Positions 1-40,321 of a DNA stretch of 40,321 nucleotides are shown piece by piece. Position 1 is the first letter of the stretch, and each line of letters opens with the position of its first letter. The stretch lies in contig NZ_JAAGVY010000041.1 of the NCBI RefSeq assembly GCF_010686655.1, positions 1 to 40,321 on the forward strand, read 5' to 3'. Origin of the DNA: Cryomorpha ignava. Lineage in GTDB: Bacteria; Bacteroidota; Bacteroidia; Flavobacteriales_D; Cryomorphaceae. A program made the position numbers and the translations under genes. Under the pieces are notes generated by a model. That model was not told the DNA's origin. It did no database searches and saw only the letters and a program-made list of their open reading frames with translations.

Positions 1-114
1 TCTAAAAATCAATCAACACTCCACTGTTGAAATACCAAAAAGAAATTTGCGTTATACAACCCTTGCGAATGTACATTTACAAATTGACCCAATAATAGAC
101 CATAGAATAGCCAA

Positions 115-2625
115 ATGGCAAAAAAGAACCGCATAAAAGCCACAAAATCAAAAGCCGAGCCAAAGAAAAGTACATCTTCGGGCGGATTTAAGCAATTATT
201 AAGCGACCAGCGAACTCATCGTATTGGTGGATTGCTGATTTTATTTCTCTGTATATATTGCCTTATAGCCTTTACCAGTTTCATTTTTACCTGGAAGGCT
301 GATCAGTCTATGCTATCTGACAGCTGGTATGCGGTATTGCGCGAAGGAAACTACGACGCTGAAAACTGGCTGGGTCCGCTCGGCGCTATGGTGGGCCATT
401 TGTTTATTCATAATTGGTTTGGAGTAATGAGTTTTCTCTTCATTCTGATTTTCTTTAATCTCGGCTTTAAGGTTCTTTTCAAGAAAAACCTACTGCCCCC
501 CGTTAAGACTTTCTTTGTTTCTATACTGGCCATGGTGATTTTTTCACCGCTGCTTGCTTTTGTGTTTCGGGCTGAAAATGCGCAGTTTGTAGGTGGTGCG
601 TTTGGATACGAACTCAACCATACCCTTTACGGCGTTGTGGGGCAGATAGGAACGGGTATCCTCCTGTTTTTTGCGGCTATCGCATTTATTATCGCTGTGT
701 TCAATCCTTCGTTTAGCTGGCTTAGTAAAATGGCAACAAGCGTCGGTTTGGGATTTGAAAATATGTTTACCAAAGTAAAAAACCGAGCCACTGAGGCACG
801 CGCGGCAGCTCTGGAAGAAGATGAAAAAGAAGATTTTCAAGATACCATTGGCGAGATGGACGATTTTAAACAATCTGCCGCCGATTTGGCAATGAGCGAT
901 GACGACTTTGAAGCGGTAGAAATTGTTGAAAAACCGAAGAAAAAACCTGCGGTGGCTGACGCCGAACTGGAAATGGAGACGACCGTTGCTGAGGCAGAGC
1001 CTGAAGTTGCTGCGGCCGATGATGACAGTGAGTTTTCGGTAGAAATGCCAAAACAGGAAAAAGAGCTTAGCGAAGCAGAGTTGAACCAAAAAGTGAAAGA
1101 TTTTGGTGAGTATGATCCTACTTTAGACCTGGCGCAGTACCGAATGCCCGGAGTTGATCTCTTACAAGATTACGGCGGTGGAAAAGTTACTGTAAGTAAG
1201 GAAGAACTTGAAGAGAACAAAAATAAAATCGTTACCACCCTCTCGCATTATAAAATCGGTATCGAAAAGATTAAAGCTACCATCGGGCCAACCGTTACGC
1301 TTTACGAAATAATACCGGAGCCCGGTGTGCGTATCAGCAAAATTAAAAACCTGGAAGATGATATTGCCCTGAGCCTTGCGGCTCTCGGAATTCGAATCAT
1401 TGCCCCTATTCCCGGAAGGGGAACCATAGGTATTGAGGTGCCAAACAGCAACCCCGATATTGTGTCTATGCGCTCGCTAATAGCTTCAGAAAAGTTCCAG
1501 AATTCAAATATGGAGCTTCCAATCGCCCTTGGTAAAACCATTAATAATGAATCGTTTGTAACTGATTTGGCCAAAATGCCTCACCTCCTTATGGCCGGTG
1601 CTACAGGACAGGGTAAATCTGTAGGACTAAACGCTATACTTGTATCGCTTCTCTACAAAAAACACCCTTCACAAATAAAATTTGTACTCGTTGATCCTAA
1701 AAAGGTTGAGCTTACACTATTTAATAAAATTGAACGCCACTATCTGGCAAAGCTTCCCGATGAGGAAGAGGCGATTATTACCGACACCAAAAAAGTTGTA
1801 AAAACGCTCAATTCGCTTTGTATTGAGATGGACAACCGGTACGAAATGCTCAAAAATGCCGGGGTTAGGAATATTAAGGAATACAACGCCAAGTTTATTA
1901 AGCGCAGGCTGAATCCTGAAAAAGGACACGCCTACCTGCCTTATATCGTACTAGTAGTAGATGAGTTTGCCGATCTGATAATGACTGCCGGAAAAGAAGT
2001 GGAAACCCCTATTGCTCGTCTCGCACAGCTGGCTCGAGCCATTGGTATTCACCTTATTATTGCCACGCAGCGACCATCGGTAAATATTATAACCGGGGTA
2101 ATTAAAGCCAACTTCCCTGCGCGTATTGCCTTTAGAGTTTCCTCAAAAATTGACTCGCGAACCATTCTCGATTCTGGTGGAGCAGATCAGCTTATTGGTC
2201 GCGGAGATATGCTTCTCTCTACCGGAAATGACCTGATACGCCTGCAATGTGGATTTGTTGACACACCCGAGGTAGATGAGATAACCGAGTTCATCGGAAA
2301 TCAACGTGCCTACCCGCATGCATTCGACCTTCCCGAAGTGGCAGATGAAGAAGGAAGCGGCCCGGGAGAGATTGACCTCAGCGACCGCGATGTGCTATTT
2401 GAAGATGCGGCTCGGGTGATTGTTATGAACCAACAAGGATCGACTTCTTTGATTCAAAGAAAATTAAAATTGGGCTATAACAGAGCGGGTAGAATTGTAG
2501 ATCAACTGGAGGCTGCAGGCATCGTTGGCCCATTTGAAGGAAGCAAGGCCCGACAGGTTTTGGTACCGGATGAATATTCTTTGGAACAATTATTGAAGGC
2601 TGAGACTGAAAATATAGAAAACTAA
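115..2625 (+). CDS. ftsK: DNA translocase FtsK/SpoIIIE
   Basis: An 836-residue FtsK. This septal motor pumps DNA during chromosome segregation and promotes dimer resolution. The N-terminus carries about four membrane segments (residues ~35-205). A charged, acidic linker (~220-330) follows, then the motor domain. The Walker A motif GATGQGKS has its lysine at residue 501, a Walker B-like VLVVDEFADL lies near 615, and ATQRPS follows. The C-terminal ~65 residues form the winged-helix gamma domain that reads KOPS-type sequences (QGSTSLIQRKLKLGYNRAGR). The length is normal for Bacteroidota. The ATG fits the usual MAKKNR-type basic start. The lolA-like gene begins 3 nt after the stop, so the two are probably cotranscribed. 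Confidence 0.97.
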   Translation: MAKKNRIKATKSKAEPKKSTSSGGFKQLLSDQRTHRIGGLLILFLCIYCLIAFTSFIFTWKADQSMLSDSWYAVLREGNYDAENWLGPLGAMVGHLFIHNWFGVMSFLFILIFFNLGFKVLFKKNLLPPVKTFFVSILAMVIFSPLLAFVFRAENAQFVGGAFGYELNHTLYGVVGQIGTGILLFFAAIAFIIAVFNPSFSWLSKMATSVGLGFENMFTKVKNRATEARAAALEEDEKEDFQDTIGEMDDFKQSAADLAMSDDDFEAVEIVEKPKKKPAVADAELEMETTVAEAEPEVAAADDDSEFSVEMPKQEKELSEAELNQKVKDFGEYDPTLDLAQYRMPGVDLLQDYGGGKVTVSKEELEENKNKIVTTLSHYKIGIEKIKATIGPTVTLYEIIPEPGVRISKIKNLEDDIALSLAALGIRIIAPIPGRGTIGIEVPNSNPDIVSMRSLIASEKFQNSNMELPIALGKTINNESFVTDLAKMPHLLMAGATGQGKSVGLNAILVSLLYKKHPSQIKFVLVDPKKVELTLFNKIERHYLAKLPDEEEAIITDTKKVVKTLNSLCIEMDNRYEMLKNAGVRNIKEYNAKFIKRRLNPEKGHAYLPYIVLVVDEFADLIMTAGKEVETPIARLAQLARAIGIHLIIATQRPSVNIITGVIKANFPARIAFRVSSKIDSRTILDSGGADQLIGRGDMLLSTGNDLIRLQCGFVDTPEVDEITEFIGNQRAYPHAFDLPEVADEEGSGPGEIDLSDRDVLFEDAARVIVMNQQGSTSLIQRKLKLGYNRAGRIVDQLEAAGIVGPFEGSKARQVLVPDEYSLEQLLKAETENIEN

Positions 2626-2628
2626 AAC

Positions 2629-3276
2629 ATGAAATACATTCAAACCATTCTTATTGCGGCACTTATCGTCATAACGGGAAGCCTCCATGCTCAAGATGCA
2701 AAAGCAAAAGCCATCCTTGATAAAGTCAGCAATAAAACACGACAGTATAGCACTATTACCAGCGACTTTACTTTTACGCTTGAAGACAAAGCGGCAGATG
2801 TAAAACAAACCCAGGAAGGTACCCTTAAAATGAAAGGCAAGAAATACTACATAAAGCTGGGCGACAATAATATTTACTCTGATGGCGAAACCCGCTGGAC
2901 CTATAATGAAGATATGAATGAAGTGTATATCGATGTGGCCGACGGCGGTGGCGATGCGCTAAATCCATCTGAAATATACACCATTTGGGAAACCGGATTT
3001 AAGCAGTATTACGAAAAGGAAATGACCGAAAATGGCATAACTTACGACGTAATAAAGTTGATACCGACAAAACCAGCAGACAAGACATTTCATACCATAA
3101 GGGTATATGTAAATCGCGCTAATGATGAATTGGGGAAAATTGAAATCCTCGGAAAGCAAGGTGACAACTATACCTATAATGTAAAGTCGTTTAAAACCGA
3201 TGCAACTTATGGAAATGAAACTTTTGTTTTTAACAATAGCGCTCACCCGGGAGTTGAAGAAATCGACAACCGATAG
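2629..3276 (+). CDS. lolA: LolA-like outer-membrane lipoprotein carrier
   Basis: A 215-residue exported protein with a Sec signal peptide (about residues 1-22, ending in a LHAQ-type cleavage site). The mature part fits the LolA fold: an early 'YSTITSDFTFTLED' segment, GTLKMKGKKYYIKLG, and the SDGETRWTYNEDMNEVYI strand pair typical of LolA. LolA ferries lipoproteins across the periplasm from LolCDE to the outer membrane. The gene follows ftsK by 3 nt, a neighbourhood I recall from other Bacteroidota and also known next to ftsK in Proteobacteria. A strong terminator follows. The exact lipoprotein role is inferred from family membership. Confidence 0.88.
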   Translation: MKYIQTILIAALIVITGSLHAQDAKAKAILDKVSNKTRQYSTITSDFTFTLEDKAADVKQTQEGTLKMKGKKYYIKLGDNNIYSDGETRWTYNEDMNEVYIDVADGGGDALNPSEIYTIWETGFKQYYEKEMTENGITYDVIKLIPTKPADKTFHTIRVYVNRANDELGKIEILGKQGDNYTYNVKSFKTDATYGNETFVFNNSAHPGVEEIDNR

Positions 3277-3293
3277 GCTTAAAGATTTTTAAT

Positions 3294-3336
3294 AAAACAG
3301 AAACCCACTTCGCATTTCGGAGTGGGTTTCTGTTTT
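3294..3336 (+). terminator. Rho-independent terminator after ftsK-lolA
   Basis: A perfect 16-bp inverted repeat. The left arm is 3294-3309 (AAAACAGAAACCCACT), the loop is 11 nt, and the right arm is 3321-3336. It ends in a T-rich tract (CTGTTTT). It closes the ftsK-lolA transcription unit 17 nt after the lolA stop. Confidence 0.92.
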
Positions 3337-3888
3337 AGCAAACTATCTTGTAAAATTGCAGCTATTGTGAGAATATAAGAGATTAGAATTACGTTCATCG
3401 AAGAATTCCAGTTACGCACTCGCTCTCTCCTTTGCATTCCTCTCGGTAAAAGGCCTCATAGGATGCAGCAGGGTGCAGCCCCAAACATTTCGACCAAGCA
3501 TTTCAATAGGCTCAATAACCACTCAACTTAGCTCAGCGCTCTATCTACCGAAAGGCGAGAATGAAAATAATAAATAATATTGGATTCACAATTTAAAATT
3601 TTGCAGCGAGATACGGCTTATCAATTATGTTTCTCAGATTTCTGAACACAAGAAAATTCATGCGCCTGCGTGAACATCTTTTCACACAAAATCGAGCAGC
3701 AAATTTGAGAACTCACATTATATACAAGTATAAAAACACAGAATAAATGATCCTTGCCGTGCTGCACTATTGAATAGCACAATGAAATCATGCTTCATGA
3801 CAGGCAAAATATTCATTCCCAATCATCACGGGATATTATCATTCTCAAATTACCACAGTTTTTTCTATAAAATCAGCAAAATAAAGCG
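3337..3888. other. Long intergenic region with no gene recognised
   Basis: About 550 bases between the lolA terminator and the typA promoter. I see no convincing reading frame, tRNA or known RNA motif. Short pairings exist, for example GTGCT/AGCAC around 3758-3779 and TCGGTA near 3443 with TACCGA near 3546. They are too weak to call an RNA gene. The region is AT-rich and could hold typA regulatory sites or a small RNA. Confidence 0.5.
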
Positions 3889-3896
3889 TACCTTTG
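3889..3896 (+). promoter_or_regulatory. Bacteroidota -7 promoter element for typA
   Basis: TACCTTTG matches the Bacteroidota sigma-A -7 consensus TAnnTTTG, 25 nt before the typA ATG. This predicts a leader of about 20 nt. A T-run at 3859-3864 could act as a weak -33 element. Inferred from motif and position only. Confidence 0.6.
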
Positions 3897-3921
3897 CGCG
3901 CCTTTTTGAAAAAGCAAAATT

Positions 3922-5736
3922 ATGCAGAAAATAAGAAATATTGCCATTATTGCCCACGTTGACCACGGAAAAACTACCCTGGTTGACAAAATGATTCACA
4001 TGGGTAAATTATTCTCAGATCACGAAAATGCCGGAGAGCTGATTATGGATAGTAATGATTTGGAACGCGAACGCGGGATAACCATTACGTCCAAAAACGT
4101 ATCAATTACCTATAAAGATTACAAAATCAATATCATTGACACCCCCGGTCACAGCGACTTTGGTGGAGAGGTAGAGCGTGTACTCAATATGGCAGATGGC
4201 GTATTGCTCCTTGTAGATGCCTTTGAAGGGCCCATGCCGCAAACGCGATTTGTATTAGAAAAAGCGATTGAACTGGGATTGAAACCAATTGTAGTTATTA
4301 ATAAAGTTGACAAGGAAAACTGTACCCCTGAAGAAGTTCATGAAATGGTTTTTGACCTTATGTTTAACTTAGGTGCTACAGAAGATCAGCTTGACTTTCC
4401 TGAAGTATACGGTTCGGCCAAGCAAGGCTGGATGAGCGATGACTGGAGAAAACCTACTGAAGATATTTCATCTTTGATGGATGAAATCATTAAGCATATT
4501 CCAGAGCCAAAAGTGGAAGAAGGTAATCTTCAGATGCTTATCACGTCTCTTGACTATTCTTCATTTATTGGTCGTATTGCTATTGGTCGCGTAAAACGTG
4601 GATCTCTTGAGGCGGGACAGAAAGTGAGCCTGATAAAAAGAGATGGCACTATTATTAAGAATAAAATTAAAGAGCTTTACGTTTTTGAAGGCCTTGCCAA
4701 GAAAAAAACGGATCAAAGAATACAAGCCGGAGATATTTGTGCAATAGCAGGTCTTGATGGATTTGAAATTGGCGATACCATTGCCGACTTTGAAAATCCA
4801 GAAGGCTTACCTCCTATCTCAATAGATGAGCCAACCATGAGTATGGTTTTTACTATCAACGATTCTCCATTCTTTGGTCAGGAAGGTAAGTTTGTTACTT
4901 CTCGCCACCTGAAGGAACGTTTGGAAAAGGAACTTGAGAAAAATCTGGCTCTACGTGTTGAGAAAACAGGAACCAGCGATGCCTTTACTGTATTCGGTCG
5001 TGGTGTACTCCACCTCTCGGTTTTGATTGAAACTATGCGTCGCGAAGGATACGAGTTACAGATAGGACAGCCACAAGTAATAATTAAAGAAATAGATGGT
5101 GTAAAATGCGAGCCGGTAGAGGAATTGCGCATTGACCTTCCGGAAGAATTTTCAGGAAAAGCCATCGAAACAGTAAACGTGAGAAAAGGCGAGATGGTAA
5201 GCATGAACCCGAAAGGAGATAGAATGCTACTGGAATTTAAAATGCCTTCACGTGGAATTATCGGTTTGCGTAATTATATGCTAACAGCAACAGCTGGTGA
5301 GGCAATCATGTCGCACAGATTTTTAGGATTCGAACCCTATAAAGGTGCTATTCCATCGCGTCAAAACGGATCTATGATCAGTATGGAGCAAGGTAAAGCA
5401 ATTCCTTATTCACTTAGCAACTTGCAAGACCGTGGTAAATTCTTTGTTGATCCCAACGAAGATATCTACGAAGGACAAGTTATCGGCGAGAATACCCGCC
5501 AGGGTGATTTGGTAATCAACGTTACCAAAACCAAAAAGATGTCGAATATGCGAAGCTCTGGTGCTGATGATAAAATAAAAATTGCACCGGCAATAAAGTT
5601 CTCGCTTGAGGAAGCATTGGAATATATCCAGGGCGACGAATATGTGGAAGTAACACCGAAATCGCTTCGCGTTAGAAAAATGCATTTGAAAGAAGCAGAT
5701 AGAAAACGCTCTAAAAATAGCGTTACAAGTATTTAG
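3922..5736 (+). CDS. typA: Ribosome-associated GTPase TypA/BipA
   Basis: A 604-residue translational GTPase of the EF-G superfamily, close to the usual 600-615 residues for BipA. The GTPase motifs are all present: G1 [10 protein letters not shown] (from residue 11), G2 in RERGITI, G3 DTPGH, G4 NKVD and G5 GSA. After the G domain come the beta-barrel domain II, EF-G-like domains III and V, and the BipA-specific C-terminal domain ending in [10 protein letters not shown]. BipA binds the ribosome and is needed for 50S assembly and growth under stress or cold. The gene looks monocistronic, with its own promoter and a downstream hairpin. Confidence 0.97.
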
Positions 5737-5758
5737 TAATTATTGTTAGTCAAATTAG

Positions 5759-5802
5759 ACCCCGAATTGTGGTTCCAAAAGCCATTCTTCGGGGTTCCTT
5801 TT
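5759..5802 (+). terminator. Probable terminator after typA
   Basis: ACCCCGAA (5759-5766) pairs with TTCGGGGT (5788-5795). An inner TGG/CCA helix lies within the stem, and a T-rich tract (TCCTTTT) follows. It begins 22 nt after the typA stop. Confidence 0.65.
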
Positions 5803-5837
5803 GCGAGATTGCTATTTTTCTTTAAGGATATATTTAC

Positions 5838-5845
5838 TATTTTTG
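5838..5845 (+). promoter_or_regulatory. Putative -7 element for the CPXCG gene
   Basis: TATTTTTG fits TAnnTTTG. A T-rich stretch about 18 nt upstream could serve as the -33 element. The predicted leader to the TTG start is about 67 nt. Motif-based inference. Confidence 0.42.
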
Positions 5846-5918
5846 AGTTTGGGTTTCCAATAGTAAGGCGGTCTGGGATTTCCTCGAGATTTTTGACTAG
5901 AATTGGGAGCTATTAGAA

Positions 5919-6128
5919 TTGCAAATACAAAAAAAAAAATTCACTTTGATAGAACATTTTTTTTCTTGTCCGTATTGTTCCGAATCCATATCTGTGTTGA
6001 TAGACACGTCTATACATCAGCAATCATACATTGAGGACTGCGAAGTATGTTGCAATCCCATGGAAATAAAAGTGCGCATAGAAAACGGTGAACTCACAGA
6101 ATTTGATGCCCAGAATATCGGTCAATAA
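5919..6128 (+). CDS. CPXCG-motif cysteine-rich protein
   Basis: A 69-residue protein of the CPXCG small zinc-binding family, whose biochemical role is unknown. It has SCPYCSESISVLID near residue 17 and the paired motif EDCEVCCNPM near residue 41. Together these give a four-cysteine metal site. The start is taken as TTG: the frame has no ATG after its upstream stop at 5898, and GGGAG (5905-5909) sits 9 nt before the TTG. An 11-A homopolymer (5929-5939) lies just inside the start, so a base-count error there could move the true N-terminus. The core of the protein is unmistakably this family. Confidence 0.85.
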   Translation: MQIQKKKFTLIEHFFSCPYCSESISVLIDTSIHQQSYIEDCEVCCNPMEIKVRIENGELTEFDAQNIGQ

Positions 6129-6234
6129 GTAATCGGAGCACCATTTAGCGTACTTTAAGAAAAAAATCTGTCGAAGAGATTGCACCATACTCCAGTAATT
6201 TTTAAAGTTTTATCGAAACATAAAACGAGATAGC

Positions 6235-6242
6235 TATTTTTG
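6235..6242 (+). promoter_or_regulatory. Putative -7 element for the structured RNA/transporter leader
   Basis: TATTTTTG fits TAnnTTTG. A TTTT stretch at 6208-6211 lies 23 nt upstream as a possible -33. The predicted RNA start is about 6249, in front of the hairpin series at 6303-6486. Confidence 0.5.
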
Positions 6243-6248
6243 TGAGTC

Positions 6249-6495
6249 CAATCTGCGATCAATCTTAAAATTACATTAACAAAAATATGCTTTCATGTAA
6301 GGTTCCCTTGCCGTACATTTGCAGTGTATTCTCCCGCAAGGGAAATACAGCGAGGTTTTGGTTAGCCCCGTTAGTACCACCGCAAGGTGTACTAACAGCC
6401 GCAAGCGAATGTCCGATCTTTAATGGTTGTTTTAGATTGATTGGTTATCGATTCTCTGAATCGCTTTCATTTGGACTAGCTTGCGGTTTTTTATT
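6249..6495 (+). ncRNA. Structured RNA or attenuator leader, unrecognised class
   Basis: No known RNA family recognised. Hairpin 1 (6325-6349) is TGTATT/AATACA, one bulged C, then TCCC-GCAA-GGGA. Hairpin 2 (6370-6396) has the same plan: GTTAGTA/TACTAAC, one bulged C, then CACC-GCAA-GGTG. A third domain is closed by CCGCAAGC (6399-6406) with GCTTGCGG (6479-6486), with inner GTCC/GGAC and a CGATTC-tct-GAATCG hairpin (6449-6463). It is followed directly by six T residues and a T-rich tract, so the 3' end looks like an intrinsic terminator. The transporter start follows about 45 nt later. It could be a free small RNA or a riboswitch-like attenuator. The 71-codon frame that spans it looks spurious. 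Confidence 0.6.
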
Positions 6496-6499
6496 TTCT
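6479..6499 (+). terminator. Terminator-like 3' end of the structured RNA
   Basis: GCTTGCGG (6479-6486) followed by TTTTTT and further T's. It pairs with CCGCAAGC at 6399-6406 across a structured 72-nt interior. Alternative partners exist, because CCGCAAG also occurs at 6334-6340 and 6380-6386. Confidence 0.55.
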
Positions 6500-6537
6500 T
6501 AAACTTGCGGCATCATTCTCAAGTTCCTATCCAAGCC

Positions 6538-7470
6538 TTGACCGACAACACAGTTTCCGAAATAGCTATACAGTTTTCTGATCAAAGTTTGGTTCTTCTC
6601 AATATTTGTTTGGGATTTATCATGTTTGGAATCGCACTTGGTATCGATCCCAAAGATTTTAAACTTGTAGCCAAGCGCCCCAAAAGCACCGCAGTTGGTG
6701 TTATCTCTCAATTTCTACTTCTTCCCGCAGCTACTTTTCTTATTGTGTGGATTATGCAACCCGCACCGGCTCTCGCGCTGGGCATGATATTAGTCGCTTC
6801 TTGTCCCGGTGGGAATATTTCAAACTTCATATCCTCAATCTCCGGCGCCAATGTTGCCTTGTCAGTCTCTCTTACCGGTTTGGCCACATTAATTACTCCC
6901 CTCTTTACTCCATTAAACTTCGAGTTTTGGGCACATTCGTTAGCAGATACCAGTCTGTACCTACAAAGTTTCCATCTCGAATTTATCGATATTCTAAAAA
7001 CGGTTGTTCTGCTTCTGGTTATACCTTTACTACTAGGATTGTGGGTGCGTAACAAATTCAGGGCACTAAGTCAGAAAATTGAGAAACCCATTCGCATACT
7101 GAGCCTTATTATTTTGGTGGGATTTATAGCAGTGGCTCTGGCAAATAACTTCAGCACATTTATTGATTACCTCTACATCGTCTTCCTGCTTGTGCTTGTG
7201 CACAATGGGGTGGCGTTTGCAATAGGCTATTTTGCCGGAAAGGCAGCCCGACTTCCGGAAGCAGACAGAAGAACCGTCTCTATCGAAACCGGAATCCAAA
7301 ACTCGGGTCTGGGCTTAATAATAATTTTTACTTTTTTTGATGGAAATGGCGGAATGGCCATTATAGCAGCCTGGTGGGGAATTTGGCATATTGTAGCCGG
7401 CCTGCTACTCGCCTATTATTTTAAGTACAGAGATAGGCGCGCCGGAATTCAAAAACCAATTCAATCATAA
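6538..7470 (+). CDS. Bile acid:sodium symporter (BASS) family transporter
   Basis: An integral membrane protein of about 310 residues with about nine hydrophobic segments. Family signatures are SCPGGNISNFISSISGANVA near residue 95 and the later ETGIQNSGLGL segment. These correspond to the two sodium-binding crossover regions of the BASS fold. Substrates in the family range from bile acids to pyruvate and pantothenate precursors, so none is assigned. The open frame extends back to a TTG at 6481, but that codon lies inside the upstream RNA terminator stem. The TTG at 6538 gives MTDNTVSEIAIQFSDQ, a more natural start. No ATG is available before residue 29. The stop overlaps the convergent zinc-ribbon gene by 10 nt. 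Confidence 0.88.
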   Translation: MTDNTVSEIAIQFSDQSLVLLNICLGFIMFGIALGIDPKDFKLVAKRPKSTAVGVISQFLLLPAATFLIVWIMQPAPALALGMILVASCPGGNISNFISSISGANVALSVSLTGLATLITPLFTPLNFEFWAHSLADTSLYLQSFHLEFIDILKTVVLLLVIPLLLGLWVRNKFRALSQKIEKPIRILSLIILVGFIAVALANNFSTFIDYLYIVFLLVLVHNGVAFAIGYFAGKAARLPEADRRTVSIETGIQNSGLGLIIIFTFFDGNGGMAIIAAWWGIWHIVAGLLLAYYFKYRDRRAGIQKPIQS

Positions 7471-7823
7471 TCTTCCATTGAAACCAGCACAAATACATCG
7501 GGCTCCTTTTCAATATATCCCTGATCGTAGCAATACTGATACATTTCACCTTTGGGAGTAGTATAAGTGGTGGTAAAGAATTCAAAATCAAATCCCTTCC
7601 TGCCCAACTCAGATGCTGTTACTTCAGTACCTTCTGCAGTATTTAAATCGCTTAAAATTTTTCGGTTTCGCCGCAGTACAGCGTTGATTTTACGCACATA
7701 GCTGCTCTGATAGCCATTTTCCTTGTTGTTGAAAGAACTCCGGCATTGATCTGAACAAAACTTCGCATCTGACCTTCCGGCAAACTTATCGCCACATTCT
7801 TTGCAAACTTTCTCCATATCCAT
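7461..7823 (-). CDS. Zinc-ribbon protein of unknown function
   Basis: A 120-residue protein. An N-terminal four-cysteine zinc knuckle, CKECGDKFAGRSDAKFCSDQC (Cys 7, 10, 23 and 27), leads into a basic helix with VRKINAVLRRNRKIL. The C-terminal half (GFDFEFFTTTYTTPKGEMYQYCYDQGY) looks like a small beta domain. I recall similar short proteins in other Bacteroidota without a known function. The basic helix after the zinc site suggests nucleic-acid binding, but this is only inference. The gene converges on the transporter with a 10-nt 3' overlap. A possible promoter (TTTTTATCTTCATCG on the minus strand) lies about 20 nt upstream. Confidence 0.8.
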   Translation of the reverse strand: MDMEKVCKECGDKFAGRSDAKFCSDQCRSSFNNKENGYQSSYVRKINAVLRRNRKILSDLNTAEGTEVTASELGRKGFDFEFFTTTYTTPKGEMYQYCYDQGYIEKEPDVFVLVSMEDYD

Positions 7824-7900
7824 ATTGAATTGATACCGATGAAGATAAAAATTTTATTTTGAAGAATAGCTTATTCTATTCAAACATGTCGCTAAATCAT

Positions 7901-7908
7901 TATATTTG
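7901..7908 (+). promoter_or_regulatory. Putative -7 element for the 35-residue membrane peptide
   Basis: TATATTTG matches TAnnTTTG and lies 21 nt before the ATG at 7929. The predicted leader is about 14 nt. Confidence 0.5.
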
Positions 7909-7928
7909 CCCCAATAAAACACAGATTC

Positions 7929-8036
7929 ATGCTCGAAAAAAAGAACAAGGAATTAGAACCTGAAATCGCAGGACCGGTAATTTTAGCAATCACTATTTTA
8001 GCGCTTGTTGTACTGGCTATCTGGATGGCGTCGTAA
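7929..8036 (+). CDS. 35-residue single-span membrane peptide
   Basis: A short frame with an ATG, a charged N-terminus (MLEKKNKELEPEIAG), one hydrophobic segment of about 20 residues (PVILAITILALVVLAIWMA) and a TAA stop. The lysine/glutamate-rich head followed by a clean membrane span, and a good TAnnTTTG element at the right distance, suggest a real small membrane protein. Its function is unknown. It ends 6 nt from the convergent ung stop. It is a prediction from composition and promoter only; homologues in related genomes would be decisive. Confidence 0.6.
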   Translation: MLEKKNKELEPEIAGPVILAITILALVVLAIWMAS

Positions 8037-8042
8037 ATACGG

Positions 8043-8711
8043 CTACCAGTTTATTGGGCTTTTGCTTTTCGCAACAAGATAAGCATTGGTCTTACTGAAG
8101 TGTTTGCACCCCAAAAAACCTCGATAAGCAGAAAGCGGTGACGGATGAACTGATTTGAGAATCAAGTTTTTATCAGGCGAAATCAGGGCTCCCTTTTTTT
8201 GAGCGTAGCTTCCCCAAAGCAAATACACCAAACCTTCTCTATTACGTGCAATGGCATTTATAACAGCGTCTGTAAATTTTTCCCATCCCTTATTCTGATG
8301 CGAACCTGCTTCACCTTCTTTCACTGTAAGGGTAGCGTTGAGCAAAAATACACCTTGCTGTGCCCATCTTTCCAAATTTCCATCTCTGGAATTCTCGCTG
8401 CCTAGATCGCTATCTATCTCTTTAAAAATATTTAAAAGCGAAGGAGGCAATTTCACTTCCGGGTTTACCGAAAAGCAAAGCCCATTGGCCTGACCCGACC
8501 CATAATAGGGATCCTGACCAAGAATTATCACCTTAACTTTGGTAAACGGAGTGGCATTAAATGCTTTAAAAATATCCTCCCTTTTCGGGAAAATGGTTGA
8601 CGAACTATACTCGTCGCGAATAAAACTGAGTAGATTTTTAAAATAAGGCTTGGCGAATTCGTCCTCAAGCACTTCCTTCCACTCTGAATTTATTTGAATC
8701 GCGTCAGACAA
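8043..8711 (-). CDS. ung: Uracil-DNA glycosylase, family 1
   Basis: A 222-residue UDG that excises uracil from DNA and starts base-excision repair. The signatures are complete: GQDPYYG with catalytic Asp67, LPPSLLNIFKEI, the GVFLLNATLTV uracil-binding strand, and HPSPLSAYRGF with catalytic His189. The length is normal. The start is a TTG one base after the stop of the upstream helicase gene. An in-frame stop lies just before it, and no internal methionine exists, so an ATG start is excluded. The arrangement implies translational coupling to the helicase. Confidence 0.96.
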   Translation of the reverse strand: MSDAIQINSEWKEVLEDEFAKPYFKNLLSFIRDEYSSSTIFPKREDIFKAFNATPFTKVKVIILGQDPYYGSGQANGLCFSVNPEVKLPPSLLNIFKEIDSDLGSENSRDGNLERWAQQGVFLLNATLTVKEGEAGSHQNKGWEKFTDAVINAIARNREGLVYLLWGSYAQKKGALISPDKNLILKSVHPSPLSAYRGFLGCKHFSKTNAYLVAKSKSPINW

Positions 8712-8712
8712 T

Positions 8713-10236
8713 TTACATCATTTTTTGACGTACTTCATTTTTCAATTTCCGCACATAAGTATCTATCAGCCAGTCGCAATAACTATCAGTAGCATTATGC
8801 AGGCAGCTGCAATAAATTCGTGTGCGATACTCTATTTCTTCTTCCAGCAAATCTATCAATTCCAATGCGTCGTAGTAATCGTCGGTATTTTTAAATATCT
8901 GGTTGGCGTGATTGTGAATGCTTAAATCAATTGCTTTTTTTGGCCTTTCACCGTGCGAGAGAAGATCAGTGTAAACTTTCTTCATCTCAAAATCATCTTT
9001 TTCAGGGTCGTAATTAGATAGCTTTTCCTGAAGCGCCAGTGACCGCTCGTAATTATAATCAATCAAGAGATTCTCATCGCGTTCCTGAATACGTTCAAAA
9101 TACCGTTCAGGGAAATTAAAAATCTCTTCCCAATTAATGAAATCTTGCCACAGCCCAAGCCTTTGTACATTATTACCCAGGTCTATAATTACAAACTTTC
9201 TCTTTTCGTGGGTAATGCGCGAACCTCTGCCAATCATTTGGTGATAAAGCGTGAGCGAACGTGTAGCCCGGTTTAGAATAATGGCTTCTACCGAAGGCTC
9301 ATCAAAACCGGTAGTGAGAATACCAACCGAACTGAGAATAGCTCCCGGCGTAGTACGAAACCACTCAAGGGTATCAAATCTATCTTTTGAGCTGAAGGTG
9401 CTATCGAGATGTTTTACGGGATAACCGGCATTCTTAAAGAGCTCAAAAACCCGAATTGAAGTTGCAATACCACTATTAAAGATCAGGGTTTTCATTCCCT
9501 TCGCCCGCTCGTCATAAGCAGCTATAAGCCTGTCTTGCATGGTATACAGGCTATACAATCTATCAAGCGAGCTTACGGTGTAATCGCCATCTGACCCTAC
9601 CTTTAAAGAGCGTAGATTAACATTAAATGTAAATGTGGTAGCCTTGCTCAAATAACCATCTTCAATCAAATCAGCAATTCCGTGGCCAACGATCAATTTT
9701 TGGTAATTCTCATTCAGGGGAAGATTTCTATTTGAGCTGAGCGGTGTAGCTGTAACGCCAAGCAGATTTGCATTCTCAAAAAACTTAAAAAGCTTGCGGA
9801 AGGAATTGTAATGCGCCTCATCGATTATTACCAGCCCAATATTACGAAGGTAATTCTCGTTCTCATTCAGCCTATTATTAAGCGTCTCGACCATGGCCAC
9901 ATAGCAGTCAAAATCTTCTCTATCGTGCAACTCCTTTACATCGCGGTCAATGATTTTATTCTTCACATTCGCTTCGGAAAGCGCCTTAGAAGTTTGAGCA
10001 CAAAGTTCTACACGGTGAGTTAAAATAAGCACCTTTTCGTTGCGCCGTGCGATGTACTGACGGGCTATTTCCGAAAAGATTATCGTTTTCCCACCTCCCG
10101 TAGGCAGCTGAAAAAGGATATTGACCTTCCCTTCAGATTCGTCAAGCTCCTTAAAAATTAACTCAATAGCTTCTTCCTGATAGGGATAAAGCTCCTTGTA
10201 TGATTGATCCAAATTAGTTGATACCTTACTTTCCAT
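8713..10236 (-). CDS. DEAH-type superfamily 2 helicase (SSL2/RadD-like)
   Basis: A 507-residue SF2 ATPase. The N-terminal RecA-like domain has a Q-like YPYQEEAI, Walker A PTGGGKT (Lys50), motif II DEAH (139-142) and motif III-like TATPLSS. The second RecA-like domain has TTGFDEPSV and the motif VI signature HQMIGRGSR. The C-terminal ~150 residues are acidic and alpha-helical. The architecture resembles the COG1061/RadD group used in DNA repair. The coupling to ung (stop and start 1 nt apart) supports a repair role, but a specific function cannot be assigned. A -7 element lies directly upstream, giving a very short leader. Confidence 0.88.
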   Translation of the reverse strand: MESKVSTNLDQSYKELYPYQEEAIELIFKELDESEGKVNILFQLPTGGGKTIIFSEIARQYIARRNEKVLILTHRVELCAQTSKALSEANVKNKIIDRDVKELHDREDFDCYVAMVETLNNRLNENENYLRNIGLVIIDEAHYNSFRKLFKFFENANLLGVTATPLSSNRNLPLNENYQKLIVGHGIADLIEDGYLSKATTFTFNVNLRSLKVGSDGDYTVSSLDRLYSLYTMQDRLIAAYDERAKGMKTLIFNSGIATSIRVFELFKNAGYPVKHLDSTFSSKDRFDTLEWFRTTPGAILSSVGILTTGFDEPSVEAIILNRATRSLTLYHQMIGRGSRITHEKRKFVIIDLGNNVQRLGLWQDFINWEEIFNFPERYFERIQERDENLLIDYNYERSLALQEKLSNYDPEKDDFEMKKVYTDLLSHGERPKKAIDLSIHNHANQIFKNTDDYYDALELIDLLEEEIEYRTRIYCSCLHNATDSYCDWLIDTYVRKLKNEVRQKMM

Positions 10237-10246
10237 AAAAACGGCA

Positions 10247-10254
10247 CAAAGTTA
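10247..10254 (-). promoter_or_regulatory. Putative -7 element for the helicase-ung operon
   Basis: On the minus strand the sequence is TAACTTTG, a full match to TAnnTTTG. It ends 11 nt before the helicase ATG, so the leader would be only a few bases. A TTTTCG stretch about 18 nt upstream may be the -33 element. Confidence 0.5.
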
Positions 10255-10307
10255 GCTCAAATGAATGGTTATCGAAAATTGATTTACATGTGTTGGAATC
10301 AATCCGA

Positions 10308-10320
10308 TTTTATACCTTCA
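10308..10320 (+). promoter_or_regulatory. Possible variant promoter for ppc
   Basis: TTTTATACCTTCA lies 24 nt before the chosen ppc ATG. It is close to, but not a full match of, TAnnTTTG. The identical 13-mer occurs on the minus strand before the gene at 13501-14997. Confidence 0.3.
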
Positions 10321-10343
10321 ATAATTCAAAAACCCACCTCAAG

Positions 10344-12911
10344 ATGGAAGATAATCTCGCAGCTTTTAACGAATTGGTATTACTCAAGTACCAGGTTTTC
10401 AATTCTATATTCCTCACCCTTGAGCTGGATGGTGTTCACAGAACGGGAATTTTGCTTCCTTTATTGCAATCGCATTGTCAAAAAGGATTTGAAAAAAGTG
10501 AGACCCCCGATGAAATAATTAATTCTTTTTTTGAGGAATGGACTGACCTGGACACCGAGAAAAAGCGGAATGATCAGCTTTTTCGGTTTATTCAATACAT
10601 TGAGCGAGAAGTCGTTTTAGTAGATTCGCTTGAAGATGCCGCATTCGATCGGGTTAACAATTTAAATGGATCGGGAAGTTTTAACAGCTTTTACGAGACT
10701 GTAAAGAAGCGCAGAGCCACAGATGAAATGCTAGAGGCTTTGAAACATTTTAGAGTAAGACTTGTCCTCACAGCCCACCCTACCCAGTTTTATCCGGGTG
10801 CGGTACTGGGAATTATCACAGATTTGGGAGAAGCGATTAAAGCCAACAATCTTTTGGCAATAAAAGAGTATTTAACCCAATTGGGCAAGACCCCTTTTTT
10901 CAAAAAAGAAAAACCTACGCCATATGACGAAGCGGTAAATCTAATCTGGTTTTTGGAGAATATATTTTACCACGCCATTCCCAAAATAGTCAATTCTATT
11001 GGTGTGCAACTCCACCAAAGCACCACTGCACTATTTGAAGACAATACCTTGCTTCAGCTGGGATTTTGGCCGGGTGGCGACAGAGACGGAAACCCATTTG
11101 TGAAAACGGATACAACCCTAAAAGTCGCCGAAAGGATGCGCACCACACTTATGAAATCTTATTATCGAGATATACGCAAGTTGAAGCGGCATATCACTTT
11201 CAAAGGGTCGGAAGACAAAGTATTGGAGATAGAACAAAAGCTGTACGAAGCGAGTTTTGTAAATCCCAAAAATGCAGCTATAAAGCTCAGCTGGCTTAAA
11301 AAAGCGTTGGATAATTTGCACGATGATGTGGAGAAAAATCACCAAAGCCTCTTCATTGACGATATCAACGAACTTCGCGAAAAAGTTAAAATATTTGGTT
11401 TTCATTTTAGCAGTATTGGCTTGCGACAGGATAGCCGTGTAATCAAGAGTGCATTTGAAGCATTTAAAAAGTTCATTCCGGAATGGAAAACCAATAAAAA
11501 CCTGGATACCGACTTTGAAGCTCTTTTAAAATTGGCACCGGCAAAACAACTGCCCGAAGTAAAAGATCCGGTTTTGAACGATACGTTTCAGTGCATTCCG
11601 GCAATGAAAGAAATTCAGAAACGAAATGGAGCACATGGCTGCTACCGCTTCATTATCAGCAATTGCCGTGACGAAAATGATGTGGCACGTATATTTGGAA
11701 TGGCGCGTTTTATGGGTCTTGGCGAAAAGATGTTTCTGGATGTAATTCCGCTTTTTGAGACTATAGATGATTTGGCTGTAGCCGATGCCGTGATGGAAAA
11801 GCTTTACGCAAACGCGACCTATATGAACCATTTAAAAAATAGGAAGAAAAAGCAAGTGATCATGCTGGGATTCTCTGACGGGACCAAAGATGGAGGTTAT
11901 TTAACAGCTAACTGGAGCATTTACAAAGCCAAAGAAACCATCACGTCGGTCTCAAGGAAATACGGAATCAAAGTAGTGTTCTTTGATGGACGTGGCGGTC
12001 CACCTGCTCGTGGTGGTGGAAACACACACAAGTTTTACGCGTCGCTCGGCCCCACTATCGACAGCAGTCAAATACAACTTACCATACAAGGACAAACCAT
12101 AAGCTCAAAGTTTGGGACTGTTGACTCTGCGCGATTTAATATGGAACAACTGCTCACCGCGGGTCTTGAAAACCAAGTGCTCAATGATCCAGATAAAAAA
12201 TTGACCGAAGAAGAGCGAAAAGTACTGGAAGAACTTTCTAAAGTGAGCTACAAAGCCTATCAGGACTTTAAGAAGCATCCTAAATTTGTGCCTTATCTGG
12301 AAGAAATGAGCACCCTGAAATATTATGGAATGACCAATATTAGTAGCCGACCTACCAAACGTGGGAAAGACGATAAGCTGAAATTTGAAGACTTGCGTGC
12401 CATTCCCTTTGTAGGTGCCTGGAGCCAATTAAAACAAAATGTACCCGGATTTTACGGAGTTGGGAAAGCCATAGCGCACTTTGACAGCCAAGGTAAACTC
12501 GACGAAATCAAGAAATTATACCAAAACTCATTGTTTTTCAGAACATTGATAGAAAACTCAATGCAGTCGCTTTCCAAGAGTTACTTCCCGCTAACGCGCT
12601 ATATGCGCAATGACAAAGAGTTTGGTAAGTTCTGGACGCTGATATATTCAGAGTCGGTACAAGCTAAAAAATACCTTTTGGAAATTTCAGGTCAAAAGGA
12701 ATTGCTGCAAACCAATCCGGCTATTAAAGCGAGTATTGAGCTGAGGGAAAGCATAGTATTGCCGCTTCTCACCATTCAGCAGTTTGCCCTTATCAAAATA
12801 AAAGAACTTGAAAAGTCGGGCAAAGGAACTACAGAGCTCGCAGAAAGCTATAGAAAACTGGTTATCAGATCGCTGTATGGAAATATCAATGCGAGTAGAA
12901 ACTCTGCTTAA
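10344..12911 (+). CDS. ppc: Phosphoenolpyruvate carboxylase
   Basis: An 855-residue PEPC, which converts PEP and bicarbonate to oxaloacetate and so refills the TCA cycle. Signatures in order are LTAHPTQFYPG with catalytic His145, GFWPGGDRDGNPF (PEP and metal binding), HGCYRFIISN, MLGFSDGTKDGGYLTANW, and the mobile loop DGRGGPPARGGG (glycines from 549). They end in the C-terminal RNSA, analogous to the RNTG terminus of classical enzymes. The frame extends upstream to a GTG at 10290. The ATG at 10344 is preferred because MEDNLAAFNELVLLKYQ matches the expected N-terminus and a promoter-like element lies between the two. The family is allosterically controlled. The stop TAA overlaps the convergent LOG gene's stop. 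Confidence 0.95.
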   Translation: MEDNLAAFNELVLLKYQVFNSIFLTLELDGVHRTGILLPLLQSHCQKGFEKSETPDEIINSFFEEWTDLDTEKKRNDQLFRFIQYIEREVVLVDSLEDAAFDRVNNLNGSGSFNSFYETVKKRRATDEMLEALKHFRVRLVLTAHPTQFYPGAVLGIITDLGEAIKANNLLAIKEYLTQLGKTPFFKKEKPTPYDEAVNLIWFLENIFYHAIPKIVNSIGVQLHQSTTALFEDNTLLQLGFWPGGDRDGNPFVKTDTTLKVAERMRTTLMKSYYRDIRKLKRHITFKGSEDKVLEIEQKLYEASFVNPKNAAIKLSWLKKALDNLHDDVEKNHQSLFIDDINELREKVKIFGFHFSSIGLRQDSRVIKSAFEAFKKFIPEWKTNKNLDTDFEALLKLAPAKQLPEVKDPVLNDTFQCIPAMKEIQKRNGAHGCYRFIISNCRDENDVARIFGMARFMGLGEKMFLDVIPLFETIDDLAVADAVMEKLYANATYMNHLKNRKKKQVIMLGFSDGTKDGGYLTANWSIYKAKETITSVSRKYGIKVVFFDGRGGPPARGGGNTHKFYASLGPTIDSSQIQLTIQGQTISSKFGTVDSARFNMEQLLTAGLENQVLNDPDKKLTEEERKVLEELSKVSYKAYQDFKKHPKFVPYLEEMSTLKYYGMTNISSRPTKRGKDDKLKFEDLRAIPFVGAWSQLKQNVPGFYGVGKAIAHFDSQGKLDEIKKLYQNSLFFRTLIENSMQSLSKSYFPLTRYMRNDKEFGKFWTLIYSESVQAKKYLLEISGQKELLQTNPAIKASIELRESIVLPLLTIQQFALIKIKELEKSGKGTTELAESYRKLVIRSLYGNINASRNSA

Positions 12912-13489
12912 GTCTGATCTTTTTGGATTGTAAGAACATTTTTGTCTGGAACGTAGGCCATCATTTGGTCATACAAATCAATTGCATTGCTGGAATGGAG
13001 CACCATAGCGGCATTTGATTCTTTTAGAAGTCCTTCACGTCTCATTGTTTCAATCATAGCGAGCAAATGGTCGTAATACCCATTGATATTCAAAATGCCG
13101 ATTGGTTCCTTATGGAGTCCAAGCTGTGCCCAGGTAAGCATTTCAAAAAGCTCTTCAAAGGTTCCAAAGCCACCGGGTAGAGCTATTATTCCATCGCTTA
13201 GCTCGTACATTTTTAGTTTGCGGTCGTGCATAGAATCTACCATAAAAAGCTTGGAAAGTCCCGGATGAGCTATTTCTTTACCCGACATAAAATGGGGCAA
13301 AACTCCTATTACTTCACCATTATTATCAAGAGCTCCCTGGGCTACAGCACCCATTAGTCCCAGATGAGAGCCCCCATACACGACTCCTATTTCTCTCTTT
13401 GCCAAGAAGGCTCCAAGTTGATACGCTGTTTCTTTGTAAATAGGATTATGACCGATACTGGACGCGCAAAAAACAGATATTCTCTTCAT
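12908..13489 (-). CDS. LOG-family nucleotide 5'-monophosphate phosphoribohydrolase
   Basis: A 193-residue protein of the LOG/TIGR00730 Rossmann family. It has the N-terminal VFCASSIGHNP nucleotide-binding segment, VYGGSHLGLMG, MHDRK (88-91) and the diagnostic PGGFGTFEE motif at 105-113. Characterised members release ribose 5-phosphate from cytokinin or nucleoside 5'-monophosphates. In bacteria outside plant associations the physiological substrate is usually a purine nucleotide or unknown. The gene lies 11 nt after the membrane protein at 13501-14997 on the same strand, so the two may be cotranscribed. Its stop and the ppc stop share a palindromic TTAA. Confidence 0.9.
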   Translation of the reverse strand: MKRISVFCASSIGHNPIYKETAYQLGAFLAKREIGVVYGGSHLGLMGAVAQGALDNNGEVIGVLPHFMSGKEIAHPGLSKLFMVDSMHDRKLKMYELSDGIIALPGGFGTFEELFEMLTWAQLGLHKEPIGILNINGYYDHLLAMIETMRREGLLKESNAAMVLHSSNAIDLYDQMMAYVPDKNVLTIQKDQT

Positions 13490-13500
13490 TGATATTTAAA

Positions 13501-14997
13501 TTAAGTTTGGGTTGTACCCTGATTGCGGCGATTCATTTTCAAATACATAAATAACTTTTGAGCTGCACCCGCCACAACCAGCAGCATTGGTATTAACACA
13601 GGCAAGGTATAGCGCTCTTCGACGCCGCGCTGTATAATGCAAATATAACCGAGATAGATTAAAACTGGAATTGAAACGGAAAGCCAAAGTACAGATTTTC
13701 GCGTAAGCAGCAGTGCAAAAGGGAAACAAACAAAAATACCGAAGTGGATGAAGAAAGAAAAATAGCGGAGCATTTCCATAAAGATATTTCCCCGCCAGGA
13801 TTTTTGAAAAATATAAAGCGACAAATTGCTGTGTGCACCGAGGCTTAAATATACTTTTAACGGAACAAAAATATTTGAATAAAACCAATGTTCACGTATA
13901 TAGCTGCTACGAAACTGCGAAAAGGTTGCACCCAAATTGATTTCCTCATCTCTAACACCATCTATTGGTAAACTCGCTTTTGCATAAGGAACCTGACGTT
14001 TTAATATTCCAAAATACGTCAGGTAAGCATTTCTCAAACGGTCTTTGCCGATCAGGTTAATTACGTCCATATCAGTTGCCTTCAAAATATTGGATATCGA
14101 TTTATGCGGATCATGACTATGCACAGCATCAGCCCAAAGTTGGTTTACAGTGGCATTAAATGCCTGCCCTGATTGACCCCAGCTCTTGTGAAAATTCCAA
14201 ATATCGCGGTGCAGTGGGCGATAAAGATCATTGTTATCGTTTTGATAAATAGGATGCAAACCTTGCAACTCATTTGTTTTTGTAGAAATTGAAACCTGCC
14301 AGATAATAATAGGAAGTAACGAAAGACCTGCTAAAAAGAGCAGATTTTTGAACCTCATTTCACGAAAGTGTGCAGCTGCCAATATTAAGACCGTAAAAAC
14401 CCAAATAATCATTGGAGGCCTCACCAAAATGAGAAATCCCAAAAGTAGCGCGATTGGCAATAGTTTTAAAACCGTACACCGATAACATCTAAAAAGACCG
14501 TAGAGAATGATAAGAACCAGCGATGGAGTTACGGCTTCGGTGAGCGTATATGAAAGAAACCCTGAAAATACAGGTAAGAGAGCGACACCAAATGCTAAGG
14601 CATAGCTCAAGCGATAGTTAAGACTCAAAAAAGCACCAATATGGGGAATTAAAGCCACTGCGATTCCAAACAACAAAAAATGAACTACTACCAAAGCAAT
14701 TAAGGACTGATGTTTAGACAAAATCAGCCTGAAGCCGGCATAGATCAAACCATATCCCGGACTTCTTGTGGCAATTGAGGCAGTGCCCGCAGCATTGCTT
14801 TTCCAGCCTTTGCCTGCTATAAAATTTTCGGCGGGAGCCAGATACGACGCATCATCAAAAGTAAGAACTGTTGTTTGTTCTCTTAATAAATCTGACTGCA
14901 ATCCAGCGAGATAATGATGATTAACAAAATGCGCAATACCGGCGATAAATAAAGCCAGCATAAACAAAACAAGCGAGAGAATTCTCTGTTTATTCAC
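13501..14997 (-). CDS. Multi-pass membrane protein resembling GT-C glycosyltransferases
   Basis: 498 residues with about ten to twelve hydrophobic segments. The pattern of the first ~100 residues fits the GT39/ArnT-PMT superfamily: one membrane helix, then an extracytoplasmic loop with an acidic pair (FDDASYLAPAENFIAGKGW) and RSPGYGLIYAGFRL before the second helix. The C-terminal ERYTLPVLIPMLLV is also typical. Such enzymes transfer sugars from lipid-phosphate donors to envelope proteins or glycans. No substrate can be assigned. It could alternatively be a non-catalytic relative. It probably heads a two-gene unit with the LOG gene. Confidence 0.68.
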   Translation of the reverse strand: MNKQRILSLVLFMLALFIAGIAHFVNHHYLAGLQSDLLREQTTVLTFDDASYLAPAENFIAGKGWKSNAAGTASIATRSPGYGLIYAGFRLILSKHQSLIALVVVHFLLFGIAVALIPHIGAFLSLNYRLSYALAFGVALLPVFSGFLSYTLTEAVTPSLVLIILYGLFRCYRCTVLKLLPIALLLGFLILVRPPMIIWVFTVLILAAAHFREMRFKNLLFLAGLSLLPIIIWQVSISTKTNELQGLHPIYQNDNNDLYRPLHRDIWNFHKSWGQSGQAFNATVNQLWADAVHSHDPHKSISNILKATDMDVINLIGKDRLRNAYLTYFGILKRQVPYAKASLPIDGVRDEEINLGATFSQFRSSYIREHWFYSNIFVPLKVYLSLGAHSNLSLYIFQKSWRGNIFMEMLRYFSFFIHFGIFVCFPFALLLTRKSVLWLSVSIPVLIYLGYICIIQRGVEERYTLPVLIPMLLVVAGAAQKLFMYLKMNRRNQGTTQT

Positions 14998-15003
14998 GGG
15001 CGA

Positions 15004-15016
15004 TGAAGGTATAAAA
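15004..15016 (-). promoter_or_regulatory. Possible variant promoter for the GT-C-like gene
   Basis: On the minus strand the sequence is TTTTATACCTTCA, the same 13-mer seen before ppc. It ends only 6 nt before the ATG, which would imply an almost leaderless transcript, so the assignment is weak. Confidence 0.25.
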
Positions 15017-15073
15017 CATCTGCAATTATTTAAATTAGATTAAGGCATGGTAAATGCTTAATGATCAAAAGCC

Positions 15074-15081
15074 TATTTTTG
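15074..15081 (+). promoter_or_regulatory. -7 promoter element for tamB-tamL
   Basis: TATTTTTG matches TAnnTTTG. It lies 28 nt before the ATG at 15110 and 10 nt before an in-frame GTG at 15092. The spacing favours the ATG as the tamB start. Confidence 0.52.
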
Positions 15082-15109
15082 ACCTTTAAGAGTGAATGCA
15101 GCGAATTTT

Positions 15110-18100
15110 ATGAGGAAAGTATTTAGAATATTATGGAAAGTAGTGAAGTGGGTGCTACTTTCTGTCATTTTTCTCTTAATATTGATTGCGATTATTGTAA
15201 AAGTGCCTGCTGTGCATGACTTTTTACTCCAAAAGGGCACCACTTATTTTAATGAAAAGACGGGCGGAAATCTATCTATAGCAGAAATTGATTTACGTAT
15301 TCCAGGCTATGTTCAGCTTAACGGCATTTCTCTGAAAACACCTGACGATGAAAAACTGGCAAGCATTGGAAATATTGAAATAAGTGTTGGCTGGCGCTAT
15401 CTATTTGATAAAACTATTCGCATTGACAAACTCGTGCTTGAAGATGTGGACGCCCAATTGCTCAATCGCGACGGCAGTGGATGGAACTACGATTTTATAG
15501 CAGAAGGATTTAGCGATTCAACCGCAACTCCTCAGCCCGTTGATACAACAGCCAGCGCATGGGATTTTTCTTTGGGCTATGCCCGCTTAAGCGATATTAA
15601 TTTTACCTATTACGATTTTACCACTCAAGATTCTATAGCAGCCAACCTCAGCGATCTTACCGTGGCGATGAATCGGGTATCGGTAATGAACAGCGCCTAT
15701 ATCGCCGAAAAGATTTCACTTTCTAATAGTGATGCCTTTGTGAGAATAGGTGTGCGCGAAGATACTCCCGAAGAACCAGTAGAATCAAACCAGAGCAGTG
15801 ACCAAATGGTCTTGGATGTTCACGAAGTTCTGCTTGAAAACAATACCATAAACTTCCAGATGGGTGCTGCGCCTGACAAGTATTTCTTTGATATCGGCCA
15901 CCTTAATTTGTTGGTTGATAAACTTGATATCAACGACCAGATTTACCGGATTGATAAGCTGGATTTTAATAACTCTAATATTGAAATGGCTTTGGCTCCA
16001 AGCCCTCCCGACACGCTTAATAAGCCTATAGACCCCTTTGCTCCCATCGACTTAAAATTGAACGAATTGAATATTGACCAGGTAGGTTTTAAAATGGAGA
16101 CTTACGGAGAGCCTGAATCGACGCTTGAGCTTGACAAAATTCATATTGAGTTAGTAGATTTATTGGCTGATAGCAGTGAATATTCGGGTGAGTTAAAATC
16201 ACTTCGTGGAGTTTACAATGCTCTGGACAGATTGCAGGAATTCCAAACCGGATTTCTTTTTACGCGAAAGCGGATTGCTCTCAATTCACTTTTTTTACAA
16301 TACGGCAGTTCAGAGATAAACGCAGATATAAAAGTGAATTACGAAAATCTCACTGATTTAATAGAATCGGGGAAATTTGAGAATGCCTCTTTAAAAATAG
16401 TTGATACCTTTCTAAAACCTTATGATTTAAAACATATCGGCAATGAACTCGGAGTGGCTGACAGCGTTTTAATTTTGCCAGACAACACCATTTTTATTGA
16501 CGCAATTGCAGACGGTAATCTCAATAAAATAAATCTCGATAAATTCCTCGTTCAAATTGGCAATACAAACCTGTCGCTAAATGCCGAAGCTGACGGTGTA
16601 GATTGGGATACAAAAGATTATGTAGTAAACGACTTAAAACTTCATTTGGAACGCAGCGATATAATGAATTATATAACTGCATTTGAAATCGATACAGCTA
16701 TGATTCCCGAAGTTTCGGATTTGGATTTGGAAGGCACTTTTGAAACCCTTAATACAGAATTAACTGCAGAATTAAGGAGCACATATGGAAATATCAGTAT
16801 TTCTGGAAACGGTGGCGGCTATAAATCTAAATCGATGCCCATTCACGCAAAGGTAAATTCCCAAAATCTCGATATAGGCGGGTTTCTGGGTCTGAGTGTT
16901 CCATTTATAACAGATTTTAAGCTTACCGCCGATGCCGAAAATGCGCTTGACAGCAATATATATGCCCATGCAACTATCCGAATTGACACTTTAATTTACG
17001 ATGCTTATAATGTCCGAAATATTGACTTGGATGCAACATTAGACAGCAACCTCTACGTGTATCAGCTAGCAGTGCGTGATACATTTTTCGCTCTGGATAT
17101 GGGTGGCTCCGGCGCGATGTACCCCGGTTTAAGCATAACAACATCTGCCGATTTGCAAGGAATTGATCTCCAGGGATTGGGAATTACAAAAGAAGATATG
17201 CGCGGCCAGCTCAAGCTAAAAGGAGAATACAGCCAAACCGAAAAAGTCCAGTCTGGAAATGCAACAATTAGTAATGCCATATTTGTACGCGATGGTGAGC
17301 GGTTTGAAATAGAACCTATTGATGCGGAAATTTATTTAAGCGAAGACTCATCTATGACTAAAGTCACAAGTCAGTTTTTTGATCTCTACTCCATAACCAA
17401 TCGCAGCATTGAAGATTTAACAGCCGCACTGGTGAATTTACTCGGCCGTGGTGAAAAAACGCTAAAAGATACCACGGCGTACTGGCATGCGACCTTCGAA
17501 TCGAGAGACACCCCGCTTCTGCGCGATCTTTTTATTCCCGATTTAAAATCATTTGAACCAGCCACGGCTACTATCGATTTTGAAGCATCAAGCGCTACAA
17601 TCAATGCCGACATCAACTTCCCTAAAATAAAATATCGATCTTACTCTGTTGACAGCCTCAGGTTTACGGCAAGTGGAAACAACAAGAATATTTCAACAGA
17701 TCTTACCATACAGCATGTTGGAATGGACACCCTTTGCCTTGACGAAGTGCACCTTATGACCACTACCACAAAGGAAGGTGCTAAAATAGAATTGCTCCTA
17801 AATGAAGATACTTCTAAACCTGATTCTACAAAAGCCGATTACTATATTCGGCTAGATTTAATTGCAGATTCAGTTTCGCTAAGAAAAGGCTTTTCGCTGA
17901 GCATCGCCGACTCGCTTATTTTAAACAAAAAAGTATGGGAGGTAGATCCTAACAACGATATTTACAGCAGCAAAGAAGGTACTAAAATCACTAAACTTCG
18001 CATTTTCAGAAACGAGAGCGAGCTGGAAATGAATAAAGACGAAGCCGAAAATTCGACGCATTTATCAGCTTCAAACTTTGGTTTGGCCACCCTTTCGGGG

Positions 18101-20074
18101 ATGATTAATACAGAAAACGAAATTCTGACAGGAAGACTATTTGGTGATTTTACCTTAAATAGCAACGGCACCTTTTCCGGAAATGGAAGGATAGAAAAGT
18201 TAACAGTGGCACAGGCTGATTTTGGTCTCTTTAAATGGGAAGCCGATAAAGTGGATAAATCTTTTAATATAGACATAAGCAGCAACGGTGAGGCTCTAGA
18301 AATGAGTGCGAAAGGCAGCCTTACCCCAGAAAGTGACAATGAATCGGCAGTAGATTTAGTATTCAATCTCGTCAGATTCGATTTGGCGGCTCTGGCTAAA
18401 CTTGCCCCTTCTTTTGTTTATGCCGGAGGTGGTACCCTTTCGGGAAAAATCGATATAGATGGATCGACCGCAAAGCCCGAACTTCAGGGAAACCTTGAAT
18501 TTAATAAAGGAAAAATAGGGCTTGTAGCTAATGGATCGACATATTCAATCGACAATCAAAAAATTGATATTAAAACCGATGAGATCGCATTCAATACATT
18601 CGCTATTGCCGATTCGGCGGGTCAAAAATTGGTTATTGATGGAAATATCACACATCAAAATTTTAATAATTTGCGGGCCGATTTGAGCATCACTGCCGAT
18701 CATTTTGAGATTGCCGATTTAAAGGCAGAGGCAAATCAGGGCTACTACGGCAAGCTTCTGGCCGATTTAGACATTGACATTTCAGGTAGGCTAGTCGCAC
18801 CAAAAATAAAAGCGAATATTGATATTGCCGATGAAACCGCATTGACATACGTTGTGCCAGAAAGTGAATACTCTGACAGCTATGACGAAAATATGATAAT
18901 CTGGACCGATTTTGACGGCGCTAAAGAGGAAGATATTCTAACCCGAACGAAGAATAAGAAGATTCAAAAACGGGATGTTTATGCCAACACGATAGATCTG
19001 AATGGAGAAATTGACATTGATAAAGATGCCATTTTCAGAGTATTGATAGATTCGCTGGCAGGCGATTACTTGCAGATACAAGGCGGAGGAAAACTGGGTG
19101 TAACCTACGACCGCACGGGCAATCTAAATCTGAATGGAACTTACAAAGTACAGGATGGTTTTTACCAAATGACTTTTTACAATATCGTAAAGAAGAAGTT
19201 TAATTTTCAGGGCGGCAGCCAGCTTACCTGGAATGGTGATCCATTAAATGCCATTCTGGATATTACAGCCCTGTATACGACCAGAGCGAATGTGGCTGCC
19301 TTGATGAGCACGCAGCCGGGAGCCAGTAGCAATAGTACTTTTTCGCAAAAGCTGCCTTTTGAAGTTGTAATGAACATTACCGGTGAACTTATGAAACCCG
19401 AATTGAAATTTTCTATCAGACTGGCAAAAGAAAGCAAAGGAGCACTAGGCGGTGCCGTAGATGCCAGGCTAAATGAAATAGCGGCAAATGAAAGTGAGTT
19501 GAACAAGCAAGTATTTGCTCTGCTTGTTTTGAACACATTTATCAGCACGGGAGGCACAGGTGGCGATCAAAATTTAGTAGAGAACCAGGTAAGAAACAGT
19601 GCCAGTCAAATCTTATCTCAACAACTCAATGCGCTAAGTGACAGGCTTATTAATGGTGTGGATTTAAACTTCGACCTCCAGTCTTACGACGGCGGCGGCG
19701 GGCAGGCGAGTACTGATTTGAATATTGACCTTGCCAAATCATTTATGAACGACAGGATAATTATTCGCGTTGGTAGCACTATCGCGCTAGAAGACAACAA
19801 CCAGAATGCCCAAAACTCGCAGGAAATGATGACTAATCTTTCACTCGAATACAAAATTACACCCGAGGGCACATATCGATTAAAGGCTTTTAGAACCACA
19901 GATCTGGAAGATATTGTGGTTGGAAAGATTACCCGAACGGGTGTAGGTATTTTGTACCAGAAAGATTTTAATAGGCTACGGAATATCTTTAAAATACAAA
20001 GTGATTTAGGAAATGAAGGTAAGTCAGGAGATGATGCCGATGATGATGAACCAAACCCCGAAGATGGTAAATGA
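15110..20074 (+). CDS. tamB: TamB-like translocation/assembly protein (DUF490)
   Basis: About 1654 residues from the preferred ATG; the frame opens at a GTG at 15092. One N-terminal membrane anchor (about residues 9-31) precedes a very long periplasmic region. That region is built of repeating beta segments rich in 'xIDxLxL' and 'LDLxGxxx' patterns, like AsmA/TamB bridge proteins. The last ~350 residues are the conserved TamB domain: NGTYKVQDGFYQMTFYNIV, KKFNFQGGSQLTWNGDPLNA, DARLNEIAANESELNKQVFALLV, and a closing beta-barrel-like strand set. The acidic tail is DDADDDEPNPEDG. TamB works with TamA-type barrels in outer-membrane protein assembly or lipid transport. Its stop overlaps the tamL start by 4 nt (ATGA). 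Confidence 0.9.
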   Translation: MRKVFRILWKVVKWVLLSVIFLLILIAIIVKVPAVHDFLLQKGTTYFNEKTGGNLSIAEIDLRIPGYVQLNGISLKTPDDEKLASIGNIEISVGWRYLFDKTIRIDKLVLEDVDAQLLNRDGSGWNYDFIAEGFSDSTATPQPVDTTASAWDFSLGYARLSDINFTYYDFTTQDSIAANLSDLTVAMNRVSVMNSAYIAEKISLSNSDAFVRIGVREDTPEEPVESNQSSDQMVLDVHEVLLENNTINFQMGAAPDKYFFDIGHLNLLVDKLDINDQIYRIDKLDFNNSNIEMALAPSPPDTLNKPIDPFAPIDLKLNELNIDQVGFKMETYGEPESTLELDKIHIELVDLLADSSEYSGELKSLRGVYNALDRLQEFQTGFLFTRKRIALNSLFLQYGSSEINADIKVNYENLTDLIESGKFENASLKIVDTFLKPYDLKHIGNELGVADSVLILPDNTIFIDAIADGNLNKINLDKFLVQIGNTNLSLNAEADGVDWDTKDYVVNDLKLHLERSDIMNYITAFEIDTAMIPEVSDLDLEGTFETLNTELTAELRSTYGNISISGNGGGYKSKSMPIHAKVNSQNLDIGGFLGLSVPFITDFKLTADAENALDSNIYAHATIRIDTLIYDAYNVRNIDLDATLDSNLYVYQLAVRDTFFALDMGGSGAMYPGLSITTSADLQGIDLQGLGITKEDMRGQLKLKGEYSQTEKVQSGNATISNAIFVRDGERFEIEPIDAEIYLSEDSSMTKVTSQFFDLYSITNRSIEDLTAALVNLLGRGEKTLKDTTAYWHATFESRDTPLLRDLFIPDLKSFEPATATIDFEASSATINADINFPKIKYRSYSVDSLRFTASGNNKNISTDLTIQHVGMDTLCLDEVHLMTTTTKEGAKIELLLNEDTSKPDSTKADYYIRLDLIADSVSLRKGFSLSIADSLILNKKVWEVDPNNDIYSSKEGTKITKLRIFRNESELEMNKDEAENSTHLSASNFGLATLSGMINTENEILTGRLFGDFTLNSNGTFSGNGRIEKLTVAQADFGLFKWEADKVDKSFNIDISSNGEALEMSAKGSLTPESDNESAVDLVFNLVRFDLAALAKLAPSFVYAGGGTLSGKIDIDGSTAKPELQGNLEFNKGKIGLVANGSTYSIDNQKIDIKTDEIAFNTFAIADSAGQKLVIDGNITHQNFNNLRADLSITADHFEIADLKAEANQGYYGKLLADLDIDISGRLVAPKIKANIDIADETALTYVVPESEYSDSYDENMIIWTDFDGAKEEDILTRTKNKKIQKRDVYANTIDLNGEIDIDKDAIFRVLIDSLAGDYLQIQGGGKLGVTYDRTGNLNLNGTYKVQDGFYQMTFYNIVKKKFNFQGGSQLTWNGDPLNAILDITALYTTRANVAALMSTQPGASSNSTFSQKLPFEVVMNITGELMKPELKFSIRLAKESKGALGGAVDARLNEIAANESELNKQVFALLVLNTFISTGGTGGDQNLVENQVRNSASQILSQQLNALSDRLINGVDLNFDLQSYDGGGGQASTDLNIDLAKSFMNDRIIIRVGSTIALEDNNQNAQNSQEMMTNLSLEYKITPEGTYRLKAFRTTDLEDIVVGKITRTGVGILYQKDFNRLRNIFKIQSDLGNEGKSGDDADDDEPNPEDGK

Positions 20075-22353
20075 GAAATGCGGCAATCTATATCATTTTT
20101 GCGATTTTGCTGGCATCTTGCTCTGCGAATAAATATTTGCCGGAAGGCGAAAAATATTTTGAAGGTCATGAAACGGAATACACCGGTAAGACATCATCGC
20201 TTCCAAAAGAGTTGAGATACTACCTGCAGGAAGATTTGAAACCTGATGCCACGAGAAGATTTCTCATAAGTCGGCCGGGAACCTGGATTTATCAGGTAAT
20301 GGGCGAAGTGAAAAAAGAAAAAGGAATTAAGCATTTTATAAAGTTTAAGCTGGGTACCAAACCGGTTTATCTGAGCGAAGTAAATCTGGATAACAACACT
20401 TCTATAATCGAATCGAAATTGGAAAACAACGGGTTCTTCAGAGCCGATGTAGAAAATAGAGTTGATTCTACAAAACACAAAGCCACAGCAGTGTATATAA
20501 TTACACTCGAGGAACCTTACTATTTTGATACTTTAAGAATTTGTACCGATACTACCAATACCTTATGCGCCAAAATGGAGCAGGCTCATCAACTCGATCC
20601 AAAAGTAAAACCGGGAAAACTGTTTCAGAAATCAAAACTGCAGGAGGAGCGCGAAAGCATAGCTTCATATTTTAAGAACGACGGATACTTTTATTTTGTA
20701 CCCGGCCTTACCTATTACGAGGCAGATAGCAGTGATAATAAACAGCGGGTAAAGCTGCATCTAAATATCACTGATTCACTTCCCGAACCTGCAATCTCGC
20801 AATACCGGGTAACTTCTGTTACTGTAAATCTGGCTGCGGGATCATCAAATACAGAGATAATTGGCGACAGCCTGAAAGTAATTATTGACCCGAATAAACT
20901 ATTTTTAAAACCAAAAAAACTCAAACCTTTTTTACGTATTACTCCGGGAGAACTATACAGCCGTAAAGATGAAGAAACAACGCTAAAACAGCTTAACAGG
21001 CTGGAGGTATTTGAGTTTGTAAACATTAATTACGAAGTAGATACATCGGGGAGTGAATATACGCTAAGAGCAAAACTTCTTGCCAATCCCCGACCCAAAC
21101 AATCTGCCAGAGCAGAGATAAACCTATCTACCACTTCTACCAATTACACCGGACCGGGAGTGCAACTTGAGTATTACAACAGAAACATTTTTCGCGGTGC
21201 CGAAAAACTGAGAATTACCGGAACAGGCAGGTACGAGGTACAGCTTACCGGCGATCAAAAGGGTCAGGCATCTTATGATGTAGATTTGCTCGCTACCCTA
21301 CTCTTTCCCAGAGTGGGCATCCCACTTTTTAATGCCGATAATAGTGAAGGAAATGTGCCGAGCACCAAATACAGATTGCAATACCGGTTCTATAGCCAGC
21401 CACAATACTACACCCAGAGTAGTTTTGGGGCCAGTTTTGGTTACGAATGGCTTTCGGGAAATGCCACAACGCACAACGATTTGCGGGTAATGGGTGTAGA
21501 TTATGTAAAACTGCTTAAAACCTCAGACCGACTGGAACAACTTTTTGATGAGGGCATATTATCTCGCGAGAGCTTTAATGATCAGCTTATTGTGGGACCA
21601 TCATACAGCGTAACTTATGCACCGCCGCCCGAAAAAGGGAAGTTTGTGCGGTTCTACGTGGGTGGATCCATCGAATCTGCAGGAAATATTCTTTACGGAA
21701 TTTACAATTTGACTAACAGCACTAAGAATGAGTTTGATCAATACACCGTATTGAAAACGCCGTTTGCCCAATATATGCGTATTCAGGCCGACTTTAGAAC
21801 CTACTACAAACTCAGCAAAAATAATGATTTGGTGCTGCGGCAAAATATAGGTGTAGGCCTACCGTACTGGAACAGTTCGGAATTGCCGTTTTCAAAGCAA
21901 TTTTTTGTGGGTGGTGCCTCGTCGCTACGCGGTTTTCAACCGCGATCGGTAGGGCCGGGAACGTATTACAATAGTGATCAGAATGGCGATGGCTTTTTTG
22001 ACCAAACAGGAGATATTTTGCTTGAGCTCAATGCAGAAAATCGCTTTGATATGGGGGGGTTCTTAAAAGGCGCTGTTTTTATTGATGCTGGAAATGTTTG
22101 GTTGAAAAATGCATCTGAACCGCGGCCCGGTGGAGAGTTTAAATTTATATCATTTTTCAATCAGCTTGCTGTCTCTGCAGGGTTTGGGCTTCGTATAGAT
22201 GTTGAGTTTGTATTAATCCGTTTTGATCTAGGTATTCCGCTGCGCAAGCCCTACAAGGTAGATTCGCCCTGGGTAGTAGATCAAATAGACTTTAGCAAAG
22301 ACTGGCGTAAAGAAAACTTGATTTTGAATATTGCTATTGGGTATCCTTTCTAA
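20071..22353 (+). CDS. tamL: TamL: lipoprotein-type TamA/BamA-family outer-membrane barrel
   Basis: A 760-residue Omp85-family protein. The signal peptide ends in a lipobox (LLASC, Cys17), unlike classical TamA, and fits the lipid-anchored TamL form known from Bacteroidota. POTRA-like repeats fill about residues 30-360. The 16-strand surface-antigen barrel then runs to the C-terminus. The barrel carries the Omp85 hallmark GGASSLRGFQPRSVGPGTY and ends in an aromatic residue (YPF). It overlaps tamB by 4 nt, so the two should be made as partners spanning both membranes. A bidirectional terminator follows. Confidence 0.9.
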   Translation: MRNAAIYIIFAILLASCSANKYLPEGEKYFEGHETEYTGKTSSLPKELRYYLQEDLKPDATRRFLISRPGTWIYQVMGEVKKEKGIKHFIKFKLGTKPVYLSEVNLDNNTSIIESKLENNGFFRADVENRVDSTKHKATAVYIITLEEPYYFDTLRICTDTTNTLCAKMEQAHQLDPKVKPGKLFQKSKLQEERESIASYFKNDGYFYFVPGLTYYEADSSDNKQRVKLHLNITDSLPEPAISQYRVTSVTVNLAAGSSNTEIIGDSLKVIIDPNKLFLKPKKLKPFLRITPGELYSRKDEETTLKQLNRLEVFEFVNINYEVDTSGSEYTLRAKLLANPRPKQSARAEINLSTTSTNYTGPGVQLEYYNRNIFRGAEKLRITGTGRYEVQLTGDQKGQASYDVDLLATLLFPRVGIPLFNADNSEGNVPSTKYRLQYRFYSQPQYYTQSSFGASFGYEWLSGNATTHNDLRVMGVDYVKLLKTSDRLEQLFDEGILSRESFNDQLIVGPSYSVTYAPPPEKGKFVRFYVGGSIESAGNILYGIYNLTNSTKNEFDQYTVLKTPFAQYMRIQADFRTYYKLSKNNDLVLRQNIGVGLPYWNSSELPFSKQFFVGGASSLRGFQPRSVGPGTYYNSDQNGDGFFDQTGDILLELNAENRFDMGGFLKGAVFIDAGNVWLKNASEPRPGGEFKFISFFNQLAVSAGFGLRIDVEFVLIRFDLGIPLRKPYKVDSPWVVDQIDFSKDWRKENLILNIAIGYPF

Positions 22354-22446
22354 CCCAGCTTTCAATTAAACAGATATCGATTTATCGAGAATCATAATTT
22401 ATCGTTTCTGTCAACAATGGTTTCGTACCATTTATCATCAAAAAAA

Positions 22447-22474
22447 AAAATGCACTCCTCGTGGAGTGCATTTT
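22447..22474. terminator. Bidirectional terminator between tamL and the Omp28-like gene
   Basis: AAAATGCACTCC (22447-22458) pairs perfectly with its complement at 22463-22474 across a TCGT loop. A-rich flanks on the left give a T-run on the minus strand, and TTTT closes the plus-strand side. It serves two convergent genes. Confidence 0.9.
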
Positions 22475-22499
22475 AAGTCAATTAAATATGCAGTTATAA

Positions 22500-24509
22500 T
22501 TAGTCTACCAGAAGTTTCAACACTTTCTGTGTATTACCTACTTTAATTTGCACCATGTAAATTCCGGCGGCATAATTTTCAGTGTTAACCGGTAGCCTGC
22601 TTGTAGTAGCAAGCACACCGTAATCTCTGCTGGCAATAAGGCGTCCATCAATTGAACGGATATCTACTGAAACGTTTTCGGCCGTTTCCAAATCAATTTG
22701 AACAAAGCTCAAACCTGTAGAAGGATTTGGATACAATTTAATATTTGCTTCAGGTTCAGGCAATTTTGTTAGACCTACAAAATTTCCAGAATCGTACCAT
22801 TCGTTTGCTATTGCACCATCCAGATCAATACCATATGCATTGTCTATTCGGTTATTCGGCGCATAAAACATTCCCACAAGATTTAGTTCATCTATATCCC
22901 AACCTACTGGTAGTGTAATAGAAAAATTAAAACCATACGTTTCGCCGGCAGTATATTCTACCGTGTAAATATCTTGCGCACCGCTAAAATCAGGCAATAT
23001 TGCACGCGCAACATGATCGTAAACCATCATAGAGGCAGGAACGGGATTTGGTAAATCTTCATATCCACCCATTTCCGTGCTTCCACCGCTGAAAAAATTC
23101 ACTTGCGCCCATCCTGGACCTACACCTGTTACACCATCTTCGGTAATTGCCAGGCCGAAACGGTAATTGCCAGTAACGGTTTCAACCATTTCTGCATCTA
23201 CCACAACTTCGAGCAGGCGAGTAACTTCATCGTATTGCGCACCAAGGCTTACATAAGCTTTAGGAGCAACTTGCATTCGCTGTAGCCATCCTTGTTCAAA
23301 TTGACCATCTCCTACTTGTGGGCCACGATCTACTTTCCCGGCAGGAAATGCATTTAGATTTAATCCTGTATCATAAACAGCCACGGCCATCGGGTCATTG
23401 TTGTGGACCGCTATTCCTACATATGAATCTCCATAGAGATTGGACATACGCTCCATTGTTACAGCACCACGCGGACAGTATTGACACCACGTTCCTGTGC
23501 CTTCTTCTACCACCGCTCGCTTGCCTACCGCAGCCGGTATTGCGTTGGAAGTTAAAACATAAATGTCATCATCAGAGTAGTCATCGGCTACCATTCCGTT
23601 TATATTGCTCACCTCTACAGTAATCGTTTGCAAGCCTCCGTCTAAAATTAGTCCATCTCCCATGGCTACTTCGAAATATTCGCCTGCCGCTAAATTGATA
23701 TCAGTAATGGTTTGAGAAAATGTACCACCTGCGTACGTAAGATCAATGTCAAATGAAGTAATTTCATCCATTCCATTGTTTCGTACTATCGCAGTAGGGC
23801 TGTATTCAGGACCGCCCAGACTTCCGATGCCGCTTAGATCAACGGCACTTAAATTAAAAGCAGGAACAGTTACTTCTTCCCAGTCAAAAGATACGTCATC
23901 AACCCAAAAGGTAGCTCCGGCGACAGGAAAAATATCAGCGGAGGCGATTTGATTTACACCGTTAGAAAAGGTGCCTGTTAATTCTCCATCGATATACAGC
24001 TTCCAAAGATTCAATGTAAGATTGGCTTCGATTGTAATCTCAAACCATTCTTCGGGCGTATATGCTCCGGCCGCTATCGTAACTGCACTTTCAGAAACTA
24101 TTACAATTCCATTGCTCGCGGTTACGTCAATTGTCCAAGTAATTCCGGGCGTAGTTTCAGCTTGGAAATTGAAATAACCTTGCTTGTTATTGGCTACACG
24201 CATAGAAGTAGTAAATGTGAATAGCCCTTCGGTATATACTTGTCCAAAAGGCAAAATCACATCTTGAGGCCCGCCATTGCCGGTAGCTGGCGAAGAAAAG
24301 TAAATAGAGTTCATGCCGCTGTTGGCCTGGTTTGTAACTACCTGTGCATCTTCAGCTCCGCCAACTGCACCAGACCAGGTAGTCCACACATCAGATTGTA
24401 CACCGATGTAGTCGCCAGCGGCATAGCTTTCAAAATCGTCGTTAAACAACTGCGCATTTGCGCCGGCCACAAAAGCTGTCATGGCCAATAAAGTAAATAA
24501 TTTCTTCAT
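22500..24509 (-). CDS. T9SS-sorted Omp28-related thioredoxin-like protein
   Basis: A 669-residue exported protein. The signal peptide is MKKLFTLLAMTAFVAGANA. Residues ~20-210 resemble a concanavalin-like choice-of-anchor/LamG domain (DDFESYAAGDYIGVQ). A beta-sandwich segment follows, with 'SNINGMVADDYSDDD'. An Omp28-type thioredoxin fold then has GTWCQYCPRG (Cys342 and Cys345) and VGIAVHNNDPM. The last ~80 residues are a type-A T9SS sorting domain (KLYPNPSTG ... GIYMVQIKVGNTQKVLKLLVD). The protein is therefore predicted to be exported through T9SS and held at the surface or released. Catalytic redox activity is plausible from the CxxC but untested. Confidence 0.88.
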   Translation of the reverse strand: MKKLFTLLAMTAFVAGANAQLFNDDFESYAAGDYIGVQSDVWTTWSGAVGGAEDAQVVTNQANSGMNSIYFSSPATGNGGPQDVILPFGQVYTEGLFTFTTSMRVANNKQGYFNFQAETTPGITWTIDVTASNGIVIVSESAVTIAAGAYTPEEWFEITIEANLTLNLWKLYIDGELTGTFSNGVNQIASADIFPVAGATFWVDDVSFDWEEVTVPAFNLSAVDLSGIGSLGGPEYSPTAIVRNNGMDEITSFDIDLTYAGGTFSQTITDINLAAGEYFEVAMGDGLILDGGLQTITVEVSNINGMVADDYSDDDIYVLTSNAIPAAVGKRAVVEEGTGTWCQYCPRGAVTMERMSNLYGDSYVGIAVHNNDPMAVAVYDTGLNLNAFPAGKVDRGPQVGDGQFEQGWLQRMQVAPKAYVSLGAQYDEVTRLLEVVVDAEMVETVTGNYRFGLAITEDGVTGVGPGWAQVNFFSGGSTEMGGYEDLPNPVPASMMVYDHVARAILPDFSGAQDIYTVEYTAGETYGFNFSITLPVGWDIDELNLVGMFYAPNNRIDNAYGIDLDGAIANEWYDSGNFVGLTKLPEPEANIKLYPNPSTGLSFVQIDLETAENVSVDIRSIDGRLIASRDYGVLATTSRLPVNTENYAAGIYMVQIKVGNTQKVLKLLVD

Positions 24510-24516
24510 AAGTTTT

Positions 24517-24566
24517 AGGTTTAAAAAGTTTCGGTGGAAATGTACATATTTCCACTTCCTAAACCT
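24517..24566. promoter_or_regulatory. Inverted repeat in the leader of the Omp28-like gene
   Basis: AGGTTTA (24517-24523) pairs with TAAACCT (24560-24566). Inside it GTGGAAAT (24534-24541) pairs perfectly with ATTTCCAC (24548-24555) around GTACAT. It starts 8 nt upstream of the ATG at 24509, so it is either a leader hairpin or a dyad operator. Confidence 0.45.
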
Positions 24567-24707
24567 ATTTGATTTTGAACCAATCTTACAATGCTATAAA
24601 CTTTGAAAACACCATCCAAAATTCGTCCATCTACTATCTGTTGAATGTTGAAATACCAGCCAATCAGTACTGAGAAACTAAATTAGTGATACGGTCGAAA
24701 GGTGATT

Positions 24708-27365
24708 TTACTCAGTATAACTTATTACAATACCATAAACCACCTGCTCTACATCATCCGGATCGTCTTCATCGTCTTCATCGAAGTTTACCGAAAAACT
24801 TACAAATACGCGGTAGCTATAAAGTTGATTATTCACCACATTATTTGAGTTTACATTAAATGTTTGTGTAGAATTTCCGCTTACCGCACTACTTAGGCCC
24901 GAAGCCAGTATTGTGTTTCCGGTACTGTAATTGGTCAGTTGCTTTCGTTCTATTGAGTACCTCATAATTCCAGGGCCAGAATCTTTTATATAAAACTTGA
25001 TCTCGGTGATTTCTGCACCATGTGGCAAATGAACGGGGGCACCAATTTTTCTGATAGATTCGTTGCGCAACATGGCGAAAGGAGCGCTTTCATTAAAAAA
25101 TTTGAGTCCATTGTGTTTATTCAAATTAGCATATCCGTCAGGATCGTTAAGTTCCACAAAATCCATAGGATCAACAGAGTAATATTTTGTTGAAGCCGAC
25201 ACACTCGCATCACTCACAGGCACCCACGTATTGGTACCCGAATCGTAAGCGAGCTTTTGGCCATCTGTAGGTGCGGTTGTTGAGATTGGAATACCTCTTA
25301 ACCCGGAAACGGTCACAACGCCGGCATCTGAAAGAGATAAATCGCCGGTTACTGACCGAGGTGTAGCCACATTTGACGTGTTACCCACAAATATTTGTCC
25401 TTGCGGTAAAGGTTGGTTTTGATATGGACTCAGGTCGATATTCGTTGCCGATAAATTCCCCGTTATCTTAAGTGTATTTCCCGTAAGGTTCAAGTCTTGA
25501 ATCTCGTTTGCGGGATCATTATCAAGATTGGCCACGTTTTTATAGGTACTCAAATCAATATTTGTGGCAGAAGAGTTTCCGGTTATTTTAAGGGTAGTAC
25601 CTGTTAGGTTCAAATCCTGAATTTCGTTTGCGGGATCATTGTCAAGATTGGGAACATTTGTAAACCCACTCAAATCGATATTTGTAGCCGATGAATTTCC
25701 GGTAATTTTCAATGTTCCTCCTGTAAAGGATAAATCCTGAATTTCGTTTGCAGGATCGTTGTCGAGATTGGGAACATTTTTATAGGTGCTCAAATCAATA
25801 TTTGTAGCAGAAGAATTGCCCGTTATTTTAAGCGTGGTGCCCGTTAAATTCAAATCCTGAATCTCATTTGTAGGATTGTTATCGAGATTGGGAACATTTT
25901 TATAGGTGCTCAAATCGATATTTGTAGCAGAAGAATTTCCTGTGATTTTAAGGGTAGTACCTGTTAGGTTCAAATCCTGAATCTCATTTGTAGGATTGTT
26001 ATCGAGATTGGGAACATTCGTAAATCCGCTTAAATCGATATTTGTAGCCGATGAATTTCCTGTGATTTTAAGGGTGGTGCCTGTCAGATTCAAATCCTGA
26101 ATTTCGTTTGCGGGATCATTGTCAAGATTGGGAACATTTACATATGGACTTAAGTTAATATTGGTCGCAGATGGGTTTCCCGTTATTTTCAACGTATTTC
26201 CTGTAAGGGATAAATCTTGCCTGTACGCACCAAGATTGATATCCGTGGCAGATGAATTTCCCGATATTTTTAGATTATTTCCAGTAAGTACAAGGTCTTG
26301 AATTTCGTTTGCGGGATCATTGTCAAGATTGGGAACATTCGTAAATCCGCTTAAATCGATATTTGTAGCAGAAGAATTGCCGGTTATTTTTAAAGTGCCT
26401 CCCGTAAAGGATAAATCCTGAATCTCGTTTGCAGGATCATTGTCAAGATTGGGAACATTTACATATGGACTTAAGTTAATATTCGTAGCTGTGAGATTTC
26501 CCGTTATTTTTAAGATATTTCCCGAAAGAGATAAGTCCTGTATTTCGTTTGTAGGATCAGCATCGGCATCGGGACCTCCCCCACCGGCAAGAGTTGATAG
26601 ATCTTGTGTAAGTGTATCTCCACCTTCAATTATAGAAATAATAGCTGTAACCGGATTGTACTCAAAAGCTGTAATTAACTCATTGGCTGGATCACTGTCA
26701 GCATCGGGTACATTAACATAAGGGGAAAGATCAATATCAGTCGCCTGCGTGTTTCCGGTTATGCGCAGTGTATTTCCGGTAAGGCTAATATCCTGAATTT
26801 CGTTCGTCGGATCGCTATCATCGTCTGGCGTATTTACATAACCGCTCAAATCGATAGTTGATGCGCTGTTATTATTTGAAATAGTGAGCACATTATCTGA
26901 AAAAATCAGATCCTGAATTTCATTTGTTGAGTCTCCATCTCCATCGGGTTCTGCTTGTGGAGCATCTGCCGCGTAGAGTGCATAAGGAACGCTCGAAAAC
27001 TTTGTGGTTCCGATTGATTGCAATCCCTTACCGGCATCTACCTCCAAGTCGAGCCAGATATCGCCAGATTCCCATGGAATTGCACTGAAATTTCCTTGTA
27101 CCGGGTTTCCATTTCCAAGCTGAATGTTTATGATACCGTAAAGCGAAGTATTCACATTGTCGTGTTCTTCCTGATAAACGATTTCCCCGCCGGGGCCACC
27201 GTCTAAAAACTTAACCACCATAAAAACTTGCTGGTTTGAAAGTTCTACACCGGTTTCGGTATTGCGCAAAGCAGCCTGATAATTAATATGAGCCGGAGCC
27301 TGGGCGCTTAGCCTTCCGGCAAATAAAAAAGTTAGAAACGAAAAAATTATAATCGTTTTATTCAT
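24708..27365 (-). CDS. Tail-fibre-like surface repeat protein
   Basis: 885 residues, with a signal peptide ending in SAQA. Residues ~22-135 form the conserved leader domain seen before tail-fibre-type repeats in Bacteroidota (HINYQAALRNTETG ... KFSSVPYALYA). Residues 141-652 hold thirteen units of about 40 residues with consensus DxDPxNEIQDLxLTGxTLKITGN (first half) and xSATNIDLSxYxNVPN (second half). A phage-like IFVGNTSNVATPRSVTGD segment follows. The C-terminal ~160 residues form a compact domain ending VVYGIVISYTE. It has no T9SS sorting domain, so surface attachment would use another route or partner. The repeats suggest a trimeric fibre. Function is unknown; adhesion is a guess. Confidence 0.8.
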   Translation of the reverse strand: MNKTIIIFSFLTFLFAGRLSAQAPAHINYQAALRNTETGVELSNQQVFMVVKFLDGGPGGEIVYQEEHDNVNTSLYGIINIQLGNGNPVQGNFSAIPWESGDIWLDLEVDAGKGLQSIGTTKFSSVPYALYAADAPQAEPDGDGDSTNEIQDLIFSDNVLTISNNNSASTIDLSGYVNTPDDDSDPTNEIQDISLTGNTLRITGNTQATDIDLSPYVNVPDADSDPANELITAFEYNPVTAIISIIEGGDTLTQDLSTLAGGGGPDADADPTNEIQDLSLSGNILKITGNLTATNINLSPYVNVPNLDNDPANEIQDLSFTGGTLKITGNSSATNIDLSGFTNVPNLDNDPANEIQDLVLTGNNLKISGNSSATDINLGAYRQDLSLTGNTLKITGNPSATNINLSPYVNVPNLDNDPANEIQDLNLTGTTLKITGNSSATNIDLSGFTNVPNLDNNPTNEIQDLNLTGTTLKITGNSSATNIDLSTYKNVPNLDNNPTNEIQDLNLTGTTLKITGNSSATNIDLSTYKNVPNLDNDPANEIQDLSFTGGTLKITGNSSATNIDLSGFTNVPNLDNDPANEIQDLNLTGTTLKITGNSSATNIDLSTYKNVANLDNDPANEIQDLNLTGNTLKITGNLSATNIDLSPYQNQPLPQGQIFVGNTSNVATPRSVTGDLSLSDAGVVTVSGLRGIPISTTAPTDGQKLAYDSGTNTWVPVSDASVSASTKYYSVDPMDFVELNDPDGYANLNKHNGLKFFNESAPFAMLRNESIRKIGAPVHLPHGAEITEIKFYIKDSGPGIMRYSIERKQLTNYSTGNTILASGLSSAVSGNSTQTFNVNSNNVVNNQLYSYRVFVSFSVNFDEDDEDDPDDVEQVVYGIVISYTE
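25410..26945 (-). repeat. Tandem 120-bp repeat array inside the tail-fibre-like gene
   Basis: Twelve full units and one shortened unit of 120 bp (40 codons). Register is exact across much of the array. Positions 25621, 25741, 25861, 25981 and 26101, for example, all begin the same motif. One junction near 26221-26300 is 39 bp short. Unit 3 (about 26590-26720) is strongly diverged. Confidence 0.9.
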
Positions 27366-27662
27366 GATAAGGGGGTTATCGGTAAACGCTCAAAGTAATA
27401 TCTACGCCTTTTACGCAGTTCCTAAAAGAAGGTTCATTCTTAAGCATTTAGATCTTTTAGTCCTTTCCAACCTACACCCTTCAATATACTGATTATTAGC
27501 TATATATGTAGTAGTCCAATTAATTATCGTACTCTATAAATTTCATTCGGAATCGCATTTTTTCTTAATGGTCGCAATTTTACTCTGATCATTATCCTTG
27601 GAATTAAGCAACCTCAAACCAATTTACACCGTCAATCGGTTATAAACCAATCTCCCTAAACT
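27366..27662. other. Divergent intergenic region
   Basis: About 300 bases between the divergent tail-fibre-like gene and the P-domain gene. Minus-strand TTACTTTG (27391-27398) is a near match to TAnnTTTG, 25 nt before the 27365 start. No other gene or repeat is seen. Confidence 0.4.
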
Positions 27663-29830
27663 ATGAAAGCTTTTCTACTACCCTTTTTGGCCTATTTTCA
27701 ATTGCAACCACCTATTCTCAATGTGATGCTCCTATTGTTGAAAATTGGTCGGCACCAGCCGTAACTGATGTAACCGTTACCTTCACTCCTCCAGAGGGTG
27801 CACAATCTTATACTTTGACCATCTCGGGCGATTATGGACAGCAGGATTTCGGATTTGCTACACCTTTGGTTCTATCAGGAAGTGTCATACCCGGAATAAA
27901 CGCTGTAAATTTTGATGTTTCGAGTATATTATCAACTTTTAATTCTATAGATACTTACTATTTCACTGCTGAACTTTCGGTTACCTGTTCGAATGGAGAT
28001 GAATCTGGGATAAACAAATTTTATATAAGCGCTTTTTCCCTTCTGAATGATCCCGGTATTGACTTTGGAGATTTATTCTTTAAGCCGTTCACCTATCTCG
28101 CTGATGGCACAGGTTTTATTCAAGACAGCTATATAGCAGTTCCCGCAGCAGAATTTCCTGAAGAAATTGAAGACATTTCTGTATTTATCGACTTGGGTCA
28201 TACTTTCAACGGCGATTTATCTGTTGAGTTGATAAGTCCGCAAGGAGCATCTGTAACGCTACTTACCTGGCCGAATGGTTTAGGAGGAAACATGGGGTTT
28301 AGTGTTATTTTTGAGGATGGTCAACCTAATATAGGGAGCACCGGCACGGTACTCCAAGGATTCTTTAGCCCTTCTGAATCCCTTTCGGTACTCGAAGGCC
28401 TTAATCCCGAAGGAGTTTGGGTAGTTAGAGTCACAGATAACTTGGGAATGGACGACGGAATGCTATTTGCCGTATCATTAATAATCAATTCCTCTCCTTG
28501 CGAATCAAGCATTCAGGGAACTGCTTACTATGATTTAAATTCCAATTCTACCCAAGATGAAAGCGAATCTGGATATGGCAATGCTTTGATAAACAACTCT
28601 CTCGACGCACAAAACATATTCGCATCTACCACCGGACATTTTTCTGATTGTTCACAAAGTGGAAGTGGTATATTGTCAATATTAAACCCACCGCTCTACT
28701 ATTCGGCCCCCGATGTTTCATTTACAGTTAATACAGGCGATATTTTAGACAATCTCGACTTTGCATTGGCTCCTACACCCGGGATAGAAGATTTGCAGAT
28801 AGACCTTTTTGCTTCTACTGCAGACAGACCCGGTTTTAGTTCAGAATACATGGTTTACTATGAAAACATAGGTACAGAGTGCATTGATAATGTGAGTATA
28901 AACCTCGATTTAGATAACCTTTTGCTAATTACAGCCGCTTCAAACGGTGATGTTTCCTTTTCAGAAAATACTGCTGTTTTAAGTATTCCTCAAATCTGCC
29001 CGTTTGAAGGTGGAATGTTTTCGGTTACGGCCTATTTAAATGATACAGTGAGCATTGGTACAGAGCTTGAATCAACCGCTCAAATATTGCCCGTGGCAGA
29101 CGATGAAAACAGCAGCGACAATGTTTCCACATACCCAAGTACAGTAGTTGGCTCATACGATCCGAACGATAAAGCGGTAAGTCACTCAACTATCCACCCC
29201 GATTTTAACTCGGGCGATGAGCCATTGAAATACATGGTACGGTTTCAAAACACTGGTACCTATTATGCCGAGCGCGTGCTGATTGTAGATACCCTCGATT
29301 CAAATCTCGATCTGAATTCTTTTATGGTTGTCTCGGCCTCTCACGATGTAAACGTAACCCGAAACGGAAATGTCTATTATTTCGAATTCGATCAAATTTT
29401 CCTTCCCGATAGCACTGCCAACGAGCCGGAAAGCCATGGTTTTATTAGATACGAAGTAAACCCTTTGCCAGGAATGGCCGATGGAGAATCTATTGAAAAC
29501 ACGGCTTATATCTTTTTCGATTTTAATGCACCTATTGTTACCAATACTGTTTCTACCGTAATGGATTTCGCTTCAGCAATAGCTGAAATCACCTACGAAG
29601 CAAAGGTATATCCAAATCCGGCTACGAGCGAAATAAATTTGGAGTGGGCTTCTGGTATTCAAATCAATACGGTAAAACTATTTGATGTTGCAGGTAGAGA
29701 AATTGCCACTTATAGTGTAAATGGTAGTGAGCGATTGAGCATTCCTGTTGATAAACTTGGTGCCGGACTTTACACCTTTCAGTTTATGAGCGACGTATTG
29801 GTGAAACCTGTGGTGTGGATGAAAAACTAG
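27663..29830 (+). CDS. T9SS-sorted P-domain surface protein with a signal-peptide frameshift
   Basis: As read, the downstream frame opens without an ATG and its first usable codon is a TTG at 27815. The ATG at 27663 starts MKAFLLPF, then leaves frame at a T5 run (27684-27688). One extra T would continue as FGLFSIATTYSQC, a good signal peptide, and join the mature sequence DAPIVENWSAP. The mature protein has an early beta domain and then a proprotein-convertase P-domain (DLGHTFNGDLSVELISPQGA ... GVWVVRVTDNLGMDDG). Next come an SdrD-like segment (GTAYYDLNSNSTQDESESG) and the 'SYDPNDK ... FQNTGTYYAERV' conserved-repeat domain. A T9SS sorting domain (VYPNPATSEI) closes it. It is either a sequencing error or a phase-off gene. 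Confidence 0.8.
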
Positions 29831-29913
29831 TAGGGGCGCCTTGCGATTAGGTAAAACGAAACGTTCTGTAAATTCTACTGGATTTTCAATAAAATATTCA
29901 CCATCTTTATCGA

Positions 29914-32900
29914 ATGTATAGATTCCTGGCTGTCATTCTTTTGGTGATGATCCCTTTTATATCCTCGGGCCAAAATACCGGCGATAAATTGCGGACTGAA
30001 TTTAATCAACAATACGATAGCGGTCGCTATGAAGAAGCTCTGCAAAAAGCAAATGCGCTAATAGCCTATTGGAAAGCACAAAACCAAATAGACAGTACTG
30101 CTTTTTATCAATACAGACACGCCCATACGCTGGGTGTAATGGGAATGCCGACTGAATCTGTAGAAGAATCGGGAAAGCTCATAGCAAAGCTTGAAGGAAA
30201 TCAAGCTCTACCTTCATTTACTGGTGGACTATATTTTACTTACGGAAGCAATCTGCTTTACCTTTCTGAATTTTCGAAAGCCAAAGAAATGCTCAATAAG
30301 AGTATAGCTTTTGAAGGTGCACGGCTTACCCCCGATACGCTCATTTTGGCGAAAGCCACCGAATGGAAAGGGTTGGTATGCATCTATACCGATGAGTTAG
30401 ATCAATCCAGAAGGCTGGTGGAAGAGGCGTTGCAACTACGGTACGCCATTTTTGACTCTACGGCTAAAGAGATTGCCTACAACCTCAATTCACTTGCCTC
30501 TGTGTACGATGAGATGGGTCTCAAAGCCGAAGCTGGCAAGGCATACGAGGAAGCATACCGCATTTTACAAATGCACCTTCCGGCAGATCATCCGCAGCTA
30601 TTAAGCGTAGCGTCAAACCTCAGCATTATTAAATCTGATATGGGGCAAATTTCTGAAGCTTTAGCCCTGCTTGAAAATGCCATAGCCATTCACGAAAAGC
30701 AACATGCGGCGTACTCGCTCATGAATGAATACCACAATATGGGTTCCATTTACTCCATGCTTGAAGATTATGACCGGGCGCGTATTTATTTATCCAAAGG
30801 CCTAAACCTCGCAGACAGTCTTTTGCCCAATCCGCATTTTTACCGCGCCAATATGTACGATGGTTTAGGAGGTTGCTGGTACGCCCAAGGCAATTACATG
30901 AAAGCCGATTCGCTTTTTTACCTTTCGTTGCAACAACGAGAAGCGATGGAAGAAAAATCGGAAGTTGATTTGGCACAGAGCACCTTTAATCTCGCTATGA
31001 CTGCGCAGGACAGGAAAGACACAGCACGAGCCAGGAACTACTATCAGGAGTCGTATGAAAAAAGACATGCGGTTCTAGGCATAAATCATCCAAAAACCGC
31101 AAACTCACTTTATGGTCTCGCAGATATAGAATGGGCCTTGGGAAACCACGCCGATGCACTTGACAAATACAGAACTTGCCTTAATATCTATTCGGCAACC
31201 GTTACAGATCAACATCAGTGGACGCTAGAAAACAATCTGCACTTAGCTGAACGCTTTTATGAAATAAATGAGCCTGACAGCACCTCCCGTTATATTCAAA
31301 AAAGCTGGGAGGCAATATGCAATCCAAAAACAAAACCGCTCAACATTCAGAAGCTCTCGCAATATCCGGTGGCTTATGTAGATCCTTTCGTACTAAAACT
31401 CATTGACTTTCATCTCAGTACATTACTTAGTAAAAAGCATTTAATAACAGAAAACAGTTTTGAAGAAGGTGTAGAAGTTATGAAAACGATGGATGGGCTC
31501 ATGGAGCAGCTCTGGCCATTGCTAAATTTCGAAAATGAAAACAATTCTCTTCTCCCACTTATAAAAGACATTTATCGCGAAGGAGTTTTGCTGGCTGGTT
31601 TAAAGCCCAATGCTGCTGAAAACACTGGTCTTTATCTCAATAGTTTGGAGCAAAGCCGGTCTGCGTCTATTCGCTCGGCACTGCAAAACCGACATGCCAT
31701 GCGGTATGCCAATGTACCAGATTCGGTGGTAGAACAGGATAGGCAGCTACGCGAAGAATTGCGTTTTGCACAGGCTAAAGCCAGAGACCAGCAGGATGAA
31801 TACTGGAATAAGCTTCGCTTTGAAACCGTAAACCGCTGGCGCAGTTATCAAAAAATGCTTCACGAAACCTACCCCGAGTGGTACGAGGTACGGTATGCTC
31901 CCACCATTCCATCGATAGAGGAAGTGCAAAAAAACCTGACTAAATCAAAATCTAGTCTTGTAGCTTATTTTGATGCCGACACTGCGCTAGTGGTAATGAT
32001 TGCCGATAGCAGAAATTTCAAGTCCACTTTGCTGCATTTGCCCGCAAGCTGGCAAGACTCTGTGCGCACTTACCGCACGTTGATAGAAGAGAGAGCCGAC
32101 GCGATGCGAATAGCATCGCTTAGCTACTATCTCTATTCTCTTTTATGGCAACCTATAGAAGAAAATCTTAAAAGCCGGGTAGAGATCATTCCAGACGGAA
32201 TACTGAACTATCTTAATTTCGAAACACTCATTTCAAGTCTTCCAACCGGTGTTGATTTTGAAAACTGGGAATGGCTGCTCAAAAAGCATACGTTTATTTT
32301 GCGCAATTCCCTTCCGGGAAAAATTCAAGAGGATAGGAAAGATAAAAATAACCAATTAATCAAAGGCCTTCAATACGAAGATGATAAAACAACGGGAACC
32401 GGAATTTTAGCCATCGCTCCCGGATTCTCGGATGAGCTTAAAACCTCATACCGCGATGCCCTTCCAGAAAATACTGCTGCCGACACTATTTTTACCAATT
32501 GGGTGCAAACCCCTTGGTCGGTAGAATTTGCCGAAGAGCTAAAAACCAGGGGGAAAGTTCTGACGGGCAGCGATGCTACCGAAAAATCTTTTCGAGAAAA
32601 CGCTGCCACCGCCGGCATTCTTCACTTTGGCACCCATGCCCGCCTGCAAGATGCTAACCCCTTGATGAGCTATCTCGCTCTCACTCCCACTGCCGGCAGC
32701 GACGATGATGGATATCTCTACGCCTACGAACTTTACAACCAGCCGCTCCACGCCAATTTATCTGTTCTTACGGCCTGCGAAACCGGTCTGGGCGCTTACC
32801 GCGAGGGCGATGGTGTTATGTCGCTTGCGCACGCATTTCAATACGCCGGCTGCCCAAATGTGGTGTATAGCCTCTGGCAAATAGACGATAAACAATCAAC

Positions 32901-33186
32901 CTGGATTATAAAAAGCTTTTACGAATACATAGAAGATGATATGGCTTACGCCGATGCATTGCGCCAAGCCAAGCTCGACTATCTGGAAAATCATGGCGGC
33001 GAGCTCTCTGCGCCGTATTATTGGGGTGGCGTGGTAATAACGGGCGAGGACGGAAAAATTCAAAAAAGCCCTTCACTGATTGCAAGTTACGCCTGGCCGG
33101 TGGGTCTTGCAATGGGTGCAATGGGGCTTCTTGTTTTCTATTCTATGGCGCGGAAGAGGAACAACACGATCAAAAATGCAGTTTAG
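29914..33186 (+). CDS. TPR-CHAT protease, predicted periplasmic and membrane-anchored
   Basis: 1090 residues. A signal peptide (about 1-19, ending FISSGQ) precedes roughly ten tetratricopeptide repeats (residues ~25-480). Examples are ALALLENAIAIHEKQ and EYHNMGSIYSMLEDYDRARIYL. A helical linker follows, then a C-terminal CHAT domain, a caspase-like cysteine peptidase fold. The expected His/Cys dyad is present as HFGTHA (His908) and TACETG (Cys955). Near the end is a membrane span (~1063-1082) with a basic tail (RKRNN). Signal peptide plus C-terminal anchor places the protease in the periplasm. It begins 83 nt after the P-domain gene on the same strand with no terminator seen between them. Substrate unknown. 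Confidence 0.88.
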   Translation: MYRFLAVILLVMIPFISSGQNTGDKLRTEFNQQYDSGRYEEALQKANALIAYWKAQNQIDSTAFYQYRHAHTLGVMGMPTESVEESGKLIAKLEGNQALPSFTGGLYFTYGSNLLYLSEFSKAKEMLNKSIAFEGARLTPDTLILAKATEWKGLVCIYTDELDQSRRLVEEALQLRYAIFDSTAKEIAYNLNSLASVYDEMGLKAEAGKAYEEAYRILQMHLPADHPQLLSVASNLSIIKSDMGQISEALALLENAIAIHEKQHAAYSLMNEYHNMGSIYSMLEDYDRARIYLSKGLNLADSLLPNPHFYRANMYDGLGGCWYAQGNYMKADSLFYLSLQQREAMEEKSEVDLAQSTFNLAMTAQDRKDTARARNYYQESYEKRHAVLGINHPKTANSLYGLADIEWALGNHADALDKYRTCLNIYSATVTDQHQWTLENNLHLAERFYEINEPDSTSRYIQKSWEAICNPKTKPLNIQKLSQYPVAYVDPFVLKLIDFHLSTLLSKKHLITENSFEEGVEVMKTMDGLMEQLWPLLNFENENNSLLPLIKDIYREGVLLAGLKPNAAENTGLYLNSLEQSRSASIRSALQNRHAMRYANVPDSVVEQDRQLREELRFAQAKARDQQDEYWNKLRFETVNRWRSYQKMLHETYPEWYEVRYAPTIPSIEEVQKNLTKSKSSLVAYFDADTALVVMIADSRNFKSTLLHLPASWQDSVRTYRTLIEERADAMRIASLSYYLYSLLWQPIEENLKSRVEIIPDGILNYLNFETLISSLPTGVDFENWEWLLKKHTFILRNSLPGKIQEDRKDKNNQLIKGLQYEDDKTTGTGILAIAPGFSDELKTSYRDALPENTAADTIFTNWVQTPWSVEFAEELKTRGKVLTGSDATEKSFRENAATAGILHFGTHARLQDANPLMSYLALTPTAGSDDDGYLYAYELYNQPLHANLSVLTACETGLGAYREGDGVMSLAHAFQYAGCPNVVYSLWQIDDKQSTWIIKSFYEYIEDDMAYADALRQAKLDYLENHGGELSAPYYWGGVVITGEDGKIQKSPSLIASYAWPVGLAMGAMGLLVFYSMARKRNNTIKNAV

Positions 33187-33471
33187 TAATTAATTACAGG
33201 ATCTTTTATCATACCATTCTTATTAAATCAATTTCAATGTAAGGCTTCAGACTTTGATTAACTGATTTGATGGTTATTAAATCTACTTTAATTCCCAATA
33301 GCTCTGAAAGCTCTTGCTCCACCCCCAATTAACTCTAAAAGATCAACCTTTAGTTCAAAATCAATAAGAATGTGGAGATTGCTATTCTTGTTTGCTTTGC
33401 CTCGGGCATACTAGCCAAAACCACTTACTAATCACTACAATCACAAAACGGGCAAAACTTAATCTCATCAC
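33187..33471. other. Convergent intergenic spacer
   Basis: About 285 AT-rich bases between the TPR-CHAT stop and the terminator of the convergent TPR lipoprotein gene. No gene, repeat or RNA is recognised. Confidence 0.5.
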
Positions 33472-33504
33472 AAAAAAACCCACAACATTACTGCTGCAGG
33501 TTTT
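33472..33504 (-). terminator. Terminator of the TPR lipoprotein gene
   Basis: Read on the minus strand, AAAACCTGCAGCA pairs with TGTTGTGGGTTTT across a GTAA loop. That is 13 pairs including G-U pairs. A run of T's follows. It starts 38 nt after the TPR lipoprotein stop. Confidence 0.62.
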
Positions 33505-33541
33505 ATCACGAAAGTTTCGTAAAATAGGAATAATCTAAAGT

Positions 33542-34972
33542 TTAAGAAACAGCTTCCTTAGCTTCATCGGTAGTAATGGCTTCTTGCCACGGGTTTGTTT
33601 TAAACGATTCACGAATAATGCGCTTTCCAGCTGTGGCATCGCCGCGTTTTATGGCAATAAGACCTTTCAGGCTGTAAAGCTCCGGGTCTTTTGAATTGGT
33701 GGCCATGGCCTTGCTTAGGTATTTTGCTGCCTCATCAATATTTCCTTCTTCATAATAAATGAGCGCAAGCTCTTTGTTAACGTCAATATTGTCAGGTCGC
33801 ATATCGTAATCAAGCATAATGTTTTCCATCGCTTTATCAGTGTCTTTGCCAAGCTTCATATAGAGTTTTGCAATTTCTAACCCGTGTTGGTGGCCGTGGC
33901 TTCCGTTTAAATTGGCGTAAGCTTTGGCGTTTCCATCCATAGGCGTTGCTCCATCGGTTTTATTTGTGCCGAATTCCATAATGCGCAGGGCGAGATTATA
34001 GGTAGAATCTGCCTTTTGGGTCATGCCCTGATCGCGGTAAGCATCCCCAAGTAGGGTATAAAATCCGGCATCGTTGATATACTGCATCGATCGGGTAAGG
34101 TAGTCTTCGGCTTCGGTGTAATTTTCTTTTTTGCGCTCCAGGTTCCCCATAGCGGCAAGGGCGTAGGGATAGTTTGGTCTTTCGCGTAAAGCGATGGTAT
34201 AATGCATTTCGGCTGTGCGCAAATCACCGTATTGCTCATAGAGTTTTCCGAGATTTACACGAGACCATTCTGTTTGCTCCATTCCGGGATAACCGGCTTT
34301 TACGGCCATATCCATAGCTTCTTTGGCTCCATCTATATCGCCGTGAATTTGGCGAAGGTATGATATGCGCGAATACGAACGCAGATCGGGTCTGATGCCC
34401 ACCATTTTGTCGCTCATCTCTACCGCGGCTTTATAGTTTCCAAGCTCTACATTGGCATCGACTAAAACGCCATAAATTCCGGCATTTCTATTGTTTAGCG
34501 CGAGCGCCTCCTTGCCGGTGGCGAGGGCCTCGTCAAATTTGTGAAGGCTCAGCTTTACTGTCGCCTTGTTCATAAGGGCGCGAAACCGCTGGTCTTTATT
34601 CGTTTTGGTGGAAGCCAGAACATCATCAAGCACTTGCAAGGCAGCATCGTAATTGTAGGCATGATTTCCGGTAAGGCGTGCCTCGGTTATAAAGACCTCA
34701 CTCAGTGTAAGGCGGGCTTCCATATCGTTGGGATTCTTTTCGAGCGCTTTTACGTTTTTGTCGTAGGTGCTAAAAATCTTATCCATTTCTTCATTGCTTC
34801 CTAAGGCAACGCGTCGCTCTATGAGCTCCGGAACTTTTTTAAAGGTCTCTTCTTTAGCATCTGCCTTTTCTACTGTATTTTCGCCCTTTGCATCTTGATT
34901 GCAAGAGTTTAGAGAAAGGGATAAGATTAGGCAGGTTATGAAAAGAAGAGAAAATGTTTTTAGATATTTCAT
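33542..34972 (-). CDS. TPR-repeat lipoprotein
   Basis: 476 residues. The signal peptide has a lipobox (SLNSC, Cys24). An acidic and lysine-rich linker follows, then about nine tetratricopeptide-like repeats from residue ~75 to the end. Examples are AEMHYTIALRERPNYPYALAAMGNLERKKENYTEA and DEAAKYLSKAMATNSKDPELYSLKGLIAIKRGD. A histidine-rich turn (GSHGHQHG) sits between repeats near residue 358. It would be an outer-membrane-anchored scaffold facing the periplasm or the surface. It lies after the two DUF4331 genes on the same strand, but a strong terminator separates them. A role with DUF4331 is only suggested by position. Confidence 0.82.
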   Translation of the reverse strand: MKYLKTFSLLFITCLILSLSLNSCNQDAKGENTVEKADAKEETFKKVPELIERRVALGSNEEMDKIFSTYDKNVKALEKNPNDMEARLTLSEVFITEARLTGNHAYNYDAALQVLDDVLASTKTNKDQRFRALMNKATVKLSLHKFDEALATGKEALALNNRNAGIYGVLVDANVELGNYKAAVEMSDKMVGIRPDLRSYSRISYLRQIHGDIDGAKEAMDMAVKAGYPGMEQTEWSRVNLGKLYEQYGDLRTAEMHYTIALRERPNYPYALAAMGNLERKKENYTEAEDYLTRSMQYINDAGFYTLLGDAYRDQGMTQKADSTYNLALRIMEFGTNKTDGATPMDGNAKAYANLNGSHGHQHGLEIAKLYMKLGKDTDKAMENIMLDYDMRPDNIDVNKELALIYYEEGNIDEAAKYLSKAMATNSKDPELYSLKGLIAIKRGDATAGKRIIRESFKTNPWQEAITTDEAKEAVS

Positions 34973-35060
34973 TGGTTTGTTGTTTTTTGGTGGTAAGGGT
35001 TAAAGTATTGTTTGAGCTATTGAGTTTGAGTGTGTGTGCAGTGTATTTGTGTGGTGCTAT

Positions 35061-35131
35061 TTAACCGCTAAGGCGCAAATCTCGGAGCAAGCCGAAGGCA
35101 TGAGGTTTTACGAAAAGTGCGCAGAGGTTAA
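35061..35131. repeat. Imperfect palindrome, possible miniature element
   Basis: TTAACCGCTAAGGCGCA (from 35061) is roughly complementary to TGCGCAGAGGTTAA (35118-35131). The pair encloses about 40 bases and resembles the small palindromic intergenic elements common in Bacteroidota. Seen only once here, so mobility is not shown. Confidence 0.3.
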
Positions 35132-35147
35132 GGTTTTGTTGAATATT

Positions 35148-35180
35148 AAAAGGGGGATGGGATTTCCCATCCCCCCTTTT
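35148..35180 (-). terminator. Strong terminator of the DUF4331 operon
   Basis: AAAAGGGGGATGGGA (35148-35162) pairs with TCCCAT-CCCCCC-TTTT (35165-35180), with one unpaired C. The flanking A-rich bases give a T-run on the minus strand. It lies 30 nt after the stop of the gene at 35210-38011. Confidence 0.88.
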
Positions 35181-35209
35181 TGGTTTTTGTAAGAGTCAAT
35201 AAACTTGAC

Positions 35210-38011
35210 TTATTTAGCAATCATAAACTTCTCTATAATCGTTTCACTACCTGTTCTTAATCGGTAGACGTAAACGCCATTTGGAAGTTGTGCTCCATTA
35301 AAATCAACACGGTATGGCTGATCTTTTTGAGCCACGGCATCAAAAATTGTTGCCACTTTTCGTCCACTTAAGTCAAATACTTCTACTACTGCACGATCTG
35401 TTTGTACGGTTGTAAATTCAACCTGCGATGTGCCTGATGTAGGATTTGGGAAAGCAGAAAGCTGAGATTGAACTTCAGCCGGAGCTGCCGGTGGAGTTGT
35501 ATCATCATCTTCGGTAAATGCACCGCATCCTGAAGCAAGGTCACCATCACGTAAAGTGTACGGCTCACCATCAAGCATCAAGTTGAAATCCATTTCGCCG
35601 GCAGAGCCATCTCCATTAAGCAATTGAAGAACAGTTCTACCCTGTGTAGATACCAATAGCTGGTCATTGTCGGTGATGGCAAGTCCGGTAACCGGATTTG
35701 GCACACTGGCAAGAAGCACATCTGGCATTACATCTGCAGGATACACTTCGTAAAGTCCGCCCATACCGCTACGAGTAGTGAGGAAAAGCATACCGCTTGA
35801 GTTAAACGCAAGGTCACCACCTGTTACGGGAGCATAGCTATCGTAATTGGTAACCATACCTGAAGTAACATTCACACAGAAAATCTGATTTAGATTCTGA
35901 CTACCAATAAGAAGTTTTCCATCGGCATTAAATACTGCCGCTGTAATTTCTCCATATTGACCACCGAGAGAAACAGGAGCGCTAAACACAGGTGTAGCCG
36001 CAGCGGGATCAATCGTTCTGTACGAGTTTTCAAATTTGCTTATAGCGTAAATCAGGTTATCCATTGCATTGTATGCAATATGCACCTCTATCTGGCTGGT
36101 AATCAAATAACTCATCGTAGCAGTACTGTCGTCGTCGAGGGTTACTGCGTAGATATCAGAGATTCCATCCGCGGCAGCGTGGTCTGAAATATAGTATACG
36201 AACTCGTCGCAACCATTATCAAACTCGGTAGGCGGAAGTACATCTGGCTGCACATATTCAATTGCCAATCCGCTACACTCTGAAGTTCCTGAAAAAGGAA
36301 GTTGAACGTAAGGGAATGTGACTCTGAAAGGTACGTCATTTTCTTCTACACCTGTGGTGTAACCAAGCTCGGCAAGAAGCTGATCAGTAACCGGACTGTC
36401 GTCTTCATCGGCATTGTAATCATCTTCCCAAAGGCCGATAGCTGAAAGAACGATACCTGCTACTGCTTGTAGCTCAATACGCGTTACATCATCTTCAAGT
36501 CGGCGTCCATTAGGGAAACCATCCATATTTGGAATAAACTCAAGGTCGGTATTGGCGTAAGCCGGATCTGTAAGACCCGCAACTGCCGCCGCAATTAACC
36601 CTAATGAGCTGAAGTTTTCGTCATCACGCTGTGTTATCGGCGTAGCCATATTCAGTCTCAACATGTCTCCACCATTTGGCAGGAAATTGTTGATGAATGG
36701 TTTACCCGCAGCGAGTGGATCGCCCATTTTTCCGGTAGCCAATTGGTACGGACGTGCATTTGGCACACCTGTATTAAATATTGGCCAAAGGTCAACAGAT
36801 CTTGGAGAACCGGCAGCTGGAAGAAGTAAATCTTCAAAAGCGGTACCTGCCTCAAACACGGTACCATCAAGCGCTGGTGATCCTTTTAACGGGAACAAAC
36901 CATCTTGTGTATTTCCAAAATCGAAACCTTGGAGTGAGTTACGCTGAATGCGCAAAGGCATAAAAGCGGGAACTGCAGCTGCAAAGAAGGCAGTGTCCAT
37001 GTAAAGCGCAAGCTCAGGATTGTAGAAATAGTTTCCAAACTGGTCTAAATTGGCCAAATCCTGGTAAGGAGTTAACGAATTCCAGAAGTCTTTATCGCCA
37101 ATAGGCACAACTACTTCATTGGTAAGCGGCATTCCCAAACGAGATACCTGAATCCAGTCGCCTTCATAAGCTTCTGTACCATCGGTACTAAGCGTTCTGA
37201 TTTGCTGACGACTTGCAGATGCCCATACACCTATTACATAATCTCCATCAAGGATATTAGCAGCCATGTCAACACCCATTCCGTCTTTTTGAAGGTCAGA
37301 GATATTCACTTTAATGGCAATTGTGCTAACGTTGTAACAAGCTAAACCATCTCTTGGAGTACCCATTTGACGTGGAGCATCTCCGAGGTCAAAAATACCT
37401 CCAAGATCTACGAAGAAAGGATCTTCGATATGTCCACAAAAAACAGACTCGCCCGAAGTGGTAGTTGTAATAGCGCTGTTAAACAGCGTTTCGTAGGTAG
37501 TATTAAGTCCGGCTGCGCCTTCTATACTTCTATCGCCTACATTGTAAGGCGGTACTACTCCATTTTCTATTACAGTAGTCCATTGCTGGCCACCATCTGT
37601 ACTCTTCTCCATCGTATAGGTGTTCTTTTGATTTTGAGCACCCAGACGGATATTGAAAAATGTAGATGGATCTTCATTCACTTTCGTGAAAGTAAATCGG
37701 TAGGTTACGTCATCGCCCGGAGTTGTAGCATCGTTGTCGATGTGTATTTCGTAGCGAACGTTTTCACCAAAAGAGTAGTAATTAGGTCCACCATGCGGCA
37801 ATTGCATAGGGATATAATTGGCTATAATGGTGATTGTATTTGGATCATCGGGGCTACGAAACGCGTAAACGTCTGTATTATCCGCCAAAGGATCGTTAGA
37901 AATTAAAGGTGCCTCGCGGTGGCTTGAAGCCACTACCAGCGATATCGAGAAGATCGTAAATAAGACCCCCAGCGATAACCTTTTGGTTATTGTATTTATT
38001 ATTGATTTCAT
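35210..38011 (-). CDS. DUF4331 protein with propeller-like region and T9SS sorting domain
   Basis: 933 residues, with a signal peptide of about 29 residues. The DUF4331 domain covers residues ~30-580 and opens with SSHREAPLISNDPLADNTD. It is followed by ~250 residues of short beta repeats (DIYAVTLDDDSTATMSYLI, GEITAAVFNADGKLLIGSQ, GLAITDNDQLLVSTQG) that look like a beta-propeller. The last ~80 residues are a T9SS sorting domain (SAFPNPTSGTSQVEF ... GVYVYRLRTGSETIIEKFMIAK). The protein is therefore predicted to reach the cell surface. DUF4331 has no established function. The gene starts 21 nt after its shorter paralogue, so the pair forms one operon. Confidence 0.9.
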   Translation of the reverse strand: MKSIINTITKRLSLGVLFTIFSISLVVASSHREAPLISNDPLADNTDVYAFRSPDDPNTITIIANYIPMQLPHGGPNYYSFGENVRYEIHIDNDATTPGDDVTYRFTFTKVNEDPSTFFNIRLGAQNQKNTYTMEKSTDGGQQWTTVIENGVVPPYNVGDRSIEGAAGLNTTYETLFNSAITTTTSGESVFCGHIEDPFFVDLGGIFDLGDAPRQMGTPRDGLACYNVSTIAIKVNISDLQKDGMGVDMAANILDGDYVIGVWASASRQQIRTLSTDGTEAYEGDWIQVSRLGMPLTNEVVVPIGDKDFWNSLTPYQDLANLDQFGNYFYNPELALYMDTAFFAAAVPAFMPLRIQRNSLQGFDFGNTQDGLFPLKGSPALDGTVFEAGTAFEDLLLPAAGSPRSVDLWPIFNTGVPNARPYQLATGKMGDPLAAGKPFINNFLPNGGDMLRLNMATPITQRDDENFSSLGLIAAAVAGLTDPAYANTDLEFIPNMDGFPNGRRLEDDVTRIELQAVAGIVLSAIGLWEDDYNADEDDSPVTDQLLAELGYTTGVEENDVPFRVTFPYVQLPFSGTSECSGLAIEYVQPDVLPPTEFDNGCDEFVYYISDHAAADGISDIYAVTLDDDSTATMSYLITSQIEVHIAYNAMDNLIYAISKFENSYRTIDPAAATPVFSAPVSLGGQYGEITAAVFNADGKLLIGSQNLNQIFCVNVTSGMVTNYDSYAPVTGGDLAFNSSGMLFLTTRSGMGGLYEVYPADVMPDVLLASVPNPVTGLAITDNDQLLVSTQGRTVLQLLNGDGSAGEMDFNLMLDGEPYTLRDGDLASGCGAFTEDDDTTPPAAPAEVQSQLSAFPNPTSGTSQVEFTTVQTDRAVVEVFDLSGRKVATIFDAVAQKDQPYRVDFNGAQLPNGVYVYRLRTGSETIIEKFMIAK

Positions 38012-38032
38012 ATTATCTTTTTTTCTGGGTTC

Positions 38033-39781
38033 TTAGACTTCAGTTCCTCTCCAGGGTGTCTGCACATATGGAAACGCACTTTTGAAAGTGGTGTCGTTTT
38101 GCTCAACTCCTGTAGAATATTGAAGTACATTTAACAATTGGTTTGTAACCGGCGATGCATTTGGATCGGCAGCATTGTAATCGTCATACCATAATCCTAT
38201 GGCAGCGAGTACTACTCCACCTACGGCCTGCAATTCAATTCGTGTTACATCATCTTCAAGTCTTCTTCCATTTGGAAATCCATCCATATTGGGAATAAAC
38301 TGTATGTCGGTATTGGCGTAAGTCGGATCTGTAAGACCAAGTACGGCAGCCTGTATAAGACCAAGTGAACTGAATGCTTCAGAGTCACGATCGGTAGGAG
38401 GCACAGCCATATTTAAACGCAACATATCGCCTCCATTTGGAAGGAAGTTGTTTATAAATGGTTTACCTGCAGCTAATGGATCGCCCATTTTTCCGGTAGC
38501 CAATTGGTACGGACGTGCATTTGGCACACCTGTATGAAAAATTGGCCAAAGGTCAACAGATCGTGGAGAACCGGCGGCCGGAAGAAGCAAATCTTCGAAG
38601 GGGCTGTCAGCACCTAAAGCTGTACCGTCAAGAGCCGGCATACCTTTTAATCCAAAAAGACCATCGGCACCATTTGTAAAGTCAAATGCACCGAGCGAGT
38701 TTTCCTGAATGCGCAATGCGGCAAAAGCCGGAACTGCACCACCAAAATTATCGTCGTCCATGTAAAGAGCAAGTTCAGGATTGTAAAAATAATTCCCGAA
38801 CTGATCGATATTGGCTAAATCCTGGTGAGGCGTAAGTGCATTCCAGTAATCTTTATCGCCAATAGGAACCAAAACCTCATTGGTAAGTGGCATACCCAGG
38901 CGCGACACCTGAATCCAATCGCCGGATTCTACTGCACCGGCACCATCAGCATTAAGCGTTTTGGTTTGCTGGCGACTTGCAGAAGCCCATACACCAATTA
39001 CGTAATTGCCATCGAGGATATTCTCGGCCATATCAACACCCATACCATCTTTTTGAAGGTCGGCAATATCGATTTTTAAAACAATAGCATGTGTATTGTA
39101 ACGGGCTAAACCGTCGCGCACAATGTTTCCATTGTTTTGGCGCGGCGAATCGCCAAGGTCAAAAATACCACCAAGATCTACAAAGAATGGATCGTCGGTA
39201 GGTCCACAAAACACTGTTTCGCCAGTGGTTGCAGTTGTAATAGCAGAGGTTATAAGAGCCTCGTAACTGGCTGCACCTAAACCTACTGTAGATTCGATAG
39301 AGCGCGAACCGATATTTGGCGGCGGCACAATACCGTTTTCTTTTACCACTACAAACGTCTCGCCACCATCTGTACTTTTAGACATGGTGTAAGTCGTTTT
39401 CAGATTTTCTGCACCCAAGCGGATGTTAAAAAACGTAGTGGGATCTTCATTTACTTTTGAAAACTCAAAGCGGTAGATGATTTCATCGCCTGGCACAGTT
39501 GCATCGTTATCGATATGGATTTCGTAACGTACATTCTCGCCAAACGAGTAGTAATTAGGTCCACCAAAAGGCAATTCTGCCGGAATGTAATTGGCAATAA
39601 TTGTAATGGTGTTCGGATCATCGGGGCTTCGAAAAGCATAAAGGTCCGTATTGTCTGCCAATGGATCATTGGAGATTAACGGAGCTTCCCTATGACTGGA
39701 GGCAAAACTTTTGGAACTCAGCGTGAAACACGCTAGAGCACTGAAAAGCATCACCTTCGCAAAAAGATTAACTTTTTTCAT
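38033..39781 (-). CDS. DUF4331 protein, short paralogue
   Basis: About 582 residues from the preferred ATG at 39781. The frame reaches back to 39844, but MKKVNLFAKVMLFSALACFTL is a normal signal peptide and the upstream residues are not. The DUF4331 domain is nearly complete and closely resembles the downstream copy over its whole length, for example SSHREAPLISNDPLADNTD, then SFGENVRYEIHIDND, then DDVTRIELQAVGGVVL. It ends at VQTPWRGTEV, just where the other protein's domain ends, so it lacks the propeller and sorting regions. It is probably periplasmic or exported another way. It is the first gene of a two-gene operon. Confidence 0.9.
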   Translation of the reverse strand: MKKVNLFAKVMLFSALACFTLSSKSFASSHREAPLISNDPLADNTDLYAFRSPDDPNTITIIANYIPAELPFGGPNYYSFGENVRYEIHIDNDATVPGDEIIYRFEFSKVNEDPTTFFNIRLGAENLKTTYTMSKSTDGGETFVVVKENGIVPPPNIGSRSIESTVGLGAASYEALITSAITTATTGETVFCGPTDDPFFVDLGGIFDLGDSPRQNNGNIVRDGLARYNTHAIVLKIDIADLQKDGMGVDMAENILDGNYVIGVWASASRQQTKTLNADGAGAVESGDWIQVSRLGMPLTNEVLVPIGDKDYWNALTPHQDLANIDQFGNYFYNPELALYMDDDNFGGAVPAFAALRIQENSLGAFDFTNGADGLFGLKGMPALDGTALGADSPFEDLLLPAAGSPRSVDLWPIFHTGVPNARPYQLATGKMGDPLAAGKPFINNFLPNGGDMLRLNMAVPPTDRDSEAFSSLGLIQAAVLGLTDPTYANTDIQFIPNMDGFPNGRRLEDDVTRIELQAVGGVVLAAIGLWYDDYNAADPNASPVTNQLLNVLQYSTGVEQNDTTFKSAFPYVQTPWRGTEV

Positions 39782-39805
39782 AAGAATTTGATTATAAGGT
39801 TTATA

Positions 39806-39820
39806 ATTGGACGTTCCAAT
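39806..39820. promoter_or_regulatory. Small inverted repeat upstream of the DUF4331 operon
   Basis: ATTGGA-CGT-TCCAAT, a perfect 6-bp dyad with a 3-nt centre, 24 nt upstream of the 39781 start. It could be an operator. No regulator is identified. Confidence 0.32.
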
Positions 39821-39954
39821 ATGAAACGCAGTATAGCTACGCATGGGAATGGTGTTTAGATTTTTAGATCGCTAAATAAAATCAATTTAGCTGGGGGAAT
39901 GGGGTGTTTGTCGAATTTTGGGGTGGTTTTGGATTAATGCATTATTGGCACGTG

Positions 39955-39982
39955 GTAGAGACAAGGCATGCCTTGTCTCTAC
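39955..39982. repeat. REP-type perfect palindrome
   Basis: A 28-bp perfect palindrome with half-site GTAGAGACAAGGCA. The same 22-bp core recurs at 40149-40170. Palindromes of the GTAGAGAC...GTCTCTAC form are familiar as dispersed REP elements in Bacteroidota and cyanobacteria. Here it lies beside a RAYT fragment. Confidence 0.75.
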
Positions 39983-40148
39983 ATTGTAACGGCCATACCA
40001 CCACGGATACCCACAATTTTACCACCGGCGTAATACCCGTTGCGGCCTATTTATTAAAACAATCCTCATCCCAATTGGCAGGATTGTTAACAATATAATC
40101 TGAAATGGTTTGAAATGATCTTTCATCGCGGATGATGTGATCGTAATT
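39958..40148. repeat. 191-bp direct repeat, copy 1
   Basis: A unit of the REP palindrome core, about 67 bp of non-coding sequence and the 3' end of a RAYT gene. It is followed directly by copy 2. Over the 173 shared bases the copies differ by two substitutions that I can see, at about 39988 and 40006. Confidence 0.9.
40047..40148 (-). pseudogene. RAYT transposase 3' fragment (copy 1)
   Basis: Reading the minus strand from the repeat boundary gives NYDHIIRDERSFQTISDY, then IVNNPANWDEDCFNK and a TAG stop at 40047. This is the conserved C-terminal end of REP-associated tyrosine transposases (family pattern YxxHIIRDExxxxxIxxYIxxNPxxW). Only about 33 residues remain. The catalytic HUH and tyrosine region is absent, cut off at the palindrome of copy 2. 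Confidence 0.72.
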
Positions 40149-40321
40149 GAGACAAGGCATGCCTTGTCTCTACATTGTGACGGCCATACCACCACGGGTA
40201 CCCACAATTTTACCACCGGCGTAATACCCGTTGCGGCCTATTTATTAAAACAATCCTCATCCCAATTGGCAGGATTGTTAACAATATAATCTGAAATGGT
40301 TTGAAATGATCTTTCATCGCG
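40149..40321. repeat. 191-bp direct repeat, copy 2 (cut by window edge)
   Basis: It starts with the 22-bp palindrome core (half-site GAGACAAGGCA) and repeats copy 1 base for base except two substitutions. It runs off the window after 173 bases. Confidence 0.9.
40238..40321 (-). CDS. RAYT-family REP-associated transposase, 3' end (partial)
   Basis: The last 27 codons of a minus-strand gene that continues beyond the right edge: RDERSFQTISDYIVNNP, then ANWDEDCFNK and TAG. It matches the C-terminus of RAYT/TnpA-REP single-strand transposases. These HUH-tyrosine enzymes cut and move REP palindromes. The REP core at 40149-40170 lies about 70 bp downstream of its stop, the usual RAYT arrangement. 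Whether the rest of the gene is intact cannot be seen here. Confidence 0.65.
   Translation of the reverse strand, partial: RDERSFQTISDYIVNNPANWDEDCFNK

Follow-up and report, generated by a model that had tools for sequence, protein, structure and literature searches.

A probable new family of small RNAs with a reused module, encoded ahead of a BASS-family transporter gene in one family of Flavobacteriales

Ahead of a BASS-family transporter gene of Cryomorpha ignava lies a hairpin-rich stretch of DNA, and the question that it raises is whether it encodes a leader of the transporter mRNA, a mere spacer, or a small RNA with a role of its own. Among Bacteroidota, small RNAs have mostly been described in Bacteroides and in a few species of Flavobacterium. 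The window, which is the whole stretch of DNA that was analysed, comprises 40,321 nucleotides. Comparison with related genomes shows about 167 nucleotides that carry sigma-A-type promoter boxes, a phased operator-like dyad, covarying hairpins, a terminator and two GU-rich conserved segments. In at least four of five further loci, one of these segments can form the same stem P2, closed by a UUGGUU hexaloop, between different stems P1 and P3, with a terminator directly after it. Its apparent promoter and terminator of its own, and the reappearance of its most conserved part in a few further small genes of related bacteria, make a regulatory role probable, rather than that of a mere spacer before the transporter gene. 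From the sequence comparisons, we propose with a probability of about 0.57 that it represents a novel family of small regulatory RNAs transcribed on their own, so far found only in one Flavobacteriales family. That a new RNA family with a reused module is present is probable on the same grounds.

All genes around the RNA are on the plus strand. The gene of TypA (3922-5736) is followed by that of a small CPXCG protein (5919-6128), by the RNA, whose predicted transcript of about 167 nt spans 6326-6492, and by the BASS-family transporter gene (6538-7470). The product of the latter matches the SBF family (PF01758) with an E-value of 4e-34, and TIGR00841 with an E-value of 3e-57, which is yet under the curated cut-off of that model. 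Its probable start is the TTG at 6538. There is no ATG near the conserved N-terminus of the transporter in the five loci displayed (the window, L002, L003, L004 and L006), and TTG codons about 50 nt past the terminator look like its start. The SRP RNA of the same genome is found at another place.

The RNA is restricted to close relatives. BLAST searches of 60 whole genomes with segment 6240-6500 found strong matches in the genome itself and in six of its seven relatives of the same family, and nowhere else; in the six relatives, identity over the aligned stretch is 74-86%, and the best match outside the family had an E-value of 0.0016. The RNA is single-copy in seven of the eight family genomes. 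In the eighth, G007, the BASS match begins at base 3 of the contig and at residue 147 of the protein, so that the place of the RNA was not assembled; all seven testable genomes therefore contain it. In each of these seven, as the preliminary description had it for the window, the BASS gene follows immediately 3' of the RNA on the same strand. The CPXCG gene lies upstream in six; it was not seen in L003, where TypA adjoins the RNA. Frames further upstream differ between the window and L003 on the one hand and L004 and L006 on the other.

A covariance model made from the seven sequences was run on 299 genomes of the order, where it detected all seven and one further match, weak and partial. On 395 genomes of the class, a refined model returned its own copy and one match that lies mostly inside a reading frame. 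Outside the family, these searches of order and class yielded only chance matches; they scored only 7-14 candidates per genome, so that weak relatives could be missed. Six loci were considered as distant homologues and judged to be chance matches: L028 (a 54-nt partial match of 21 bits), L057 (26 bits, mostly within a frame of 135 codons), L165 (27 bits, within a frame of 521 codons), L053 (11.9 bits) and, from a DNA pattern scan, L034 (no match to the model) and L035 (10.5 bits, within a frame of 449 codons). BLAST gave no match in phages. Rfam 15 (4227 families) has no match in the window at the curated gathering cut-off, and with E-values up to 10 the region 5900-6700 gave only matches far below it; together with the covarying helices described below, this bears out the earlier view of a structured RNA of no named family. 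No earlier description of the RNA was found in the literature searched, which lay largely outside subscription journals.

A promoter for the RNA alone is predicted in all seven genomes. In the window, the -7 box TACATTTG is at 6314-6321 and a CTTT, resembling a -33 box, is at 6290-6293, exactly 20 nt upstream; the whole element, CTTT-N20-TACATTTG, occupies 6290-6321 on the plus strand, and CTT[TG]-N20-TAnnTTTG is present in 7/7. These boxes stand amid poorly conserved sequence, ahead of the first hairpin. In Flavobacterium psychrophilum, the sigma-A -7 box is placed at -12 to -5 in the portion of the report consulted (PMC9723704), and by that spacing the transcript would start near 6326. This is about 77 nt later than the start proposed in the preliminary description, which, judging from the distance that it gave, had relied on another TAnnTTTG element, TATTTTTG at 6235-6242. 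That element is not conserved as a promoter, and it overlaps a dyad of the form TTG-N6-CAA.

The dyad, TTGTGAGTCCAA (6240-6251, plus strand), is probably the site of an activator. It is found at most 120 bases upstream of the RNA promoter in all seven loci (the window, L002, L003, L004, L005, L006 and L007), and it is the sole one among 640 trinucleotide dyads to occur in 7/7; the next reaches 4, and shuffled sequences gave a mean of 0.25 and a maximum of 3. Relative to the CTTT/G box, the dyad starts at -50 in four genomes, at -40 in one and at -39 in two, positions that differ by roughly one turn of the helix. The centre of the dyad falls about 80 or 70 bp upstream of the predicted start, a spacing that is typical of activators. 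Further upstream there is an invariant TCGA, at 6213-6216 in the window.

The fold of the RNA can be described as two hairpins followed by a long terminator hairpin. Segment 6324-6492 is more stable than its shuffled counterparts (z -5.2, 0/200 shuffles as stable), and so is the interval first delimited, 6249-6495 (z -3.4, 1/200). Compensatory changes, whose absence the preliminary description had named as a refutation, were found: in the alignment of the seven sequences, both sides have changed in 13 of 40 pairs, and pairing is kept in 96.8% of 280 cells, a percentage flattered by the fitting of the alignment to the covariance model. The covariation score is 0.387, compared with 0.150 for shuffled alignments and at most 0.089 for slid structures. 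Hairpin 1 (6325-6349), at the 5' end, consists of 6 bp, the bulged C6331, 4 bp and a GCAA loop; its first base, 6325, may lie just before the transcription start. Three of nine pairs are changed on both sides, and 85.7% of cells are paired in the model-fitted alignment. Hairpin 2 (6370-6396) is made of 7-8 bp, a bulged C, 3-4 bp and a GCAA loop, and it contributes most of the covariation (both sides have changed in 8/10 pairs, and 100% of cells pair).

The two bulged-C hairpins with GCAA loops are thus present as initially described. Their use as a rationale, as twin GNRA-capped hairpins with conserved bulges, is not supported, for loops and bulges vary among relatives. Of the six relatives, five have a predicted hairpin 1 that lacks a bulge and L003 has one with a bulge of two bases; the loops of this hairpin include TACAT, GATTCTA and GTTCA, while hairpin 2 is predicted to be bulge-free with loops GCAA, GAGG, TTAG, TTCG, GAAA and GAAA. 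Because of these differences between species, the GCAA and bulged-C design is particular to the C. ignava genome. The most conserved parts of the RNA are segments that had gone unmentioned. The case shows that scanning raw sequence can point to a probable RNA gene though the eye-catching feature, here the GNRA loops, is incidental.

The third domain, whose closing stem and T-run had also been pointed out, is formed by CCGCAAGC (6399-6406) pairing with GCTTGCGG (6479-6486), followed by T6487-6492. As a whole, the terminator (6399-6492, plus strand) has a stem of 12 pairs, CCGCAAGC..GUCC with GGAC..GCUUGCGG, in which 100% of cells are paired, two pairs are changed on both sides and ten never vary; with its T-run, it is an intrinsic terminator belonging to the RNA itself. 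A simple terminator scanner, limited to loops of 3-8, listed just the inner hairpin. Enclosed in this domain is a GU-rich segment (6417-6467) with 47 of 51 bases identical in 7/7. Positions 6421 and 6424 each differ once, and two bases in the loop of a small hairpin vary. The segment holds UGGUU at 6424-6428 (AGGUU in L003), UUGGUU at 6441-6446 and the small hairpin CGAUUC/GAAUCG at 6449-6463.

The second conserved segment, GCGAGGUUUUGGUUAGCC (6350-6367, plus strand), links the two hairpins; it is identical in 7/7, and copies of 15-16 nt are found at other loci of the family. Within it, GGUU (6354-6357) and AGCC (6364-6367) can pair as stem P2, with UUGGUU (6358-6363) as a hexaloop. According to the folding models, this segment and hairpin 2, which would be P3, can form a three-way junction, closed by the P1 stem between GCG at 6350-6352 and CGC at 6400-6402, which overlaps the 5' arm of the terminator. 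P1 has a predicted pairing probability of 0.33-0.99 in transcripts cut right after CCGCAAG (7/7 sequences), of 0.00-0.17 with 20 more bases and of 0.00 in the full-length RNA. In the main RNA neither strand of P1 varies, nor do the pairs of P2 and of the small inner hairpin, so that covariation has no bearing on these three helices. In partial-transcript folds of some sequences, the linker and the bases after hairpin 2 form an antiterminator, for which there is no covariation support. The second UGGUU of the terminator segment, as AUUGGUUAUC beside the small hairpin, is perhaps a second, worn copy of the same module. A coding role of the conserved segment was rejected by eye, as identity ignores codon positions and nearby indels break the frame.

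The linker recurs elsewhere in the family. A search of the eight family genomes that tolerated up to 3 mismatches to the linker complement gave 43 matches, namely the seven RNAs, five further copies and 31 others. Three of the further copies are in G004, one in G006 and one in G001. Those of L092 (1923-1965), L093 (1949-2009), L095 (1955-2015) and L097 (1926-1986), all on the minus strand, have their own terminators, each a separate G+C-rich hairpin with a T-run after the copy; at that of L096 (2028-2076, plus strand), which seems degenerate, no terminator is evident. For L092, L093 and L097 the order is P1, a single A (replaced by U in L097), GGUU-UUGGUU-AGCC, a P3 that varies, AAU(G/U) and P1', where P1 pairs GGUGCG with UGCACC or UGUACC. 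L095 shows the same layout with a different P1 (GCAAAUCAAG/CUUGAGAUGC). Among the lowest-energy folds of two pieces per locus, the junction was seen in both pieces for L092 and L093, in the longer only for L097, in the shorter only for L095, and in neither for L096. Over the 12 copies, 87.7% of cells pair and 5 of 12 pairs are changed on both sides, among them one of the three P1 pairs. Because stems change while loops are frozen, the loops may be what is read, which fits a binding function.

With a model (R3), the 12 copies, in seven of eight family genomes, score E-values below 1e-6 and the next match has an E-value of 0.067; as R3 was built from those copies, only the gap in score is informative. 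Run on 395 genomes of the phylum, again with only 7-14 candidates scored per genome, R3 detected its own copy and one match within a reading frame. A 16-letter pattern, searched in 399 genomes of the order, gave matches in the Flavobacteriales family and one outside it, L105 (G254), compared with 8 matches of its backwards control. The five paralogue loci have only matches far below the cut-off in Rfam (E-values up to 5). When one of them was compared by BLAST with plasmids, two records matched over a 33-base stretch (query 76-108), which lies outside the shared segment.

The paralogues have no common downstream frame that could be seen; L093 and L097 are alike, yet they stand beside different reading frames. 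In L093, P1 is preceded at a distance of 6 nt by an exact TATCTTTG box. Downstream, a reading frame of 277 codons runs in the convergent direction, and the same strand has no frame of 90 codons over 900 nt; with that box and that convergent frame, this copy is hardly a leader. Upstream of L092 there is no -7 box, and for L095 and L097 there are only boxes with one mismatch. The TTG-N6-CAA dyad is absent upstream of all five further copies.

These free-standing paralogues bear on the chief alternative, a cis-acting BASS leader that would work as an attenuator of the riboswitch or protein type. In such a leader, a junction stabilised by a ligand or a protein would keep CGC 6400-6402 paired with GCG 6350-6352, and transcription would read through into the BASS gene. 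Linkage speaks for it: the BASS gene keeps its place directly 3' of the RNA in all seven genomes although the genes further upstream differ, and it follows in L003 too, where the CPXCG gene was not seen. The gap between terminator and gene is only about 50 nt, the lack of an ATG agrees with a leader as well, and P1 shares bases with the terminator and is predicted to form in the shortest transcripts. P1, however, has only 3 bp against 12 in the terminator, and it is largely lost from the predictions after 20 more bases. In the paralogues, junction and terminator share no bases, and no gene that L093 might regulate is evident downstream.

Two further points count against a leader. Beside BASS relatives of two other families, in different surroundings, the model found no match to the RNA (L042, L043, L044, L046, L047 and L054, from G010, G045, G015, G037, G025 and G021); no match with an E-value below 0.26 came from three weaker BASS loci (L051-L053), and L045, L050, L055 and L056 were left out of this comparison. 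The BASS gene may also have its own promoter, because in 5/7 genomes the TTG of the terminator's 3' arm is followed, at a distance of 16-18 nt, by a -7 box with one mismatch; mononucleotide shuffles reach five in 0.15%. In the window this tentative element reads TTG-N16-TAAACTTG (6481-6507, plus strand), and in L006 and L007, where the box has two mismatches, it was not found. BASS linkage thus supports a leader and the free-standing paralogues support a small RNA; we gave the latter more weight and, on the sequences, consider a leader doubtful, though both could hold.

As an independent regulatory RNA, the molecule might act as follows. A transcription factor bound at the dyad would turn it on, the hairpins and the terminator would serve as scaffold and stabiliser, and the conserved UGGUU segments would act in trans, as sites for an RNA-binding protein (of CsrB or RbpB/FopS type) or as pairing seeds. 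Gene order passed down from an ancestor would explain the position beside the BASS gene, which would be transcribed from a promoter of its own that overlaps the terminator. Our first choice for the partner of UGGUU would be a protein; RbpB, for comparison, belongs to the RRM proteins. CsrB/RsmZ-type small RNAs titrate a protein through a repeated GGA motif. The present RNA resembles them in carrying a short repeated motif on a structured small RNA, with three UGGUU, two of which are UUGGUU; it differs in that the motif is not GGA and there are only two or three repeats.

A bolder and rather improbable version is that the UUGGUU junction is the module by which a global RNA regulator of this clade, either a protein like CsrA or Hfq or a small-molecule ligand, recognises RNA; the module would recur in several small RNAs and, doubled, in a master small RNA with its own activating transcription factor. 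If this were true, the junction could simultaneously gate read-through into the BASS gene. In any case, the RNA is structured and conserved from promoter to terminator and has a reused segment, so that the UUGGUU hexaloop could be used as bait for a protein, a ligand or an mRNA.

A trans-acting antisense RNA would be a special case of the regulatory-RNA reading, in which GAGGUUUUGGUUAGCC pairs with the start regions of mRNAs, as in GibS/FopS. The excerpts available for Bacteroides thetaiotaomicron describe FopS and GibS as paralogous small RNAs with one conserved segment in common and an intrinsic terminator (PMC11697453, PMC7366714). The invariant segment, the predicted promoter and terminator, and the paralogues that share the segment give the present RNA a FopS-like layout, as far as FopS is depicted there (PMC11697453). 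Complementary sites, though, are not enriched in the eight genomes: with 3 mismatches or fewer, 31 matches lie outside the module, whereas the backwards control gave 105. This makes long antisense pairing less likely, though short seeds may still serve. The segment itself can fold up as a hexaloop on a stem of 4 bp. We regard this special case as unlikely. In the part of the FopS report consulted (PMC11697453), the seed of FopS is in a 5' stretch that is single-stranded; the segment shared by the present RNAs would instead be P2 of the possible junction, and in the main RNA it follows a 5' hairpin. FopS with RbpB in Bacteroides is nevertheless, from what those excerpts cover (PMC11697453), the nearest described system in layout, sharing with the present RNA the phylum, copies with one common segment and an intrinsic terminator, though its structure is different.

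In the Flavobacteriales themselves, the sections of the F. psychrophilum report consulted describe structured, independent small RNAs and TAnnTTTG-type promoters as the main class, and they give Rfp18 as conserved in the genus Flavobacterium (PMC9723704). The present RNA is like Rfp18 and other small RNAs of that species in order, in structure and in promoter type; it was found only in its own family, and it is set apart from Rfp18 by that description, not by sequence (PMC9723704).

The sections consulted also report a 6S RNA in F. psychrophilum (PMC9723704). Judged from the sequences, it is highly improbable that the present RNA is a divergent 6S RNA of the clade, binding RNA polymerase by open-promoter mimicry: like 6S RNA (RF00013) and 6S-Flavo (RF01685) it is small, single-copy and, as predicted, independently transcribed, with a large internal loop in the long helix of its third domain, and a 6S gene was otherwise not found (RF00013 in 0/9 genomes, six of the family and three others, RF01685 in 0/8 family genomes), but neither model matches the RNA or anything else in the window, the inner stem has only 6 bp, the segment recurs in other small genes, and hairpin 1, the invariant linker and hairpin 2 presumably have no 6S counterpart. 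A long terminal stem is characteristic of 6S RNA. The absence of RF01685 says little, because this model finds little in the order anyway (three weak matches in 120 genomes, none over the cut-off).

Some minor observations were made during the searches. Of 29 viral matches of the 16-letter pattern, 24 are inside frames of at least 100 codons and none of the 29 lowest-energy folds shows the junction by eye, so that they were rejected as copies. Two viral contigs, L123 and L136, have plain hairpins outside long frames, with loop UUGGUU on a GGUU/AGCC top, which is probably chance. In L094 (G003), the 15-mer GAGGTTTTGGTTAGG occurs twice (at about 2085 and 2933), antisense to signal-peptide codons of two tandem, similar, lipoprotein-like frames, and was taken as a coincidence. 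Past the terminator of L092, on the reverse strand from about 2130, there is a run of similar short stretches (AAGGGTTTCAAG / AAACAGTTGTC) that is unlike a normal gene.
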